Below are positions 1 through 64,000 of a stretch of DNA of 64,000 nt, piece by piece; positions within the stretch are counted from its first letter, which is position 1, and the number at the start of each line of letters is the position of its first letter. A program made the translations under genes and the position numbers. The notes under the pieces are model-generated. The model was given only the letters and a program-made list of their open reading frames with translations, was not told the origin of the DNA and did no database searches. Source of the DNA: Polaribacter sp. SA4-10 (GTDB lineage: Bacteria > Bacteroidota > Bacteroidia > Flavobacteriales > Flavobacteriaceae); NCBI RefSeq assembly GCF_002163835.1, contig NZ_CP019331.1, forward strand, positions 558,001 to 622,000, read 5' to 3'.

Positions 1-605
1 ATTATTGCACCATAACCGTTTGTTGAGCCGCTAGCCGTTGTGAAGTATATATGAGCGTCAGATGCCTCCATTAATTTACTTTTATTTGGACCATATATGT
101 TGGCATCTAAAGTGTCTAAAATTGAAATTGTACCCGTATTTATATCATAAGACCAAATTTTTCCATCATTACCCATACCTGTTATTTCACTAGTGGAATA
201 CAATAAACCATTAGTGTGAAGTAATGGGCTGATATTCTGCAAATACCCTGTCGGAGATAAATCATCGAAGTATTGTATTACTTGCAAATTATTTGTTAGA
301 GGATCAAATTCATAAAAAGAACCTGCCGCAAATACTGCTCCAGCATTAACAATTTGTCCATCAGAGTTTGTAAATCCGTAAAGCTTACCATTACCAGCTA
401 ATGTTAAACCTGCCGTGGGATTACCTCCAGTTGTGGTAGTGAAATCAAACAGTTTCTGAATGTTTTGACCATTTTGGTCAACTCTGTAAATAGTTCCTAG
501 ACCATTTGCTCCCCCTGCGAATGTGGTGCCATACATGTATTGTTGTGCGTTTACAATTACGCAAGCCAATAGACTAAAAATAATTGCCAGTGTTAGTTTT
601 TTCAT
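1..605 (-). CDS. Secreted GloVer-repeat protein, 3' end outside window
   Basis: The ATG lies at 605-603 and the frame stays open to the window edge, about 201 codons, so the C-terminus is missing. The N-terminus is a signal peptide (MKKLTLAIIFSLLACVIVNA followed by QQ). Mature repeats such as YGTTFAGGANGLGTIYRV and KLYGFTNSDG resemble the Gloeo_Verruco (GloVer) tandem repeat of secreted beta-propeller-like proteins. It is the sixth and outermost cassette of array A: its leading bases (649-658) follow directly on an attC-like site, and it shares the orientation of the other cassettes. A T9SS tail might lie beyond the edge. Function unknown. Confidence 0.7.
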   Translation of the reverse strand, partial: MKKLTLAIIFSLLACVIVNAQQYMYGTTFAGGANGLGTIYRVDQNGQNIQKLFDFTTTTGGNPTAGLTLAGNGKLYGFTNSDGQIVNAGAVFAAGSFYEFDPLTNNLQVIQYFDDLSPTGYLQNISPLLHTNGLLYSTSEITGMGNDGKIWSYDINTGTISILDTLDANIYGPNKSKLMEASDAHIYFTTASGSTNGYGAI

Positions 606-652
606 GTTTGTAGATTTTTTAATATTAATAAGTTTAGTTTTTTTTAATTAAT

Positions 653-787
653 ACCAACGGTTAGTATAAGAATAGTAGCGTGTTTACGTGCGAGGATTTT
701 CCGCAGGAAAATCAGACGTAGTAAACTTGCAACGACCTTTGGTTAAGCCCAAAATTGAGTGATTATTTTTATACATTGTTAGAAGCC
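653..787 (-). repeat. attC-like site 5 (integron cassette boundary)
   Basis: Imperfect palindrome of about 135 bp between two minus-strand genes, with inner arms around 696-712. Read on the minus strand it opens with GGCTTCTAAC (787-778) and ends with GTTGG (658-654). The opening bases are the exact reverse complement (10/10) of the bases that begin the same cassette at 1392-1401. That is the R''/R' complementarity expected of integron attC sites. It is nearly identical to the site at 4174-4308. Confidence 0.8.
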
Positions 788-788
788 G

Positions 789-1361
789 TTATTGAGTTTT
801 TTGAGATACTTCATTAGCCTTAAATTCAGCGAGACCTTGTATAGTTCCTTTAATACATTCACAAGGTGTTGGTCCTCCTTCCCAGGCATCTTCACAAGGC
901 TTTTCAATTATTTCTGGCCGATTCTGTTTTATCCAATCCTTTGCTTCATAGTATACGTCAGGATCATTTGACGATGTTTGAACAGATCTGATTTTTCTAT
1001 CTTTTATGATAATATGAAAAGTGTCTGTAACATTTAAATCTAATTGAAGTGCTTTCATTAGATCATCTTTTACTGTAACAGGACATATAACTAGAGAATC
1101 ATTTTTTTCTACACAGTCAGCACGATTTAATACTTCGTAATTTCCACATTCTGCCCATTTCTGATAATACAAAATAGAAGGATGTGATTTTTTAGCATAT
1201 GATAGCGATAATTTCAAAGAATCTTTATTAAATGAATAAAATGCATCAATAAACTTATTTGCTATTACAACATTATCGTTTTGGTGAATATTAATTTCAG
1301 AGTTAGTTCGATTTTTACATCCAATAAATATTAGAATAGATAAGTAAAATATTTTCTTCAT
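789..1361 (-). CDS. Cassette-borne lipoprotein of unknown function
   Basis: The protein has 190 residues from the ATG at 1361. A longer frame reaching 1436 is rejected because it would begin inside the neighbouring attC-like site. The N-terminus MKKIFYLSILIFIGCKN is a lipoprotein signal with cysteine at about residue 15, so a lipid-anchored envelope protein is likely. A C-terminal cluster of cysteines (EKPCEDAWEGGPTPCECIKG) could bind metal or form disulfides. No family was recognised. It is the only gene of cassette 5 of array A and nearly fills it; the stop lies one base from the R'' end of the attC. Confidence 0.75.
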   Translation of the reverse strand: MKKIFYLSILIFIGCKNRTNSEINIHQNDNVVIANKFIDAFYSFNKDSLKLSLSYAKKSHPSILYYQKWAECGNYEVLNRADCVEKNDSLVICPVTVKDDLMKALQLDLNVTDTFHIIIKDRKIRSVQTSSNDPDVYYEAKDWIKQNRPEIIEKPCEDAWEGGPTPCECIKGTIQGLAEFKANEVSQKTQ

Positions 1362-1395
1362 TGTTTTAATGTTTTTTGGTTTGGCCTTAATGGCT

Positions 1396-1530
1396 TCTAA
1401 CGTTGTTGTATATAATTTGTTGCGTGTTTCAAGCAACTAATTTAGTAAATAATTACGGACAAAGAAAGTCCGCGAGGACTTTCGCAAGTAGGCAATAAGC
1501 CAGCAATAAATCATATACGGTGCTAGCTTT
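1396..1530 (-). repeat. attC-like site 4
   Basis: Palindrome of about 135 bp with inner arms around 1468-1484. The minus-strand R'' (1530-1522, AAAGCTAGC) is complementary in 8 of 9 bases to the start of its cassette at 2226-2234. The R' end reads GTTAGAAGCC, which begins the next cassette. Closely similar to the sites at 2229-2363 and 38435-38569. Confidence 0.8.
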
Positions 1531-1542
1531 TAGTGCTTTATA

Positions 1543-1764
1543 TTACTCTAATTTCAGTTTCTTGTTTTTTCCAATGAATAAGTACATTAAAGAACCTATA
1601 AAAGGTATAAATATTACTACTAATATCCATATTAGCTTGTCATTTTGTAAGAACTTATTTTTTAAAATATCAATCAAACAATAAATCCAAAGTCCAATTG
1701 ATAAAAGTATTAAAGTTTGCCACACAAAAAGTCCGATTGAGAAGTCATTAATTAGATTATCCAT
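1543..1764 (-). CDS. Small membrane protein, PLDc_N domain
   Basis: The 73-residue protein has two hydrophobic segments (about 14-35 and 43-64) joined by LIDILKNKFLQNDKLIW. The second segment carries IFIPFIGSLMYLFIGK, typical of the phospholipase-D N-terminal-like domain (PLDc_N, PF13396). This is a two-helix membrane module often found alone in Bacteroidota and has no demonstrated enzymatic role. It is the second gene of cassette 4, behind 1894-2181. No ribosome binding site of the classical type precedes it. Confidence 0.75.
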   Translation of the reverse strand: MDNLINDFSIGLFVWQTLILLSIGLWIYCLIDILKNKFLQNDKLIWILVVIFIPFIGSLMYLFIGKNKKLKLE

Positions 1765-1893
1765 ATTTTTAGCTTTTTTTGGTATTCAAATTCAAATTTT
1801 ATTTTATTCAGTTCCGATTTTCTATTTCGCAGTTTTGTCAAATTCTGAACAGTAATTCAGTCAGTTTTTATAGTGCAATTCCAAAGTTATATT

Positions 1894-2181
1894 TTATTGT
1901 CCGTTTGAGTGATAATTCAGCGTATTTTTCCAATAATTAAAGTAAAGTTTTCCTGCTGCTATTGTTGAACCTATCATTAAAAAGTAAATCATTACATATT
2001 TTTTTTGAAAAAAACTTTCAGTAAATAAATCAGTTGTGCTTAATGTCAATAATAATAATCCTACAAACCACAATAATGTAAATAAAATCAAATTCTTTAT
2101 CGTTGGATTTTTTATGAAATTTCTTTTAACTGTTTTCATTTTTTTATTTTTATTGTCTGTTTTTCTTAATTTAAAATTCAT
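1894..2181 (-). CDS. Small two-helix membrane protein, cassette gene
   Basis: The frame encodes 95 residues; a shorter start at internal Met15 (MKTVKRNF) is equally plausible because the first 14 residues are very polar. Two transmembrane segments (about 30-50 and 60-78) follow a basic N-terminus. No family was recognised. It is the first gene of cassette 4, followed after 129 bp by the PLDc_N gene. The two may act together in the membrane, but nothing in the sequence shows how. Confidence 0.55.
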   Translation of the reverse strand: MNFKLRKTDNKNKKMKTVKRNFIKNPTIKNLILFTLLWFVGLLLLTLSTTDLFTESFFQKKYVMIYFLMIGSTIAAGKLYFNYWKNTLNYHSNGQ

Positions 2182-2228
2182 TTTTTTGTTTTAGAATTCC
2201 GATTTCGCAAACTTGCTAATGCATTAAA

Positions 2229-2363
2229 GCTAACGTTGTTGTATAAGCTTTGTTGCGTTGTTTAAGCAATGAATTTACTAAATAAAACACGAACAGCGAA
2301 ATTCCGAAGGAATTTCCCAAGTGAGCCAAAGCCAGCAATAAAGTTTATACGGTGTTAGCTACA
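2229..2363 (-). repeat. attC-like site 3
   Basis: Palindrome of about 135 bp with strong inner arms (GAAATTCC and GGAATTTC near 2298-2320). The minus-strand R'' (2363-2354, TGTAGCTAAC) matches the reverse complement of its cassette's leading bases (3384-3393) in 10 of 10 positions. It ends one base before the stop codon of the ABC ATPase gene. Confidence 0.8.
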
Positions 2364-2364
2364 G

Positions 2365-3024
2365 TTATTTTCTCAAGTAGCCTAACCTAATTAAATTAGT
2401 TTTTTCTTTTGTTAAATAAACCTTTTTATTAGCTACCAAGTAAATTTCATCACTTATATCCTTGATATGTTCATATAAATGGTCTGAAATTAATATTCCT
2501 TTTTTTTCTTTAGATTGAATAATTAAATTCTTGATTTTTTGAACGTGAACAGGCATAATTTGAGAAAAAGGCTCATCAAGTATTGCAAATTTTGATTCCG
2601 ATTTTAAAATGAGATATGTTTCAATAATTCTTCTTTCTCCTCCAGATAATGTTCCTAAACAATTCTTTGATATGTTTTTAAATTCTGGAAAATATTCTGC
2701 AAAATCAAAAAAATCTAATTTAAAAAAATTGAATACTGTTTTTATTTTTAGTTTTTTTGGAATAAAATTGTTTTGTGATAAATATAAGATATCTTTATTT
2801 GAAGGATTTTTATTGAAAAAAGAAACTTCGTTAATTCGTAAGGATTTTTCTCTTGGTTTGAGAGTTCCCATAATTATTTTGAACAAAGAGGATTTTCCCG
2901 AACCATTTCTTCCTAATACAGCTGTAATAGTTCCTGTTTCAAGTTTTAAATAGACATTGTTTAATATTTGATTATTTTTAACTTCAAATAAAACACTATC
3001 AATTTCTAATTTATTTTTTCTCAT
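2365..3024 (-). CDS. ABC transporter ATP-binding protein, cassette gene
   Basis: The 219-residue nucleotide-binding domain has Walker A GRNGSGKSS (about 37-45), ABC signature LSGGERR (about 127-133) and Walker B FAILDEP (about 147-153), followed by an H-loop candidate ISDH. The single domain is complete. Its ATG directly follows the stop codon of the 97-residue membrane gene 3025-3318, so the two are translationally linked within one cassette. The substrate is unknown; the tiny partner suggests a minimal or degenerate exporter, or an immunity-type ABC protein. Very low GC. Confidence 0.85.
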   Translation of the reverse strand: MRKNKLEIDSVLFEVKNNQILNNVYLKLETGTITAVLGRNGSGKSSLFKIIMGTLKPREKSLRINEVSFFNKNPSNKDILYLSQNNFIPKKLKIKTVFNFFKLDFFDFAEYFPEFKNISKNCLGTLSGGERRIIETYLILKSESKFAILDEPFSQIMPVHVQKIKNLIIQSKEKKGILISDHLYEHIKDISDEIYLVANKKVYLTKEKTNLIRLGYLRK

Positions 3025-3318
3025 TTAAGTTAATATTATCATTATAAAATAAATCATAAAGTCAAAACTAATAGTTGAAATCCATAAGTATTTTTCAGAT
3101 AAACCAAGGTTCTTGTAAAAAATAAATTCGTCTTTATATGAGTCATTTATAAAATAGTAGATAATTCCTAATGTAATTATTTTAAAGAATATTAGTATTG
3201 AAATTATTAATCCATTTCTTTCCCAAAGATTTATTAAATAACATAAAAATCCAGATATTATGATACTTGCTAATGCAAATGACTTATAAAAATAAAATAT
3301 TAAATGTATCTTTTTCAC
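3025..3318 (-). CDS. Small membrane partner of cassette ABC ATPase
   Basis: The 97-residue protein has three hydrophobic stretches (about 10-30, 36-55 and 78-96), consistent with three transmembrane helices. Its stop codon TAA is immediately followed by the ATG of the ABC ATPase, so the pair forms a two-gene cassette (cassette 3). It is too short for a full ABC permease. It could be a partial permease or a membrane anchor recruiting the ATPase. No family was recognised. Confidence 0.65.
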   Translation of the reverse strand: MKKIHLIFYFYKSFALASIIISGFLCYLINLWERNGLIISILIFFKIITLGIIYYFINDSYKDEFIFYKNLGLSEKYLWISTISFDFMIYFIMIILT

Positions 3319-3387
3319 TTTTCAGAATAGCTTTTTTTTAATTTATCTATTATTAATTACTCATTTTTGGAAATGAGTGGAATTGTA

Positions 3388-3456
3388 GCTAACGGTTAGT
3401 ATATGAAGTGTAGCCTGCCGATAGGCGGCTATGATTTCATATACATTGTTACCTGC
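3388..3456 (-). repeat. attC-like site 2 (short class)
   Basis: Short attC-like palindrome of 69 bp whose arms pair through TAGCCTGCCG/ATAGGCGGCTA at 3411-3431. The R'' (3456-3448) is the exact 9/9 reverse complement of the start of its cassette (4171-4179). The short class has 54-55 bp between core triplets, against 120-121 bp in the long class. Confidence 0.8.
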
Positions 3457-4151
3457 TGGCTTTTATTTTTTTCTTTCGTTAAGTTCGATAGAGTGAGAAG
3501 TCCACCTACCACCAATATTGCTCCGCCCACAAATGGGAATCCCGCTCCAACTAAGTCCGCCACATTAGAAGAGAACAAAAACGGTAAGCAAAATAGCATT
3601 CCAAATACTCCTGTCAAAACTGTTGCTATTGCAGCAAATTGAGTCAATTGTTTCATATTCATTAGTTTCATTTTTTGTCGCTTTGTTTTAGCCAATTCAG
3701 TTCTTAATTCACTAATTTGCTTGTATGAAAAGTCGTTAATTGTCCATTTTGATATTGGAATAGTTTGTCTTCCTTTTTTAAAGTCCGAATAGAAAGTCAA
3801 CCACAAGTCAGGAAGAAGAAGAGCACCGAAAAAGAAAATTGTGAATGAAGGAATTGAATAGTTTCCATTTCCAATCATAAATGCTTGCATTCGAATTTCG
3901 TCTTCCGCTGTCATTTTGTAATCAAGCAATACGTGCTTTAAGTCGTGACTTTCATATTTTGGCACAAGAGTCAATCGGTGGTCGTCCAAGCAATTTGCGA
4001 TTTCCTTGCCCAATGTCCCGTTTTCAAGTTTTCTTAATTCTTCAACTTGTTGGTGGTACTTGTCCATTTTACTGAAATACTCAATTGTCGAAACAGAAGT
4101 ATCAAATGAAACCTTAATTATTCTTCTTGCTATTTTCTGTAAAATGTTCAT
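3429..4151 (-). CDS. Coq4-like membrane protein, cassette gene
   Basis: The 240-residue protein has a central motif SHDLKHVLLDY (about 68-78) followed by acidic residues. This matches the HDxxH metal-binding signature of the Coq4 family, known from ubiquinone biosynthesis but also present as stand-alone proteins in Bacteroidota. Two C-terminal transmembrane helices (about 175-193 and 203-223) and a hydrophobic stretch at about 100-118 suggest membrane attachment. The coding region overlaps the R'' end of the downstream attC by about 28 bases. It is the sole gene of cassette 2. Function here is unknown. Confidence 0.65.
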   Translation of the reverse strand: MNILQKIARRIIKVSFDTSVSTIEYFSKMDKYHQQVEELRKLENGTLGKEIANCLDDHRLTLVPKYESHDLKHVLLDYKMTAEDEIRMQAFMIGNGNYSIPSFTIFFFGALLLPDLWLTFYSDFKKGRQTIPISKWTINDFSYKQISELRTELAKTKRQKMKLMNMKQLTQFAAIATVLTGVFGMLFCLPFLFSSNVADLVGAGFPFVGGAILVVGGLLTLSNLTKEKNKSQQVTMYMKS

Positions 4152-4173
4152 TCGCTCGTTGTTTTAGCTTGCA

Positions 4174-4308
4174 GGTAACGGTTAGTATAAGAATAGTTGC
4201 GGGTTTACGTGCGAGGATTTTCCGCAGGAAAATCAGACGTAGTAAACTTGCAACGACCTTTGGTTAAACCCAAAATTGAGCGATTATTTTTATACATTGT
4301 TGTGGTGC
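4174..4308 (-). repeat. attC-like site 1
   Basis: Site of 135 bp, almost identical to 653-787, with inner arms TACGTGCGAGGATTTTCC and GGAAAATCAGACGTAG (about 4207-4242). The R'' (4308-4299) is complementary in 10 of 10 bases to the first bases of cassette 1 (4703-4712). A spurious plus-strand frame at 4197-4382 runs through it. Confidence 0.85.
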
Positions 4309-4315
4309 GTTTTTT

Positions 4316-4693
4316 TTACCACGGTCTTTTTCCAATTCGTGATTCCATTGGGTTAGTTTTTAATTCGCCAGTATGTGCATAAACCTCAAAACTTGTACTA
4401 TCCCAATTCATTAATTTCAGAGTTTTGTCAGTCAGTTTTATTATTGAGGTATACGGTTCTGAAATTCCATTATATTCAATTCCGTTGTGAGTGAATTTAG
4501 TCAGTTTCTCAATCTGCCATTCTATTTTTCCGTCAGTATTTATTCCGTAAACATTTTCATTCGTAGTTGATTCATAATAATCAGTTCGCACGACTAAAAA
4601 CCCGTCAAAGTCAATCACTTCTTTTATTTCATTGTCAAATTCAAGCAATTTTTCGCCGATTTTAAGTTCCTTATTTTGAAATTTATACGTCAT
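4316..4693 (-). CDS. Hypothetical protein, first cassette of array A
   Basis: The 125-residue soluble protein has no signal peptide. It contains beta-rich repeats (VDFDGFLVVRT, GINTDGKIEWQIEKL) reminiscent of WD/beta-propeller blades as seen in PQQ-like or DUF-type proteins. No family was recognised. It lies next to the attI-like sequence, the position normally occupied by the most recently captured and best expressed cassette. Its ATG is 10 bases inside the cassette boundary. Confidence 0.65.
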   Translation of the reverse strand: MTYKFQNKELKIGEKLLEFDNEIKEVIDFDGFLVVRTDYYESTTNENVYGINTDGKIEWQIEKLTKFTHNGIEYNGISEPYTSIIKLTDKTLKLMNWDSTSFEVYAHTGELKTNPMESRIGKRPW

Positions 4694-4709
4694 TTCTCAA
4701 ATGCACCAC

Positions 4710-4751
4710 AACAATTGTATATGCGTATTGTTGATATATCGCATATATGTT
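4710..4751 (-). other. attI-like sequence, copy A
   Basis: A 42-bp sequence beginning aacaattgtatatgcg and ending catatatgtt is repeated with one mismatch at 41400-41441. In both places it lies directly upstream of the first cassette of an array, with the junction in the core triplet AAC. Here it abuts the stop codon of the integrase relic at 4752. It is read as the primary recombination site of the array, by position and conservation only. Confidence 0.65.
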
Positions 4752-4946
4752 TTATGTCATAAACTTAACGTTTTTCAGCATATTGTCCAAAGGACTTTCG
4801 ATATTTTTATTATTAATATAAATTGTTTTGGTATAGATTTCTGTAGTTTTCGGAGAGTTATGCCCTAGCATATTCTGTAAATACCTTAAATTTACATTGT
4901 TTTCTATGCAATGTGTAGCAAACGAATGACAAAATGGTGTGCGAGC
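4752..4946 (-). pseudogene. Tyrosine recombinase (integron-integrase-like) C-terminal relic
   Basis: The minus strand from 4946 to the TAA at 4754-4752 encodes about 64 residues. They include RTPFCHSFATH, NLRYLQNMLGHNSPKTTEIY and ESPLDNML, matching the C-terminal catalytic part of tyrosine recombinases: the HxxR box, LLGH, the Tyr nucleophile in EIYT, and the SPLD tail seen in IntI and related integrases. The conserved Arg of the LRHSFATH box is Cys (TGT for CGT), a couple of residues before it are missing, and a stop codon precedes the fragment. The enzyme is therefore dead and truncated. It points towards the array, the same orientation as the cassettes. Confidence 0.75.
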
Positions 4947-5127
4947 CTAGGGTAGGAGTAGCGTGTAATGTATGTGGAAATAAAAATGTATCAATTATGT
5001 CTATATGTAGACTAATTATTGAGTAAAAAACTAAGTGCTCAAAGAAACTAATGATTATTTTTTATAAAAAAAATCAGTTTTAAAATTTAAATGGTTTCCT
5101 TTGAATTAAATTATAAATGTATACGTT

Positions 5128-5610
5128 TTGAAATATATTGAAATCCTAATAAAGCTTCGTAAAATAATTCGTTCTATAAATCTTGAAAGTAAAAAGGTAG
5201 AAAAAGAATTAGGTGTTAGTATTCCACAACTTTTAGTACTTCAGTATTTATCTGACCAGCAAGACTATCGTGCCTTTGCTAAAGATATAAAAAGTTACAT
5301 CAATTTAAATGCGAGTACAGTTTCTGGTCTTATTTCTAGATTAGTAAGTAAAGGGCTGGTGGCTAAAGTGCCAGAACCCAATGATAAAAGAGCTGTTTTT
5401 ATTACGTTAACTGCCAAAGGTGCTGAGCTACTTCAGAAATCTCCAATAACGCTTCAAGAAAAATTATCAAAAAGGCTAAAAAAGTTAACCCCTATGCAGA
5501 TTGAAGAATTGAATAGGAATATAGAATTACTAACTTCTATAATGGAGGTTGAAGATTTAGATGCAGCTCCGTTACTTACTATTAAAGAGATGTCTGACAC
5601 TCCTAATTAG
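5128..5610 (+). CDS. MarR family transcriptional regulator
   Basis: The 160-residue protein reads from a TTG start at 5128; no in-frame ATG lies upstream. It has the winged-helix MarR layout: dimerisation helices at about 1-35, recognition helix in NASTVSGLISRLVSKGLV (about 68-85) and wing with the conserved PNDKRAVFITLT (about 92-103). MarR proteins bind DNA as dimers and are released by small ligands or oxidation. It stands alone between the integrase relic and a long non-coding stretch, so its targets are not evident from context. Confidence 0.85.
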   Translation: MKYIEILIKLRKIIRSINLESKKVEKELGVSIPQLLVLQYLSDQQDYRAFAKDIKSYINLNASTVSGLISRLVSKGLVAKVPEPNDKRAVFITLTAKGAELLQKSPITLQEKLSKRLKKLTPMQIEELNRNIELLTSIMEVEDLDAAPLLTIKEMSDTPN

Positions 5611-6272
5611 TAAAACCAATATTTTGAGACCTTAATATCATCACTCTCCTTAAAAACACACACAATCTTTTTTACAAGCTCCTAAGCGCTGTTCTTGGGT
5701 GGTAAATCATGTTATAACAGATAAATAGTTTCTATACGAACTATTTATCGTACATTTGCATTATAATTACTATTATAAAGCTTTTTATAAGTATTGTTTC
5801 TCTAAAAACTAATTAGATAATAAAAGAAGAATATTTTGAAAAAGCAATTATATGGGTAAATAAAAAATCCACAGTTTCAATGAAAGCAATACCTAAAGGA
5901 TATAAAAATTCTAAAATAATTGTTAGTTAATCTACTAAGTAAGAAACACAGACCGGTTTGTTATTTATAACTAACGGTGGTGTTAAACTTTATTCTGAAG
6001 TGTCTTAAAAGATGATAATGAAAAGAAAGGTTGCTAAACAGAAAACTTCCTATATTCAATGAAACGAGGGAAACTCAATTTATCAGTTCCCAAAATCCAT
6101 AGCGTCTTTACTTAAAAAATGATAGCACACTTTAGCATAAGTTCCATGATTCACTTGCTTTAGATTCAAAATTTCATAGTGTAAAACAGTTAGTACAAGA
6201 TCCTCCAAAAAAAAGTTAGATGTCTCTGTTACCTAGTTAGGTATGTTTCTATAGTTACGCTCATAAGGCAAA
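5611..6272 (+). other. Gap with decayed coding traces
   Basis: No intact gene is present. One plus-strand frame from about 5818 to 6004 reads KEEYFEKAIIWVNKK and, after two stops, ETQTGLLFITNGGVKLYSEVS. A different short frame near 6050-6220 also reads protein-like between stops. These suggest a heavily mutated gene of unknown family. This could be chance; the codon-like look is the only evidence. Confidence 0.3.
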
Positions 6273-6461
6273 ATGAAGTTTCAAAATTTAATGCAAGGAT
6301 TGTTTCAATCGGATGTGGAAAGTACAAATGAGAACTTAATAAATAAAGAAGCAAATAGCATTCGGTTATATTTTGGTATTGGTTCTTTTAGGTCCATTAG
6401 TTTTAAGGAAATTGTTAAAATAGTTGGGATTACCAGTGAACGATTAATGTTAATTAAATAG
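6273..6461 (+). pseudogene. Sigma-70 (RpoD-type) region 4 relic
   Basis: A 62-residue frame. Its middle and end (IRLYFGIGSFRSISFKEIVKIVGIT then SERLMLIK, here split in two) follow the region 4 pattern of housekeeping sigma factors, where LYFGIG, LEEIG and LTRERVRQIK are typical. The helix-turn-helix residues are degraded (SERLMLIK for RERVRQIK) and the protein ends before the final helix. Regions 1-3 are absent. It looks like a decayed duplicate end of an rpoD-like gene rather than a working protein. Confidence 0.5.
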
Positions 6462-6539
6462 ATAAAAATTAATTGGTTAATTATATTATTAAAAAAATAA
6501 TAAAGACCTATTTAGAATAATTAAATAAATAAAAGAATA

Positions 6540-6737
6540 ATGTTAAAAATAAAAGTAGTAGAAGGTGAATCAATAGACAGAGCTATAAAACGTTACAAAA
6601 GAAAGCATAGAAATGTCAAGCAGTTAAAGGAAGTCAGAGATCGAAAGCATCACACTAAGAAGTCTGTTAAAAAGAGGGAAAAAATGAAGAAAGCCCAATA
6701 TAAAGAACAGTATTTAAGAAAAGATCGTGAGTTATAA
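6540..6737 (+). CDS. rpsU: 30S ribosomal protein bS21 (paralog-like)
   Basis: The 65-residue basic protein opens with KVVEGESIDRAIKRYKRK, the bS21 signature (VxEGESIDxALKRYKRK). The second half diverges from the usual flavobacterial sequence (HHTKKSVKKREKMKKAQYKEQYLRK). bS21 sits next to the 16S rRNA 3' end and influences initiation. No Shine-Dalgarno-like sequence precedes this ATG. Flavobacteriia normally have another rpsU, so this may be a second copy. It follows a sigma-factor relic and precedes a small unknown basic protein. Confidence 0.8.
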   Translation: MLKIKVVEGESIDRAIKRYKRKHRNVKQLKEVRDRKHHTKKSVKKREKMKKAQYKEQYLRKDREL

Positions 6738-6777
6738 AAAAGGATCAAATTTGTTAACCACAAAAAAAACTTAGTTT

Positions 6778-6969
6778 ATGAGAATTATTAAGATTAAAAG
6801 ACAAACAAAAATAGAAAAACGTTTTAGTATAAAAATGGGAGAACTTACCACTAAAGTTACCTATATAAAAAAACACTTCTTAGGCTTGCCCATAAAAACG
6901 GTACATAAGTATCGTGAAACGTATTATGGTGAAGTGAAAAGTTGTGAGGATTGTATGCCTCTTGCGTAA
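6778..6969 (+). CDS. Small basic hypothetical protein
   Basis: The 63-residue protein is rich in Lys, Arg and Tyr, with a C-terminal CEDCMPLA. The pattern YIKKHFLGLPIKTVHKYRETYYGEVKS looks folded and conserved rather than random, but no family was recognised. It starts 40 bp after the bS21-like gene on the same strand and may be co-transcribed with it. The next gene (proC) begins 58 bp later. Confidence 0.5.
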   Translation: MRIIKIKRQTKIEKRFSIKMGELTTKVTYIKKHFLGLPIKTVHKYRETYYGEVKSCEDCMPLA

Positions 6970-7027
6970 TTAAACAAGGCCAAAATACATCATTTATACA
7001 TCACATTAATTTACATTTTAAATATTT

Positions 7028-7834
7028 ATGAAAGTACTAGTTATCGGCGCAGGAAATATGGGACTAACCTATGCACAAGGAATGTCTAAATCAAACCTGC
7101 TCAAGAAAAAAAATATAATGGTGTTGGATACCTCTGATGAAAAATTAGAAAAGCTTCATCAAATTTCACACTTCGATGCCTTTAAAGAGCTAGAAGATTG
7201 TGTGCCAAAAGCAGATATTATTTTTATTGCTGTTAAGCCCCATCATGCGGAAGACTTATTTAAAAAGATGCATTCATTGGTTACACCCGGACAAGTTCTT
7301 GTTTCTATAATGGCGGGAGTTACTTTAGATGTTATACAGCAATTAACAGGTTTAAATAAAGTGATACGCGCAATGCCAAACTTACCTGCACAAGTAGGAA
7401 TGGGAGTAACTTCTTATGTAGCTTCATCAGATACCTCACGAATAGAATTATTAACCATAGAGAGTTTATTAAATACCACTGGAAAATCTATTCGCGTAAG
7501 TAATGAAAGCTTAATTGATGCTTCTACTGGAATTTCTGGTAGTGGTCCTGCCTATGTATTTTACTTTATGCAAAGTATGATGGAAGCGGCATTACAAATG
7601 GGGTTTTCAAAAAATGACTCTAAGGTTTTAGTTAGTCAGACTTTTACTGGTGCGATAGAACTTTTCAATCAATCTAATTTATCACCTAATTCCTGGATGG
7701 AAAAAGTTGCATCAAAAGGAGGAACTACACAAGCAGCACTAGATTCAATGGATGATAATAATGTAAGTGAATTAATTAAAGAAGCAGCATTTGCAGCTTT
7801 CACCAGAGCTGTTGAATTAGGAAAAGAAAATTAA
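7028..7834 (+). CDS. proC: Pyrroline-5-carboxylate reductase
   Basis: ProC reduces 1-pyrroline-5-carboxylate to proline with NAD(P)H. The 268 residues match family length. The Rossmann dinucleotide motif is VIGAGNMGLTYAQGM (about 4-18). The C-terminal helical domain carries the substrate motif GISGSGPAYVFYFMQSMMEAA (here about 162-182) and the ending SKGGTTQAALDSM. The next gene proB starts one base after the stop codon, so the two are co-translated. Confidence 0.95.
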   Translation: MKVLVIGAGNMGLTYAQGMSKSNLLKKKNIMVLDTSDEKLEKLHQISHFDAFKELEDCVPKADIIFIAVKPHHAEDLFKKMHSLVTPGQVLVSIMAGVTLDVIQQLTGLNKVIRAMPNLPAQVGMGVTSYVASSDTSRIELLTIESLLNTTGKSIRVSNESLIDASTGISGSGPAYVFYFMQSMMEAALQMGFSKNDSKVLVSQTFTGAIELFNQSNLSPNSWMEKVASKGGTTQAALDSMDDNNVSELIKEAAFAAFTRAVELGKEN

Positions 7835-7835
7835 T

Positions 7836-8612
7836 ATGTATAAAGAAATAATTGTTATTAAGGTGGGAACCAATGTAATGACAAATAAAGATAATAGAAT
7901 TGTAAGACCTGTATTAACAAGATTGGTTAAACAGATTGCTGAGCTCTATGAACGTGGTATTATTACCATCTTAGTATCATCAGGGTCTGTAATTGCAGGG
8001 AAAGAAGTGCTTGGAGATTCTAGTATACAAAATAAAACACAGAAAAGACAAGTGTATTCTGCTATAGGACAACCTAGATTGATGAGCCTTTATTATAAAA
8101 TCTTTAAAGACCATGGAATGAGGTGCGCACAAGTACTTCCTACCAAACGAGATTTTAGTCCAGGAATACATCGAGAAAATATGATTAGCTGTTGTGAAGG
8201 ATTGTTATCAGAAGGCGTTATTCCTATTGCAAATGAGGATGATGCTGTATCATTAACAATGTCTATGTTTTCAGATAATGATGAATTGGCGAGTCTTATT
8301 GCCAAATTAATCAATGCCGATAGGCTTATCATTCTTACAGATATTGATGGGTTATATACTGGACATCCTGATGTAGAGAGTAGTAATCTTATTCATAATG
8401 TTACTCCTAAAGAAGATTTAGAAAAATATATTAAGGATAATAATAATGATAAAAAGGAAGGAGAAGGCCGTGGCGGTATGGGATCAAAACTTATTTATGC
8501 TCAACAGACTGCTGCTCATAATATTCCAACTTTTATTGCAAATGGTAAGAGAGATAATACAATTATTGATATTATTGATGGAAAAAATATTGGAACGAAG
8601 GTGTCGCTTTAA
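7836..8612 (+). CDS. proB: Glutamate 5-kinase
   Basis: ProB phosphorylates glutamate to gamma-glutamyl phosphate, the first step of proline synthesis. The 258-residue protein consists of the amino-acid kinase domain only. IVIKVGTNVMT is the phosphate-binding start, LVSSGSVIAGKEVL is the glutamate site, and NEDDAVS and GRGGMGSKL are conserved late motifs. The C-terminal PUA domain of enterobacterial enzymes is missing, as in many Bacteroidota. It forms a two-gene operon with proC. A proA gene for the intervening step was not found nearby. Confidence 0.95.
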   Translation: MYKEIIVIKVGTNVMTNKDNRIVRPVLTRLVKQIAELYERGIITILVSSGSVIAGKEVLGDSSIQNKTQKRQVYSAIGQPRLMSLYYKIFKDHGMRCAQVLPTKRDFSPGIHRENMISCCEGLLSEGVIPIANEDDAVSLTMSMFSDNDELASLIAKLINADRLIILTDIDGLYTGHPDVESSNLIHNVTPKEDLEKYIKDNNNDKKEGEGRGGMGSKLIYAQQTAAHNIPTFIANGKRDNTIIDIIDGKNIGTKVSL

Positions 8613-8887
8613 TCAAAAAATTAGTTACACAAATGTAGTGTAAATGACCAAATAATGTTTGAATTATTTATCATATGAAATCCTTTATTTTAGCCATAGT
8701 AGATATATAACAAGCCATTTAAGGAATTTTATAAATAAAAATAAAGGCTATAAATGGAAGTAAATAATTTGTTTTGATGTTTCGCATAACTGAAATCAAT
8801 ACTTAAATAATTAGAATCAATTATATAATGATTAAATATATATGTTGTTTAATTATATTTATATAAATATAAACAAAACGTAAAGTT

Positions 8888-9115
8888 ATGGAATTAGTAA
8901 ACGAAGCACTAGAGTTTGAAAATGCAAAAATGAGCAATATGTCTACAAGTGATAGAGTGGTTGCATCAAGAGAAGCAAAGCGTCTAATACTAGCCTTGAA
9001 CGAGATTTATAAAGAGTCTAAAGACACTAGTTTAATGGATATAATGAAACGTTTAACAGTAAAGAAGAAAAGAATTGAAAAGCGTTTAAAAGGAAGGCCT
9101 GAACCTGCTTTTTAG
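8888..9115 (+). CDS. Conserved small helical protein
   Basis: The 75-residue protein is predicted fully helical and highly charged. It has the segment STSDRVVASREAKRLILALNE (here about 20-40) and a basic C-terminus MKRLTVKKKRIEKRLKGRP. It resembles a short flavobacterial family I have seen annotated as hypothetical; I know of no function. An isolated gene, preceded by a 275-bp AT-rich non-coding stretch in which I see no clear signal. Confidence 0.65.
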   Translation: MELVNEALEFENAKMSNMSTSDRVVASREAKRLILALNEIYKESKDTSLMDIMKRLTVKKKRIEKRLKGRPEPAF

Positions 9116-9447
9116 ATTATGGAATTAAATGTTATTAAGTATACAATTATAGCCCTGTTGTAAAAAATCCCCCCAACAGGATGTTTTAGAGATGGTTATT
9201 GTTTCCATATCTTTCGTGAAGCTATGATTTAATAAGAATTAGAATATACTTCTTTAGCCCTTTTAAAGCGATATGAAGTTATCTTCAATTAAAATTTTGT
9301 TGGCAGTATATTTAATATAAATATATAAAATTGAATATAGTATCAATAATTACCATAAAAGAGTGTAATTTTGGTTTTAAGAATAGTTTCCTGTTGAAAG
9401 CTTATAAAACTGTATGCTAATCGAAACTAACATCTACTAATTGTAAT
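9116..9447 (+). other. Intergenic region, no gene recognised
   Basis: 332 AT-rich bases. No coding frame, strong hairpin or shared repeat was noticed. Confidence 0.5.
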
Positions 9448-9801
9448 TTGGAAACGCTAAACATTATTTTAATTATTTTTTCGGCAATTTCTTTTTTATT
9501 TTATGGTTACAGCTGTCTGTCTTCTGATAAAATGAAGCACGAATTTCGTCGTTTTAAATTGAGTGAACTACAGCGAAAAATAACAGGTAGTCTTCAAATA
9601 ATAGGGTCAATCACGCTATTGTTAGGTATATCTTATCCTTTATTAGGAATGATTGCTACCGCAGGACTTACCATACAAATGTTACTAGGCTTTATAGTTA
9701 GGCTAAAAATTAAAGATGCTATTTTACTTTCATTACCATCATTTGCCTTTATGATTTTTAATGGCTACCTTTTTAGCTATTTCTTAAAAATTTATCTTTA
9801 G
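9448..9801 (+). CDS. DoxX-like membrane protein
   Basis: The 117-residue protein is read from a TTG start. It has four hydrophobic segments (about 5-22, 48-66, 70-86, 93-113) and the loop DKMKHEFRRFKLSELQRKITG, which in DoxX-like proteins precedes helix two. The family sits in the inner membrane and is loosely linked to quinone or redox metabolism; the activity of this subgroup is unknown. It converges tail to tail, one base apart, with another DoxX-like gene at the end of the photolyase operon. Confidence 0.7.
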   Translation: METLNIILIIFSAISFLFYGYSCLSSDKMKHEFRRFKLSELQRKITGSLQIIGSITLLLGISYPLLGMIATAGLTIQMLLGFIVRLKIKDAILLSLPSFAFMIFNGYLFSYFLKIYL

Positions 9802-9802
9802 T

Positions 9803-10168
9803 CTATTGCACTAGTGCAACTATTAGAGACAATGTAAAAAATATAAATGCGGGTAAAGACTTTTTAATTGGGTCACTTATCTTTAGATGCATCAGTATTG
9901 CTACAAACATTAAAAATGCGATTCCAAATGCTGAAGGAACTTCTAGTTTATCATAATAAATTGATGCCAAAAGCCCTAATGATAAAATTACTTTTAAGCT
10001 ACCAACAAAATACATAACCCATTCTGGTAAACCATAAGATTCAAATTCTTCTTTCATATTATCCGCATTGTTTCCTCGCCACGCAGTAGCTTGTTTGAAA
10101 CGAAAAAGCCATACGTTTATAATACTCCCGGCTATAATAATTTTAATTATACTAATAAGATATTCCAT
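9803..10168 (-). CDS. DoxX-like membrane protein, end of photolyase operon
   Basis: The 121-residue protein has four transmembrane segments and the family's polar loop (NNADNMKEEFESYGLPEWVMY, about 33-53) between helices one and two. It is the last gene of the minus-strand light-damage cluster, 63 bp behind the FAD oxidoreductase. Related DoxX genes commonly sit in flavobacterial photolyase clusters, so a role in membrane redox chemistry under light stress is a reasonable guess. Confidence 0.7.
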   Translation of the reverse strand: MEYLISIIKIIIAGSIINVWLFRFKQATAWRGNNADNMKEEFESYGLPEWVMYFVGSLKVILSLGLLASIYYDKLEVPSAFGIAFLMFVAILMHLKISDPIKKSLPAFIFFTLSLIVALVQ

Positions 10169-10231
10169 ACTATTATTTAAATAAGTTAATTGTTATTTTC
10201 AGTTTATTAATTCTGAATCTTCTTTACTAAA

Positions 10232-11491
10232 TTAGTTAATTTTTACTTCAGATGCTATGGTTTGTATGATATTTAAAGCAGCTTTTTCACCTGAAATCAT
10301 TGCTGCATTTAATGACCCATTTAATTGGGTGTCTCCCGCAAGAAAGATACGATTAGTTATTTTAGTTTCAGAGGGAAGCATTTCATATTTTAATCCATTT
10401 AATTTGGGCAATGCTTTTGGTATTGCGTACTGCTTTATAAAGCTACACGAATCTATTCCACAATAGTGTTCTAATTCTTTTTGAACACGTATTTTTAATA
10501 CTTCCTGAGATAAACCATGTTCCTTTACAACGGTAACAGATAATAATTCCTTTTTTCCTACTGAGTTTGATAAAATACTCGTGTGGTAGAATATGTTATT
10601 TATAAGCGCATCACTGTCTGCTATCAATCCAATAAGCGGTTTTGTAATCGTTCTGGTATTGGTTTCAAAATAGAGCGTATCACAAGATTTCCATTCCGTC
10701 TCTTGGTTTTTTAGATTTGCTATAAGTTGGCTAGCTTCTGTTGCAATAATTGTAAAATGACTTTTTAGTTCAGTGCCATCTTCAAGTATTATTTTACCCT
10801 CTTCTACAGACTTTACTTTTGTGTTAAACTGAAATGTAGTTTGTTTCAAATTCGCTTTTAATTGCTTCGGAATGGCTTCAATACCACCTTTAGGTACTGT
10901 CGCAAATCCTTCTCCAAACATTTTATAGACAAATTCAAACATCCTACTTGATGTTTCTAATTCTGGTTCTAAAAAGATACCACTAAAGAAAGGGGTAAAG
11001 AATTGAGAAATCATTTCTTCAGAAAAACCAAAATCTAATAAATATTGAAGTGTCGTTTTTTCAGTTTTATCAAAAATTTCCGCAAGTGTTGTTTTCTTTA
11101 AAAGATGATTTAGCTTCAATATTTTTAATTTATCTGAAAAATTTCCTATCCCAGATAATAAGGTTGGAAAAAGTAAGGCTATATTTCGTAAGGGATCTCC
11201 AATAGTTTTTTGGTTACCATTACTAAATATAGTAGCACCAGGAAGAAAATGTTGTAATTCCAAAGCTTCAAAATTTAAATATTTTTGAGCACTTGGGTAG
11301 GCGGTAAGCAATACTTGAAATCCGTGATCTAATTGATAGCCATTAATAACATCTGTTTTAACTCTTCCACCAACACGATCTGTTGCTTCAATGATAGTGG
11401 GTTTGTACCCATTATCTTCTAAGACTTTTGCGGCTATTAGTCCGCTTACTCCAGCGCCTATAATATGTATTTTATATTCTTTTTTATTCAT
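10232..11491 (-). CDS. NAD(P)/FAD-dependent oxidoreductase (amine oxidase-like)
   Basis: The 419-residue flavoprotein has the N-terminal FAD dinucleotide motif IIGAGVSGLIAAKVLEDNGY, then ATDRVGGRVKTD, and the C-terminal FAD motif RIFLAGDTQLNGSLNAAMISGE. These are the marks of the protoporphyrinogen oxidase/phytoene desaturase/monoamine oxidase superfamily. The LDHGFQVLLTAYPSA segment is typical of the desaturase-like branch. The substrate is unknown. It lies in the photolyase operon between an unknown gene and DoxX, which hints at a pigment or lipid substrate relevant to light exposure. Confidence 0.85.
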   Translation of the reverse strand: MNKKEYKIHIIGAGVSGLIAAKVLEDNGYKPTIIEATDRVGGRVKTDVINGYQLDHGFQVLLTAYPSAQKYLNFEALELQHFLPGATIFSNGNQKTIGDPLRNIALLFPTLLSGIGNFSDKLKILKLNHLLKKTTLAEIFDKTEKTTLQYLLDFGFSEEMISQFFTPFFSGIFLEPELETSSRMFEFVYKMFGEGFATVPKGGIEAIPKQLKANLKQTTFQFNTKVKSVEEGKIILEDGTELKSHFTIIATEASQLIANLKNQETEWKSCDTLYFETNTRTITKPLIGLIADSDALINNIFYHTSILSNSVGKKELLSVTVVKEHGLSQEVLKIRVQKELEHYCGIDSCSFIKQYAIPKALPKLNGLKYEMLPSETKITNRIFLAGDTQLNGSLNAAMISGEKAALNIIQTIASEVKIN

Positions 11492-11559
11492 ACGTAATTG
11501 ATTAATAATAAATAAAAATGCTTTAGCTAATTTAAGTTTTTTTCTATTGGTTTTTTATT

Positions 11560-11985
11560 TTATGAATCATAATAAGAAAGATTTAAATATTCATTTTTTA
11601 TAGCAATCATTTTATCAATAAATTTTTTATTAGTACTGTAGTTCTTGTTTTTTAAAAATTGGATACAATTTCCATTGGCATGAATACTAAAAAATTGAGA
11701 GTTGTAAATAACCAATCGGTAGTATGGAATAATCCAAGAGAAACGCTCTAACTTACTTGTATAATGTACAATAATACCTCTTGGGCGAAGTTCTATATTG
11801 CCGTAATCTATTTCTCCAAATTTTAATTTTCCAAGATCTAATTTTGGACTTTTTGATTTAATAATTAATCTACTTGAGCCAATTCCTCCTTGTTTTATTC
11901 GTTCTATAAAGCGAAACGATTTTCCTACAAGCAATAGACTCTGTTGATTATAATCTTCATTTTTATAGGTTGTATCAAATACCAT
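11560..11985 (-). CDS. Hypothetical protein in photolyase operon
   Basis: The 141-residue soluble protein is beta-rich in the first 110 residues (LRPRGIIVHYTSKLERFSWIIPYYRLVIYN) with a C-terminal helix. The pattern recalls small PH-like or DUF proteins that accompany photolyases in Flavobacteriaceae, but no family was recognised. It begins 10 bp after the photolyase-related gene 11996-13480 and is likely co-transcribed. Confidence 0.6.
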   Translation of the reverse strand: MVFDTTYKNEDYNQQSLLLVGKSFRFIERIKQGGIGSSRLIIKSKSPKLDLGKLKFGEIDYGNIELRPRGIIVHYTSKLERFSWIIPYYRLVIYNSQFFSIHANGNCIQFLKNKNYSTNKKFIDKMIAIKNEYLNLSYYDS

Positions 11986-11995
11986 TGTTTTTTAT

Positions 11996-13480
11996 TTAGA
12001 GGGTTAAACTTTGTAAATATTTTTCACCATTTTCAATATGCTGTTGTCTTTTTTCTTGTGGCATTTTATCAAACATAGAAACCAACATACCTAATCTTGG
12101 ATTTTTCTTAAAGAAATCGCGGTGTGTATCCATAAATCGCCAAAATAATCCATCCCAAACGACCTGCCATTCGCCTTTCTTATAATTGCTCATTTTCATT
12201 AAGTAGTTACTACCACTTATATAGGGTTTCGAAGCCATTAATCCGCCATCTGCAAACTGACTCATTCCATATACATTTGGCACCATTACCCAATCATAAC
12301 TATCTATAAAAAGTTCCATAAACCAACGGTATACTTCGTCTGGATCAAATTCGCAAAGCATCATAAAATTGCCCAACACCATTAAGCGTTCTATGTGATG
12401 GCAATAACCTGTTTCTAGTGTTTTTTTAATGGTTTGATCTATTGGGTAAATCCCTGTTGTTCCATCATAAAATGACTTCGGAATTTTTTTAGTGAATCCC
12501 CAAAAATTACGAGTCCGTTCATCGCTTCCTCTGCTTTCATACATACCACGTATAAACTCGCGCCAACCTATTATTTGACGCACAAAACCTTCTAATGAAT
12601 TGATAGGGATATTATTTGCTTTCGCAAAAGTGATACTTTGTTCAATGATTTCTTTCGGAGTTATTAATCCCACATTTATCATTGGTGTTAATACACTATG
12701 ATTTAATATAGAATTCTCTGCTATAATAGCATCTTCATAGGTCCCAAATTCTAAGAAACGTTGTTCTAAAAACTGCTGAAACCATTGTTTAGAGGTCTTA
12801 AAATTTGTTGGATATAAAGAGTTCTCACTGAGTTGGCCAATATTTTTTGAGAAGTTTTTATTTACATAATCAAGCGCTTCTTTGTAAAAGGAATCAACAT
12901 CTGGAAACTGAATTGCTGGTGGTATCTTTTTTGCAGGATATTTTTTTCTATTTTCAGTATCAAAAGTCCATTTTCCGCCAGTTGGCTTTCCGTCTGAATC
13001 AATAAGAATATGTCTTTTATTTCTTTGATCTGTATAAAAAGACGTTTGATGGTATTTCTTTTTATCACTTCTGAAAAAAGGCTGTAAATCTTCTTTCGTA
13101 TTTAAGAATAATGGCGAATCAAAGACGGTTCTTTCAATAGTATTAGCAGTACAACCTTTCTCAATTCTTTTCTGAAGCCAATTATCTACAGGATCTATAT
13201 AGTTAATATGGGTAATGCCTTTCGATTTTAAAAACGGAATTAGCTCTCGCACATCTGAAACAGTATCTATTGATTCTACATAGACAACTTCACTATTTTT
13301 AGAAGCTAAAAAAGCTTCGTAATGTTTCATTGTGGCTCTATGATAGGCTATTTTCTGTTTGTGAAAGTTAAATTGCTTAAAGAATAAAAATTCTTCAATA
13401 ATATATACAGGAAAACCATTCTCTAAAAGTGGAGAGGCTTCAAAAAGTTGATGCGGAAAAATTAGATTTACTTTTTTCAT
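11996..13480 (-). CDS. Photolyase-related protein (PhrB/FeS-BCP family) lacking cluster cysteines
   Basis: The 494-residue protein belongs to the deoxyribodipyrimidine photolyase-related family (PF04244), whose members such as Agrobacterium PhrB repair (6-4) photoproducts. The start MKKVNLIFPHQLFE is the family's N-terminal motif. GYCHHIERLMVLGNFMML (about 360-377) is the active-site HHIxRL box. PNVYGMSQFADGG and ASKPYISGSNYL mark the FAD-binding C-terminal domain. Known members hold a 4Fe-4S cluster on four cysteines; this protein has only three cysteines in total, none at the expected places (the usual CxxC region reads SNYKKGEWQVVW). Its ATG directly precedes the stop of the DUF2256 gene on the minus-strand map, with no gap. 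Confidence 0.85.
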   Translation of the reverse strand: MKKVNLIFPHQLFEASPLLENGFPVYIIEEFLFFKQFNFHKQKIAYHRATMKHYEAFLASKNSEVVYVESIDTVSDVRELIPFLKSKGITHINYIDPVDNWLQKRIEKGCTANTIERTVFDSPLFLNTKEDLQPFFRSDKKKYHQTSFYTDQRNKRHILIDSDGKPTGGKWTFDTENRKKYPAKKIPPAIQFPDVDSFYKEALDYVNKNFSKNIGQLSENSLYPTNFKTSKQWFQQFLEQRFLEFGTYEDAIIAENSILNHSVLTPMINVGLITPKEIIEQSITFAKANNIPINSLEGFVRQIIGWREFIRGMYESRGSDERTRNFWGFTKKIPKSFYDGTTGIYPIDQTIKKTLETGYCHHIERLMVLGNFMMLCEFDPDEVYRWFMELFIDSYDWVMVPNVYGMSQFADGGLMASKPYISGSNYLMKMSNYKKGEWQVVWDGLFWRFMDTHRDFFKKNPRLGMLVSMFDKMPQEKRQQHIENGEKYLQSLTL

Positions 13481-13612
13481 TTATGTTTTATGTCTTCTAC
13501 AACGTTCACTGCAATATTTTACTTCTTCCCAATTCTTTTCCCATTTTTTACGCCATGTAAAAGGTCTGTCGCAGACCACACATATCTTTTGTGGTAAATT
13601 GGCTTTTTTCAT
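13481..13612 (-). CDS. DUF2256 family zinc-ribbon-like protein
   Basis: The 43-residue protein carries [20 protein letters not shown] and [10 protein letters not shown]. The two CxxC-type pairs (CVVC and CSERC) form a small zinc-ribbon-like fold characteristic of DUF2256, which is almost always found beside photolyase/cryptochrome genes. Its ATG overlaps the TGA of the upstream photolyase by four bases (ATGA), and it ends directly before the next photolyase-related gene. Function unknown; a DNA- or RNA-contacting accessory is possible. Confidence 0.9.
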
Positions 13613-15069
13613 CGTCTTTTATTTACGTGTGTTGCTAAAATGCTCTTTTTTTCAGCGTTAACTGCCGGATGCTTTTTATGTCCCCAAATTTTATCTCTTG
13701 CCATTTTAGCACTTGCTTTAAGATCAACTATTGGCAATGGGTAATCTACACCAATGGTTACACCACAAAAGGTTTGTTCCATATCACTCATTGTCCAAGG
13801 TTCATGAATATACCTTTCTGGAACATTCTCTAATTCAGGAATCCATTTTTTAATGAATAGCCCTTTAGCATCGTGCTCTTCAGAATTTTTTACAGGATTA
13901 TAAAGTCGTACGGTGTTAATGCCTGTGGTTCCTGCTTGCATTTGAAATTGTGGATAGTGAATACCAGGTTCATAATCTAAAAACTGACGTGCTAAATGAT
14001 ACACACCCTCTCGCCAATCTTGATCTAAATTTAAAGTTAAAAAAGAAACAACCATGGCACGCATTCTAAAATTAATCCAACCTGTTTGTTCAACAGCACG
14101 CATACAAGCATCTATTAAGGGATAACCTGTTTGTCCTGTTTTCCAAGCTTTAATATCTGTTTCGTTCTTTTTGTGCGCTAACAATTCGTACCCTTTATTA
14201 ATACATAACGTTTCATAGCTGCATGCTACTTCAAATTTTTGAATAAAATGACAATGCCAATGCAAACGAGTTAGCATTCCAGAAAAGGCGCGATTGTTTG
14301 CTGTTCCATTTGGATGTGTGCCTACAAAATGAAACACTTGCTTGATACTTATATTTCCCCAAGCAAAATAGGGAGACAATCTACTACAAGCGATTCTACT
14401 TTCTGTAGGTTTAGAAATATGCCTATGATAATTAAAGCCTCTTTTTTGAGCAAAAGACTTCAGATAACGCCATGCATTTTCTTCTCCTGCAGGTTGATAG
14501 TGTTTGGGATAGTTTTCTAATTTAGAAACTAATTGGGAAGGTACTACATAGGAATGTTCTAGTGTATTTAGTTCTGAAACTGAATAGCTGTTTTTTATAA
14601 TAGGCGCGTGCATGGTAGCGTGCCATCGCTTATTCCAAGTATCTCTGTTTTTAAGTCCTCTTATAATACCATCGCGCTGACTTTCTTTCCAAACAATGTT
14701 CCTATTATCACAAAATTGTTTGATTTGTTTATCCCGTTTCCAAGTGGTTTTTGTACCACTTTCTTGATAGCTAAAAAGTTGTTGAATAGTGTAATTTTTA
14801 TTCAGAAAAGTAAAGATCTCTATGGCTTCTCCATAAAAGACATCAACACAACGATTATACTCTTTTAAGCGGTTATTAAGTGATTGTATAGAATGATATA
14901 CAAACTGTAAATGCCTTGGACTTGTATCGGGATATGCTATAATACTGGGTTCAAAAAGGTAGATAATAAGATACGGAATGCCTGCTTGTTCTGCTTTATG
15001 TAAAGGTTCGTGATCTTGCAATCGCAAGTCCCGTTTTAACCAAACTATATTTATGGGTTTTGTGTTCAA
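13609..15069 (-). CDS. Cryptochrome/deoxyribodipyrimidine photolyase
   Basis: The 486-residue flavoprotein uses light to split pyrimidine dimers or acts as a blue-light sensor. The N-terminal antenna domain begins [15 protein letters not shown]. The FAD-binding domain contains [31 protein letters not shown], and [19 protein letters not shown], where many photolyases have the DWEPGxxYxxxQWxxG motif. It lacks the usual GNWGWVAG box. The TTG start overlaps the TGA of the upstream gene by four bases, a sign of coupled translation; no in-frame ATG lies nearby. Confidence 0.9.
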
Positions 15070-16157
15070 AATGTAATTTCCTTTTTACACTTTTTCCAAA
15101 AAGAAAAGAAAGAAGGGGAGTAGCCTTTTACAGAAAATAGCCAATCTCTTTGCGTCTCAATACCTTGGTAATGTTTGTTTAAAGGATGTTCTTTGTAATA
15201 GATACTTTCTAAATCATAGGTGGTTTTAAGCGCATCGAATTCTCCCACAAATAGTTGGATATTTTCTATATTTTTTGAAAGACCAATTATAAAATTAATC
15301 GTGTTTTGAGATACTGGATAGTCTTCAAAATGCGAAGGGGCTAATAAAAGAACGCGATTTGCTGTTTGTTCTTTTTTCCAATTTGGGTCTAAGTTGTAGA
15401 AATTATAAATAAGCGTAGGTAGCTCTTTATTTATACGTATCGGTTTTGGTGCTGGAAGCGGCGTTTTTAATTCTAATGTTTCTGAAGGTAACAATACAGT
15501 AGGTATTGTTAAGTTTTCAAAATCATCATAAGATACATCTAAAAAAGTGCCCGTTTGGTCACTATAACAAAAGGTATTAATGTTTTCTTGATTTGCATAA
15601 TACTTTTTATTGCTATTTGCTCCTGCAACCCATTGCCAGCTTAACGCATTGCTAGCCCAATCTGCATCTAATAAATGATAGTACATCCATTTTGCTGGAT
15701 GTTTCCAGTGATTTTGACCAATGTTACAAGCAATAGAAGCCATGTACATTCTTAAATGATTATGAAGGTAGCCTGTTTTGTAAAACTGTTCAATGCTATT
15801 GTCTATGGCTATAATACCCGTATTCGCATTTGCTAAATTTCTGGAAATTCCGTTGGTTACAACTGGAGTTTGAGTATGTTTTATATCTTGATTTATAGCA
15901 TCTCCTTTAGCAATCCAAACCTGTTGCCAATAATCTCGCCACGCGAGCTCTTGAATAAATTTTAAGATAGTACTTGGATGAAAATTACGTTTTAATAATT
16001 CTTGGTAAACAAATTTTGTAGAAATAACACCACGAGAAATATACGGCGATAAGTAACTTACAGCACCATCTATATAATTTCTAGATTTGCCATAACCAAC
16101 AGGGTCTATAGTTGCTATTCTATCTAATATCTCATCAAATTCTGTTGGAAAATACAT
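15066..16157 (-). CDS. Photolyase FAD-domain protein without N-terminal antenna domain
   Basis: The 363-residue protein has a first part (about 1-215) that aligns by eye with the FAD-binding domain of cryptochromes/photolyases: SYLSPYISRGVIS, QELAWRDYWQQVW, TGYLHNHLRMYMAS and WQWVAGANSNKKYYANQENIN. The usual N-terminal Rossmann antenna domain is absent. Instead, residues about 240-363 form an alpha/beta region (ANRVLLLAPSHFEDYPVS, IENIQLFVGEFDALK) that could be a relocated antenna-like domain. It precedes a full photolyase with a 4-bp overlap. The activity is unknown; it may be a repair enzyme, a sensor or a partner of the neighbours. Confidence 0.8.
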   Translation of the reverse strand: MYFPTEFDEILDRIATIDPVGYGKSRNYIDGAVSYLSPYISRGVISTKFVYQELLKRNFHPSTILKFIQELAWRDYWQQVWIAKGDAINQDIKHTQTPVVTNGISRNLANANTGIIAIDNSIEQFYKTGYLHNHLRMYMASIACNIGQNHWKHPAKWMYYHLLDADWASNALSWQWVAGANSNKKYYANQENINTFCYSDQTGTFLDVSYDDFENLTIPTVLLPSETLELKTPLPAPKPIRINKELPTLIYNFYNLDPNWKKEQTANRVLLLAPSHFEDYPVSQNTINFIIGLSKNIENIQLFVGEFDALKTTYDLESIYYKEHPLNKHYQGIETQRDWLFSVKGYSPSFFSFWKKCKKEITF

Positions 16158-16180
16158 TTTTTTATTTGTCTCATTTTGTG

Positions 16181-16489
16181 TTAACGTTTGCTAATTTTAT
16201 TACCAGAAATAGCGCGTTGTCTTGTGCATTTAAAACGAGTAATATCTTGGCTTCGTTTTGCTAAATGTTTTGTGCTTACACCACTATTTACACGTTTTCT
16301 CCAACGTTTAAAACTAGCCTCTTTTAGATTACCACGCATTAACTTAATCACCTCTTTTTCTGGAATAGCAAACTGAAATTTTATCGCTTCAAAAGGGGTT
16401 CTGTCTTCCCAAGCCATTTCTATAATGCGGTCTAATTGTCTTTCTGTAAAGCTATTTTCTTGTATAATTTCTAAACTACTTTTTCCCAT
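16181..16489 (-). CDS. TIGR03643/DUF2805 family protein
   Basis: The 102-residue basic protein contains FTERQLDRIIEMAWEDRTPF and PEKEVIKLMRGNLKEASFKRWR, the TIGR03643 signature. It has a helix-turn-helix-like core and a Lys/Arg-rich tail suited to nucleic-acid contact. The family regularly sits in photolyase/cryptochrome clusters. The start overlaps the DUF2452 gene by 19 bases. Function unknown. Confidence 0.85.
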   Translation of the reverse strand: MGKSSLEIIQENSFTERQLDRIIEMAWEDRTPFEAIKFQFAIPEKEVIKLMRGNLKEASFKRWRKRVNSGVSTKHLAKRSQDITRFKCTRQRAISGNKISKR

Positions 16490-16875
16490 ATTTGATCTGC
16501 GTTTAAATAGAAACTTCCGAGTGCATTAAAACGACATTCGTTTGGTGCGATAATAGATAAAAAATGATCACCATTCTCACGAAGATATAAATGATAATGT
16601 TGACCTATTATAGGTTCAAAAGTGAATTTTGCGTTGTGTATTAATTTATTATCCTCAAACTCCTGCATTAACTGCTCATATTGTTCTTTGATTTCTTTAA
16701 ACTTCGTTTGAACTTTATGATTCAATTTATTAACACTTCTGTTTTTCCAAGCAATAGTATCTGTAGTGGTAATAACAGGAGCGCCAACACTTGTTGCATA
16801 GGGTTTTAAATACGCATCATATTTTTGAGTCTCCGTATTATAAACAACATTATCAGGTTTCTTTTCTTTGATCAT
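16471..16875 (-). CDS. DUF2452 family protein
   Basis: The 134-residue protein has a long central coiled region (HKVQTKFKEIKEQYEQLMQEF, about 54-74), then FEPIIGQHYHLYLRENGDHFLS and SIIAPNEC, the conserved DUF2452 core. No enzymatic motif is visible. It is the second gene of the light-damage operon, starting one base after the stop of the Lacal_2735 gene, and overlaps the next gene by 19 bases. Confidence 0.8.
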   Translation of the reverse strand: MIKEKKPDNVVYNTETQKYDAYLKPYATSVGAPVITTTDTIAWKNRSVNKLNHKVQTKFKEIKEQYEQLMQEFEDNKLIHNAKFTFEPIIGQHYHLYLRENGDHFLSIIAPNECRFNALGSFYLNADQIWEKVV

Positions 16876-16876
16876 T

Positions 16877-17041
16877 TTACTTTAGCTTCTCAAATTCTTT
16901 CATAACCTCTTCAGCTTCATAAACCTTTTTATCACTTAGTTTTCTATTGGTTGTAGAAAGGCTATGTGCTTCTTTGGTTAGCTTTTGATATTTCTCGTAC
17001 AACTTGTCTTTTTCTGATTTCTTTTTAAATAATCCGAACAT
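16877..17041 (-). CDS. Lacal_2735 family small protein
   Basis: The 54-residue protein begins MFGLFKKKSEKDKLYEKYQK and continues AHSLSTTNRKLSDKKVYEAE. It matches the flavobacterial Lacal_2735 family: a basic start and one long amphipathic helix, possibly a coiled coil. It opens the ten-gene minus-strand operon that runs to 9803; its ATG is 43 bp downstream of a good -7 element at 17092-17085. Function unknown. Confidence 0.8.
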   Translation of the reverse strand: MFGLFKKKSEKDKLYEKYQKLTKEAHSLSTTNRKLSDKKVYEAEEVMKEFEKLK

Positions 17042-17084
17042 AATAGTCTGTTTTAAGTTAAGTTTCTATCAATTAATTATAATG

Positions 17085-17126
17085 CAAAGATACAATATGT
17101 TTAACTTTTAATCATTATACTTAAAC
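17085..17126 (-). promoter_or_regulatory. Promoter and operator-like repeat of light-damage operon
   Basis: The minus strand shows TATCTTTG (17092-17085), a match to the Bacteroidota -7 consensus TAnnTTTG. Just upstream, an inverted repeat GTTTAAC-N14-CTTAAAC (17099-17126; 6 of 7 paired) covers the -33 region, where a repressor or an alternative sigma factor could act. No clear TTG at -33. Confidence 0.5.
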
Positions 17127-17264
17127 AGAAAAAACAATCTCTAAATTAAATAGCTTTATCTAATGGATAACCCCTAATTAAAAATGCCCTATAATGCTTT
17201 GGTAAAAAGTTGTCTTATTACTTTAAATCTGTTTTTTTTCTTATAAAAAGTTTCTTAAAAAACA

Positions 17265-17380
17265 TAATGAAACCCTTTAGGGTGCACGAGGCCTTATTTA
17301 TCAAATAGGAAAAGGGGCGCGTAAACACTTTTTACACAACTAGATAGCAGGGAAGCATAATACGTGTGGAAAGGATTAAT
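17265..17380 (+). repeat. Dispersed intergenic repeat family 1, copy 1
   Basis: The family begins aatgaaaccctttagg, has TTATTTATCAAATAGGAAA in the middle and ends with a segment like gggaagcataatacgtgtgg. Related copies lie at 22212-22320, 23524-23641, 28004-28118 and 33437-33558. All are intergenic in a 16-kb stretch. The rest of the gap 17042-17472 holds the operon promoter and no gene. Confidence 0.65.
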
Positions 17381-17472
17381 TTTCTGCTTTTAAATTAGTA
17401 GAAGAATGGGTATTAATACGCGTTTTTTATCTAATGCGATAACCTATTTTTATCAAAAACATAAATATAATT

Positions 17473-20400
17473 ATGAGAACCCCCATTCTAGTTTTATTAT
17501 TATTCACATCACTTTTAATAAAAGCACAAACACCCATAAGCGATGATAACTTCCAACAAGCTATAAATACGTGTTTATCTACAAATCCAGAAGATGGAAT
17601 GTGTAGCGATAGTGAATACGGAGCGATGCCAGATTGGGATGTAAGTAACGTAAATACTATGCATGAAGCTTTTGCTTTTAAAAACGATTTCAATGGAGAT
17701 ATTTCAAATTGGGATGTGAGTAGTGTTACTAATATGTCTGGGATGTTTTATTGGGCTGAGAAGTTTAGTGGGGATATAAGTAATTGGGATGTAAGTAGTG
17801 TTTCTAATATGGAGCATGCGTTTCAATATGCTTTAAATTTTAATGGAGATGTAAGTAATTGGGATGTAAGTAGTGTTTCTAATATGGAGCATGCGTTTTC
17901 ATATACTTTAAATTTTGATGGGGATGTAAGTCGTTGGGATGTGAGTAGTGTTGCTAATATGATACATATGTTTATGCATAGTGATTTGTCTACAGATAAC
18001 TATGATAAACTTTTAAATAAATGGTCAACACTAAGTTTACAAACAGGTGTAACTCTTGGAGCGTCAGGTATTAATTATTGTAACAGCACAGCTGCAAGAC
18101 AAAGCATTATAAGTACGTATGGTTGGACAATTAATGATGAAGGTTTTGATTGTACAAACGCTTCAACAGCCATAAACAATACAAACTTCCAACAAGCTAT
18201 AAATACGTGCTTAACAACAAATCCAGCCGATGGAATGTGTAGTACTAGTGAATACGGAGCGATGCCAGATTGGGATGTAAGTGCTGTAACTGATATGTCA
18301 GAAGCTTTTCTTGGAAGATCAAATTTTAATGGAGATATTTCAAATTGGGATGTGAGTAATGTTACTCATATGAGAAGTATGTTTAATAATTCTGCTTTGT
18401 CTACAGCTAATTATGATAAACTTTTAAATGGTTGGAGCAAGTTAATATTGAAGTATGGAGTTACTTTTAGTGGTGGTAATAGCAAATACTGTGCTGGCTC
18501 AGATGCAAGAGCAGCCATAAAGAATGATTTTGGATGGACTATTAGTGATGGTGGTATTTTAAATCCGCCAACATTAACAGCTGTAGAAGAAGATATTAAT
18601 GAAAACCTGGATATCGACTGTAATTTCACCATTGTTGATTATACAAGTTTAACAACTTCCTCTGGTGATTGCGGAACTATTACAGTAACACAAGACCCTA
18701 TTGTAGGCAATGTAATTAACGGTCACGGAACAACTCAACTCGTTACATTAACTGCATCCGATCTCAATGGAAATTCTGATAGTACCACTTTTAATGTCAC
18801 CTTGGTAGATAATAGTGCGCCAACAATTGTTGCCAAAAATATTGATGTTTACTTAGACGGATCAGGTAACGGAACAATCGTAGCGGCGGATATCGACGGA
18901 GGTTCAACTGATAATTGTGGTATTGTTGCTTTAAGTGCATCGCAAACCGCATTCTCTTGTTCAGATCTTAATCCAATAGTAGCAAATGATATAATCATTA
19001 CAGGTGTTTACGATGGACCACTTCCAGGTGGGTTACCAAAGGGAGTTGAATTATACGTAGTAAACAACATCCCTGATTTGGCTCAATATGGATTAGGCTC
19101 TGCAAACAATGGCGGCGGAACAGATGACCAAGAATTTACATTTCCTCCAGGTGCAGCAACAGCAGGACAGTTTATTCATGTTGCTTCAGAATCATCAGAA
19201 TTTAATAACTTCTTTGGATTTACACCAGATTATACAACGGGTGCGGTGACCATAAATGGTGATGATGCTATAGAACTTTTCTTTACAGGATCTGTAATTG
19301 ATGTTTTTGGAGATATTAATGTAGACGGAAATGGTCAACCATGGGAATATCTAGATGGTTGGGCTTATAGAAATAACACCATTGCATCTGATAGAACGAC
19401 TTTCCAATTAGGAAACTGGTCTTTTTCAGGAACGAACGCTTTGGATGGAGAAACTACAAATGCTTCTGCTCATACACCTGTTCCGGTTGGGTCATTTGTA
19501 TATTCACCTTCACCTTCAGGTACCGCTCCCGTTTCAGTTACACTTACTGTAACCGATGCAAATGGTAACAGTGCAACTGCTATTGCAACTGTGACTGTTG
19601 TAGACAATATAAATCCAACGATTGCAACCTTAACAGCTATAAGCGTAAATGCAGATACAGGTGTTTGTACCTATGCAAGTTCACAATTAATAAAACCAAC
19701 AGCAGATGATAATTGTAGTGTGGCAAGTGTGGTAGCTTCACCTACAAGTTTAGTTTTAGGGGAGAATACAGTAACTTGGACAGTAACAGACGGTGCTGGG
19801 TTAACAGAAACTTCTGAACAAACAGTTACAGTAACACAAAAACCAGCAATTAATACCGTGTCACCTAACAATGGAAAATCTGGTGATATAGTTACAATAA
19901 ACGGTACTAATTTTGGAGGCTCATCTTTACCTACAGTAACTATAGGAGGTGTGTTTATGGCGGTTAATAGTGCAACCGAAACAAGTATTGAAGTGACATT
20001 ACCAGCGGATACATGTGGTGGTGCTATTACAGTGACCAATAGTTGCGGAGTTACTTCAGGTAGTATTCCTTATGAATATACCTCACCAACTATTAATGCT
20101 GTTTCCCCTAACAATGGAAAATCTGGTGATACCGTTACAATAAACGGTACTGGTTTTAGTGACTCATCTTTACCTACAGTAACTATAGGAGGTGTTTCTA
20201 TGGCGGTTAATAGTGCAACCGAAACAAGTATTGAAGTGACATTACCACCTAATACATGTGGTGGTGCTATTGCAGTAATTAATAGTTGCGGAGTTACTTC
20301 AAATACTAAGCTTTATGTATATACCCCTACCACCTACACTTATAACAACGGTTGGTCGCCATCAGGCGACCCCACAGGTATTGCAGTGTTATGTGACAAC

Positions 20401-21927
20401 ATTATTATAGCAGCAGGCGATGCTACCTTAGCAAGCAACACCAATTTTAATACTTTAACAGTGGCACCAGGAACCTCTTTAACAGTAGCTGCAGGAGTAA
20501 GAATAACGTCTTCTACATCTATTACTTTAGAGTCTACTTCTACAAGTTATTCAAGTTTACTACTAAATGGTACTATAGACGGTACGGTATACTACAAACG
20601 CTTTGTAAATTCATATACCAATGATGCAGTTAATAATGATAACGATCTTGTTAGTGCGCCTTTAACAGGAGAAAGTTTTGGTAGTTTTGCAGCAGCTAAT
20701 GCTAATCTTTTAGCCTCTGGTAGCCTGCGCGCCTTTGCACCTTTTGATAAGACTACAGGAAGCTATACAAATTATGACACTTCCATTAATAGTGGTAGTA
20801 GTATTACAGCAGGTACAGGGTATCGTATTGCTACAAATGATGGTGCTACGGTTACCTTTACAGGAGAAGTACAAACAGGAGAAGTAGCTGTTGATATACA
20901 AGATGCTGGCCCTAATTATGCAGCTTGGAACCTTATAGGGAATCCTTACCCGTCTTATGTAAGTGCATCTGATTTTTTAAATCATGAAGTTGCAACAGGT
21001 GTTACAAATTTATCGCTACTAGAAAACGCATCTGGTATTTACGGCTATGATGGTGATGGTACTGATGGTTGGGATATTATTACATTAGCTAATGTTGGGT
21101 CTCGTTTATTAGCCCCAGGACAAGGCTTTTTTGTTGCCGCAGATGCCAATTATGTTGAAGATTATAACTTATTATTTACACCTTCTATGAGAAGAATGGG
21201 TAATAATGATGATTTTATATCAGGGCGTTCTGCCAATACACTGCTGTTTTTAAAACTGAAGGCCAGTACAACGGATACTAGTTATAAAACAGCATTTTAT
21301 TTTAATGACAATGCTAGTAAAGGATTAGACGCAGGTTATGATGCGGTAATTATGGGAGGGTATGCACCATACTTTGCTTTGTACTCTCATTTGGTTGAAG
21401 AAAATACCGGTGTACCAATAGCCTTACAAGCTTTAGGTAGTAGCGATGTATCTAATATTACCATTCCTATTGGCGTAAACGCCAAGGCAGATGTACCCTT
21501 AACCTTTAGTATTAGTGAATCTAATTTACCAGCAGGCGTAGCTGTTTACCTTGAAGATGCTTTATACAATACAACAACATTATTAACTAGTTCAAATTAT
21601 ATAGTAACTCCAGAAAACAACCTAAAAGGCACAGGACGTTTCTTTTTAAAGATTACAGGTACAACTTTATCTACAGATTTAACAACCAAAGATTATTTGC
21701 AGATATACACCGTAAAATCATTAAAACAAATTGTTATAAAAGGTTTGTTACAAGGTGCTACTAGCGTCACTGTATATGATATGAAAGGTCTTTTAGTAAA
21801 ACGTCAAAACCTAGATGCATCACGCACATCTAATACCATAGATGTTAGTACTATTAGTGATGGTGTATATGTAGTAAAATTGGAGAATAATCAGCTCTTA
21901 AAAACTCAAAAAGTAATTATTAAGTAA
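17473..21927 (+). CDS. Large secreted BspA-like T9SS protein
   Basis: The 1484-residue modular surface protein has a signal peptide at about 1-18 ([18 protein letters not shown]). Two blocks of DUF285/BspA-type leucine-rich repeats follow (about 50-170 and 260-310; unit [16 protein letters not shown]), each ending in a Cys-containing cap. Next are HYR-type beta domains (about 370-450 and 690-790), a lamin-tail-like domain (about 505-690), and two IPT/TIG domains (about 790-955; AVSPNNGKSGDTVTINGTGF). A large module is followed by a T9SS sorting tail (about 1410-1484; TVYDMKGLLVKR ... DGVYVVKLENNQLLKTQKVIIK). It probably mediates adhesion or matrix binding. A 53-residue gene follows after 14 bp. 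Confidence 0.9.
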   Translation: MRTPILVLLLFTSLLIKAQTPISDDNFQQAINTCLSTNPEDGMCSDSEYGAMPDWDVSNVNTMHEAFAFKNDFNGDISNWDVSSVTNMSGMFYWAEKFSGDISNWDVSSVSNMEHAFQYALNFNGDVSNWDVSSVSNMEHAFSYTLNFDGDVSRWDVSSVANMIHMFMHSDLSTDNYDKLLNKWSTLSLQTGVTLGASGINYCNSTAARQSIISTYGWTINDEGFDCTNASTAINNTNFQQAINTCLTTNPADGMCSTSEYGAMPDWDVSAVTDMSEAFLGRSNFNGDISNWDVSNVTHMRSMFNNSALSTANYDKLLNGWSKLILKYGVTFSGGNSKYCAGSDARAAIKNDFGWTISDGGILNPPTLTAVEEDINENLDIDCNFTIVDYTSLTTSSGDCGTITVTQDPIVGNVINGHGTTQLVTLTASDLNGNSDSTTFNVTLVDNSAPTIVAKNIDVYLDGSGNGTIVAADIDGGSTDNCGIVALSASQTAFSCSDLNPIVANDIIITGVYDGPLPGGLPKGVELYVVNNIPDLAQYGLGSANNGGGTDDQEFTFPPGAATAGQFIHVASESSEFNNFFGFTPDYTTGAVTINGDDAIELFFTGSVIDVFGDINVDGNGQPWEYLDGWAYRNNTIASDRTTFQLGNWSFSGTNALDGETTNASAHTPVPVGSFVYSPSPSGTAPVSVTLTVTDANGNSATAIATVTVVDNINPTIATLTAISVNADTGVCTYASSQLIKPTADDNCSVASVVASPTSLVLGENTVTWTVTDGAGLTETSEQTVTVTQKPAINTVSPNNGKSGDIVTINGTNFGGSSLPTVTIGGVFMAVNSATETSIEVTLPADTCGGAITVTNSCGVTSGSIPYEYTSPTINAVSPNNGKSGDTVTINGTGFSDSSLPTVTIGGVSMAVNSATETSIEVTLPPNTCGGAIAVINSCGVTSNTKLYVYTPTTYTYNNGWSPSGDPTGIAVLCDNIIIAAGDATLASNTNFNTLTVAPGTSLTVAAGVRITSSTSITLESTSTSYSSLLLNGTIDGTVYYKRFVNSYTNDAVNNDNDLVSAPLTGESFGSFAAANANLLASGSLRAFAPFDKTTGSYTNYDTSINSGSSITAGTGYRIATNDGATVTFTGEVQTGEVAVDIQDAGPNYAAWNLIGNPYPSYVSASDFLNHEVATGVTNLSLLENASGIYGYDGDGTDGWDIITLANVGSRLLAPGQGFFVAADANYVEDYNLLFTPSMRRMGNNDDFISGRSANTLLFLKLKASTTDTSYKTAFYFNDNASKGLDAGYDAVIMGGYAPYFALYSHLVEENTGVPIALQALGSSDVSNITIPIGVNAKADVPLTFSISESNLPAGVAVYLEDALYNTTTLLTSSNYIVTPENNLKGTGRFFLKITGTTLSTDLTTKDYLQIYTVKSLKQIVIKGLLQGATSVTVYDMKGLLVKRQNLDASRTSNTIDVSTISDGVYVVKLENNQLLKTQKVIIK

Positions 21928-21941
21928 TAAAACGTATTTAA

Positions 21942-22103
21942 ATGAAAGACCTCACAAATAAATCAAATATTACGCGTAAAGAAGCTGTGAAAAAAATGGG
22001 TAAATATGCAGCGTTAACCGCATTAGGTACGTTTATTATATTAAGCCCTCAAAAAGCACAGGCAAGTTCACCTCCCCCAGAAACGGGTGATAATCCTTTT
22101 TAA
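21942..22103 (+). CDS. Small exported protein behind BspA-like gene
   Basis: The 53-residue protein has a Tat/Sec-like N-terminus with a hydrophobic segment (KYAALTALGTFIILSPQKAQA, about 21-41) followed by a short Pro-rich mature part (SSPPPETGDNPF). Similar tiny exported proteins often follow large T9SS proteins in Flavobacteriaceae. It starts 14 bp after the 1484-residue gene and so shares its transcript. Function unknown. Confidence 0.65.
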   Translation: MKDLTNKSNITRKEAVKKMGKYAALTALGTFIILSPQKAQASSPPPETGDNPF

Positions 22104-22211
22104 TTATAAGCGACACAATTAAAGAAGCGTGTATTGTTACTTTAATAAATTAGTAGTAACATTCATATTACTTTTAAACTTCTTTAAAGACGTTAGTTTG
22201 CTAAAAAGTAC

Positions 22212-22320
22212 GGTGCGGTTCAAAGGGGGTAGAGGCTTATTTATCAAATAGGAAAGGGGGGCAGTAAACACTTTTTATGCGACTGCTTAGTAGGGAAACA
22301 TAATACGTGTGGAAAGGATT
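22212..22320 (+). repeat. Dispersed intergenic repeat family 1, copy 2
   Basis: Same family as 17265-17380. From about 22244 onward the similarity to 17303 onward continues unbroken through the upstream region and the first 30 codons of the following gene, so this copy belongs to a larger duplication that includes a promoter. Confidence 0.65.
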
Positions 22321-22415
22321 AATTTTCTGCTTTTAAATTATTAGAAGAATGGGTATTAATACGCGTTTTTTATCTAATACGATAACCTATTTTTATCAAA
22401 AACATAAATATAATT

Positions 22416-23420
22416 ATGAGAACCCCCATTCTAGTTTTATTATTATTCTCGTCGATTTTAATAAAAGCACAAACCCCCATAGACGATACCAACTTCCAAC
22501 AAGCTATAAATATTTGTTTATCTACAAATCCAGCCGATGGAATGTGTAGTGATAGTGAATACGGTGCAATGCCAGATTGGAATGTAAGTAGTGTAACTAC
22601 TATGCGAGACGCTTTTAATGATAGATCATCTTTCAATGGAGATATTTCAAATTGGAATGTGAGTAGTGTAACTAATATGTTTGGTATGTTTTTCAAAGCA
22701 TCTGCATTTAACCAAGATATTAGTACTTGGGATGTGAGTAGTGTTACTAATATTGGTGCTATGTTTTATCAAGCACTCTCATTTAATCAAGATATAGGTT
22801 CTTGGGACGTGAGTAGTGCTATTACAATGTTCTATATGTTTAATGCAGCACTCTCATTTAATCAAGATATAGGTTCTTGGGATGTGCGTACTGTTATTAA
22901 TATGACGTATATGTTTTATCAAGCATTGGAATTTAATCAGGATATTAGTTCCTGGGATGTGACTTCTGTTACTGTTATGAATGCTATGTTTGATGACTCT
23001 GGTCTCTCTACAACTAATTATGATGTGCTTTTAAATGGATGGTCTCAACAAACCGTTCAACAAAATATAGCATTTGGTGCAGCTGGTGTTGCATACTGCA
23101 ATGGACAAGACGCAAGACAGAAATTGATAGATACTTATGGATGGACATTTACAGATGGTGGTTTAGACTGCACTTCACTTGGTTTAGAAGACCAAAACCG
23201 AATCGCTATTTCAATATATCCAAACCCAGTAAAAGACAAACTATTTATTCAAGGAGTATCAAACCCAGCAAAAGTTTCAATCTACAATGTGTTAGGTAAA
23301 TTAGTCCTCTCTAAAACAACTTCAAGTGAAGTAGATTTAGAGGGATTACAAAGTGGTGTTTATATTATAAAAATTATGGACCAACAAAAGGAAACAACCC
23401 GCAAGTTTATTAAGAACTAA
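22416..23420 (+). CDS. BspA-like T9SS surface protein
   Basis: The 334-residue protein has a signal peptide at 1-18 that differs from that of the 1484-residue protein at only two residues. Seven DUF285/BspA repeats follow (about 45-200; unit [20 protein letters not shown]), then a Cys-containing cap ([15 protein letters not shown]) and a T9SS tail (about 262-334; [15 protein letters not shown] ... TTRKFIKN). Its 5' end and upstream region are a duplicate of those at 17473. The tail is nearly the same as in the unrelated protein 26431-27915. Confidence 0.9.
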
Positions 23421-23858
23421 TCTTTAGAGATACAATATCTATTAAATCATAGCTATTGATACAAGTCTAAAGTACTATATAGATTGTTTTAAAATCTTTT
23501 CTCCTCTAATTCTCTTTCAAAAATGTAATGAAACCCTTTAGGCTTCAAGAGGCCTTATTGATCAAAGAGGAAAGGGGTACGTAAACACTCTTTTTACAAA
23601 GCAATGATAGGATTAAAGTGGTAGTATGTGTGTGTGGAATGAACCAATTATTTTAATCATTGAAAATCCTATTTTGTAATAAATAGCCACATGATCAATT
23701 GTTAAACAGCCATTTATTTTATAACCTTTGAAATTACGATACTATTTGGAATCCTTTTTTTAAGGGAATATTTAAAAATAAAAGAAGATTGTATTTTTGA
23801 TTATTTTCCTGTTATCATATAAAACAGGCGAAGATTAGCGCTGATTTAAAAGCATATA
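23421..23858 (+). repeat. Intergenic region with repeat family 1, copy 3
   Basis: The repeat itself spans about 23524-23641 (aatgaaaccctttaggc ... gtatgtgtgtgtggaat). No gene was seen in the remaining 300 bases. Confidence 0.6.
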
Positions 23859-23894
23859 AAAACCTATCAATCTTTATAAAAATGATAGGTTTTT
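23859..23894. terminator. Bidirectional intrinsic terminator
   Basis: The stem aaaacctatca/tgataggtttt (11 bp) has a 13-base loop and A/T tracts on both sides. It lies downstream of the minus-strand haem lipoprotein gene and can also stop plus-strand transcription. Confidence 0.7.
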
Positions 23895-23919
23895 CTTATC
23901 TATTTATAAGTAACTATGC

Positions 23920-25473
23920 TTATTTGTAACTTATTGTTGCTAGTGCTTTAGAATCTATTGGCGAATTAGCCGTAATTATTGTGCCTAATTTTAATTCGGA
24001 ATAAATATGGCTTAAAGCATTAGGAGTATTTTGATGTAAACTATTAGAATGACAAGCAAAACAACTTGCGTTAGAAGTATTAAATTTTTTTGCTCCATAT
24101 TGAAAATAAGTTTCCATGGTACTATTTGCTAGTTGACTAGCACCAACAGCTACACCCGGGCTTGTTTGTTTTCTCTCAACAGAATAACTTTTTCCAGTTG
24201 GTGCTGCACCCTTTTGTGTCCAAGTAGCACCAATAAAGATATAATTTTTACGGACGTCACCCTTTATTAATTGATTACGCACAGTATTATTTATCGCTAT
24301 TATCTGGCTATTAGACGCAGCTGTAGAATTATTTTCATTATTTGGAGCATAGTCATTATCATATGCTACTCCAAAAGCATTAATTCTTTTTGTATTACTG
24401 GCTGTAATAGTTTTTCCTGCTTTAGCTTCTATTGCATTGTCTGTTTTACCATATTTCATATTTACTATATTAAAAACAGTATCGGTACTTTTTTTATTTA
24501 ATAACCAATTGTCTCCTGTGTCAGCCGCTATTGTTCTTGTTTGCTTATTCGCATCTATGTATTTATAGCCTAAACTTGGTGAATTATGTTGATGTTCAAA
24601 TGTTGCCCATATCATCTCAGGATGTCCGTTAACACTTCCAACAACATGCATTCCTATCAAGGCTAATGTTTTGGTTTCGGTATTACCTGTTGGTGTCCAA
24701 ATAGTATCTATTTTTTTGTCGTAAATAGGTACATTTGCCTTAACCGTAATATAGTCCGTTTTATTAACAGTTGGAATGGTAGCGAGATCTACCCATGAGG
24801 TTTTAAGCTCCATTGATAGGGTATTAGGGCTTTTTAAAGTTTCTCCGTTGCCTTTGGCAAAAGCTTTAATAGCGTCTAATTCAGTTTGAGTTGTTGGGAA
24901 CTTCTTGTTTGGGTATTTTATTGAATCTTGTTTGCCTGCTGTTAAAAATTGAGCATATACGTCATTCACAAAGGTAATATAGTAGATTAGAGAACCCTCT
25001 TTAGACATTAGAACATCACCATCTCCTGCTTGACCCTCTTCAGAATCTAACTTCATGATATTAACAGAGGCAGACAAAGTTTTTGTGGAATGATGAGGTA
25101 TTAAATTTCTTTTTTTAAGTGAATCTGGCGGAGACACCGTATAAAATTCACGGGTTTCAAGAACAATTGTACTGTCTTGAGGAGAGGTTATCCAAAGAAA
25201 CATTTGTTCTGACCATTCATAGAAATCAATATTAGTACCGTTATTAAAAGCTACACTGTTAGCTGGAAGTACTTCGCCATTTAAAATAACATTTGCATGC
25301 ACAAACCAATTATTCAATTTTAAATAAGGAATTTTTTCAACATCGGTTGGAAGTTTAGTATAATCTAGTGTTGTATAACCTGAAGATATTACTTTATTAT
25401 CTTTATTGCATGAAGTCATGATTAGTAAGAAAAGTACCAGAATTTCTGAAAATTTTAAAACTGTTTTTTTCAT
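23920..25473 (-). CDS. Lipoprotein with single c-type haem motif
   Basis: The 517-residue protein has a lipoprotein signal ending LLIMTSC (Cys at about 22), so it is anchored to the envelope. A single CxxCH haem-binding motif, NASCFACHSNS, lies near residue 475 of the C-terminal part. The central region contains GMHVVGSVNGHPEMIWATFEH (here about 270-290), which looks like an active or binding segment. No family was recognised. It may be an electron-transfer or redox enzyme of the cell surface. The gene stands alone, with long repeat-filled gaps on both sides. Confidence 0.75.
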   Translation of the reverse strand: MKKTVLKFSEILVLFLLIMTSCNKDNKVISSGYTTLDYTKLPTDVEKIPYLKLNNWFVHANVILNGEVLPANSVAFNNGTNIDFYEWSEQMFLWITSPQDSTIVLETREFYTVSPPDSLKKRNLIPHHSTKTLSASVNIMKLDSEEGQAGDGDVLMSKEGSLIYYITFVNDVYAQFLTAGKQDSIKYPNKKFPTTQTELDAIKAFAKGNGETLKSPNTLSMELKTSWVDLATIPTVNKTDYITVKANVPIYDKKIDTIWTPTGNTETKTLALIGMHVVGSVNGHPEMIWATFEHQHNSPSLGYKYIDANKQTRTIAADTGDNWLLNKKSTDTVFNIVNMKYGKTDNAIEAKAGKTITASNTKRINAFGVAYDNDYAPNNENNSTAASNSQIIAINNTVRNQLIKGDVRKNYIFIGATWTQKGAAPTGKSYSVERKQTSPGVAVGASQLANSTMETYFQYGAKKFNTSNASCFACHSNSLHQNTPNALSHIYSELKLGTIITANSPIDSKALATISYK

Positions 25474-26430
25474 ATTTTTGTGAGTTTATTTTAATTAATT
25501 ATTAGAGTTTTAAAATTAATTTATTTATTCCTCTCCTAAAAGAGTATAAATACCTGATTTTTAAGGCATCTTAAAATATTATGCTTTTTGGTGTTTGATA
25601 CTCTTGTGTAGTATTTTTTTTTATTTAATTCATAAATACGTACTATTTCTTTTAAAATAATAGCTATTAATATAAATCTAAAGGACTGTATAGCTTGTTG
25701 TAAATAGCTTTTAAGCAAGTTTAATTTACACTTGTTTGCTGCTTTTAAAGCATCCTAATAACAATGTTTATGGTACATAAGAGATTTTATAGGATATTTA
25801 AGATAATAGAGAATTATAATTACAGACTAATATATATGAAGTTTGCTTTAAAGAGCTTCTAACTATGCATCACTCAAAGTAAAACCTCTCATCAAAAATG
25901 TAGTATAATTTGGTGCTTGGAGCCTGTTCTAAACTTGATTTGAGATAGCCTTAACTTTACTTATGCGTTTTTATTTTCTTTGGTATTCATGAATCTCCTT
26001 TGTCGATTTGTCTAAAAAGCGAGATTATTACTTAAATTTCTTTAAAAAAGTTCTTCTCAAAAGTTCTTCTCAAAAGTTTCTGCTGCAATTTTAATGAAAT
26101 CGAGCTTTTTGCGAGATTCAGGAACTCCAATAAAACAATAAAAACCTTGCGAATAAACACTTATTATACTGACTGACGAAAGGAGGGAAGCATAATGTGT
26201 GTGGAATGACAGACAAGTGAGTAGGTTACTTTCTTTAAGTATGCTTCTCTTTTTATAGTATTCAAAAAATTATTGACTTGTTTTAAATTTACCTGATAAA
26301 ATCCTTTTAGCTTTTAAAAGTTGATGAATTTAATGCAGTAATGACCAATATCATTGCCTGTTTTATATACATTATTGAACTTGATGTATTAAAAAAAAAT
26401 AGTTAAAAATGAAATTAAAAACGATGTATC
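25474..26430 (+). repeat. Long intergenic region with composite repeat family 2
   Basis: No gene is supported; a minus-strand frame at 25536-25718 lacks any protein-like feature. From about 25862 to 26215 the DNA resembles the gaps at 41918-42175 and 48530-48990. Shared elements include a segment near aaaatgtagtataatttggt, tatgcgtttttattttcttt followed by ggtattcatgaatctc, and gagggaagcataatgtgtg. A tandem aaaagttcttctc doublet lies at about 26047-26076. Confidence 0.55.
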
Positions 26431-27915
26431 ATGAAGAAATTTATTACGCTACTGTTAATTATTCTTGTTTCAATTCCGGTTAGCGGGCAAGCGTTTAATC
26501 AGAAAGATCAGGAATCAGAATTTGAGATGACCACTAACTTCTTTCATCCTTTGGTCAAAAAACATAAAAGAGATAAAGACTTTAAATCCCGAGACATCAG
26601 GGTGCAAAAAAAGACAGAGAGACTTACAACCAGTCTTTTAGAAAAAAGGTACCTGGATAGTTTAATATACCAGGAATGGGATACCGACTTTAACACATGG
26701 AGATTTACAACTAAACAGGAATTTATCTATGAAAATGACAGAATAAAAACAGAAACAGTTTATACATGGAATGGGGCAGAATCAGAATTGACACCAATTC
26801 TAAAAAGCGAATACACATTTGATGCCAATGGAAATCTAATTTCAGAAATTCAATCCATTGCAGGCTTGACACTCGATTGGACATTACACCAGAAAACTGA
26901 TTATACCTACTTTCTTAACAAAGATGGTGTTTATAAATTATTGATTGAGGAAAACTTTGCAAACTATACTGTTAATCCTCAATGGATTAATACATATAAA
27001 TTTGAATTGTCTTATGATGAATTTGAAACAATGGTAGTTCAGGAGATTGTTTATGAATGGGATGCTGGAGAGAATAAATGGACAAATATGTATTCAGATG
27101 ATTATGACTATACAAGTGGCTTATTATCTTCTATAATAAATTCTTTATGGAATAATGACGACAACAAATGGGAACCATATGCTAAATGGGACTATTTTAG
27201 AGACAGTTTCAAAATAAATGAAGAAATTCAATACTGGTGGGATACAGATCTTACCAACGATTGGGTTCAGGAATCTAGATTTGTGTATGAATATGGAATA
27301 GGTCTCGATGCGATGCCTATCTTAACCATTGAAACAGCCTTTATTTGGGATACAGAAAAGGACTATTGGCAAAACTATTATAAGGATGAATATCAATATG
27401 ACAACCATGGTAATCGATCTTTAGGAACTTATTATGAATGGATTGAAACTCCCGGAGAATGGGCTCAATATTATAAGGATGCATTTATTTTTGATCTCAA
27501 TTATAGTTTTAGTGACTTAATAGCACCCTTTAATTATGAGGAAGAAATTGATGATACTTCCGTTTATTTTAATAACATGGTTATTGGTTACAGAGGATAT
27601 GAATATGTGAACCAGGTTTGGGAAGATAACATGAAAATGCTATTTTTTTATTCTGATTACACAAATGTATTAAGCATTGATGATGAAAAATTGCCGAAAG
27701 CCATTGCTGTGTATCCAAATCCAGTAAAAGACAAACTATGTATTCAAGGAGTGTCAAAGCCTTCAAAAGTTTCAATCTACAATGTGTTAGGTAAATTAGT
27801 GTTCTCTGAAACAACTTCAAGTGAAGTAGATTTGGAGGGCTTACAAAGTGGTATCTATATTGTAAAAATTATGGACCAACAAAAAGAAACAACTCGCAAG
27901 TTTATAAAGAACTAA
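26431..27915 (+). CDS. Secreted T9SS protein with Trp/Tyr-rich repeats
   Basis: The 494-residue protein has signal peptide MKKFITLLLIILVSIPVSGQ (1-20). The body (about 60-410) is built from irregular repeats of about 40 residues of the type W..yyk.eYqYdnhGNrs, in the style of YD/RHS-like beta repeats (examples WQNYYKDEYQYDNHGNRS and WAQYYKDAFIFDLN). A T9SS tail follows (about 422-494). That tail is almost identical in protein and DNA to the tail of 22416-23420, while the bodies are unrelated. The target and partner are unknown. Confidence 0.8.
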   Translation: MKKFITLLLIILVSIPVSGQAFNQKDQESEFEMTTNFFHPLVKKHKRDKDFKSRDIRVQKKTERLTTSLLEKRYLDSLIYQEWDTDFNTWRFTTKQEFIYENDRIKTETVYTWNGAESELTPILKSEYTFDANGNLISEIQSIAGLTLDWTLHQKTDYTYFLNKDGVYKLLIEENFANYTVNPQWINTYKFELSYDEFETMVVQEIVYEWDAGENKWTNMYSDDYDYTSGLLSSIINSLWNNDDNKWEPYAKWDYFRDSFKINEEIQYWWDTDLTNDWVQESRFVYEYGIGLDAMPILTIETAFIWDTEKDYWQNYYKDEYQYDNHGNRSLGTYYEWIETPGEWAQYYKDAFIFDLNYSFSDLIAPFNYEEEIDDTSVYFNNMVIGYRGYEYVNQVWEDNMKMLFFYSDYTNVLSIDDEKLPKAIAVYPNPVKDKLCIQGVSKPSKVSIYNVLGKLVFSETTSSEVDLEGLQSGIYIVKIMDQQKETTRKFIKN

Positions 27916-27946
27916 TCTTTAGAAATACACTATCTATGAAACAAAG

Positions 27947-27973
27947 AACCTCTCTTAAAAGAGAGGTTTTTTC
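27947..27973 (+). terminator. Intrinsic terminator
   Basis: The stem aacctctctt/aagagaggtt with a 2-base loop is followed by a T run. It lies 31 bp behind the stop codon of the T9SS gene. Confidence 0.8.
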
Positions 27974-28003
27974 TATTTAAACAACTATTAAATACTGTTT
28001 ATT

Positions 28004-28118
28004 AGAAACCCTTTAGACTTCACGAGTACTTATTTATCAAATAAGAAAGGGGGCGCGTACATCCACTTTTCCCAAAACAATGATAGGAGTAGAGTGTTTA
28101 TGTGTATTGCAAGGAAAT
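28004..28118 (+). repeat. Dispersed intergenic repeat family 1, copy 4
   Basis: Carries the family landmarks gaaaccctttaga, cacgag, TTATTTATCAAATAAGAAAG, ggcgcgtac and caatgataggagtagagtg. It fills most of the 357-bp gap before the DUF6642-like gene. Confidence 0.65.
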
Positions 28119-28233
28119 AGTTATTCTAGGCTCACAATGTCTTTTTATTAAAGGAACTACTTTGTGTATATTTAAAGGTTTAAAATTGTGTATATTTTAT
28201 ATAAAATCACAGAAAAAGATAAAAAAGTTACCT

Positions 28234-28241
28234 TAATTTTG
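28234..28241 (+). promoter_or_regulatory. Candidate -7 promoter element
   Basis: TAATTTTG fits the Bacteroidota consensus TAnnTTTG and lies 31 bp upstream of the TTG start of the next gene. The -33 box is weak. Confidence 0.45.
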
Positions 28242-28272
28242 TACTTTATATCTCTTTTAAAAAAGCTAAAAT

Positions 28273-28872
28273 TTGTTAAAGAAAAGACCGCAATTACCCC
28301 AAGAACAATTGATAGATACAGATTATTTTATTTACTGTTTAGAAGCAGTTCCTAATATAGAAACGGTCAAAGTAACCGAGGCACATAAAAGTCTAGAGCA
28401 ATTGACCATGCAATATGGCATAGCCAGTATTTATAAAACATGCGACACTATTGAAGGGCTAGAAGATAGCATAAACGCATTGGTCTTGGATGATCATAAC
28501 TTTAAAGACTATGAGATCATCTACTTGGTGATTACGGGTGAAGCAAATAGTATTTGTTTAAATGACTACTACTATAGTTTACAAGAAATTGCAGAAATTT
28601 TTGAAGGAAGGTTAAAAGGAAAGATTTTACATTTTTCAAATGCAAAAGTGCTGGATTTAGACGAAGAAGAAGCACAATATTTTTTAGATATCACTGGCGC
28701 AAAAGGTGTTTCTGGGTACGGCAATGAATTTAATGGAATAACGAGCTCAAATCTTGATAAAGCATTCTTTAACTTATTTAAAAAGGATGAGAATATCATA
28801 GAGGTTGTAGAAGCGTTGCATCAAAAACATTACAATGTCTGTAAATTACTTGATTTTAGATTGTATTATTAA
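28273..28872 (+). CDS. DUF6642-like protein
   Basis: The 199-residue soluble protein is read from a TTG start at 28273. Conserved-looking segments are FIYCLEAVPNIETVKVTEAH, YGIASIYKTCDTIEGLEDS, IIYLVITGEANSICLNDYYY and ISGYG-like GVSGYGNEF. The alpha/beta order and the YLV..GE and SGYG segments recall caspase-like/CHAT proteins, but no catalytic dyad can be assigned with confidence. I recognise it as close to flavobacterial DUF6642 proteins. The gap to 29209 holds a partial family 2 repeat (about 29040-29130). Confidence 0.6.
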   Translation: MLKKRPQLPQEQLIDTDYFIYCLEAVPNIETVKVTEAHKSLEQLTMQYGIASIYKTCDTIEGLEDSINALVLDDHNFKDYEIIYLVITGEANSICLNDYYYSLQEIAEIFEGRLKGKILHFSNAKVLDLDEEEAQYFLDITGAKGVSGYGNEFNGITSSNLDKAFFNLFKKDENIIEVVEALHQKHYNVCKLLDFRLYY

Positions 28873-29160
28873 ACCAATATTTATATAATTTAATTTTGTA
28901 AAATAGGGCTACATTAAGCTTTGTACTCGTTAGCTATCGTTGAACCATATTGCACTGCATTATGGTATTTTGCTTTGGTGAATGGCTTTTACTTCTTACA
29001 TTTTTATTGTTTTTTTTCTTTACAAAATGTACTTCTACAATTAGAATAAAATCGAGCTTTTTGCGAGATTTATGAACTCCATTAAAAAACACTCTTTTTA
29101 TACGAATAGCAGAGTAACGAAATATGTATGTAGTGGATTAAAATACTACTACTTTTATCT

Positions 29161-29204
29161 GTATTTAAGTATTTGCTTAAATACATATAATAAGTATATA
29201 TTTG
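29161..29204 (+). promoter_or_regulatory. Operator and promoter of mer-like operon
   Basis: A perfect inverted repeat GTATTTAAG-N6-CTTAAATAC (29161-29184) is followed by the -7 element TATATTTG (29197-29204), five bases before the ArsR start codon. The layout fits autorepression by the ArsR-type protein encoded next. Confidence 0.65.
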
Positions 29205-29208
29205 AACT

Positions 29209-29586
29209 ATGGAAAAAGCCATTTGTATAAGGTTAAAAGCATACGCTAAACAAATAATAAACTGTAGGGAAGTTGTTCAAGAATTAGAAACTTCTTTTGA
29301 GGATCTTTCTAATATTTTAAGTTTAACGGGAAACCCTGTTCGATTAAAGATATTGTATTTATTAAATCAAGAAGGACGTCTTTGTGTTTGTGATTTAAGT
29401 GATATTTTAGAAATGAATGTTTCAGCAATTTCACAACATCTAAGAAAACTAAAAGACAGAAAACTTATTTACTCTCAAAAGGAAGCACAAACTATCTTTT
29501 ATTCCATTAAGAAAGATAAAATATCACTATTAACGCCATTTTTTAAAATAGTAGCAGATAGTAACCTTTTAGAAGTTAAACTATGA
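29209..29586 (+). CDS. ArsR/SmtB family metal-responsive regulator
   Basis: The 125-residue winged-helix repressor has the core LTGNPVRLKILYLLNQEGRL (about 44-63), and CVCDLSDIL with the paired cysteines typical of the ArsR metal site on the recognition side. The DNA-binding helix is VSAISQHLRKLKDRKLI. Such repressors release DNA when thiophilic metal or metalloid binds. A perfect palindrome sits in its promoter. It overlaps the next gene by four bases (ATGA), so it regulates and is co-translated with the mercury-transport-like gene. Confidence 0.9.
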   Translation: MEKAICIRLKAYAKQIINCREVVQELETSFEDLSNILSLTGNPVRLKILYLLNQEGRLCVCDLSDILEMNVSAISQHLRKLKDRKLIYSQKEAQTIFYSIKKDKISLLTPFFKIVADSNLLEVKL

Positions 29587-30170
29587 GTTCAGAAAAGAAG
29601 TTAGTAGGCACCACAATTATTACTGCAATAGCGGCTTCATTATGTTGTGTTACACCCGTTTTAGCCTTAATAGCAGGAACAAGCGGAGTAACAGCAACAT
29701 TTTCTTGGATTGAACCGTTTAGACCCTACTTAATTGCGCTTACAATTTTAATATTAGCAATTGCTTGGTACCAAAAATTGAAGCCAAAAAAACAAGAAAT
29801 TGATTGTGAATGTGAAGACGAAAAACCAAAATTCATGAACTCAAAAAAGTTGCTGTTTTTAGTTACGTTGTTTGCAGGATTAATGCTTGCTTTTCCATAT
29901 TACACTCAAATATTTTACCCAAATACAAATAAGAAAGTAGTTTATGTATCAGAATCTGATCTCAATAAAGTTGAATATCGTATTAAAGGAATGACTTGTA
30001 CTGGATGCGAAGTACATATAGAAAGTGAAGTGCATCAACTTGATGGAATCATTGAAGTTAAGGCAAATCACGAAAAAGGGAATACAATTGTTAAATACGA
30101 TAAAACAAAAGTTACCAATAAAGAAATTGAAGATGCTGTTGGAAAAACTGGATATAAAATTATAGAATAA
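29583..30170 (+). CDS. Mercuric transport protein MerTP-like fusion
   Basis: The 195-residue inner-membrane protein has the MerT CC motif in SLCCVTPVLALIAG (about 20-33) in its first helix, three transmembrane helices, and a C-terminal heavy-metal-associated (HMA) domain with GMTCTGCEVHIESEV (about 138-152). This is the MerT-MerP fusion layout common in Bacteroidota, which takes Hg(II) or a similar thiophilic ion into the cell. The start overlaps arsR by four bases; the stop overlaps the next start (TAATG). No mercuric reductase is in the window. Confidence 0.85.
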   Translation: MSSEKKLVGTTIITAIAASLCCVTPVLALIAGTSGVTATFSWIEPFRPYLIALTILILAIAWYQKLKPKKQEIDCECEDEKPKFMNSKKLLFLVTLFAGLMLAFPYYTQIFYPNTNKKVVYVSESDLNKVEYRIKGMTCTGCEVHIESEVHQLDGIIEVKANHEKGNTIVKYDKTKVTNKEIEDAVGKTGYKIIE

Positions 30171-30376
30171 TGGAAGTACAATTAAAATCAACAATAACAT
30201 GCCCAAAATGTAGTCATAAAAAAGAAGAAGAAATGCCAACAAACGCTTGTCAATTCTTTTACGAATGTAACAACTGCAAAGAAGTACTTAAACCTAAAGA
30301 AGGAGATTGTTGCGTTTATTGTTCTTACGGCACAGTTGCTTGTCCGCCAATTCAAGAGAATAATAGTTGTTGCTAA
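30170..30376 (+). CDS. GDCCVYCSYG-motif cysteine-rich protein
   Basis: The 68-residue protein has eleven cysteines: CPKC, ACQF and CNNC pairs, then GDCCVYCSYGTVACPP and a terminal CC. It is the small companion repeatedly found after merTP in Bacteroidota, possibly a metal-binding chaperone that accepts the imported ion. The start codon overlaps the merTP stop (TAATG). No terminator is obvious in the 235-bp gap that follows. Confidence 0.85.
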   Translation: MEVQLKSTITCPKCSHKKEEEMPTNACQFFYECNNCKEVLKPKEGDCCVYCSYGTVACPPIQENNSCC

Positions 30377-30611
30377 ATTATTATGTAAAATATAATTTCT
30401 ATACTTAATTTTAATATCAAAGTATAAGCCATCGATAGCTAATGAATTGCATTTATAAAGAAATTTATTTGAGAGGTTTAGAAATACTAGAAAAGGGCTC
30501 GTTACAAATTAGGGCACTTTTAATTAATAGATAAAAATTAGAATTCAGAAGAATTATTGATTAAATATTTAAAAGTCTGGTTTTCTTATGTGCGGCTATA
30601 TCCTTAAAATT

Positions 30612-31025
30612 TTATGAGAAGATTTCGTGGTTGTCAAAAATTCTTTTCACTTCCTCAAGTTTTATTGGTTTTATGATATAGGCGGAAATTTCACTTATTT
30701 TACCTGCTCTTTCAATATCAATTGGGTTTACCGAAGAGCTTAACATAAAGATGGCGGTTTTTTTTATCATCTCTTTTTTTATTCGCGCATATTCTTCTAT
30801 AAACATCCACCCATCCATGATTGGCATATTTACATCAAGAAAAAGGATATCTGGTATTTTTTCACTATTCATTTTGTTATTCACAAAATATTGAATGGCT
30901 TTTTCTCCATCAAAAAAACTAAGAATATTTTCAGCTAATTTATTTTTGTTGATAATGCTAGTTAATATAAATTGATAAATTGTATCATCATCGATAATCC
31001 CAATTAGCGGAATTTTTTTAATCAT
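30612..31025 (-). CDS. Response regulator receiver protein
   Basis: The 137-residue single CheY-like receiver domain has the acidic pocket IDDDTIY (about 11-17), phosphoacceptor Asp64 in LFLDVNMPIMDGW, conserved Ser in MLSSSVNP and Lys in YIIKPIKLEE. There is no output domain, so it signals by protein contact or phosphorelay. Its start overlaps the end of the PAS histidine kinase by 8 bases; the kinase is the likely phosphodonor. Confidence 0.9.
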   Translation of the reverse strand: MIKKIPLIGIIDDDTIYQFILTSIINKNKLAENILSFFDGEKAIQYFVNNKMNSEKIPDILFLDVNMPIMDGWMFIEEYARIKKEMIKKTAIFMLSSSVNPIDIERAGKISEISAYIIKPIKLEEVKRIFDNHEIFS

Positions 31026-32235
31026 TATTTTTTTTCTTTAAAATTATTTTGAAAGTAGTTCCTTTGTCCACTTCACTTTCTACAGTTACAGAGCCGCCTA
31101 CAGCTTCTATTTGAGCTTTAGTCATAAAAAGGCCAACTCCTTTAGAATCTGGGTGCCTATGAAATGTGTTATTAAGCCCAAAAAGTTTGTGCCCGTATTT
31201 TTTTAAATCCATGCCCAATCCATTATCTGATGCAATAAGTAAGATTTCATTATTGATAATTTCTGTGTGGAAGTGAATCTGTGCTACGCGATCAGGTGCA
31301 CGATATCTAATAGAGTTAGATATTAGATTTAGTAGTATACTTTCCATATACAGTTTTGGGTATTCGATAGTAGGAGCTTCACTAAAGTTAGAGGTTACTA
31401 CTGCTTTTGAATCTAATATTTGAATATCTAAAACTGCGAGTGTCTTCGCAAAAGTAGTATCAAAATTAACAGCGTCGTACATAATATCTTTATTCTCTTG
31501 TACTATTAAAGACTCGATTAATTCATTTAATGTTTCACTAAGACGATCAATAACGATTTCAACTTTAGAAAAGAGCATCGCTTTATCCTTTACATCTGTA
31601 TTTTCTTTATAGAAATCCTTTAATACCATAAGATTACTAACAGGTGCTCTTAAGTTATGTGATGCAATATGTGCGAAACTAGAAAGCTGACTGTTTTTAT
31701 TTTCTAAATTTTGGTTGAATTCCTCTAATTGTAATTTTTGTTTTGAAATTAATTCAGTCCGACTTCGTAATTCTTTATTGACCGCTGTTAATTTATTAGA
31801 GAGCTCATTTGCATTTTTTTTGGACTTTAAAAGTTCCTGCTCATATTTTTTTCTTTGTTCAATATTAAATACTACAGAATGTGTGTATAAATGGGTTTCC
31901 GAGATATCTTTTATTTCTACGGAGTTTACTAAGACAGGGAATCTAGTACCCCCTTTTTTTGTAAAATTGAAATTCACTTCTTCTATACTGCCACTTAACT
32001 TTAAAGCAGGAGCAAACACATTTTCAAAATATATTTTTTCTCCAAGAGAAAGAAAATCTGTGAACTTTTTTTTACCAATGACTTCTTCTCGCGAATAGTT
32101 AATGAGTGCTAAGAAATTCTTATTTGAATTAATGATGGTACCATTAGGTAAGGAACTAAAAAAACCACTAGGAAAGGTTTCATAAAATTCTTTATAATTT
32201 ATATTATAATCCATTAATTTTGCTTCTTTTATCAA
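31018..32235 (-). CDS. PAS-domain sensor histidine kinase
   Basis: The 405-residue cytosolic kinase has a PAS domain (about 8-125; FPSGFFSSLPNGTIINSNKNF, EEVIGKKKFTDF), a coiled coil (about 130-180), then the DHp helix with the phosphorylated His in FAHIASHNLRAPVSNL. The HATPase core carries N box LISNSIRYRAP, G1 DNGLGMDL and G2 SKGVGLFMTK. There are no transmembrane segments. It lies between an RsbQ-like hydrolase (1 bp upstream) and a receiver protein (overlapping). By analogy with RsbQ-RsbP, the PAS domain may bind a small molecule delivered or made by the hydrolase. Confidence 0.9.
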   Translation of the reverse strand: MIKEAKLMDYNINYKEFYETFPSGFFSSLPNGTIINSNKNFLALINYSREEVIGKKKFTDFLSLGEKIYFENVFAPALKLSGSIEEVNFNFTKKGGTRFPVLVNSVEIKDISETHLYTHSVVFNIEQRKKYEQELLKSKKNANELSNKLTAVNKELRSRTELISKQKLQLEEFNQNLENKNSQLSSFAHIASHNLRAPVSNLMVLKDFYKENTDVKDKAMLFSKVEIVIDRLSETLNELIESLIVQENKDIMYDAVNFDTTFAKTLAVLDIQILDSKAVVTSNFSEAPTIEYPKLYMESILLNLISNSIRYRAPDRVAQIHFHTEIINNEILLIASDNGLGMDLKKYGHKLFGLNNTFHRHPDSKGVGLFMTKAQIEAVGGSVTVESEVDKGTTFKIILKKKNND

Positions 32236-32236
32236 A

Positions 32237-33034
32237 CTATAATAAATAGTTTTTCATTGCTTCAATCGTTTTATTGGGTGCACTCATATGAGGGCAATGA
32301 CCTATTGTTTCTAATACGACAAGTTTGCTGTTAGAGATGTTGTTATTTACAAATTGTCCTACCTCAACGGAAGCTATAGCATCTGTTTTAGATTGTAGGA
32401 TTAGTGTATCTGTAGCAAGTTTTTTAAGGTCATTTCTGTTGTCTCCTAAAAAGGTGACTCTTGCAAAATGGGATGCTATTTCTGGATTATTTTGACAAAA
32501 ACTGGCTTCTAATTCTGCTGCTAACGCTGGTCTGTCAAGATTATCCATAATAACAGGCGCCATCGCACTAGACCAACCTAAGTAATTAGAATCTAAAGTT
32601 TCTAAAAGTTCGGCAATATCTTTCTGAGAAAACCCACCAACATAATCAGCATCATTAATATATCTGGGAGATGGCCCAATCATAATTAATTTTTTAAAGA
32701 GCGCTGGTCTTTTTATAGCTGCAAGTGTGGCTATCATAGCGCTCACAGAATGCGCAACAATACAAACGTCTTGTAAATTTAGCGCATCACAAATATTGAT
32801 GATATCATCTGCATGACCTTCAAGCGAATTGTATTTGTCATAATCATAGGCATTTTCATCAGATTTACCTGAGCCAACAAGGTCTATAAGAACTATTTTG
32901 TAAGTGTCTTTGAAATGAGGAGTAATAAACCTCCACATATTTTGATCACATCCATATCCGTGAACAAAGAACAGAACTTTGCTACCGGTGCCGTGAATTG
33001 TTACATTATTATTTTTTATTAGATTTTCTAACAT
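32237..33034 (-). CDS. RsbQ-like alpha/beta hydrolase
   Basis: The 265-residue hydrolase is strongly reminiscent of Bacillus RsbQ: HGYGCDQNMWRFITP, DLVGSGKSDENAYDYDKYNSL, nucleophile Ser in VAHSVSAM, Asp in SKTDAIAS and His in GHCPHMSAPNKT. RsbQ is a partner of the PAS-containing phosphatase RsbP in energy-stress signalling and is homologous to plant karrikin/strigolactone receptors. Here it heads an operon with a PAS histidine kinase one base downstream, so the hydrolase-PAS pairing is kept while the output changes. Confidence 0.85.
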   Translation of the reverse strand: MLENLIKNNNVTIHGTGSKVLFFVHGYGCDQNMWRFITPHFKDTYKIVLIDLVGSGKSDENAYDYDKYNSLEGHADDIINICDALNLQDVCIVAHSVSAMIATLAAIKRPALFKKLIMIGPSPRYINDADYVGGFSQKDIAELLETLDSNYLGWSSAMAPVIMDNLDRPALAAELEASFCQNNPEIASHFARVTFLGDNRNDLKKLATDTLILQSKTDAIASVEVGQFVNNNISNSKLVVLETIGHCPHMSAPNKTIEAMKNYLL

Positions 33035-33833
33035 ATGATTGCTTTTAGTAGGATGTAATTTGAGTTTTATGTGGGGCCTACTTTTTCGAAAAACATATTT
33101 AATAAATACACTAATTTAAATTGAGAACTTTATATCTATTATAAACCACTCATAATGTACTCTTTTAAAAATTTATTTTTTCATATTTCTCTTATAATAC
33201 GTTAAGAAGCTTTTTTTATAAATAAATTTTCATGCTTTTATCCAGAACAATAGTAAAGTATTAAAGATCATTAAATTTATAAATTTGATTAAAGGAGACT
33301 AATTGTAGATGAAATACAAATAAGTGTAGATAGAAGCATAGTAAAATAAATATTAAAAAGAGAGCATCGACATTCTTTAATTCTTCTAAGTATTTTTAAG
33401 TTGGCAGTTTCATTAACTCTTTTTTAATTAATTAAAAATGGAATGAAACCTTTTAACCTTCACGAGTTCCTTTTTATCAAATAGAAAAAGGGACGCATAC
33501 ATACACTTTTTTTCAAAGCAGTAATAGGAGTAAAGTGGGAATGTGTATCGCATGGAAACAGCTATTCTATGGTAAAAATGTCTTTTTATCAATGGAAAAA
33601 AGAAAAAGAAACAACTCTTTTACAAGCTCAGAATGACATTCTTACTTTTTCAATTAAAATTTTAAATACCTTTTTAGGTGTCATTTCTGCCTAGGCAGGA
33701 ATCCATAATCCTGTTATTACAAGGAACGAAGTACTGCATTTGTACCTAAAATAAAGATACTTCATAAAAAAACGATTATATTAGAGGTAATATACTCTAT
33801 TTCAATAGAATATATTATTAAGAAAAAGAGATT
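33035..33833 (+). repeat. Intergenic region with repeat family 1, copy 5
   Basis: The repeat covers about 33437-33558 (gaatgaaaccttttaacc ... cttcacgag ... caaatagaaaaaggga ... aggagtaaagtggg). The rest is AT-rich with no supported gene. A TATTATT-rich inverted stretch (about 33790-33820; atatactctatttc/aatagaatatat) lies just upstream of the HTH gene and may be its promoter or operator. Confidence 0.55.
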
Positions 33834-34103
33834 ATGAAAAAAGAAAAAAAGTACAAACCAGTATTACAAAATACCCATTTAGAATTTGACCCCCATTTAA
33901 CAGAAAATGAAGTATGGCTAACTACAGAACAAGCCATGGTACATTTAAATGTTAGCCGCAGTACCATGTACCGATTGCGCAAACAACACAACATTCCTAG
34001 TTTTAAACTAGGCCATAGCCCCATGTATCCAAAACACTTATTAAACAAGTTATTTATGCGTAAGGCACTTGGCAATGTAAATAAAACAGAACCCCTTTTT
34101 TAG
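33834..34103 (+). CDS. Helix-turn-helix (excisionase-like) protein
   Basis: The 89-residue protein has the MerR/excisionase-type core VWLTTEQAMVHLNVSRSTMYRLRKQ (in two parts, about 29-53) followed by IPSFKLGHSPMYPKHLL, the wing typical of HTH_17 proteins. Such proteins act as excisionases or small regulators of mobile elements. There is no integrase nearby, and the next gene is a DUF6266 protein on the other strand, so the role is open. Confidence 0.75.
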   Translation: MKKEKKYKPVLQNTHLEFDPHLTENEVWLTTEQAMVHLNVSRSTMYRLRKQHNIPSFKLGHSPMYPKHLLNKLFMRKALGNVNKTEPLF

Positions 34104-34259
34104 GTTAAAATTGTAGGAACAAATAGTTGACTATTAGTCGATTTTTTTTAAAAAGTATTGAGACCAATATGCACAAAAAAACGTGTTCACAGATCCCATT
34201 TCTAATGGTACCTGCAAACACGCTAACCTGTTTAGGGTTTGCATTTTACAACGCGTTCC

Positions 34260-34901
34260 TTACAGTACTGTAATAGCCCCCATATAGGTGCTAATGGCTG
34301 CTAAATTGGTTTCTGGCTTGCTAAAAGAAACCCAAACTTCTACCTCAAAACTTGCCATAAAATTAGGTAGCGTTACGGTTGCCGTTGTAGCATCTCTGGT
34401 AGCAACTGCTATGTTGGTATAAAACAAATTTAGCTCAGGTGCATAGACCACAACCATGAATGCATCGGTGGCAGTTGCTTTTCCTTGTCCGCTATTGTCT
34501 TGCCAACCAAAATTTAGGGTTTGTTCAGCTGCAGCTGCAACGGTGCCCCCATCAATACCTCTTAAATCGCCTTTGCTTATTACTACTTTGGCGTACTCCA
34601 TTACCGCGCCGGTAGGGGTGCTAAGTACTGCGTTTTTAAGATGATACGAAGTTGCCAAGTTAGCACGCGATTTATCGCCCTGTGCACTCCCATAATAACT
34701 GTTTAAAACGTCTACAATAGGACTTAAAAAACCAATAACGGTTTTAAATTTTAAACGTTGTTCTTCTTGTTTTGCGGTAGCGGTGTAATTACCACGCTGT
34801 GGTAAACTACGCATTACATTTTTCCCTCTCCATCTCGCTCCTACTACATTACCTACTTTGCCAGAAAATCCGCCAAGGATGCCTTTTTCAAATGTTGCCA
34901 T
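34260..34901 (-). CDS. DUF6266 family protein
   Basis: The 213-residue protein is read from the ATG at 34901 (MATFEKGILGGFSGKVGNVV), the typical DUF6266 start; a longer frame to 34991 adds an atypical leader that overlaps the decamer array and is rejected. A second landmark is MRSLPQRGNYTATAKQEEQRL. The rest is beta-rich, ending in a fibronectin-like part (FMASFEVEVWVSFSKPETNLAA). There is no signal peptide. The family is widespread in Bacteroidota without known function. An array of 10-bp repeats lies directly upstream. Confidence 0.8.
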   Translation of the reverse strand: MATFEKGILGGFSGKVGNVVGARWRGKNVMRSLPQRGNYTATAKQEEQRLKFKTVIGFLSPIVDVLNSYYGSAQGDKSRANLATSYHLKNAVLSTPTGAVMEYAKVVISKGDLRGIDGGTVAAAAEQTLNFGWQDNSGQGKATATDAFMVVVYAPELNLFYTNIAVATRDATTATVTLPNFMASFEVEVWVSFSKPETNLAAISTYMGAITVL

Positions 34902-34960
34902 AATAATTAATTTTATGATTAATAGATGCCAAACATAAAACCTAAAATACAGGGAACCAA

Positions 34961-35090
34961 ATACTTGACACGTTCTGACACGTATTGACACAAACTGACG
35001 GTTTGTAAACGCTCCTGACCGCTACTGACCCGTTTTGACACCGCATAAAACAAGATGACCTGTATTGACACGTTATGACACAGAAACACC
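34961..35090 (-). repeat. Helically phased 10-bp repeat array (TGACACGT-type)
   Basis: Thirteen consecutive 10-base units occupy this stretch. Ten of them carry TGAC at the same phase (for example cgttctgaca, cgtattgaca, gctcctgacc, tgtattgaca), with cgt between units. The exact 10-bp period puts all motifs on one face of the helix, upstream of the DUF6266 start. This looks like a cooperative protein-binding array or a nucleation site. Confidence 0.75.
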
Positions 35091-35594
35091 TTTTTTATAG
35101 TGGTTTGCTCGGGCTTGGTTCGGACTTGGTTCGGGAGCGGGAAGGCATTATTTTTTAAAAATGGACTTTTTTGGGAGCAAACCCGAGGCAGACTTGTGGA
35201 AAGGTTAATTTAGCAAATAAAAACTGAATAGAAAGTGAAGTAGGTTTTTGAAAGTAGGGGAGTACTAGTTAATAATTTTTGCGGTGTTGTAAATAGGCAA
35301 CCAAAAACTCAGGAATTTATTATTTATGTGCAGTTTTAATGCTTGTAAATAAAACAAAGCTTGGTGAGATCTTTATGAGCGCTGAGTAGCAAAAGGCAAG
35401 AGCAAAAAACTAGCACAAATAGCAGTTTCTAATAAACTGCTAAAACAGGCATTTGCTATTGCGAAATCAGGGCAGCGGTATGATCTAACTTTTGTGTTGG
35501 TATTTGTGTCTAAATAGTAAATAAAAGCTAAAAAAAAATGGACAAAAAAAGCTTAATTATAAAATTAAGCCTAGAATAATAGTAAAAAAAAATA
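35091..35594 (+). other. Intergenic region, no gene recognised
   Basis: About 500 bp. The only structure noticed is a short tandem ttggttcggac/ttggttcggg at 35116-35136. There are no coding signals on either strand. Confidence 0.5.
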
Positions 35595-35678
35595 ATGAAG
35601 AAAAGCGTTGTTTTTTTGCTCAGTTCTTTGCTGGCATTAGTATATATGTTAGGATTTATTTACTCCAACAATGTCTAA
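35595..35678 (+). CDS. Truncated signal-peptide-like frame at array edge
   Basis: A 27-codon plus-strand frame begins MKKSVVFLLSSLLALVYMLG and stops inside the coding region of the opposite-strand cassette gene. It looks like the N-terminus of an exported protein cut off by the array. It may be chance; the good signal-peptide shape is the only support. Confidence 0.3.
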   Translation: MKKSVVFLLSSLLALVYMLGFIYSNNV

Positions 35679-36242
35679 AGTCCTTTTGTGTAACTCACTG
35701 ATTATTTTTGAAATCGTGTCGAAGTCGATAAAAAAAGCTCCTAATAATATCCCGTCTTCATTTATGAATAAACTGTGAGCCTGTCCTTCAATAATTTTAC
35801 CTTTCAATATATGTTCATCTGTATGTTCTATTGCGTTTCTAAGAAGTATTACCGTATTAAAGTTTTCTCTCGGTTTTAGCTTTTCGTATTTCTCTGTGTT
35901 GTTTCTAGATTTTCTTAATCTATCATAATACTTAACACCTCTGGTTAAAGCATTTAAAGCATTTTCCATATGATTAATTGCGTCTTGATATAAAAATGTA
36001 TTCAGATGTTTTTCTGATTTTTCATTAGTAAATGACTGCATTATTCCACACGTAAGATTATATTCATGTCTTGCTTTGTCTGAGAGCCGAGACAAGTTCA
36101 TTAACCATGCACGTTCTGGATTAGTTTTAAATGTTTCTATACCAAAAAGTGAATCAAGAAGAAATTTCTCAGTATTTGTATCGTCAAATTTAATTGGCAG
36201 AATATTAGTTTGTCTTGGGACTTTAGGTTCTTTATTAAACAT
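35649..36242 (-). CDS. Cassette protein with HEPN-like RNxxxH motif
   Basis: The 197-residue soluble, mostly helical protein carries LLRNAIEHTDEHI (about 147-159), the R(N)xxxH pattern used by HEPN-type RNases and their inactive relatives. Preceding helices (DAINHMENALNALTRGVKYYDRL) fit the two-helix HEPN core. HEPN proteins are frequent toxins or defence effectors, so the motif in a mobile cassette is suggestive but weak. It is the last gene of array B; its stop codon overlaps a degenerate R''-like end at 35648-35652. Confidence 0.5.
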   Translation of the reverse strand: MFNKEPKVPRQTNILPIKFDDTNTEKFLLDSLFGIETFKTNPERAWLMNLSRLSDKARHEYNLTCGIMQSFTNEKSEKHLNTFLYQDAINHMENALNALTRGVKYYDRLRKSRNNTEKYEKLKPRENFNTVILLRNAIEHTDEHILKGKIIEGQAHSLFINEDGILLGAFFIDFDTISKIISELHKRTLDIVGVNKS

Positions 36243-36275
36243 TTCTAGTAATATATTTTCTGTGTTAATTTATTG

Positions 36276-36289
36276 TTGCTAACGTTGTT
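36276..36289 (-). repeat. attC-like site B3, left part (split by IS110)
   Basis: The R' end ttgctaacgttgtt belongs to the attC of cassette B3; the rest of the site continues at about 37548. With the 1258-bp element removed, the spacing between core triplets is 120 bp, exactly as in the intact long sites. Confidence 0.65.
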
Positions 36290-36328
36290 CTTTACTTTAC
36301 CTCATCAATAAAGTAGTTATTATATTTA

Positions 36329-36407
36329 CTAAGAAACAAGAGGAGAACTAAAACGTTGTTTTGAATATCAGTTCCTTTACACGTATCAGTCCTCTTGTTC
36401 TTCTTAG
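36329..36407 (+). ncRNA. Candidate IS110 bridge RNA hairpin
   Basis: The arms ctaagaaacaagaggagaac (36329 on) and gtcctcttgttcttcttag (to 36407) pair with one small bulge and enclose about 38 bases. The loop holds aacgttgtt (36352-36360), identical to the attC bases at the element's left junction (36281-36289). IS110 elements of the IS621 type encode a guide RNA in this position, with a target-binding loop matching the insertion site. Confidence 0.6.
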
Positions 36408-36515
36408 GTTGCTTTAGGACCATTTGGAATACCAGGAATTACTTTCTATTAAAGGTGATAGTCATTGCAACATTTATTAACAATTTCTTATTTACAAGAA
36501 ATAATATTTAAAAAT

Positions 36516-37508
36516 ATGAAAAATTATTCAGATGTTATTGGTATTGATGTATCTAAATTAACCTTAGATGCACATATTCACAACAGGGTGGTACACCGCG
36601 TATTTTCAAATACGCCTAAAGGGTACAAAGCACTTTTGTCTTGGACAGAAACGTACTTAAAAGAACAGGTTTATTTTTTCTGTTTTGAGAATACAGGACA
36701 TTACTCTACAAACCTTAGTGTTTATCTGTCAGAAAATGATTTAGATTACGTTGAAGAAAGCCCTTTAGCAATTAACCGCTCGTCAGGTGTTGTTAGAGGA
36801 AAAACAGATAAGCTTGATTCAGCTATGATTGCTAGATATGCTTGGCTTTACAAAGAAGAACTTGTTTTAAGTAGTCCAAAAGAACAAGATATTCAAGAAT
36901 TAGGACGCCTGTTATCCTTTAGAGATCAGTTGGTAAGAGACCGCACGGGTAAAATGAGTAGTCTCAAAGAAATGCAAACCTTGCTTAGCAGTCCATCAAC
37001 TGATGATTGCTGTAACATTATCAAAAAAACCATTCATTATCTTACAAAACAAATTATAGCATTAGAGAACCATATAAAAAACCTAATGAGTAAGGATGAA
37101 TCATTACAAAAGAATTATGAGCTTTTAAATACCTTAAAAGGCGTTGGATTAGTGCTTTCTTGTCAGCTGTTATATCACACGAGTAACTTTAAACGATTTG
37201 ATAGTTGGCGTCAGTTTTCAAGTTATTGTGGTGTAGCTCCTTTTGAGCACAGTTCTGGAACTAGCATACATCGAAAAAATAGAATTCATCACATAGGAGA
37301 TAGGAAGATGAAAACACTGTTAACACTAGCCAGTGTTAGTGCGATACAATGCGACCAAGAATTAAAACAATATTATAATAAAAAAGTTTCAGAAGGAAAA
37401 CCAAAAATGGTTGCTATCAATAATGTTAGAAATAAGATTTTATCAAGAGCTTTTGCAGTAGTAAAAAGAGGAACTCCTTATGTCGTATTACAAAAATTTG
37501 TAGCTTAA
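36516..37508 (+). CDS. IS110-family transposase (DEDD recombinase)
   Basis: The 330-residue protein starts at ATG 36516 (MKNYSDVIGIDVSK), preferred over an in-frame ATG 51 bp upstream because the family begins just before IGIDVSK. The RuvC-like DEDD residues are Asp in GIDVSK, Glu in FCFENTGHYS and the two Asp in KTDKLDSAMIARYA. The C-terminal Tnp domain has LNTLKGVGLVLSCQLLY and YCGVAPFEHSSGTSIHRK with the conserved Ser. The gene looks intact. Recombination by these enzymes is directed by a bridge RNA. Confidence 0.9.
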   Translation: MKNYSDVIGIDVSKLTLDAHIHNRVVHRVFSNTPKGYKALLSWTETYLKEQVYFFCFENTGHYSTNLSVYLSENDLDYVEESPLAINRSSGVVRGKTDKLDSAMIARYAWLYKEELVLSSPKEQDIQELGRLLSFRDQLVRDRTGKMSSLKEMQTLLSSPSTDDCCNIIKKTIHYLTKQIIALENHIKNLMSKDESLQKNYELLNTLKGVGLVLSCQLLYHTSNFKRFDSWRQFSSYCGVAPFEHSSGTSIHRKNRIHHIGDRKMKTLLTLASVSAIQCDQELKQYYNKKVSEGKPKMVAINNVRNKILSRAFAVVKRGTPYVVLQKFVA

Positions 37509-37547
37509 AAAAAATATTTTATTTAATTAGGATTTGACCTTGGAATA

Positions 37548-37670
37548 CGTATATGAAAAGTAGCAGATAGAAATGCTGTTAATTTTCAGGTTATGAAAAA
37601 AATAGCAGAAATAAACTAAACTTTAAGTTAAGCCATTAACTGCTATTTTTTATATACTATGTTAGCAAAC
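37548..37670 (-). repeat. attC-like site B3, right part
   Basis: The sequence resumes gtatatgaaaagtagc as in other attC sites and ends with the R'' gttagcaaac (37661-37670), which is the exact 10/10 complement of the start of cassette B3 (38431-38440). The inner arms aaaaaatagcag/ctgctatttttt (about 37598-37651) form a strong hairpin. Confidence 0.7.
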
Positions 37671-37677
37671 GTTATTT

Positions 37678-38394
37678 TTATTCTTTTATAAATTTAATTG
37701 TATTTCCGTTATCAAATTTCAAAAAGTAAATTCCGTTAGAGAAGTTTTTTATTGCAATTTCTCCATTATCAATTATTTTTCCTTTAATAATTTCAGTCCC
37801 TAAAACATCGTATACTCTAAAGTTTTCTCTATTTTTTAGACCAGAAATAGTTATAAAATCTGAAGCTGGATTTGGGTATATTTTTATTGCATTATTGCTG
37901 TTAAAATTTTCAACTCCTAGAGTACCTATTACAGCAGTAATCTCAACACCATAGAAACATTGTTGCGTTGAAGTTGATATTGATATCGTGTTAACTCCTC
38001 CAACTACATAAGCTCCAGCAATTGCTGGTGTAACCGTAATAGAAATATTTTTTGTAATATTTGGGTTAGATGCAATTGACTCACAAGCACAATTGGTTCC
38101 TGTAGTTGTTCCAGTACCAACAGAAACATTGTTAAGAAAAACTTCAAAATCCCCATTACAAGCATCATATACGTCCATGTCGATTGCAGTAAGTGTCCCT
38201 GAAGTATTTGTGTCAGTAAAGGTTCCGACATTAATTGCAGCACCTGCTGAGATGCAAAGAAATGGATTGTCTATTCCTGTATTTGCAGAGCAATTACCTG
38301 AACCTGATGCATCAATGATGTAGGTTTGAGCTTGTGAGAAGCTTGTTAATAAAATACAGAAAGTTAAAATTGTTTTAAAGTAAATTTTTTTCAT
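37678..38394 (-). CDS. Secreted T9SS protein, cassette gene
   Basis: The 238-residue protein has signal peptide MKKIYFKTILTFCILLTSFSQ (split here; about 1-22), then a Cys-containing beta domain (GNCSANTGIDNPFLC, TGTNCACESIA, QQCFYGVEI) and a T9SS sorting tail (about 165-238; IKIYPNPASDFITISGL ... NTIKFIKE). The cassette therefore carries a complete exported protein addressed to the host's own type IX system. No binding function is evident. It is the only gene of cassette B3. Confidence 0.8.
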   Translation of the reverse strand: MKKIYFKTILTFCILLTSFSQAQTYIIDASGSGNCSANTGIDNPFLCISAGAAINVGTFTDTNTSGTLTAIDMDVYDACNGDFEVFLNNVSVGTGTTTGTNCACESIASNPNITKNISITVTPAIAGAYVVGGVNTISISTSTQQCFYGVEITAVIGTLGVENFNSNNAIKIYPNPASDFITISGLKNRENFRVYDVLGTEIIKGKIIDNGEIAIKNFSNGIYFLKFDNGNTIKFIKE

Positions 38395-38434
38395 TGGGTT
38401 AAAGTTTAATTATTAATATTTGGTTTTAATGTTT

Positions 38435-38569
38435 GCTAACGTTGTTGTACAAGATTAGTTGCGTTGGTTAAGCAATATATTTACTAAATAATTACTGACA
38501 AAGAAAATCCGCGAGGATTTTCGTAAGTGAGCAAAAAGCAAGCAATTAATTTTGTACGGTGTTAGCAAC
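38435..38569 (-). repeat. attC-like site B2
   Basis: Long-class site (121 bp between core triplets) with inner arms aaaatccgcgaggatttt (38504-38521). R'' gttagcaac (38561-38569) is the 9/9 complement of the cassette start at 39104-39112. Confidence 0.8.
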
Positions 38570-39079
38570 TGTTTTATTCTCGATTATTTGACGTCTATTT
38601 ATAATAAATAAGATTCCAAACTGCCATAATCCAATTGCAATGAATAAAGGATAAATCTCTAAACCAGATAAAACCTCCTTATATGTCGCAATAATTCCGA
38701 TAATAATTCCAAGAATATAATCTATGGGTTTGAATCTTAATTTCGCATTTAGTTGAATAATTATTAAAGAAAGTAATCCTCCAAATCCACCAAGAGTTCT
38801 ACTTCTAAACTCTAATAAGATTTCAGAGTTTTTAGTTGCGTACATAAGTGTTAAATAGAATGATATACATAGACATACTACAAGTAATAGCCCAGTTTTT
38901 TCCTTTAATGCCTTTTTCAAGGCAATTGCAATTCCAATTCCGAAGAATAATCCAGGAAAGTATAGCATTAAGATAAACAGTCCATCGTTCGTTTTTTCTC
39001 CGATAAACGTCAACAATAGATATAGGACTGTGACAATTCCGCCTATAATTAGAGTTCTATATTTATGTTTTAAATGCAA
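38546..39079 (-). CDS. Polytopic membrane protein, cassette gene
   Basis: The 177-residue protein is read from TTG 39079 (LHLKHKYRTLIIGG). The ATG at 39136 is rejected because it lies beyond the cassette boundary, inside the neighbouring attC. It has five or six hydrophobic segments with short loops. The C-terminal codons overlap the R'' end of the attC. No family was recognised; a single-gene cassette. Confidence 0.65.
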   Translation of the reverse strand: MHLKHKYRTLIIGGIVTVLYLLLTFIGEKTNDGLFILMLYFPGLFFGIGIAIALKKALKEKTGLLLVVCLCISFYLTLMYATKNSEILLEFRSRTLGGFGGLLSLIIIQLNAKLRFKPIDYILGIIIGIIATYKEVLSGLEIYPLFIAIGLWQFGILFIINRRQIIENKTVANTVQN

Positions 39080-39106
39080 AGTTGGTCGTTTTTTTTTGTA
39101 ATTGTT

Positions 39107-39174
39107 GCTAACGGTTTGTGTATGGTGTCGTAGCATCCCGAAGGGTGCTATGCACTATACACGGTGTTAGGCAC
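39107..39174 (-). repeat. attC-like site B1 (short class)
   Basis: Short site (54 bp between core triplets) with the hairpin tagcatcccgaagggtgcta at its centre. R'' gttaggcac (39166-39174) is the 9/9 complement of the cassette start 41394-41402. The stop codon of the TOPRIM gene is embedded in R''. Confidence 0.8.
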
Positions 39175-40042
39175 TGACTTTTCTGTATTTTAATTCCAAT
39201 TCGGTAAATAAATTATATGGTCTTAAAATCTCATTTTCAATTGATAAGAATACAGCTCTAGTGAAAGTTTTCAAAGTAAAACTGTATGTGTTTTTTATCT
39301 TTTTTATTAAATTAAAGAAAAATTCTAAAAAGTCTTTTCCGTGTATAAATAATCTAGATTCATTTAGCTCTTTATATTTTTCCTTAACAAATTTGATTTC
39401 TTCTTCAAATTCTATTTTTTTATTTAAACAGTTATTCTTGTTAAGGAATTTATGCAAAACCTCTACTTGATTGTATGACATAGAACCCTGTGAATATTGA
39501 AAAACTTTTTCAGGTTGGATTAATTGATAGCTACAATTAATTTTTTCACGTGCATATCTTAAACAAAAGTTGTCAACTAAAATGGGTGTTAATGTTTTAA
39601 TGACTTCTACAGAAGATAATGGGAAGTTTTTTAATCCAATTTTTAGAATTTTATTCAAACTTTTTTCATTAAATAAGTACATTTCTAAATTTGCGAAATC
39701 AGTATAGGATAGATATGGATTAGAGTCAGCGTCTTCTTTTAACGTTTCAAAATCTTTATCTATAATGCAGGTAACATTTTTAAGTGAATCGTTAAATTTT
39801 TCGTGTATTTTTTTTGATAGAAATAATACTTTTTCGCGATTTGATAAGAGATTTATACCTACATCAGAAAAGTCAATAATATCTATTGGGTAAATTTGGA
39901 CATCGTTAATTGAATGACATTCAAGGAATAATTCAAAAATATTGGCATCTTCAGGACCTTCTATAAATAAATCTTTACTCTTAGGTTCTAGTTCAAGCAA
40001 GGCTAAATGTTCACTTAATTTTCTTTTGTAATTTCCTGCCAT
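39167..40042 (-). CDS. DUF4435 TOPRIM-like protein (AriB-like, PARIS defence)
   Basis: The 291-residue protein has the TOPRIM-type motifs LFIEGPEDANIFELF (about 25-39, catalytic Glu) and TCIIDKDFETL (about 90-100, DxD). This is the arrangement of DUF4435, the nuclease component AriB of the PARIS anti-phage system. AriB is held by the AAA ATPase AriA and released by phage anti-restriction proteins, then cleaves host tRNA. It starts 3 bp after the ATPase gene and shares its cassette. Identification rests on motif order, size and pairing. Confidence 0.65.
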   Translation of the reverse strand: MAGNYKRKLSEHLALLELEPKSKDLFIEGPEDANIFELFLECHSINDVQIYPIDIIDFSDVGINLLSNREKVLFLSKKIHEKFNDSLKNVTCIIDKDFETLKEDADSNPYLSYTDFANLEMYLFNEKSLNKILKIGLKNFPLSSVEVIKTLTPILVDNFCLRYAREKINCSYQLIQPEKVFQYSQGSMSYNQVEVLHKFLNKNNCLNKKIEFEEEIKFVKEKYKELNESRLFIHGKDFLEFFFNLIKKIKNTYSFTLKTFTRAVFLSIENEILRPYNLFTELELKYRKVSA

Positions 40043-40045
40043 AGT

Positions 40046-41371
40046 TTAATCTTCTAATTTTACAACATTATTAGTATTTGGTGCTAATAGTTCAATAGAA
40101 TGAGTTGCAATTATGAATTGAACATTGTTTTTTGAACTAAATTTTAATAATGTCTTTAAAAGCATTCTTTGCCATTTAATATTTAAAGAAATTTCAGGTT
40201 CATCTATAATAAAAATTGTCGCTTTGTCTGTTGCAGTTATCGTATTTATAAATAAAAGTAATAATTGCTTTTCACCCGAAGATAACATTTGAAGGTGAAG
40301 TGGTTCTCCTGACTTATGCTTGATAGAAAATCCTCTAGTTAGATTGAAAGACAATGTTTTATTAGTATAGAAATCGTTTATAGCATTTATAAAATCATTA
40401 ATTACGTCATATAGACCTTGAAGAGCATCTAATCTTGCATTTGTACTATTAACAAATAATTGGATAATACCTGGTAGAGATCCTTTATTTTCGATACTAA
40501 TTGATGAAATAGAACTTTTTAGTTCTTTAAAATCTAATGAATCAATTAACCCTATTTCTGAAAGTTTTTCGCTTTGTTTTTCTAAAACATTTATTTTCTT
40601 TATCAACTGATTTAGAGGTGGTATTTTTTCTTTAGGTTTATCAACGTTTTTTATTAATTCACTATAAATATGCAGAGTATTAGTTTCTCCCACTTTTGAA
40701 CTTTGAATAACTTGTTTTCTAATCCAATCTATAAATCTTTCAACAGTTAATTCAAGTGATAATCTTTTTTCGTTAAGATATTTCTTAGTTCTTATTTTTT
40801 CATACCTATTTGAAAGTTCAATGTCTGATGTGTTGGATAAAAACCCTATTTCGTCATCGTGGTCACTTGAGTCTTGACTACTTAAAGTTTTTCGATCCTC
40901 TGAAAGAAAATAAATTGAAATATTTAAGTCCTGAATAAAGTCAAGAAATTTTCTGAATTCAATATCTTCAGGAGTAAAAGGTTCAACTTGAATTTCGTGA
41001 GTATTTTTTGCTGCTTTTAACTCAATTTTTCTAAGAAAACGACCACCTTTCTTAATATAATAAGTGTATGAACCAATAACAGATTTTGTTCTTGACGCTC
41101 CGATTTCAATTCCATTTGTAAGCTTTATTGAAAATAATTCAAATTTAGTTTGTGCTAGTTTAGTCTTATAACCACTTCTGTCTTTTGTTGATAAAAGATA
41201 AAAAATTAGATTTAAAACAGTTGTTTTACCTGCACCATTATCTCCGTAAAGAATAAAGAGCTTATTCAACTCTTTAATATCACCTTTCTTAGGAAGGTCA
41301 TAGTTGTAATGTCCAAATAACTTGTTGACTTTTATTGCTTTTATTCCTATTCCTGTATTTATTTCTGTCAT
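40046..41371 (-). CDS. AAA/ABC-type ATPase (AriA-like, PARIS defence)
   Basis: The 441-residue ATPase is read from ATG 41371 (MTEINTGIGIKAIKVNKLFG). The frame extends further upstream through the attI-like site, but that part is outside the cassette. Motifs: Walker A LYGDNGAGKTT (about 35-45), ABC-like signature LSSGEKQLLLLF, Walker B TIFIIDEPEISL and a His switch IIATHSIELL. The middle is a long helical insertion. ATPases of this type pair with DUF4435 proteins in PARIS systems. It is the first cassette after the attI-like site of array B. Confidence 0.7.
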   Translation of the reverse strand: MTEINTGIGIKAIKVNKLFGHYNYDLPKKGDIKELNKLFILYGDNGAGKTTVLNLIFYLLSTKDRSGYKTKLAQTKFELFSIKLTNGIEIGASRTKSVIGSYTYYIKKGGRFLRKIELKAAKNTHEIQVEPFTPEDIEFRKFLDFIQDLNISIYFLSEDRKTLSSQDSSDHDDEIGFLSNTSDIELSNRYEKIRTKKYLNEKRLSLELTVERFIDWIRKQVIQSSKVGETNTLHIYSELIKNVDKPKEKIPPLNQLIKKINVLEKQSEKLSEIGLIDSLDFKELKSSISSISIENKGSLPGIIQLFVNSTNARLDALQGLYDVINDFINAINDFYTNKTLSFNLTRGFSIKHKSGEPLHLQMLSSGEKQLLLLFINTITATDKATIFIIDEPEISLNIKWQRMLLKTLLKFSSKNNVQFIIATHSIELLAPNTNNVVKLED

Positions 41372-41399
41372 TTTTTTTAGTTTGTGCCTAACAATTGTA

Positions 41400-41441
41400 T
41401 ATGCGTATTGTTGATATATCACATATATGTTGTACGTTTTA
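41400..41441 (-). other. attI-like sequence, copy B
   Basis: Identical to 4710-4751 except for one base (A for G at position 31). It borders the first cassette of array B. No integrase relic was recognised in the flanking 41442-41600, though low-level similarity to the 3' end of the relic may remain. Confidence 0.65.
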
Positions 41442-42435
41442 AAATTAACTTTTATTCGCTTATCGTTCTTTTTTGTCCGGATAAACGGAAGTTTATGTTT
41501 TATAATAATTTGTTTTATTAGAGCAAAAGATATCTGTTGGTACCTATAAATTTTGCGGTTTACCACAATTATACATGTGGATTACCGCAAAGATTCTTGT
41601 TTTTTTACAGTAATTTATACTCTAGTTCTAACTGAAGCTGTGTATACTTAAAAATACAATGTGCCAATCTACTTGTTTTAAGTATAAAAATATAGCGTAT
41701 TAATACCCTTTTTTAATGAGGTAGATCTAAAAAAACAATAATTGGGTTTTCAGAAAAAGTAGACGTTGTTAAAGAACTATTATAAGAATAGCGTTTTTTG
41801 TATACCGATTACATATTGTTTCTGGTCGCGTAGGGATTTGGTTTGTAACTGTAGTATCTCAAATTCAAGGAAAGTTGCGTACAGATTAAAATACTTATGT
41901 CTGATATGATATATAAATAGCCGTGAAATACGGCGATGGTTTAAGGAAGCTTTTAATAATGAATCATTCACCGGATAATCCATCATTAAAAATGTATTAT
42001 AATGTGCTGCGTAGAGCCTGTCCCGAACTTGATTCGCGATTACTTTGCTTTGGGTTAAAGCGCCATTATTACTTCAAATTTTCTTTTATTTTTTTCTTCT
42101 CAAATCTTTCTTTAAAATCTTAATGGAATAGACTTTTTACAAAACGACGTAGGAGGGAAGCGTAATGTGTGGAATAGTTTGTTTAACTCTGGTGAATTGA
42201 GGTGCACTAGCTATGGCTTTACTATGAAGTATCCATGCAGTAACTAAGGAGTAATCATTGTTTCATAATTATTGTCATTAAAAATTATATTACACATTTA
42301 CATTATTTAGCATTTTACCAAACAATAAAAAACTAACTATATATTCAATTTATTATTTCAAGTTCAAATTTGAGCCCCATCTGCAGCGGTCTTATTATAT
42401 CTTTTTAACATTAAAATAATATTCCCCTTGAAATA
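41442..42435 (+). repeat. Intergenic region with composite repeat family 2
   Basis: About 41918-42175 carries family 2 landmarks: ccgtgaaatacggcgatgg, tttaaggaagctttta, gagcctgtcccgaacttgat and ggagggaagcgtaatgtgtg. It is related to 25862-26215 and 48530-48990. Short open frames here are not supported as genes. The remainder is AT-rich. Confidence 0.55.
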
Positions 42436-42564
42436 TTACATTCATTTTAATGTAATGTTAGATAAAGGTTATTTACCGCCTTATTGTTACCCTAAACAAT
42501 ATAAAAAGTTTTCCTTTTGTTAATGTCACAAAAAACAAATAAACTGAATACTGATGTAGTTTTG
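42436..42564 (+). promoter_or_regulatory. Operator-like palindrome and promoter of phosphate operon
   Basis: The inverted repeat TTACATT-N6-AATGTAA (42436-42455) lies about 100 bp upstream of TAGTTTTG (42557-42564), a match to the -7 consensus 22 bp before the TonB receptor ATG. A phosphate-responsive regulator is an obvious candidate, but the palindrome is not a textbook Pho box. Confidence 0.45.
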
Positions 42565-42586
42565 GAGAAAATTTAATCAAATTAAA

Positions 42587-45508
42587 ATGAAACAAAAAAA
42601 CTATCTGAAATTAATTATTGTAACGGTATTCTTTGCCTTATGTTATGTGAAGTCGACTGCTCAAACAGGAACTATTAGTGGTGTTATTACTGATGATTAC
42701 GGCTTGTATATGCCAGGAGCAAACCTTTATATTGAAAGTATTAAAAAAGGAACAGTTTCTGACTTTAATGGACGATTTACTTTAGTGCAAGTACCTATTG
42801 GAAATCAAGACTTGAAAATTACATACCTTGGTTATACAGATGTAGTGGAAACAGTTGAAGTAATTAAAGGTAAAACTACAGCATTAAAATTTGTAATGAA
42901 GACAGACAATAATGTTTTAGAAGAAGTAATTATTTCAACAAGTACGGGTGGAGAAGCAAAAGCTTTGAACAAACAAAAATCAAATTTAAATATTACCAAT
43001 GTAATTTCTACCGATCAAATTGGTAAATTTCCTGATGCTAATATAGGTGATGCAATAAAACGTATACCAGGTATTACGATGCAACTAGACCAAGGTGAAG
43101 CTCGTAACATAATTGTTCGTGGTTTATCACCACAATTAAACTCGGTAACGCTAAATGGTAGTCGTATTCCATCTGCCGAAGGAGATAATAGAAATATACA
43201 AATGGATTTAATTCCGTCTGATATGATACAGTCCATCGAGGTAAACAAAGCCGTAACGCCAGATATGGATGCAGATGCGATTGGTGGTTCGGTAAATTTA
43301 GTAACTCGTACAGCACCTCAAAACTTTAGACTATCGGCAACTGGTGGTTCTGGTTTAAACTTTATTAATGACAAAAGAATTTTAAACGGATCTTTATTAT
43401 TAGGTGACAGAAGTAAAAACGGTAAATTTGGTTGGATGATTTCTGCATCGGTAAACGATTCGGATTTCGGTTCAGATAACTTTGAAGCAGATTGGGATAA
43501 TAAGTTCGAATACAATACTGGAGTTCAAGATACAGACGCAGAAGATATTTTAGAGAAAGTAGATGTTAATCCGTATGCAAAAGAATTTCAAATTAGAAAG
43601 TACTTGGTGCAACGTATTCGTCGTAGTTTTTCTGCAAACTTAGATTATCAGTTAAACAGTAGCAACCACTTGTACTTTAAGTCAATGTACAATTGGCGTG
43701 ATGACCGTGAAAACCGTTTCCGTTTAAAGCAAGAAATTAAAGACGGTGAAGATATTGCTGCCGATGAGTTTACAATTACAAATAATAACCTTGTAAGTTT
43801 TCCTGTAGATGTTAAAAGAGAAACAAAAGGAGGAATTAACAACAGTAGAAATAAAAATCGTCGTTTAGAAGATCAACGTATGCAAAATTATACGCTTGGT
43901 GGAGATCATTTATTTGGCAATGTAGAAATAGATTGGATGGCATCTTTTGCTAAAGCATCAGAAGAGCGTTTAAACGAACGTTATGTTACTTTTGAGTATG
44001 ACGGAGATGACCCAATTATTGTAAACAACGATGTTTCTAATTTAAAATCCCCAAATTACACACCTGTAAACCAGCAAGTGGCAAATAATTTAAACGATTT
44101 TGTTTTAGATGAACTTTCAGAACAAAATCAATATACCGATGAAAAAGATTTTAACATTTTCACGAACTTTAAACTGCCTTTACAGGTGTTTAATAGTGAA
44201 AACGGATTCTTAAAATTCGGATTTAGAGCTCGTTTAAAAGACAAGCAACGTAATAATAATTTCTATGAATTTAAAGATGCGTTTGAAGATACGTATTCTA
44301 ATCTGAGTATAGTTAATACAAGAGATTATTCACAAAACGATTTTTTGGCAGGAAGTCAATATCAAGCAGGAATATTTGCAACCCCAGAGTGGTTGGGTAA
44401 TGCGCCCTTAAGCACAGCAGACGGAGAAATTGTGTATGATGAGTTTTTAGGTGAAAACTTTAAAGCCAAAGAAAATGTATACGCAGCTTATATAATGACA
44501 GAACAAAAACTGTTAGATAAGTTAACAGCTTTGGTAGGTGTTCGTATTGAAAACACCAACAACAAAACAACCGGAAATATTATAGAGTATAACGAAGATG
44601 GCGATTACGATTCTCATACACCTACTACAGAAGAAAATACATATACAAATGTTTTACCGGGGCTTCATTTAAAATATAATTTTAATAGAAATACCATTTT
44701 GCGTTTTGCATACACCAACACTATTGCAAGACCTAATTATATAGATTTAGTTCCATTTAGAAATATAGTTAGAGAAGATGAAGAAATAAGTATTGGTAAT
44801 TCAAATTTAGACCCTGCAAAATCATTGAACTTTGATTTAATGGCAGAACATTATTTCTCAAACGTAGGTATAGTGTCGGGTGGTTTATTCTATAAAAACA
44901 TTAAAGATTTTGCGTACGTATCCGTTACAGAAGCAACTGATAATAGTTTAGGTGCAGATACAAACGGATTTGATGTATTTAGACCTAAAAATGGTGAGGA
45001 TGCTTCCGTTTTTGGTATTGAATTAGCTTTTCAACGTAAACTAGATTTCTTACCAAGTTTTGCTAAAAACCTAAACATTTACTTAAATTATACCTACTTA
45101 ACATCTCATGCTAATGGTATTAATAACGAAGATGGAGATGAAAGAACCGATATGACATTGCCAAACACTTCACCAAATATGTTTAACGGTTCGTTAGGCT
45201 ATGACGATGGAAAATTCACAGCACGTATTTCTAGTAATTTCGCTGATGCGTATTTAGATGAAATAGGTTCAAATGAATTTACAGATAGATACTACGATAA
45301 GCAATTCTTTTTAGATATAAATGTTGGATATGCAATTACTAAGCAATTGAGAGTTTATGCAGACTTAACCAATTTAACAGACCAACCATTACGCTACTAC
45401 CAAGGAGCAAAAAATCGTACTATGCAAGCTGAGTATTATGGTAAAAGATTAACTTTTGGTTTAAAATATGACATATTCAAAAAATCAAAAGAATCAAAAA
45501 GCAACTAA
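42587..45508 (+). CDS. TonB-dependent receptor (phosphate-ester uptake operon)
   Basis: The 973-residue outer-membrane receptor has a signal peptide at about 1-26, then a carboxypeptidase-regulatory-like domain (GTISGVITDDYGLYMPGAN, about 28-110), plug (DANIGDAIKRIPGITMQLDQ, about 145-260) and a 22-strand barrel ending in KRLTFGLKYDIFKKSKES. It imports a substrate energised by TonB. Two bases separate it from a phytase gene, and PhoX follows, so an inositol phosphate or another organic phosphate is the likely ligand. No SusD partner is present. Confidence 0.9.
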   Translation: MKQKNYLKLIIVTVFFALCYVKSTAQTGTISGVITDDYGLYMPGANLYIESIKKGTVSDFNGRFTLVQVPIGNQDLKITYLGYTDVVETVEVIKGKTTALKFVMKTDNNVLEEVIISTSTGGEAKALNKQKSNLNITNVISTDQIGKFPDANIGDAIKRIPGITMQLDQGEARNIIVRGLSPQLNSVTLNGSRIPSAEGDNRNIQMDLIPSDMIQSIEVNKAVTPDMDADAIGGSVNLVTRTAPQNFRLSATGGSGLNFINDKRILNGSLLLGDRSKNGKFGWMISASVNDSDFGSDNFEADWDNKFEYNTGVQDTDAEDILEKVDVNPYAKEFQIRKYLVQRIRRSFSANLDYQLNSSNHLYFKSMYNWRDDRENRFRLKQEIKDGEDIAADEFTITNNNLVSFPVDVKRETKGGINNSRNKNRRLEDQRMQNYTLGGDHLFGNVEIDWMASFAKASEERLNERYVTFEYDGDDPIIVNNDVSNLKSPNYTPVNQQVANNLNDFVLDELSEQNQYTDEKDFNIFTNFKLPLQVFNSENGFLKFGFRARLKDKQRNNNFYEFKDAFEDTYSNLSIVNTRDYSQNDFLAGSQYQAGIFATPEWLGNAPLSTADGEIVYDEFLGENFKAKENVYAAYIMTEQKLLDKLTALVGVRIENTNNKTTGNIIEYNEDGDYDSHTPTTEENTYTNVLPGLHLKYNFNRNTILRFAYTNTIARPNYIDLVPFRNIVREDEEISIGNSNLDPAKSLNFDLMAEHYFSNVGIVSGGLFYKNIKDFAYVSVTEATDNSLGADTNGFDVFRPKNGEDASVFGIELAFQRKLDFLPSFAKNLNIYLNYTYLTSHANGINNEDGDERTDMTLPNTSPNMFNGSLGYDDGKFTARISSNFADAYLDEIGSNEFTDRYYDKQFFLDINVGYAITKQLRVYADLTNLTDQPLRYYQGAKNRTMQAEYYGKRLTFGLKYDIFKKSKESKSN

Positions 45509-45510
45509 AA

Positions 45511-46524
45511 ATGAAAAAACAAATCCTATTAACGATAGCATCAATAGTAATTATTTCTTGTAAAAATGGAAGTAAATTACCACCAATAAACCCCGATGTA
45601 ATTACAGAACAAACCATTAATGATACAGATGACCCTGCTATTTGGGTAAATCCTAAAGACGCATCAAAAAGTATTGTTTTTGGTACAGATAAAAAAACAA
45701 ACGGGGCTATTTACGCATTCGATTTAGATGGAAAGATTATTGAAGAGAAAACCATTAGAAATATAAAGCGACCAAACAATGTAGATTTAGCATATGGTTT
45801 TAACCTAAACGATAGCATAAAAGTTGATGTAATCGCTTTTACCGAACGTGAAAAACAACAAATTCGATTGTTTTCTGTGCCAGATATGAAACCATTAGAT
45901 AATGGTGGATTTAAAGTATTTACAGATACAACCGAGCCAGAATTTAATTTACCAATGGGTATTGCGCTATACAAATCGCCAAAAACAGAAAAGTTATATG
46001 CAATTGTAAGCCGTAAAACAGGTCCGTTAGAAAACTATTTATATCAATATGAAATATATGCTGATTCAACAGGAACTCACTCTAAATTGGTTAGAAAGTT
46101 TGGTGAGTTCAGCGGAAAAAAAGAAATTGAAGCTATAGCTGTTGATAACGAGTTAGGATATGTATATTATTCAGATGAACAACATTGCATCAGAAAGTAC
46201 CTTGCAGAACCTTCTGCTTCTAGCGAAGAAATTGCGTGCTTTGGTGGCGATAAATTTTTAGAGGATATTGAAGGAATTGCGATTGCAAAAATCGATGAAA
46301 ATAATGGATATATTATTGTTTCAAATCAGCAATTAGGTGAGTTTAATATCTTTGACCGTCAAACAAATGAATTTATTAAAGCCGTAAATTTAACGACTAC
46401 TGCATCAGACGGATGTGATGTTGTAACAGTACCTTTAGGAGCTAAATTTCCTAACGGGTTATTCGTTGCGATGAATGACAATAAGGAGTTTTATTTTTAT
46501 GATTTTAAAAAAATTATTGAGTAG
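45511..46524 (+). CDS. Beta-propeller phytase, lipoprotein
   Basis: The 337-residue lipoprotein (IASIVIISC, Cys at about 17) is a beta-propeller (BPP) 3-phytase, a calcium-dependent enzyme removing phosphate from phytate. Diagnostic segments are NDTDDPAIWVNPKDASKSIV (about 36-55), RPNNVDLAYGF, EIEAIAVDNELGYVYYSDE and ASDGCDVV near the end. It is translated with the TonB receptor (2-bp gap) and probably works at the cell surface to feed it or PhoX. Confidence 0.9.
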   Translation: MKKQILLTIASIVIISCKNGSKLPPINPDVITEQTINDTDDPAIWVNPKDASKSIVFGTDKKTNGAIYAFDLDGKIIEEKTIRNIKRPNNVDLAYGFNLNDSIKVDVIAFTEREKQQIRLFSVPDMKPLDNGGFKVFTDTTEPEFNLPMGIALYKSPKTEKLYAIVSRKTGPLENYLYQYEIYADSTGTHSKLVRKFGEFSGKKEIEAIAVDNELGYVYYSDEQHCIRKYLAEPSASSEEIACFGGDKFLEDIEGIAIAKIDENNGYIIVSNQQLGEFNIFDRQTNEFIKAVNLTTTASDGCDVVTVPLGAKFPNGLFVAMNDNKEFYFYDFKKIIE

Positions 46525-46547
46525 ATAACTAAAAGAATTCTTTTTTT

Positions 46548-46582
46548 AAAACTCTACTTGATGCGAAATCGGGTAGGGTTTT
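46548..46582 (+). terminator. Hairpin between phytase and phoX
   Basis: The stem aaaactctac/gtagggtttt (one G-T pair), with a 15-base loop and a T-rich tail, lies in the 82-bp gap. It may attenuate, rather than end, transcription into phoX. Confidence 0.5.
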
Positions 46583-46606
46583 ATTGTTTTAATCAACAAA
46601 AAAAAT

Positions 46607-48286
46607 ATGAAATACGATAGAAGAAAATTTATTGAGTTTTTAGGTAAAGCAAGTTTAGGCACTTTAATAATACCTCCTTTTTTGGTTAGCTGTGGTAATA
46701 CAACAACGCCAATTAAAAATAAGCAAATAACAGATGAAACGTTTAAACGCTTAAAAAATATTGCACTAGAAAACTTAGCCCCAACAACTAAAGACGATTT
46801 GGTTTTAACAAAAGGGCTTAATTATCACACCATCATAAAATGGGGCGATAGCATAAGCGACAATGATACTTTTGGCTTTAATAATGATTTTACTTGTTTT
46901 ATTCCGTTAGATAAAAACAATCCAAAAGATGGTTTATTATGGGTAAATCATGAATCGGTAAATTCACTTTTTGTGTGTGATTTTGATGAGAACAAATACG
47001 ATAACCCCGAAAAGCAACGTACAAAAAAACAAGTAGACTTAGAATTGTATAATGTTGGCGGAAGTATTATTCGTATAACAGAAATAAACGGACGATGGCA
47101 AGTTGTACATAATGACCCTCATAACAGGCGAATTACAGGAAAAACACCTATAAAACTAAATTGGGATACAACTATAAAAGGTGAATCTACTGTAATGGGT
47201 ACTAATAGTAATTGTTCGGGCGGCATTACACCGTGGAATACATTTATATCTTGTGAAGAAAACTATGACGGATTTTGGGGAGAAACCAGATACGATGAAA
47301 ATAATACAGCAACTCATATACCAAGCGACCACGGATGGGAACATTTTTATAATGCACCGCCAGAACATTATGGTTGGGTGGTAGAAATAAATCCAAAAGA
47401 CGGTACAGCTCAAAAACACGTCGCTTTGGGTAGATTTTCACACGAGTGTTGTACGTTATATGAATTAGCAGACCAACGCGTAGTTGCCTATTCAGGAGAT
47501 GATAGCAATGATGAGCATTTGTATAAGTTCATTTCATCAAAACCCAATTCATTAAAAGAAGGTACCCTTTATGTTGCTGACACAATAAACGGAAAATGGC
47601 TTCCATTAGATTGGGAAACACAACCAGCTTTAAAAGATAAATTTAAAGACCAAACCGAAGTATTAATTAGAGCACGAGAAGCTTCTAAATTAGTAGGAGC
47701 TACACCATTAAATCGTCCAGAAGATATTGAAATAGATCCTATTACTGGGCATATTTTTATCACATTAACAAATAACAAGCCTAAAAACGATTACAACGGT
47801 TCTATTTTAAAAATAGAAGAAACTAACGGTGCATTTGACGCCCTCACTTTTAAAGCATCAATCTACAAAGCCGGTGGCGAAGAAAACGGGTTTTCTTGCC
47901 CTGATAATTTAGCATTTGATATGGCAGGCAACCTTTGGATGACGTCAGATATATCTAGTAGTGCAATGAATAAACCGGATAAACCGTATATGCCTTTTAA
48001 GAACAACAGTTTGTTTGTAATACCAAGATACGGGGAAGATGCAGGAAAAGTAATTCGAGTAGCATCAGCACCAACCGATGCAGAATTAACAGGACCTTGG
48101 TTTTCACCAGATGGTAAAACCCTATTTTTAAGCGTTCAGCATCCTGGAGACGAAACAAAAGATATTAAAAACCCAACCAGTAAATTTCCCTTTGATGCTG
48201 ATGGCATACCAAAACCAACTGTTGTTGCTATTCAAGGTGATTTAATTGAGAAAATGAACTTTTTAAAACAAATTGAAAGTAGCTAA
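46607..48286 (+). CDS. phoX: PhoX-family alkaline phosphatase
   Basis: The 559-residue protein has a twin-arginine signal (YDRRKFIEFLGKASLG) that ends in a possible lipobox LVSC, so it is exported folded. PhoX enzymes are Ca/Fe alkaline phosphatases of the DUF839 family. Conserved stretches are GLLWVNHES, GGITPWNTFISCEEN, LGRFSHECC (cysteine where PhoX has an iron ligand) and NRPEDIEIDPITGHIFITLTN. It completes the operon with TonB receptor and phytase for growth on organic phosphate. Confidence 0.9.
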   Translation: MKYDRRKFIEFLGKASLGTLIIPPFLVSCGNTTTPIKNKQITDETFKRLKNIALENLAPTTKDDLVLTKGLNYHTIIKWGDSISDNDTFGFNNDFTCFIPLDKNNPKDGLLWVNHESVNSLFVCDFDENKYDNPEKQRTKKQVDLELYNVGGSIIRITEINGRWQVVHNDPHNRRITGKTPIKLNWDTTIKGESTVMGTNSNCSGGITPWNTFISCEENYDGFWGETRYDENNTATHIPSDHGWEHFYNAPPEHYGWVVEINPKDGTAQKHVALGRFSHECCTLYELADQRVVAYSGDDSNDEHLYKFISSKPNSLKEGTLYVADTINGKWLPLDWETQPALKDKFKDQTEVLIRAREASKLVGATPLNRPEDIEIDPITGHIFITLTNNKPKNDYNGSILKIEETNGAFDALTFKASIYKAGGEENGFSCPDNLAFDMAGNLWMTSDISSSAMNKPDKPYMPFKNNSLFVIPRYGEDAGKVIRVASAPTDAELTGPWFSPDGKTLFLSVQHPGDETKDIKNPTSKFPFDADGIPKPTVVAIQGDLIEKMNFLKQIESS

Positions 48287-49093
48287 TTTTCATTAATTTA
48301 TAACAGGTATTTCAACTAGAAAACCAGATAAACGTGCGCAAGATAACAAAGACACACCTGGCAATACACCATCATTAAAACCACCTAAACGCAAAAAAAT
48401 AAGTAAACTAAAATGCTATTTTACTTAATATTAAAAACGCTAAACAAAAGAAAGTTAAATTGAAACTCTATATATAACAAATTTATAGAAATTTATTTTT
48501 CTTAAATTTTAGACTCTTATTATGTGTAAATAGCCGTGAAATACGGCGATGGTTTAAGGAAGCTTTTATATTTTATTTTTGGAGTTTGTAAATCTCATAA
48601 GTGTAATTTAGCTCATGCGTTTCTATTTTCTTTGGTATTCGTGAATCTCATAAAATCGATTTCTTTTAACATAATATCTAACGATATGATTCTAAAGAAG
48701 TCATTTCTGATATTATGATTAAATAGCCTGAAAAACGGCGATGGTTTAAGGAAGCTTTTATATTTTATTTTTGAAGTTTGTAAATCTCATAAGCCGTAAT
48801 TGGGATATTTTACATAATAGAATTATAGCTATCAAATAAAATCTAGAACTTAAAGCCGTAATTTAGCTCATGCGTTTCTATTTTCTTTGGTATTCGTGAA
48901 TCTCATAAAATCGATTTCTTTTAACATAATTGTTGACGATATAGACCTAAAGGCACTATATATACAATTATGTGTAAATAGCCTTAAAAACGGCTATACA
49001 GAAATCACTCACTATTTGTACTATAATTTATATTATGTTAAATAGGATTTTTTAGAATGTATAGAAATACACTCTTACTATTATAAAGTCTTA
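48287..49093 (+). repeat. Tandemly duplicated composite repeat (family 2)
   Basis: The stretch 48530-48990 contains two long copies of the same composite: (a) gccgtgaaatacggcgatgg then tttaaggaagcttttatatt (48535 and 48727), and (b) gctcatgcgtttctattttc then tttggtattcgtgaatctca with taaaatcgatttctttt (48611 and 48862). Similar pieces occur at 25862 and 41918. No gene is supported. Confidence 0.6.
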
Positions 49094-49435
49094 TTATTTA
49101 ATGGCTTCAATACCACTAGTTCTTGTTCGGATACGAATAGCATCTTCTACATGGTACACAAATATTTTTCCATCACCCACTAAGTTTTCAGATGCATTAT
49201 CTAGAATTACTTCAATAGCAGTTTCTAAATTATCATCACTAACTATGCTAATCAACATAATTCTAGTTTGTAGAATCATAGATTGTTCTGTACCACGATA
49301 CCGTTCTGTATATGTTTTTTGCAAACCACTACCTTTTACAGGAATCACAGTGTTACATGGTATTCCAGCAGCCTTTAAACCTAATTGAACTGCTTTTAAT
49401 TTTGAGGGTCTTATAATTGCTTCTATTTTTTTCAT
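49094..49435 (-). CDS. glnK: PII signalling protein GlnK-type, Tyr51 replaced
   Basis: The 113-residue PII trimer subunit reports nitrogen and energy status and gates AmtB. It has PII signatures MKKIEAIIRPSKL, the T-loop GSGLQKTYTERYRGTEQ and GDGKIFVYHVEDAIRIRT. The uridylylation Tyr51 of enterobacterial PII is Gln here (RGTEQ), so that control is absent; Tyr46 remains. It lies 26 bp downstream of amtB, the usual partnership. Confidence 0.9.
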   Translation of the reverse strand: MKKIEAIIRPSKLKAVQLGLKAAGIPCNTVIPVKGSGLQKTYTERYRGTEQSMILQTRIMLISIVSDDNLETAIEVILDNASENLVGDGKIFVYHVEDAIRIRTRTSGIEAIK

Positions 49436-49461
49436 GTCTTTCGTTTTAGTTGATTAGATAA

Positions 49462-50715
49462 TTACTCAAAAGTTGAATATGCTTCTACACCAAATGATAC
49501 AGCATCAATTCCTGCAGCTTCTTCTTGTTTAGAAATTCGAATACCAATTGTTTTTTTCATAATTTTCATCAATACAAAAGTTACTGTAAAAGAAAAAGCT
49601 CCTATTACCAGAACACCTAATGCTTGTGTACCTAACATTGCTGCTCCACCGCCAAAAAACAACCCACCATCTGTTGCAAATAAACCTACCGCTAACGCGC
49701 CAAATAAACCATTTACACCATGTACAGCAATTGCTCCAACAGGATCATCAATTTTTAATTTATCAATATATAATACAGCAATATCTACTAGAACACCCGC
49801 AAAGAGGCCTATTATAATTGCAGAATTGGTATCTACAACATTACAACCCGCTGTAATAGCTACTAAACCAGCTAATACTCCGTTAATTGTCATTGTAATG
49901 TCTATCTGACCATATCTAAAATAGGTATAAAACATGGTTGAAATTCCACCTGCTGCAGACGCTAAAAATGTATTTGCTGCAACGGTACCAATCAACTCCC
50001 AATTACCAACAGCTCCTAAAGTAGAACCAGGATTAAATGCAAACCAACCAAACCATAAAATAAAAGCACCTACTGCCGCTAAAGGTAAATTATGTCCTGG
50101 AATGGCATTTGCTTCACCATCTTTTGAATATTTTCCTATTCTTGGTCCTAAAACAATTGCTGCTGCTAAAGCAGAAAAACCACCCATAGCATGTACAGCT
50201 GCAGAACCGGCAAAATCATTAAAACCTCTTACAGCTAACCATCCATTAGGATTCCAAACCCAATTTGCTACTAAAGGATACATTATTGCACAGAAAATAA
50301 ATACATATACCGCATACGTCCAAATCTTCATACGTTCTGCTACAGCACCAGATACAATAGAAATGGCTGCAATGGCAAAACCTAACTGTATAAACCAGAA
50401 TAGCTTATTGGATACTGTTAACCCCAAGCCTAAATCTTCAGTTGTAATTCCCATATCAAAAGCAAACCAACCATTAGAATTTCCATATGCAATTCCGAAG
50501 CCGACCATATAAAAAGCAATTCCTCCAAAAGTGATGTCTATAATTACCTTTGCAATAATACTCATTGCATTTTTTGATCTTACAAAACCTGCTTCTAATA
50601 AGGCAAAACCACCTTCCATAAAGAAGATAATTGCAGCACAAATTGCTACCCAAATAGTGTCTATTGCACTTATTAATTCTGGTTGTTCTATTGTTACTGT
50701 TGCTACTACACTCAT
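49462..50715 (-). CDS. amtB: Ammonium transporter
   Basis: The 417-residue channel has eleven transmembrane helices for ammonium uptake. Amt signatures are FFMEGGFALLEAGFVRSKN and GFNDFAGSAAVHAMGGFSAL (about 163-182), containing the conserved Asp and a pore His; the second pore His is in AIAVHGVNGLFG. It starts the amtB-glnK operon; PII protein binds its cytosolic face when nitrogen is ample. Confidence 0.95.
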   Translation of the reverse strand: MSVVATVTIEQPELISAIDTIWVAICAAIIFFMEGGFALLEAGFVRSKNAMSIIAKVIIDITFGGIAFYMVGFGIAYGNSNGWFAFDMGITTEDLGLGLTVSNKLFWFIQLGFAIAAISIVSGAVAERMKIWTYAVYVFIFCAIMYPLVANWVWNPNGWLAVRGFNDFAGSAAVHAMGGFSALAAAIVLGPRIGKYSKDGEANAIPGHNLPLAAVGAFILWFGWFAFNPGSTLGAVGNWELIGTVAANTFLASAAGGISTMFYTYFRYGQIDITMTINGVLAGLVAITAGCNVVDTNSAIIIGLFAGVLVDIAVLYIDKLKIDDPVGAIAVHGVNGLFGALAVGLFATDGGLFFGGGAAMLGTQALGVLVIGAFSFTVTFVLMKIMKKTIGIRISKQEEAAGIDAVSFGVEAYSTFE

Positions 50716-50896
50716 AAACCTATATCTAATATTTTTAAAAAATAAAGATACTATCGTTAGGGGTTTTAAATATTAGAGATATGATAAAACCAGAAGTGTA
50801 AAATTATGATAACTATAAAAATTGTATAAGAACAACGTAAATTACATAATATGTGTTTTTTAAGCTATTCTCAACTCTTTAATGACACTACATAAA

Positions 50897-51280
50897 CTAG
50901 GCTAACCAATTCAAGAAAAAAGTCATCATCTCTTCTTTTAGTTCATAATGCATTTTTATATACGTTCTCATATCATCCATTAACGGCGTTTGTGCTGTTT
51001 GATATTTTATGTTTTCATCTTTATCATTATACAATGAATGTAAAGTCGTCATTTTATTTTTACACCGATGTTTTAATTTAGAAATTACATCTTTCTCAAT
51101 AAGTATTCTATTTTGAAACTGTTCTATTTGTATCGCAGCATTTTTATCATACGCTCTAGCAGCTATTTCTTCTAATTTGTCTTCAAATGTATCCATTTCA
51201 TCAAAATGAAAACACAACTCTCTTTTCCATGTTTCTAAATTAAATTTTAGATCGCTTAAATGTGATACTTTAGTGCTCAT
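50897..51280 (-). CDS. Hypothetical helical protein
   Basis: The 127-residue protein is predicted almost fully helical with coiled-coil stretches (FDEMDTFEDKLEEIAARAYD, RILIEKDVISKLKHRCKNKM). Some four-helix-bundle proteins look like this, but no metal site is obvious. No family was recognised. It starts 26 bp downstream of the EF-G paralog and may be its companion. Confidence 0.6.
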   Translation of the reverse strand: MSTKVSHLSDLKFNLETWKRELCFHFDEMDTFEDKLEEIAARAYDKNAAIQIEQFQNRILIEKDVISKLKHRCKNKMTTLHSLYNDKDENIKYQTAQTPLMDDMRTYIKMHYELKEEMMTFFLNWLA

Positions 51281-51306
51281 GTTTTTTATTTTTTAATTAA
51301 ATTTAT

Positions 51307-53409
51307 TTAGGATGCTACTAATTCTCTTTGAATAGCAGTAGGTACTGTTTGGTATGCAGAAAACTTTGAATTAAAGGTTGCTTTTCCTTGTGTTATAGAA
51401 CGCAATACAGTAGAAAAACCAAACAGTTCTGCGGCGGGTGTGATACATTTTAAAATTTGATAATTATCTTGGTTCTCAATTCCTAAAATCATAGCTCTTC
51501 GAGATTGTAACTCTGTCATAACATTACCAACCATTTCTTCTGGTACTTTTACAGCTATTTCTTGTGTTGGCTCTAACAACTTAGGGTTTGCATTTAAAAA
51601 AGCTTCTTTAAACGCATGTGCAGCAGCTATTTTAAAAGAAATATCATTAGAATCTACAGCGTGCATTTTTCCATCAAAAAGCAGTACTCTTATATCTCTA
51701 ACATACGAATCTGTTAAAGGTCCAGATTCCATAACTTCTAAAATTCCCTTTACAACAGAAGGTAAATAACGGGTGTCTATTGCGCCACCAACAATACAAT
51801 TATAGAATACTAATTTTCCTCCCCAAGTTAAATCTACAACCTCTTTACCTCTAATATTAAACCCTTCTGGTTCTTGAATGCCTTCATACCAAGGTTCAAT
51901 TTTTAGATGTACTTGTGCAAACTGACCAGAACCTCCAGATTGTTTTTTATGTCTGTAATTTGCTGTTGCAGAACGTTGTATTGTTTCTCTATATTGAATT
52001 TTAGGTTTTTTAAAAATTGCTTTTACACCATAAACATTTTCTAATGTCCAAGTTATAGTGGCCAAATGCAATTCTCCCTGACAGCCCAAAAGTGTTTCTT
52101 TTGTTTCATTAGAGTACTTCATAACAATTGTTGGATCTTGAGATTGTAATCGCTTTAAAGATTCACTTAATTTCTCTTCTTGATTCGCGTTTTCAGCAGA
52201 TACCGCTTTTACAACTCTAGAATCTGGATACACAATGGGTTTGATTGTAAATCCTTCTTTTTTAGTTGCCAAAGTATCATTGGTTTTTGTCGCTTTTAAT
52301 TTGGTGGTTGCACCAATATCTCCTGTAGTTAATGTATCTACTGCTTCTTTATTTTTACCATCCATAATGTATAACTGGTTAATAGTTTCTGTTTCTCCTG
52401 TTCTACTATTAATCAATTTATCATTCACGCTAACTTCTCCAGCTTTTACTTTAAAAAAGGTAATTTGTCCTAGATTTGGTTGGTAGATAGATTTAAAAAC
52501 AAACAAAACAGGTTCCGCATCTTTGTTCCGTTTTATTTCATTTCCTTCTACACTTTGTTCTGGTTTTAAATCTGCAGCTGATGGCGCAACATTGTCTATA
52601 AAACCCATTAACCTACCTGTACCCATATCCTTTAATGCAGAAACACAAAACACAGGAAAAACATCATGATTTAACATCCCTGCTTTTATTCCTGCTCTCA
52701 TTTCATCTTCATTTAAGGTGCCTTTATCAAAATAAAGTTCCATTAATTCTTCGTCATTTTCTGCCGCTTTTTCTACCAGCTCATTGTGTAATTGATTTGC
52801 AATTTCTTTTTGGTTTTCTGGAATTTTCAATTTTTCTGGCTTCCCTCCTTGCGCACCAAACTTGTACATTTTCATCTTTAAAACATCAATAATACATTGA
52901 CTTCCATCAACAACTAAAGGATAATGAATTTTTATAGCATTATTACCAACGAGTTTTTTTATGCTGTTAAAACTGTTTTCAAAATCGGCATCTTTATGAT
53001 CTATTTGATTGATTACAAACAGCGTTGGTTTGTGGTATTTATCTATATAATTCCATATAATTTCTGTTCCAATTTCTACTCCATTTTTTGCATTTATCAC
53101 GGTAGTAATTGTATCTGAAACTTTTATTGAAGAAATGATTTCGCCAATATAATCATCTAAACCAGGGGTGTCTATAATATTAATTTTGTAATTTCTCCAC
53201 GCTGTATGTAAAGGTGTTGCAAAAACAGAAGCTTGTCTTTCATGTTCTATTTCATGATAATCTGAAACTGTATTTTTAGCTTCTATACTTCCTCTTCTGT
53301 TAATAATTCCTGCTTCATAAAGCATGGTTTCTGCTAAAGTAGTTTTACCACTGTTATGGGCTCCTACAAACACCACATTTTTAATGTGTTTTTCATCATA
53401 CATTTTCAT
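51307..53409 (-). CDS. EF-G paralog (EF-G2 type) with degenerate GTPase motifs
   Basis: The 700-residue protein keeps the domain order of elongation factor G: G domain, then domain II (about 295-375), III, IV (SGGSGQFAQVHLKIEPWYEG) and V (LLEPTQEIAVKVPEEM). The G motifs are altered: P-loop GAHNSGKTT, switch I ERQASV where EF-G has ERGITI, DTPGLDD in place of DTPGH (catalytic His lost) and NQID for NKxD. Bacteroides EF-G2, a paralog reported to translocate without GTP hydrolysis under starvation, is the closest comparison. Alternative starts at Met1/Met3. Confidence 0.9.
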   Translation of the reverse strand: MKMYDEKHIKNVVFVGAHNSGKTTLAETMLYEAGIINRRGSIEAKNTVSDYHEIEHERQASVFATPLHTAWRNYKINIIDTPGLDDYIGEIISSIKVSDTITTVINAKNGVEIGTEIIWNYIDKYHKPTLFVINQIDHKDADFENSFNSIKKLVGNNAIKIHYPLVVDGSQCIIDVLKMKMYKFGAQGGKPEKLKIPENQKEIANQLHNELVEKAAENDEELMELYFDKGTLNEDEMRAGIKAGMLNHDVFPVFCVSALKDMGTGRLMGFIDNVAPSAADLKPEQSVEGNEIKRNKDAEPVLFVFKSIYQPNLGQITFFKVKAGEVSVNDKLINSRTGETETINQLYIMDGKNKEAVDTLTTGDIGATTKLKATKTNDTLATKKEGFTIKPIVYPDSRVVKAVSAENANQEEKLSESLKRLQSQDPTIVMKYSNETKETLLGCQGELHLATITWTLENVYGVKAIFKKPKIQYRETIQRSATANYRHKKQSGGSGQFAQVHLKIEPWYEGIQEPEGFNIRGKEVVDLTWGGKLVFYNCIVGGAIDTRYLPSVVKGILEVMESGPLTDSYVRDIRVLLFDGKMHAVDSNDISFKIAAAHAFKEAFLNANPKLLEPTQEIAVKVPEEMVGNVMTELQSRRAMILGIENQDNYQILKCITPAAELFGFSTVLRSITQGKATFNSKFSAYQTVPTAIQRELVAS

Positions 53410-53567
53410 ATTAAAGTCGATTTATGAGATTATCCTATAAATTTAAAGACTTTAAAATGGTCAAAATATGATTTTTATTAGTTTTTAAAATAGATTACAT
53501 ATTCTGTGTATAAAACGTGTAATTTTTTAAAACAGTAGTACTAAATTCTTTATCAGTTTGTACTTTT

Positions 53568-53792
53568 GTGTTTATGCCTGCTACTTCTTCAATTTTAGAA
53601 CAGCGTTTAATCAAGGTTTTAGAATCAGTAAACTTTCTAGCAGTTTTAAAAGTATCTTTTATAATACGTAAACCATTATCAGATAATTTTATAACGTATT
53701 GTATCCGAATTAAAGAAACACAGAATACAATCCGTTTTAACGGAGACACCATCAATAAATATTTAGAGCTAAAATCTAGAGGGCTTCTTTAG
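53568..53792 (+). CDS. Small hypothetical protein, uncertain
   Basis: A 74-codon frame starting GTG 53568 or ATG 53574. The C-terminal part RIKETQNTIRFNGDTINKYLEL looks protein-like. An equally long frame on the opposite strand overlaps it, so only one of them can be real; the plus frame has the better composition. No family was recognised. Confidence 0.35.
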   Translation: MFMPATSSILEQRLIKVLESVNFLAVLKVSFIIRKPLSDNFITYCIRIKETQNTIRFNGDTINKYLELKSRGLL

Positions 53793-53844
53793 AAATTTTA
53801 GCTACTTTCGTGCGCTATAAAAGTGAACGCTAAAAATTAAAAAA

Positions 53845-54216
53845 ATGAATTGGTATTTAAAGGTATTAAGAGACCTTACAGATTTTACAGGAAGATCTAG
53901 AAGGAAAGAATATTGGATGTTTACTCTTATAAATTTTGTTATAAATAGTATGTTGTCTCTAATTATGCATGGAACAATAATTTCTGAAGAAACTTCAATT
54001 ATAGAAGTTGGATATGCAATTGTTTTATTAGTTCCATCTATTGCAGTAGCAATTAGAAGAATGCATGATGTTGGAAAAAGTGGTTGGTACGCTTTAATAC
54101 CTATTTACAATCTAATTTTGGCGTGCACAGATAGTGAGCCAGAATCAAATAAATGGGGAGAAAACCCTAAAGGAAACGGAAATGATGATGAAATTAATTC
54201 TATTGGAAGAGAATAA
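53845..54216 (+). CDS. DUF805 membrane protein
   Basis: The 123-residue protein has the typical DUF805 start WYLKVLRDLTDFTGRSRRKEY (split), two to three transmembrane helices, RRMHDVGKSGWYALIPIYN and a polar tail with PESNKWGENP. The family is a small inner-membrane protein of unknown role. An isolated gene with a terminator 24 bp behind. Confidence 0.85.
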   Translation: MNWYLKVLRDLTDFTGRSRRKEYWMFTLINFVINSMLSLIMHGTIISEETSIIEVGYAIVLLVPSIAVAIRRMHDVGKSGWYALIPIYNLILACTDSEPESNKWGENPKGNGNDDEINSIGRE

Positions 54217-54239
54217 AATTTTGTATATAAATAAACAAG

Positions 54240-54266
54240 AAGGTTGCTTATTTAGCAACCTTTTTT
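54240..54266 (+). terminator. Intrinsic terminator after DUF805 gene
   Basis: The stem aaggttgc/gcaacctt with a 7-base loop is followed by a T run. Confidence 0.85.
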
Positions 54267-54314
54267 GTGCTTTATAAAACCTAAAATCAATTCTATAAAA
54301 ACTACTTTTGCCAA

Positions 54315-55511
54315 ATGCAAATTAAAAAGAAATCTGAAATAGAATTTATTATAGTAATGGCGTCTTTAATGTCTTTGGTGGCATTATCTATAGATGCTTT
54401 ACTGCCTGCATTAAATGATATCGGTATTTCTGTAGGAATTATAGATTCTAAAAATAATCAGTTATTAGTTACCATGATTTTTTTAGGCTTAGGATTTGGA
54501 CAATTAATTTCTGGGCCATTATCAGATAGTTTTGGTAGAAAGCCTGTAATTTATGTTGGTTTTATAGTTTTTGCCTTTGCCAGTTTAGTTTGTGTTTTTT
54601 CAACGAGTATAGAAATGATGGTTTTTGGAAGAATTTTACAAGGAATTGGACTTTCTGCACCTAGAACTATAAGTATCGCTATGATTAGAGATCGTTTTAG
54701 CGGAAATCATATGGCAAAAGTAATGTCTTTTGTTGTCGTAATTTTTATTCTTGTTCCTGTAGTTGCACCTGCAATTGGTAAAATAATGCTCGATTTATAT
54801 GGATGGAAATTTATTTTTTACAGTCAATTATTATTTGGTTTTTTTGTAATGCTTTGGGTTTGGAAACGCCAGCCAGAAACATTAAAAATAGAAAATAGAA
54901 AAAAAGTGACAGCTTCCCTTTTTGTTGATGGAATAAAAGAGTTTTTAAAACACAAATACGCTGTTGTTTTTACCTTATTTTCAGGTTTTATCACAGGTTC
55001 TTTTATGGTTTATTTAAGCGCTAGTCAGCAAATTTTTCAAGAACAATATAATTTAGTTGAAGAGTTTCCTTTTATTTTTGCAGGTTTAGCAATTGGTGTT
55101 GGTTTAGCCACATTTTTAAACGGAACCTTTGTAATGCGATTAGGCATGTTTAAACTGGTCTCTATCTTTACAACACTGTTTACTATAATTCCTCTTGTAT
55201 ATGTACTTTTGTATTACGGAGAACCAAATCCTAGTAGTACGGTTCTAATAGCATTCTTTGTTTTAGAGTTTTTTGCTTTAGGGTTTTTATTTGGAAACAC
55301 CAGAGCATTGGCAATGGAACCAATTGGTCATATTGCAGGAATTGGCGCAGCTATAAATGGATTTGTTTCTACTATTATGGCAGTTCCTATTGCAACTTAT
55401 ATTGGTAGTTTTATAAACACAACTGCTTTACCTTTGTTTGCAGGTTTTTTTGTTTGTGGAACTTTCGCTCTTTTATTAATTCAGTATTTAAAATTTTCTG
55501 ATAAAAAATGA
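54315..55511 (+). CDS. Bcr/CflA-type multidrug efflux MFS transporter
   Basis: The 398-residue, 12-helix major facilitator uses the proton gradient for drug export. Motif A appears as GQLISGPLSDSFGRKPVIY (about 62-80), and GRILQGIGLSAPRTISIAMI (about 108-127) is the Bcr/CflA-type helix 4. The gene overlaps the next by four bases (ATGA). Confidence 0.85.
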   Translation: MQIKKKSEIEFIIVMASLMSLVALSIDALLPALNDIGISVGIIDSKNNQLLVTMIFLGLGFGQLISGPLSDSFGRKPVIYVGFIVFAFASLVCVFSTSIEMMVFGRILQGIGLSAPRTISIAMIRDRFSGNHMAKVMSFVVVIFILVPVVAPAIGKIMLDLYGWKFIFYSQLLFGFFVMLWVWKRQPETLKIENRKKVTASLFVDGIKEFLKHKYAVVFTLFSGFITGSFMVYLSASQQIFQEQYNLVEEFPFIFAGLAIGVGLATFLNGTFVMRLGMFKLVSIFTTLFTIIPLVYVLLYYGEPNPSSTVLIAFFVLEFFALGFLFGNTRALAMEPIGHIAGIGAAINGFVSTIMAVPIATYIGSFINTTALPLFAGFFVCGTFALLLIQYLKFSDKK

Positions 55512-56212
55512 ATTTAGATATTATTTTTGAAGACGAATATATTATTTGTGTAAATAAACCAAATAATATGTTGGTACATCATGCGTATCTTTCTAGAAAT
55601 CTTGCTGATGAAACTTCTCTTTTGCAATTTATTATAGAGGAAACAGGGTTAAAAGTATATCCAATACACCGATTAGATAGAAAAACATCTGGACTTATTT
55701 TATTAGCTAAAAAGACGGAACACGTTTCTAAATTTCAAGAATTATTTACTGCGGATGAAATTCAAAAAACCTATTTTGGTGTAGTTCGTGGTCATTCTCC
55801 AGAAACTAAAATTATAGATTCTCCTGTAAAAGGTAAAGACGCCAATGTACATAAAGAAGCATTGACGCATTTAAAGACATTAGAAAATATTACCTTAGAT
55901 ATTCCTGTAAAACCATATGATTCTTCCCGCTATAGTTTGGTTGAATTGTCTCCAAAAACAGGAAGAATGCATCAATTACGAGTACATACTCTTAAAATTA
56001 GTCACCCATTAATTGGTGATGCAAAATATGGTGATAAAAACCATGATATAATGTTTGATGAAAATTTTGGTTGGAAAAACCTTTTTCTACACGCAGGAAA
56101 ACTAGCATTTAAACATCCTTTTTCTTCCGAAGAATTAATTTTAAAAGCTTCTTTTCCAGAAGATTGGAACACGCTATTTAAAGAGTTTTCTTGGAAAAAT
56201 CCATTAGATTAA
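55508..56212 (+). CDS. RluA-family pseudouridine synthase (TruC-like)
   Basis: The 234-residue enzyme converts uridine to pseudouridine in tRNA or rRNA. The catalytic Asp is in HRLDRKTSGLILLAKK (about 57-72); further motifs are SPKTGRMHQLRVH and HPLIGDAKYGD. The lack of an S4 domain and the size agree with TruC (tRNA position 65). The overlap with the efflux gene implies co-transcription. Confidence 0.85.
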   Translation: MNLDIIFEDEYIICVNKPNNMLVHHAYLSRNLADETSLLQFIIEETGLKVYPIHRLDRKTSGLILLAKKTEHVSKFQELFTADEIQKTYFGVVRGHSPETKIIDSPVKGKDANVHKEALTHLKTLENITLDIPVKPYDSSRYSLVELSPKTGRMHQLRVHTLKISHPLIGDAKYGDKNHDIMFDENFGWKNLFLHAGKLAFKHPFSSEELILKASFPEDWNTLFKEFSWKNPLD

Positions 56213-56521
56213 AATCAACTAAATATAAATTCCTGCCTTCGTTAGGAATGACAAAAAGGGAACAAAAAAAAGGTTAGCAATGATTAACTGAGCACCTATA
56301 ATTTTATTGAGTTGTTGAATACTTCGCATTAAAAGTGGCATCCTTTTTTACTATTTATAAATAAGCGGTATTAAGAGTTTACCAAGTAATCTGTTTATTT
56401 AAATGAGATTGCCATAGTTTACAAAAAGGTAAACTTAGCAATGACCGTTATAAAAAGAGAATAGTAGAAAGTAGGAAATACCTGTAAATAAAAAAAATCC
56501 TACCGAAGCAGTATTTTAATT
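56213..56521 (+). other. Intergenic region, no gene recognised
   Basis: About 300 AT-rich bases containing a short inverted piece attcctgccttcgttaggaat (split by loop) near 56229, possibly a terminator for the plus-strand gene. Nothing else was recognised. Confidence 0.4.
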
Positions 56522-56707
56522 TTATTGTTCTAAAGATTCAGCGTGAAAACTTATTAATTCATTTTCTTCAAAAACAGGTGTAATTTCGATAGGATTACAA
56601 CAGACTTCGCAATCTTCAATATAGGTTTGTTGATGAATACTTGAATCTAAGATCATAGAGATTTCTTCCCAACAATGTGGGCACTGAAAAAAGTGTTCAT
56701 TTTCCAC
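56522..56707 (-). CDS. CPXCG-motif cysteine-rich zinc ribbon protein
   Basis: The 61-residue protein has two cysteine pairs, CPHC (about 9-12) and CEVCC (about 33-37), forming a zinc ribbon with FFQCPHCWEEI. The short family is widespread; no function is known. The start overlaps the oxidoreductase stop by one base. Confidence 0.85.
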   Translation of the reverse strand: MENEHFFQCPHCWEEISMILDSSIHQQTYIEDCEVCCNPIEITPVFEENELISFHAESLEQ

Positions 56708-57714
56708 TAATCTTCAATAACTTTTAAAATTAGTTTTCCATTCTTTTCTCCAGAAAATAATCTTTTATAGGTTTCTTGAAAGTTTTCTATGCCTTCATAA
56801 ATATCTTCTCTAGACTTTAGTTTTCCCTGTTGCAACCATGTTCCCATTTGTTTGGCAGCAACTCCATACTCTTTTATATAATCCATAACTACCATACCTT
56901 GCATTGTAGAACGGGTTACTAATAAGGATAAATAATTACTGGGTCCGTTAATTTTAGTTTTGTTATTATATTGAGAAATTGCACCACAAATTACTACTCT
57001 TGCATGCATTCTTAACTTGCTTAAAGCAGCATCTAAAATAACGCCACCAACATTATCAAAATACACATCAATTCCTTTTGGGCATTTCTTTTTTAAAGCG
57101 GAATAAATGTTTTCAGATTTATAATCTATTGCTTCATCAAAACCTAACTCGTTAATTAGGTAATCGCATTTTTCTTTTCCTCCAGCAATTCCAATTACAG
57201 TGCACCCTTTTATTTTTGCAATCTGCCCAACGATGCTTCCAACAGCACCTGCAGCTCCAGAAACCAATACAATATCTCCTTCTTTAATTTTTCCAACTTC
57301 TGTAATTCCAAAATATGCAGTCATTCCAGGCATTCCTAAAGTTCCTAAATACATTGGCATTGGCGCTAAACGTTCGTCAACTTTATACCAACCATCACCA
57401 TTTGTAATCGCATATTGTTGTACGCCACCCCAACTTGTTACACAGTCGCCAACTTCAAACTTCGAATTTCCATTATTTTTAATCACTTTTCCAATAGAAC
57501 CAGCTCTCATAACATCATCTATAGCAATTGGAGGAATGTAAGATTTTGTATCATTCATCCAGCCACGCATTGCAGGATCTAAAGAAATATAATGGTGCTG
57601 TATTAAGATTTCTCCTTCTTGTAATTCTGGAAGAGGATTTGTTTCTAATTGCCAAGTAGCTGCTTCTGGAACTCCAGAAGGGCGTTTTTTAAAGATTATT
57701 TGCTTGTTATTCAT
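56707..57714 (-). CDS. NADP-dependent MDR oxidoreductase
   Basis: The 335-residue zinc-independent medium-chain reductase belongs to the leukotriene B4 dehydrogenase/CurA type. The NADP site is VSGAAGAVGSIVGQIAKIKGC (about 150-170), with YFDNVGG and the early substrate loop LDPAMRGWM. It reduces alpha,beta-unsaturated carbonyl compounds in related proteins. Its last base overlaps the start of the CPXCG gene. Confidence 0.85.
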   Translation of the reverse strand: MNNKQIIFKKRPSGVPEAATWQLETNPLPELQEGEILIQHHYISLDPAMRGWMNDTKSYIPPIAIDDVMRAGSIGKVIKNNGNSKFEVGDCVTSWGGVQQYAITNGDGWYKVDERLAPMPMYLGTLGMPGMTAYFGITEVGKIKEGDIVLVSGAAGAVGSIVGQIAKIKGCTVIGIAGGKEKCDYLINELGFDEAIDYKSENIYSALKKKCPKGIDVYFDNVGGVILDAALSKLRMHARVVICGAISQYNNKTKINGPSNYLSLLVTRSTMQGMVVMDYIKEYGVAAKQMGTWLQQGKLKSREDIYEGIENFQETYKRLFSGEKNGKLILKVIED

Positions 57715-57746
57715 GAATACTATTTTTAGTAAGATGCTAAATATAC

Positions 57747-59735
57747 TTAATAATTATGTAAATCTTGTATTGCTTTTTCTAAGTTTGATTTTCCTAAATA
57801 TTGTTGTTCTAAATCTGGCTGAAAAGGAATTGGTGTTTCTAAACTTGCTATTCTTTTTACAGGCGCATCTAAAAACTTAAAACAATTTTCTGTAATTAAT
57901 GCAGAAATATCACTTGCAATTCCGCCAAAAAGTGAATCTTCTTGTACTATAATTGCTTTTCCTGTGTTTTTTACAGATTCATATATAGTTGCTACATCTA
58001 AAGGTTGCAGTGTTCTTAAATCGATCACTTCTGCAGAAATCTCAGGTAATTTTTCTAAAACCTCTAAAACCCAATGAATTCCTGCTCCGTAACTAATAAT
58101 AGTAAGATGATTTCCTTCTTTTAAAATTGCTGCTTTACCAATTTCTGTTGTAAAATAATTCTCAGAAACATCTTGATAAACCGATCTATACAATGCTTTG
58201 TGTTCAAAAAACAAAATAGGGTTAGGATCATTAATCGCTTCAATTAATAAGCCTTTTGCATCTTGAGGAAATGCGGGATAAATAACTTTTAAACCAGGTA
58301 CTTTTGTAAACCAAGCTTCATTAGTTTGACTATGAAATGGTCCTGCTCCAACTCCTGCTCCACAAGGCATTCTCACAACAACATCTGCATTTTGTTGCCA
58401 ACGATAATGAGATTTTGCCAATAAATTTACAATGGGATTAAATCCTGATGAAACAAAGTCTGCAAATTGCATTTCTACAACAGCTTTTATTCCATTTACA
58501 GATAATCCATACGCTGCAGAAACAATTGCCGATTCGCAAATTGGTGTATTTCGAACGCGTTCTTTACCAAATTTTTCTACAAAACCATCAGTAATTTTAA
58601 AAACACCACCATATTCTGCAACATCTTGACCCATGATAACTAAGTCATCATATTTCTCCATAGATTGCTTTAATCCGTCTGAAATGGCATCTATTAAACG
58701 AATTCGCTTTTTCTCTGTTGATGGATTAATAGCTTCATGTTTATGAGCTTTAAAAACATCATTGATTTCAGTTTCTAAATTCGGAGTAATTTTTTCTTCA
58801 TCAAAAGCAGTTTGTAAGTGCTCGTTTATTTCTTGTACAATTTCACTTTTATAACTAACTATAGTTTTATCAGTAAGAATTTCTTTATTTATTAAAAATT
58901 CTTCGTAATTTTCTAGAGGATCTTTCGCTGCCCAAAAATCTAATGTTTCTTGCGGAACATATTTTGTACCACTTGCTTCTTCGTGACCACGCATTCTAAA
59001 GGTTTTAAACTCAATTAAAATAGGCCTTGGTTTTTTACGAACGCTTTCTGCAATTTCACTAACTTTTGTGTAGACTTCTAGAATGTTATTTCCATCAATT
59101 ATATGGCTTTCCATTCCGTAACCAATTCCTTTGTCTGCAATATTTTTACATTTAAATTGCTCTGAAGTTGGTGTCGATAACCCGTATCCATTGTTTTCTA
59201 TACAAAACAAAACAGGTAAATCCCAAACCGAAGCAACGTTTAAAGCTTCATGGAAATCCCCTTCACTAGTTCCTCCTTCACCAGAAAAAACAGCGCAAAT
59301 TTTATTATTTCCTTTTAATTTATTTGCCAAAGCAATACCATCTGCAATTCCTAACTGTGGTCCTAGATGAGAAATCATACCCACAATATTATATTCTTGA
59401 GTTCCAAAATGAAAACTTCTATCTCTACCTTTTGTAAAGCCATTCATTTTACCTTGCCATTGAGAAAATAATCGATATAAAGGAATTTCTCTTGTTGTGA
59501 AAACCCCTAAATTTCTATGCATAGGTAAAATATATTCGTCTTTTTGCAATGCGGCAGTTACACCAACAGAAATTGCTTCTTGACCAATACCAGAAAACCA
59601 TTTAGATATTTTTCCTTGACGAAGTAAAATAAGCATTTTCTCCTCTATTAAACGAGGTTTTAACATGCACTTGTACAAATACAAAAGAGACTCTTTCTTT
59701 ATAGAATTTGCATTAAATTCAATTTTAATTGACAT
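57747..59735 (-). CDS. Fused 2-oxoacid (branched-chain type) dehydrogenase E1 alpha-beta
   Basis: The 662-residue protein joins E1 alpha (about 1-330; TPP site GEGGTSEGDFHEALNVAS and ENNGYGLSTP) and E1 beta (about 340-662; MGQDVAEYGGVFKITDGF, EMQFADFVSSGFNPI). It decarboxylates 2-oxoacids and feeds acyl groups to a lipoyl E2 elsewhere. The fusion is usual in Bacteroidota. The promoter lies at 59760-59767. Confidence 0.9.
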   Translation of the reverse strand: MSIKIEFNANSIKKESLLYLYKCMLKPRLIEEKMLILLRQGKISKWFSGIGQEAISVGVTAALQKDEYILPMHRNLGVFTTREIPLYRLFSQWQGKMNGFTKGRDRSFHFGTQEYNIVGMISHLGPQLGIADGIALANKLKGNNKICAVFSGEGGTSEGDFHEALNVASVWDLPVLFCIENNGYGLSTPTSEQFKCKNIADKGIGYGMESHIIDGNNILEVYTKVSEIAESVRKKPRPILIEFKTFRMRGHEEASGTKYVPQETLDFWAAKDPLENYEEFLINKEILTDKTIVSYKSEIVQEINEHLQTAFDEEKITPNLETEINDVFKAHKHEAINPSTEKKRIRLIDAISDGLKQSMEKYDDLVIMGQDVAEYGGVFKITDGFVEKFGKERVRNTPICESAIVSAAYGLSVNGIKAVVEMQFADFVSSGFNPIVNLLAKSHYRWQQNADVVVRMPCGAGVGAGPFHSQTNEAWFTKVPGLKVIYPAFPQDAKGLLIEAINDPNPILFFEHKALYRSVYQDVSENYFTTEIGKAAILKEGNHLTIISYGAGIHWVLEVLEKLPEISAEVIDLRTLQPLDVATIYESVKNTGKAIIVQEDSLFGGIASDISALITENCFKFLDAPVKRIASLETPIPFQPDLEQQYLGKSNLEKAIQDLHNY

Positions 59736-59759
59736 AAATTATTGATTTCGTAACACGAA

Positions 59760-59767
59760 CAAACATA
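59760..59767 (-). promoter_or_regulatory. -7 element of E1 gene
   Basis: The minus strand reads TATGTTTG, fitting TAnnTTTG, 25 bases upstream of the ATG. Confidence 0.55.
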
Positions 59768-59796
59768 ATAATAAATAAGTATAATGCATAAAAAAA

Positions 59797-59828
59797 TCCC
59801 TATCATTTTATTGATAAGGATTTTTTTT
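59797..59828. terminator. Intrinsic terminator after Lrp gene
   Basis: The stem tccctatca/tgataagga (one mismatch), a 6-base loop and flanking A and T runs lie between the Lrp gene and the E1 promoter. The A/T runs on both sides would let it work in either direction. Confidence 0.7.
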
Positions 59829-59851
59829 AATTTATAAATTGAATATTCTTA

Positions 59852-60331
59852 TTATAAGTCTTTAAAAATTGCGTGCATCATTCTCTTTTTATCGTTGATG
59901 CTTTCTTCTAAAGCAATCATCGTTTCTGTTCTGTTTACACCAGGAATATCATCAATTTCATAAATAATATCTTTTGCATCATTAGTTCCTTTTGCTCTTA
60001 CTTTACAGAAAATATTGTATTTACCTGCTGTTACATAAGCAACAGTTACATTAGGAATCTTTCTTAAGTTTTCAATAACCGATTGAGTCATCGAAGTTTT
60101 TTCTAGAAAAACACCAACATGAGCTATAAAAGAATACCCCATTTTTTCATAGTTAAGTGTTAAAGTAGAACCTTGAATAATACCTTCATCTTCCATCTTT
60201 TTTACACGAACGTGAATTGTACCCGCAGATACTAATAATTGTTTTGCAATATCAGTAAAAGGTGTTCTTGCGTTTTCTATTAAGACGTCTAAGATTTGAT
60301 GATCAATTTCATCTAAAATATATTTTTTCAT
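59852..60331 (-). CDS. Lrp/AsnC-family transcriptional regulator
   Basis: The 159-residue protein has the Lrp HTH LDEIDHQILDVLIENARTPF and VSAGTIHVRVKKMEDEGII, plus the RAM ligand-binding domain (about 75-150). It regulates in response to amino acids; the adjacent branched-chain-type dehydrogenase and alanine dehydrogenase are plausible targets. A candidate -7 element, TAAATTTG, lies at 60367-60360. Confidence 0.85.
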   Translation of the reverse strand: MKKYILDEIDHQILDVLIENARTPFTDIAKQLLVSAGTIHVRVKKMEDEGIIQGSTLTLNYEKMGYSFIAHVGVFLEKTSMTQSVIENLRKIPNVTVAYVTAGKYNIFCKVRAKGTNDAKDIIYEIDDIPGVNRTETMIALEESINDKKRMMHAIFKDL

Positions 60332-60408
60332 ATTTTTGCGTATTATTCAATTTACGTTGCAAATTTATGAATTAAATTTAACTAAATAACCATAAATTTA
60401 AGAAATAT

Positions 60409-61482
60409 CTAATTAAAATCACTTTCGAAAACGATTTCGTTATGTCCAAGTTTAGATTTTAAGTCATTTTCATCAACTTTGTTTAAATTTGAAACCAATT
60501 TTCCGTCTATAATTTTATCTTCAAATTGAAAAGCGACATCATTTTTACTGTTTGAAAATCGATGAAGAACATCATAAAATATTTTATCATTATTCGGGAT
60601 ATCAAAATATGCTGAAAATTCATTAAAACCTGATGCTGTTGCAATATGATGAATTCCTTGCAACAGAGAAAAGAAAGTATATTTTCTAGATTCCTCTCTT
60701 TTATAGTCTTCTGGATAATGACCAGATTCAATTAAAATAGTATTGTATCCTAATTTTTGAAAATTATCTCCTGTTGCTGTTGGGTAAAATTCATCTGTAT
60801 ACCTCCCTACATAGTTAGGTATTATGTTTTGTAGCATTTTATTCATTGCTACAATAACATTCATGGTTTTCTTTCTACCCTCAGTAATTTCTCGGGTTTC
60901 CTCCTCTGAAGGAGCTAAAAACGATATTGTTGCCGGATTTTTTGTTCCTTCTACTCCAAAAATTGTTCTTTGATCATGTAGATTGAAGCAAAACTGTGGA
61001 TTAAAATCTTCCACTATTTTTCTCAACAACTTACTTTCTTTAGCAACTCTATTTACAGCGTCTCTGTTTAAATCTACGTTACTGGCATTTACTCTTGTAT
61101 ATGCTTGCGCACCATCTGGATTTAACATTGGGATAAATACAAGTGTACATGTTTCTAATATTTGAGAAAACTCTTTTTCAGATGAATTTAAAAAGCAATT
61201 AAATAAATCGAAAACAGCTTTTGTACCTGTACTTTCATTTCCATGCATTTGAGACCAAATCAAAATCTTCTTTTTACCATTTCCAATTTTCAATTGAAAT
61301 ATAGGTCTATTTTCTTCTGATGAACCTATCTGAGAAACTTTAAAAGTAGCTTCATATTTCGAAAATAATTTTTCTATATCACTATATGTAATCCATTTTC
61401 CAAAAAGTGAAGTTTCCTTTTGGACCTTGTAAATGTTCTCTAAAAATTCTATTGGTACAGTACTCATGTTGTGGCTACTCAT
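60409..61482 (-). CDS. M14-family zinc carboxypeptidase-like protein
   Basis: The 357-residue protein has the M14 zinc ligands HxxE in WSQMHGNESTGTKAV (about 83-97) and the His of FNLHDQRTIFG, with DLNRDA near the substrate site and a catalytic Glu in LIESGHYPED. There is no signal peptide, so it is cytosolic. It probably trims peptides or amino-acid conjugates. A minus-strand -7 element lies at 61588-61581, with repressor-like palindromes between it and the gene. Confidence 0.8.
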   Translation of the reverse strand: MSSHNMSTVPIEFLENIYKVQKETSLFGKWITYSDIEKLFSKYEATFKVSQIGSSEENRPIFQLKIGNGKKKILIWSQMHGNESTGTKAVFDLFNCFLNSSEKEFSQILETCTLVFIPMLNPDGAQAYTRVNASNVDLNRDAVNRVAKESKLLRKIVEDFNPQFCFNLHDQRTIFGVEGTKNPATISFLAPSEEETREITEGRKKTMNVIVAMNKMLQNIIPNYVGRYTDEFYPTATGDNFQKLGYNTILIESGHYPEDYKREESRKYTFFSLLQGIHHIATASGFNEFSAYFDIPNNDKIFYDVLHRFSNSKNDVAFQFEDKIIDGKLVSNLNKVDENDLKSKLGHNEIVFESDFN

Positions 61483-61531
61483 TTATGAACTTCAAAAATA
61501 CATCATTAGATAAAAACCACAAACTAAAATG

Positions 61532-61598
61532 TTACAATTGTAAATTGCGTAAATGTTACAAATGTAAATAGATGTTTGCGCAAAGATAGTTACTTTTG
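61532..61598. promoter_or_regulatory. Palindromic operators and divergent promoters
   Basis: TTACAATTGTAA (61532-61543, perfect) and TTACAAATGTAA (61556-61567) have centres 24 bp apart. Minus-strand TATCTTTG (61588-61581) would drive the carboxypeptidase and plus-strand TACTTTTG (61591-61598) points to the XRE gene. The same motif recurs at 61788-61823. Confidence 0.6.
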
Positions 61599-61765
61599 TA
61601 AACAAATATTTAAATAGTATGAAGAAATAGATAGACAACAGTTACTGTTACTTTACAGCGACTTGATTAAATAATTAGCATACATTAAATCAGTAATTTA
61701 CATAGTTTACTTAAAGTTATAGTTGAATACTATTCTATTATTTTTTAAGTTTTATAGTTCTTTGT

Positions 61766-61823
61766 TTTGTTATTAATTTCAGATGATTTACATTTGTATA
61801 TAACTAAACAGTTACAATGGTAA
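61766..61823 (+). promoter_or_regulatory. XRE gene promoter with overlapping operators
   Basis: TTG (61767-61769), a 19-base spacer and TACATTTG (61789-61796) form an ideal Bacteroidota promoter. TTACATTTGTA overlaps the -7 box, and TTACAATGGTAA (61812-61823) covers the start codon. Confidence 0.6.
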
Positions 61824-62164
61824 ACGTACTCGAACTTACTTCTCGTTTAAAAAAAGTGATGGATTTTCATCAATTATCTGCTTCTATGTTTGCAGATAAA
61901 ATAGGTGTTCAGCGTTCTAGCATCTCCCATATTTTATCTGGAAGAAATAAACCTAGCCTCGATTTTATTTTAAAAGTAACATCAGAACTTACAGATGTTG
62001 ATATACAATGGTTGCTAAATGGAAAAGGAGTTTTTCCTAATAATGCAGAAAAAAGCACAAAAGCCCCTCCTCCATTATCTACACCAAATAGTAGTGATGG
62101 AAAAACGATTCAAAGAATTGTTGTCTTTTTTGATGATGGTACTTTTGCAGAATATCAGAAATAA
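61817..62164 (+). CDS. XRE-family helix-turn-helix regulator
   Basis: The 115-residue protein has HTH core SASMFADKIGVQRSSISHILSGRNKPSLDF (in parts, about 21-50) and a variable C-terminus with IQWLLNGKG, the mark of a flavobacterial XRE subgroup. Several TTACAnnTGTAA-type sites surround its promoter and the divergent gene, suggesting self-regulation. A terminator follows at 62184. Confidence 0.85.
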   Translation: MVNVLELTSRLKKVMDFHQLSASMFADKIGVQRSSISHILSGRNKPSLDFILKVTSELTDVDIQWLLNGKGVFPNNAEKSTKAPPPLSTPNSSDGKTIQRIVVFFDDGTFAEYQK

Positions 62165-62183
62165 GAAAAAAATAGTAAACACA

Positions 62184-62219
62184 AAAAAAGCGAGAAATTA
62201 TTAATTTCTCGCTTTTTTT
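62184..62219. terminator. Bidirectional intrinsic terminator
   Basis: The stem aaaaaagcgagaaatta/taatttctcgcttttttt, with almost no loop, serves the convergent XRE and alanine dehydrogenase genes. Confidence 0.85.
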
Positions 62220-62240
62220 GTTTAATAAAAGAACTGAAAA

Positions 62241-63341
62241 TTAAAGGACAAAAGCTTCTAAATTAAAAGCTTCATTAATTTCTTTATAAACAATTTTACC
62301 ATTAATAATATTTAACCCTTTTTCTAAAGATGTATCTTTTGCACATGCTTCTCTCCAACCTAAATCTGCAAGTTTGATTACATAAGGCAAAGTTACATTA
62401 GTAAGTGCCATGGTAGATGTGTAAGGAACAGCTCCCGGCATGTTTGCTACACAATAATGTACAACATCATCTATAATATAAGTTGGGTCTTCATGCGTAG
62501 TTGCTTTTGTAGTTTCAAAACAACCTCCTTGATCTACCGCTACATCTACAACAACAGTTCCTGGACGCATTTCTTTTAACATATCTTTTGTAATTAATTT
62601 TGGTGCCTTTGCTCCTTTTAATAAAACACCTCCAATAATTAAATCATGAGACTTTATATGCTTTCTAATACTGTATTCATTTGAAAACTCTGTAACAACA
62701 TGATTTGGTAAAACATCATTTACATAACGTAGTTGCTTCATGTTAACATCCATAATTGTAACATGTGCTCCTAAACCTGCGGCCATTTTTGCGGCTTGAA
62801 CACCTACAACTCCAGCTCCTAAAATCAAAACTTTTCCTGGTGCAACTCCCGGTACTCCTCCTAAAAGGATTCCTCTTCCTTTAATTGGTTTTTCTAGATA
62901 CTTTGCTCCTTGCTGAATTGCCATTCTACCTGCAACTTCAGACATTGGCGTTAATAAAGGCAACGTACCTTCTTCATCTTCTACCGTTTCATAAGCGATA
63001 CAAATAGAGTTACTTGCAACCATAGCTTTGGTTAATGGCGCACTAGATGCAAAATGAAAATATGTAAATACAATTTGATTTTCTTTTATTAAAGGATATT
63101 CAGATGCAATGGGTTCTTTTACTTTTACAATCATTTCACTTTGATTGTAAACTTCTTCAATCGTGTCTAAAATTATTGCTCCAACTTTACTATAATCTTC
63201 ATCAAAAAAACCACTTCCTTCTCCAGCATTAGACTGAATATAAACAACGTGATTTCTTTTGGTTAATTCAAAAACACCAGCAGGAATCATACCTACTCTA
63301 TTTTCATTGTTTTTAATTTCTTTAGGAATTCCTATTTTCAT
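62241..63341 (-). CDS. ald: Alanine dehydrogenase
   Basis: The 366-residue enzyme interconverts alanine and pyruvate plus ammonia with NAD. Signatures: GIPKEIKNNENRVGMIPAGV, KVKEP (catalytic Lys), TYFHFAS (catalytic His) and the Rossmann motif GAGVVGVQAAKMAAGLGAHV (about 174-193). The sequence looks complete; length as expected. Confidence 0.95.
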   Translation of the reverse strand: MKIGIPKEIKNNENRVGMIPAGVFELTKRNHVVYIQSNAGEGSGFFDEDYSKVGAIILDTIEEVYNQSEMIVKVKEPIASEYPLIKENQIVFTYFHFASSAPLTKAMVASNSICIAYETVEDEEGTLPLLTPMSEVAGRMAIQQGAKYLEKPIKGRGILLGGVPGVAPGKVLILGAGVVGVQAAKMAAGLGAHVTIMDVNMKQLRYVNDVLPNHVVTEFSNEYSIRKHIKSHDLIIGGVLLKGAKAPKLITKDMLKEMRPGTVVVDVAVDQGGCFETTKATTHEDPTYIIDDVVHYCVANMPGAVPYTSTMALTNVTLPYVIKLADLGWREACAKDTSLEKGLNIINGKIVYKEINEAFNLEAFVL

Positions 63342-63547
63342 TTTTGCTTAGAATTAGTTATTATAAGCAAGTAAATTTAAAACCTTTTTGTTCGGAATTT
63401 AACAAAAAGATTTTAAACTGTTATTTTTATGAAAGTGATATTTTTTCTGTTTTAGAATAATTGAATCCTATATTTTGATATCTTATTTTATCAAAAATTG
63501 AATTATTAGCCTAAAAAATTAAAATTAATTAGATGTACTGCAATCTT

Positions 63548-64000
63548 TTAATCCAAATCTAAGCGAATTCCTATCGAAATATTCCTAGTCTCCGTGTTTT
63601 TAAACAGTGGGTTTAAATCATATTTCACATATAAACTTGTAGATCTATAGCCTAAATAAGCACTCAAACCATAATTTATAGTATTCATATTAAAACTATC
63701 TTTCTGCACTTCTTCTACATCCACACCTTGCGCATTTTTAAACTCTAAATACTGTCTTGTTCCTAATTTAAAACCTACAAAACCACCAACCCCAAAACGT
63801 ACAGATCTATTTGTTCTATCTCTTACAAAACCATCTTCATATTTTTTATTTCTAGAAAAATCCCATTCCAAATGCATTGGAAATATCATTTGAACATGAC
63901 GCAGTCTGCTTTCTTTTAGTTGACTAGAAAAGGTCTCTAATTCTGTCATATCTACATTTTTAACATGGTATCTATCCTCATCTAATCGTAAATTATTCCA
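63548..64000 (-). CDS. Outer-membrane beta-barrel protein, 5' end outside window
   Basis: About 150 codons; the frame continues upstream of the internal Met at 63949 to the window edge (NNLRLDEDRYHVKNVD), so the true start is missing. Alternating hydrophobic strands (SVRFGVGGFVGFKLGTRQYL, YGLSAYLGYRSTSLYVKYDL) and the terminal ISIGIRLDLD are typical of outer-membrane barrels of the PorT/OmpA-like type. The 200-bp gap to ald holds nothing recognised. Confidence 0.65.
   Translation of the reverse strand, partial: WNNLRLDEDRYHVKNVDMTELETFSSQLKESRLRHVQMIFPMHLEWDFSRNKKYEDGFVRDRTNRSVRFGVGGFVGFKLGTRQYLEFKNAQGVDVEEVQKDSFNMNTINYGLSAYLGYRSTSLYVKYDLNPLFKNTETRNISIGIRLDLD

Follow-up and report, generated by a model that had tools for sequence, protein, structure and literature searches.

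The window analysed here (the whole stretch of 64,000 nucleotides from Polaribacter sp. SA4-10) was found to possess two cassette arrays, A (659-4740, minus strand) and B (37549-41420), the features of which are listed in Table 1. Array A begins at an attI-like site just 3' of what is left of a tyrosine recombinase gene and, on reading the minus strand, comprises five complete cassettes with complementary first and last bases. The recombinase remnant matches TIGR02249 (positions 264-315) at window 4779-4934 and PF00589 at window 4827-4928, and is 97.3% identical over 221 bp to a platform with an intact gene, the identity ending at GTT. The attI-like site was seen at four places in the genome stretches that were read; that of array A had been taken in the preliminary description for a sixth attC palindrome before the first cassette and is reassigned here. 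Array A probably continues past the start of the window, and a further attC-like match lies outside it at genome 555276-555347.

Table 1. Recombinase remnant, attI-like sites, cassettes and attC-like sites of arrays A and B (window positions).
Feature	Position	Strand	Remarks
Tyrosine recombinase gene, 3' remnant	4752..4934	-	Stop codon 4752-4754, 11 bp before attI
attI-like site of array A	4710..4740	-	GATATATCAACAATACGCATATACAATTGTT; homology to platform C stops at GTT
Cassette A1	4180..4712	-	Unknown 125-aa protein
attC A1	4171..4307	-	137 nt; R1 49.6 bits; in training set
Cassette A2	3394..4179	-	240-aa protein; family matches weak only
attC A2	3385..3456	-	72 nt; R1 38.4 bits; outside training set
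Cassette A3	2235..3393	-	97-aa protein and ABC ATPase; array C has a copy at 95% identity
attC A3	2226..2362	-	137 nt; R1 58.7 bits; in training set
Cassette A4	1402..2234	-	Two small proteins, one with PLDc_N
attC A4	1393..1530	-	138 nt; R1 52.1 bits; in training set
Cassette A5	659..1401	-	199-aa protein; no Pfam hit
attC A5	650..786	-	137 nt; R1 46.0 bits; in training set
attI-like site of array B	41390..41420	-	79 bp homologous to platform C
Cassette B1	39113..41392	-	AAA ATPase and a further protein, similar to the PARIS anti-phage pair AriA/AriB
attC B1	39104..39174	-	71 nt; R1 49.8 bits; outside training set
Cassette B2	38441..39112	-	196-aa frame, no family
attC B2	38432..38569	-	138 nt; R1 57.2 bits; in training set
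attC B3, 5' part	37549..37670	-	L' box interrupted by IS110-family element

The end pairs of array A are GTTGTGGTGC/GCACCACAAC (10/10 complementary), GTTACCTGC/GCAGGTAAC (9/9), GTTAGCTACA/TGTAGCTAAC (10/10), GTTAGCTTT against AAAGCTAGC (8/9) and GTTAGAAGCC/GGCTTCTAAC (10/10); the five cassettes and these counts, as given in the preliminary description, were all reproduced when the minus strand was read again. For 15 cassettes traced in the four arrays of the genome, with three IS-cut sites excluded, the two ends of the same cassette match at a mean of 9.5/10 positions, compared with 5.3/10 for the ends of mismatched cassettes (9 or more in 6 of 210) and 3-8/10 for the end of one cassette and the start of the next (11 comparisons). 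The ends are therefore cassette-specific, which bears out the claim that they differ from cassette to cassette and rules out dispersed repeats.

Two further arrays, C and D, were identified elsewhere on the chromosome, each adjoining an intact copy of the recombinase gene (recombinase C spans genome 1186445-1187554). When the arrays were compared by nearby integrase, as in the CALIN criterion, A and B were found to have recombinase remnants only and C and D the intact gene, the two copies of which share 98% identity. Cassette A3 has a homologue in array C, with 95% identity over nt 1-1050 beginning exactly at cassette base 1 and with different neighbours, so that a homologous cassette does occur in another context. 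A covariance model of attC built from 39 sites gave seven matches in the window, every one in array A or B and on the minus strand, five of them being training sites. The whole-genome search also gave seven matches, which are short-loop sites only and do not represent a genome-wide count. No Rfam family was detected in the window at its gathering score. The preliminary description had named as its refutation the lack of any model match together with homologues that are never reshuffled; instead the model fits the sites and a homologue with other neighbours exists.

In array B the recombinase gene before the attI-like site is reduced to its last bases. The two genes of cassette B1 lie side by side and match PADLOC profiles for AriA (E 8.7e-28) and AriB (E 8.8e-12), the ATPase matching 81 families with AriA best in a scanned frame that begins upstream of attI; by sequence, the cassette looks like a PARIS defence pair. 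The transposase ORF interrupting attC B3 (36465-37508, plus strand) is of the IS110 family, and all three IS110-family elements found inside attC-like sites of this genome are at the same place.

The recombinase scores 177 bits, below the integron-integrase cut-off of 265, and a profile search detected no IntI above the family cut-off in this genome. It is without the ~42-residue IntI-specific insert, IntI4 residues 207-245 having no counterpart, and this missing stretch we take to be the location of the I2 helix. Canonical IntI is thus ruled out as the recombinase here by the score and the absent insert. The spacing from the Lys motif to HxLRH is 107 residues in 10/10 measured IntI (of 11); of the 50 new recombinases 43 were measured, 34 of them with 64-67 residues and nine with values (118-315) that look like regex misplacements. 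Of the solved structures a Xer-like protein matches it best, and the score of the recombinase against NCBIfam XerA_Arch is 180.9 bits, under its cut-off of 220. A HARP domain at the N-terminus was rejected (3 of 30 members only, best E 0.025). In the tree IntI lies apart on a long branch and the new recombinases fall together on one side of a branch supported at 66; the outgroup consists of only two Xer rows, so that the family is not resolved from IntI and the tree does not settle between one origin and two.

Relatives of this recombinase across Bacteroidota were compared at 80 loci. A platform usually comprises, in this order, a divergent zinc-finger gene, then the recombinase gene with the attI-like site at its 3' end, and cassettes in the same direction. 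Of the 80 relatives, 55 have exact TATACNNNTGTT 3' of the recombinase gene, compared with 1 of 1517 control stretches, and with a loosened pattern the attI-like site lies directly 3' of the gene in 76 of 80 loci. A cassette-specific 9-nt complement was detected in 54 of the 63 testable platforms, with none found in the other 9, compared with 120 of 3858 (3.1%) cross-locus controls. It was possible to walk 118 attC-like sites, 74 of which were confirmed via the next complement, and all 69 attC model matches in the 80 loci have the orientation of the recombinase, 66 being downstream of it. The divergent zinc-finger gene is present in 65 and absent from 15 of the 80 loci, and in the divergent clade it is seldom found (2 of 26). 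Among 197 sampled genomes of the class Bacteroidia, 66 have this recombinase family and one has canonical IntI, while in the wider phylum IntI above cut-off is found in 70 of 247 genomes. The new attC model gave no match in 205 kb of canonical loci.

On Chryseobacterium plasmids the attI-like site is present and the attC model finds no match. Two Acinetobacter plasmids carry a truncated relative and an attI-like sequence immediately preceding tet(X3) or tet(X5), an arrangement which may bear on the origin of such genes; on an Acinetobacter plasmid the truncated relative adjoins an IS91-family transposase. For tet(X3), there is an attI-like site as well as a start like that of a cassette, and an exact complement downstream of this start is missing from both plasmid stretches. 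It was accordingly rejected as a full cassette and is regarded as a hint only.

In computed folds, every cassette terminates in an attC-like hairpin. The folded arm has two parts and shows covariation, with changes on both sides in 15 of 20 pairs and a score reached by none of 500 shuffles. Greater stability of the bottom strand is seen in 106 of 114 sites, compared with 146 of 340 control windows, these walked sites having been selected by bottom-strand arm energy, a choice that could itself favour that strand. Such selection is excluded as the source of the preference, as the bias persists in 63 of 66 sites chosen by complementarity alone, without energies, and in 82 of 90 for which top-strand energy was the criterion. 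Single sites oppose it, such as A2 in the window (z = -4.4 bottom, -4.5 top). Mismatches of the top-strand arm comprise 220 A.C and 16 C.A against 11 G.T and 8 T.G, the A.C mismatches falling at fixed places and corresponding to G.T pairs on the bottom strand. With bottom-strand G.T pairs permitted in both site sets, a 5'-arm bulge was found in 12/12 canonical attC control sites (5 of 14 IntI loci, same phylum), whereas the 114 new sites have no bulge in 61 cases, a 5' bulge in 24, a 3' bulge in 22 and symmetric bulges in 7. The extrahelical base of canonical attC (L'' arm) is thus lacking as a rule. Spacers are mostly unequal, with 3 nt on one side in 71/114 sites and 5-6 nt on the other in 88/114. 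Pairing of R within the same cassette extends to position 13 (107, 110 and 90 of 121 sites at positions 11-13; positions 0-8 are fixed by construction through the 9-nt words), with A.C at position 10 in 102/121, and array neighbours pair in only 65/116 and 50/116 at positions 11-12.

It is highly probable that these platforms capture cassettes in a manner similar to integrons. The identical AAC/GTT ends would equally be seen if the arrays were CALINs, remnants of ordinary integrons on which a canonical IntI from elsewhere acts, with no relation to the adjoining tyrosine recombinase. Canonical IntI does occur in the wider phylum, and at least one of the Polaribacter phage attachment sites tested with IntI1 recombined (PMC9892861, available text). 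This explanation is nevertheless very improbable, given the absence of IntI above cut-off from the genome and its rarity in the class beside the other recombinase, the difference in 5'-arm bulges, the failure of the new model to match canonical loci, and homology between platforms that stops at the GTT of attI, next to the new recombinase. Nor does it seem credible that a separate mobile element, of which recombinase and attI form the end, inserted beside the repeats by chance, even though platforms have been copied as units of 2064 bp here and 2263 bp in Galbibacter and a truncated relative lies next to an IS91-family transposase, as the cassette-specific complement begins at the attI-like site itself in 54/63 platforms and model matches lie on the attI side in 66/69 cases.

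It could also be proposed that the recombinase joins double-stranded sites, being Xer-like or exploiting Xer, with the hairpins as mere inverted binding sites. The missing I2-type insert and the Xer-like closest structure agree with this, and single-strand recombination is tied to I2 in the available part of PMC7790495. However, such a process predicts no strand bias, and the mismatch asymmetry, the preference for the bottom strand (also at sites chosen without energies) and the unequal spacers make it unlikely.

Of the preliminary interpretation, the integron-like array is strongly upheld by the model fit and the shared cassette, whereas the IntI-type reaction, as worded, is not, there being no IntI above cut-off, no insert and usually no extrahelical base. 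The phylum-wide scale and the second gene go beyond what that description could cover. By the defining test the system is not a canonical integron, although it appears to resemble one in its working. Judging by position alone, the neighbouring recombinase presumably serves the attI and attC sites. It would bind the bottom strand of attC folded as a hairpin and join it to double-stranded attI at GTT without I2. Strand choice would depend on G.T pairs (R stem, position 10; L stem, positions 7/8 and 12) rather than on extrahelical bases. A cassette should serve better as a substrate when it is a free circle than when it lies in an array, and insertion would be favoured, because the R stem of ~14 bp is fully matched only within one cassette and would hence be complete in the free circle. 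The zinc-finger protein may act as a recombination or regulatory cofactor. We incline, with some reserve, to the view that these features define a second integron superfamily across Bacteroidota, combining single-strand hairpin capture, a recombinase never with I2, the G.T strand code, the R stem that favours insertion and, often, a zinc-finger cofactor. If so, cassette recombination on single strands either had two origins or is older than I2.

According to PMC7790495 (available part), cassette capture requires the I2 helix and no other protein possesses this helix; a natural cassette system without it would allow a direct test of how single-strand recombination evolved. Surveys of the IntegronFinder type identify integrases by an IntI-specific domain profile (PMC9668308, available text); in the accessible text on IntegronFinder 2.0 one complete integron, from Salinibacter ruber, is named in Bacteroidetes proper (PMC9024848), and the attC models described in the available portion of PMC8352920 cover 11 taxa, Bacteroidota not included. 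No earlier report of this system was found among the literature matches listed, preprints and most subscription journals being outside the scope. Standard integron searches would miss the system, and a large pool of mobile cassettes may be uncounted, since the new recombinase was found in 66 and IntI in only one of the 197 Bacteroidia genomes. Many Bacteroidota appear, on sequence grounds, to take up and keep mobile genes in integron-like arrays run by a different recombinase and folding code, in many cases with a small partner protein.

The system shares with canonical integrons (class 1, Vibrio, Salinibacter) an attI adjoining a tyrosine recombinase, arrays of cassettes that all point one way, AAC...GTT as site boundaries, complementary ends, foldable hairpins and attC-like sites hit by insertion sequences. 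It differs in a recombinase without the insert, attI at the 3' end of the gene, the zinc-finger partner gene, attC sites with fixed A.C (bottom-strand G.T) and as a rule no extrahelical base, and an R stem of ~14 bp compared with the canonical R box of 7 nt. XerC, XerD and XerA are likewise tyrosine recombinases without I2, but the new recombinase has an extra N-terminal part of ~85 residues, its own attI and cassette arrays. The IS110-family elements here, which sit inside attC-like sites, resemble in this the IS1111-attC group of insertion sequences, although their host sites are of the new kind. Finally, in Treponema integrons the recombinase gene is also transcribed toward attI, in the direction of the cassettes (PMC3607928, available text), but the enzyme there is IntI, unlike the recombinase described here.

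The genome around the window is a single contig of 3.44 Mb carrying cassette arrays A to D (see table). Searching the whole genome for protein domains revealed a remnant of a tyrosine recombinase immediately preceding array A, the frame of which is almost identical to the C-terminal end of a 370-residue recombinase; this is intact at two other places in the genome, the two copies being 98% identical. The counts of complementary end bases given for array A in the preliminary description proved correct when the minus strand was read. Over 15 cassettes traced in the genome, ends of the same cassette agree at a mean of 9.5 of 10 bases, compared with 5.3 of 10 for mismatched ends (at least 9 in 6 of 210 comparisons). 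Array A probably continues beyond the window start. The next gene in that region resembles, by eye, the one that follows the final attC traced in array C (L024, ~4630 on). The remnant is adjoined by a MarR-family regulator gene.

Coordinates of the cassette arrays and of features associated with them or their relatives
Feature	Location	Strand	Remarks
Array A	window 659-4740	minus	attI-like site, five cassettes, five attC-like sites
Array A, probable continuation	window 1-658; genome 555276-558000		
MarR-family regulator gene	window 5128-5610	plus	
Array B	window 37549-41420	minus	attI-like sequence same as array A
Cassette B1	window 39167-41566		
Array C	from genome 1187588 upward		after intact recombinase and same attI-like site
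Array D	from genome 491491 downward		after intact recombinase and same attI-like site
IS110-family insertions	window 37548; L021 minus-strand index 7353 and 15670		CATATAC or CATACAC before GTATTCC
Distant partner homologues	genome 2427128-2427454; 2496660-2496923		31% and 36%
Acinetobacter plasmid stretches	L169 2028-4178; L170 4516-6537		by eye

Platform C (recombinase, attI-like site and cassettes) is 95.7% identical to platform D over 2064 bp and 97.3% identical to platform A over 221 bp, with both matches stopping at the GTT that ends the attI-like site, and 89.9% identical to platform B over 79 bp, with the match stopping two bases past GTT. Two platforms of Galbibacter orientalis (96.3% over 2263 bp) match to one base past it, this being a G common to both cassettes, and two of one Bacteroidia genome diverge within a few bases of it. 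The contigs of three relatives stop exactly at GTT and one two bases further, which is consistent with a single attI having different cassette partners within the sample. Cassettes A3 and C3 (ABC ATPase) share 95% identity over bases 1-1050 of 1159, beyond which the attC middles differ, as do the neighbouring cassettes, and cassette D6 has a 92% copy past the window start, in the stretch probably continuing array A. At the threshold used, the surroundings of the 87% identical recombinase in a relative (G063) yielded none of the genome's own cassettes.

The best-identity named match of the recombinase is from Polaribacter filamentus (93% over part of the protein). Among named genomes 137 relatives were detected, the best 80 loci of which include, by their titles, Flavobacteriaceae, Cyclobacteriaceae genera, Saprospiraceae, Bacteroidales, Marinilabiliales and others. 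Among these best 80 of 137, TATACNNNTGTT is present exactly near the gene end in 55, compared with 1 of 1517 random stretches of the same length. A loosened pattern, fitted to sites spotted by eye, puts an attI-like site in 76, some probably misplaced (L079, L091); two of the other four loci are truncated by a contig end. Base +10, counting from the G of GTT and beyond the reach of every search pattern, is A in 71/71 loci. The exact complement of the first 9 bases from GTT was found downstream in 54 of 63 platforms (59 relatives and four own, each with at least 500 bp), as against 120 of 3858 trials with words from other loci and 2 of 63 with reversed words.

Within a cassette, pairing past the 9 search bases occurs at positions 9, 11, 12 and 13 in 85, 107, 110 and 90 of 121 cassettes, respectively; every one of the 121 has A at position 10, and in 102 this stands opposite C, a top-strand A.C being G.T on the bottom strand. 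The R stem is ~14 bp. Between array neighbours position 11 pairs in 65/116 and position 12 in 50/116, and it is therefore only in the circular form, where both ends belong to one cassette, that the R stem is complete (save the A.C).

Array walking yielded 118 attC-like sites (the hairpins closing each cassette), 74 confirmed by the next complement, and analysis covered the 114 whose arms are strong. Next to the R part the arm pairs over ~16 bp, preceded by a spacer of 3 nt on one side in 71 and of 5–6 nt on the other in 88. In an alignment of 39 trimmed sites, picked for their clean arms (a choice favouring pairing), both sides had changed in 15 of 20 pairs, a value reached in 0 of 500 shuffles and low when the alignment was slid. 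A covariance model of these 39 sites, 31 of them drawn from the 80 loci, gave 69 matches in the 1.05 Mb of those loci; every one has the strand of the recombinase, and 66 lie downstream of it. In 93 ungapped sites a top-strand A stands opposite C at stem position 12 in 60, position 7 in 52 and position 8 in 22, corresponding to G.T pairs on the bottom strand. The bottom strand is more stable in 106 of the 114 sites (mean 2.5 kcal/mol), compared with 146 of 340 windows placed at random in these loci. Since bottom-strand energy had guided the walk, the comparison was repeated with other choices of site, and the bias persisted (63/66 chosen by complementarity alone, 82/90 by top-strand energy). 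Single sites in the window vary, with the top strand of A2 (attC of the second cassette of array A) being slightly better (-13.6 vs -13.0). The 76 doubly confirmed sites measure 63-72 nt (n=6), 92 (n=2), 133-139 (n=56), 181 (n=1), 197-204 (n=10) and 348 (n=1), the length classes stepping by ~64 nt. IS110-family elements lie inside attC-like sites, in the L' box, and 3/3 found share one insertion point, like the IS1111-attC group.

The preliminary description had proposed an integron-like array formed by an IntI-type reaction. The anatomy and the complementary ends bear out the former; the latter was not upheld, as the recombinase scores 177 bits against an integron-integrase cut-off of 265 and lacks an insert, with residues 207-245 of IntI4 having no counterpart in an alignment to the solved IntI4. 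The I2 helix presumably falls inside this stretch. Between the beta-strand lysine motif and HxLRH lie 107 residues in 10/10 IntI measured (11 rows); in new recombinases the figure is 64-67 in 34 of 43 measured (50 rows), the other nine appearing to be misplaced motifs. A 63-protein tree puts the new recombinases to one side of a branch (support 66) and gives IntI a long branch of its own.

In a genus sample, 29 of 78 genomes had a recombinase match at E 1e-60, mostly of just 34–45% identity, and an attI-like site, often ATATAACNNGTT, was placed by pattern directly after the gene in 27 of 28 relatives' loci. The complement was found in 12 of 22 loci (two being close relatives; ~1.4 kb available) vs 4 of 450 controls, and the attC model, trained without these loci, identified 16 sites in them, each one downstream and oriented like the recombinase. 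In a class sample the recombinase was present in 66 of 197 genomes and canonical IntI in 1. Eighteen of these recombinase matches were hand-picked, mostly intact with downstream room, and 16 had enough sequence; a looser test gave a complement in 10 of the 16 (control 46/240), nine of the ten with an attC-like continuation by eye, and therefore not every distant relative is proven a cassette platform. Canonical IntI exceeded the cut-off in 70 of 247 phylum-sample genomes. This number is well above the single complete Bacteroidetes integron that PMC9024848 names, although the phylum may be drawn wider here. One of the 71 matched phylum-sample genomes belongs to the class of the source genome.

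A zinc-finger partner gene, encoding a ~115-residue protein with a CxxC...FCSxxC motif and just a weak treble-clef match in Pfam, was found in 65 of the 80 loci (profile built from 58 of them). It is divergent to the recombinase in 65/65, within ~220 bp of the recombinase start in 57 and up to 3.3 kb away in the rest. Outside these loci the profile found it in 2 of the 26 from the divergent set and 1 of the 18 from the class sample, and in none of the 14 with canonical IntI. The genome has two distant homologues, the 3-kb surroundings of which gave no attC model match.

Cassette B1, the first of array B, is predicted to encode an AriA/AriB-like pair, as in PARIS anti-phage defence. Lytic Polaribacter phage P12002L (L168) has seven attC model matches, five at E below 1e-5; a P12002L attC, which may be one of these sites, is reported in PMC9892861 to recombine with IntI1. 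Two Acinetobacter plasmids carry a truncated recombinase relative, an attI-like sequence and a cassette-like start, followed directly by tet(X3) or tet(X5), with a site resembling the 5' arm of attC after tet(X3) (7/10 match to the cassette start, by eye); neither stretch gave an attC model match. Chryseobacterium plasmids L189 and L190, also with no attC model match, have recombinase relatives and an attI-like sequence common up to GTT, then divergent, and one has an IS110 transposase and a group II intron gene downstream.

At the level of sequence, the anatomy, boundaries, strand bias and missing recombinase insert are established. Recombination would occur at GTT, between the folded bottom strand of attC and double-stranded attI. 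The G.T pairs may set the choice of strand, the complete R stem of the circular cassette would favour insertion, and the zinc-finger protein is a candidate helper. The recombinase gene reads towards attI, as it does in Treponema integrons according to PMC3607928. Canonical attC sites (from 5 of the 14 IntI loci in this phylum) have a 5'-arm bulge in 12/12, two being near-copies, compared with 24/114 of the new sites, and the attC model had no match in 205 kb of IntI loci. The system works like an integron, yet by the tested defining feature it is not a canonical one. It is of high interest as an integron variant that may serve a large group as its main cassette system and that is without the part described in PMC7790495 as necessary for the reaction.
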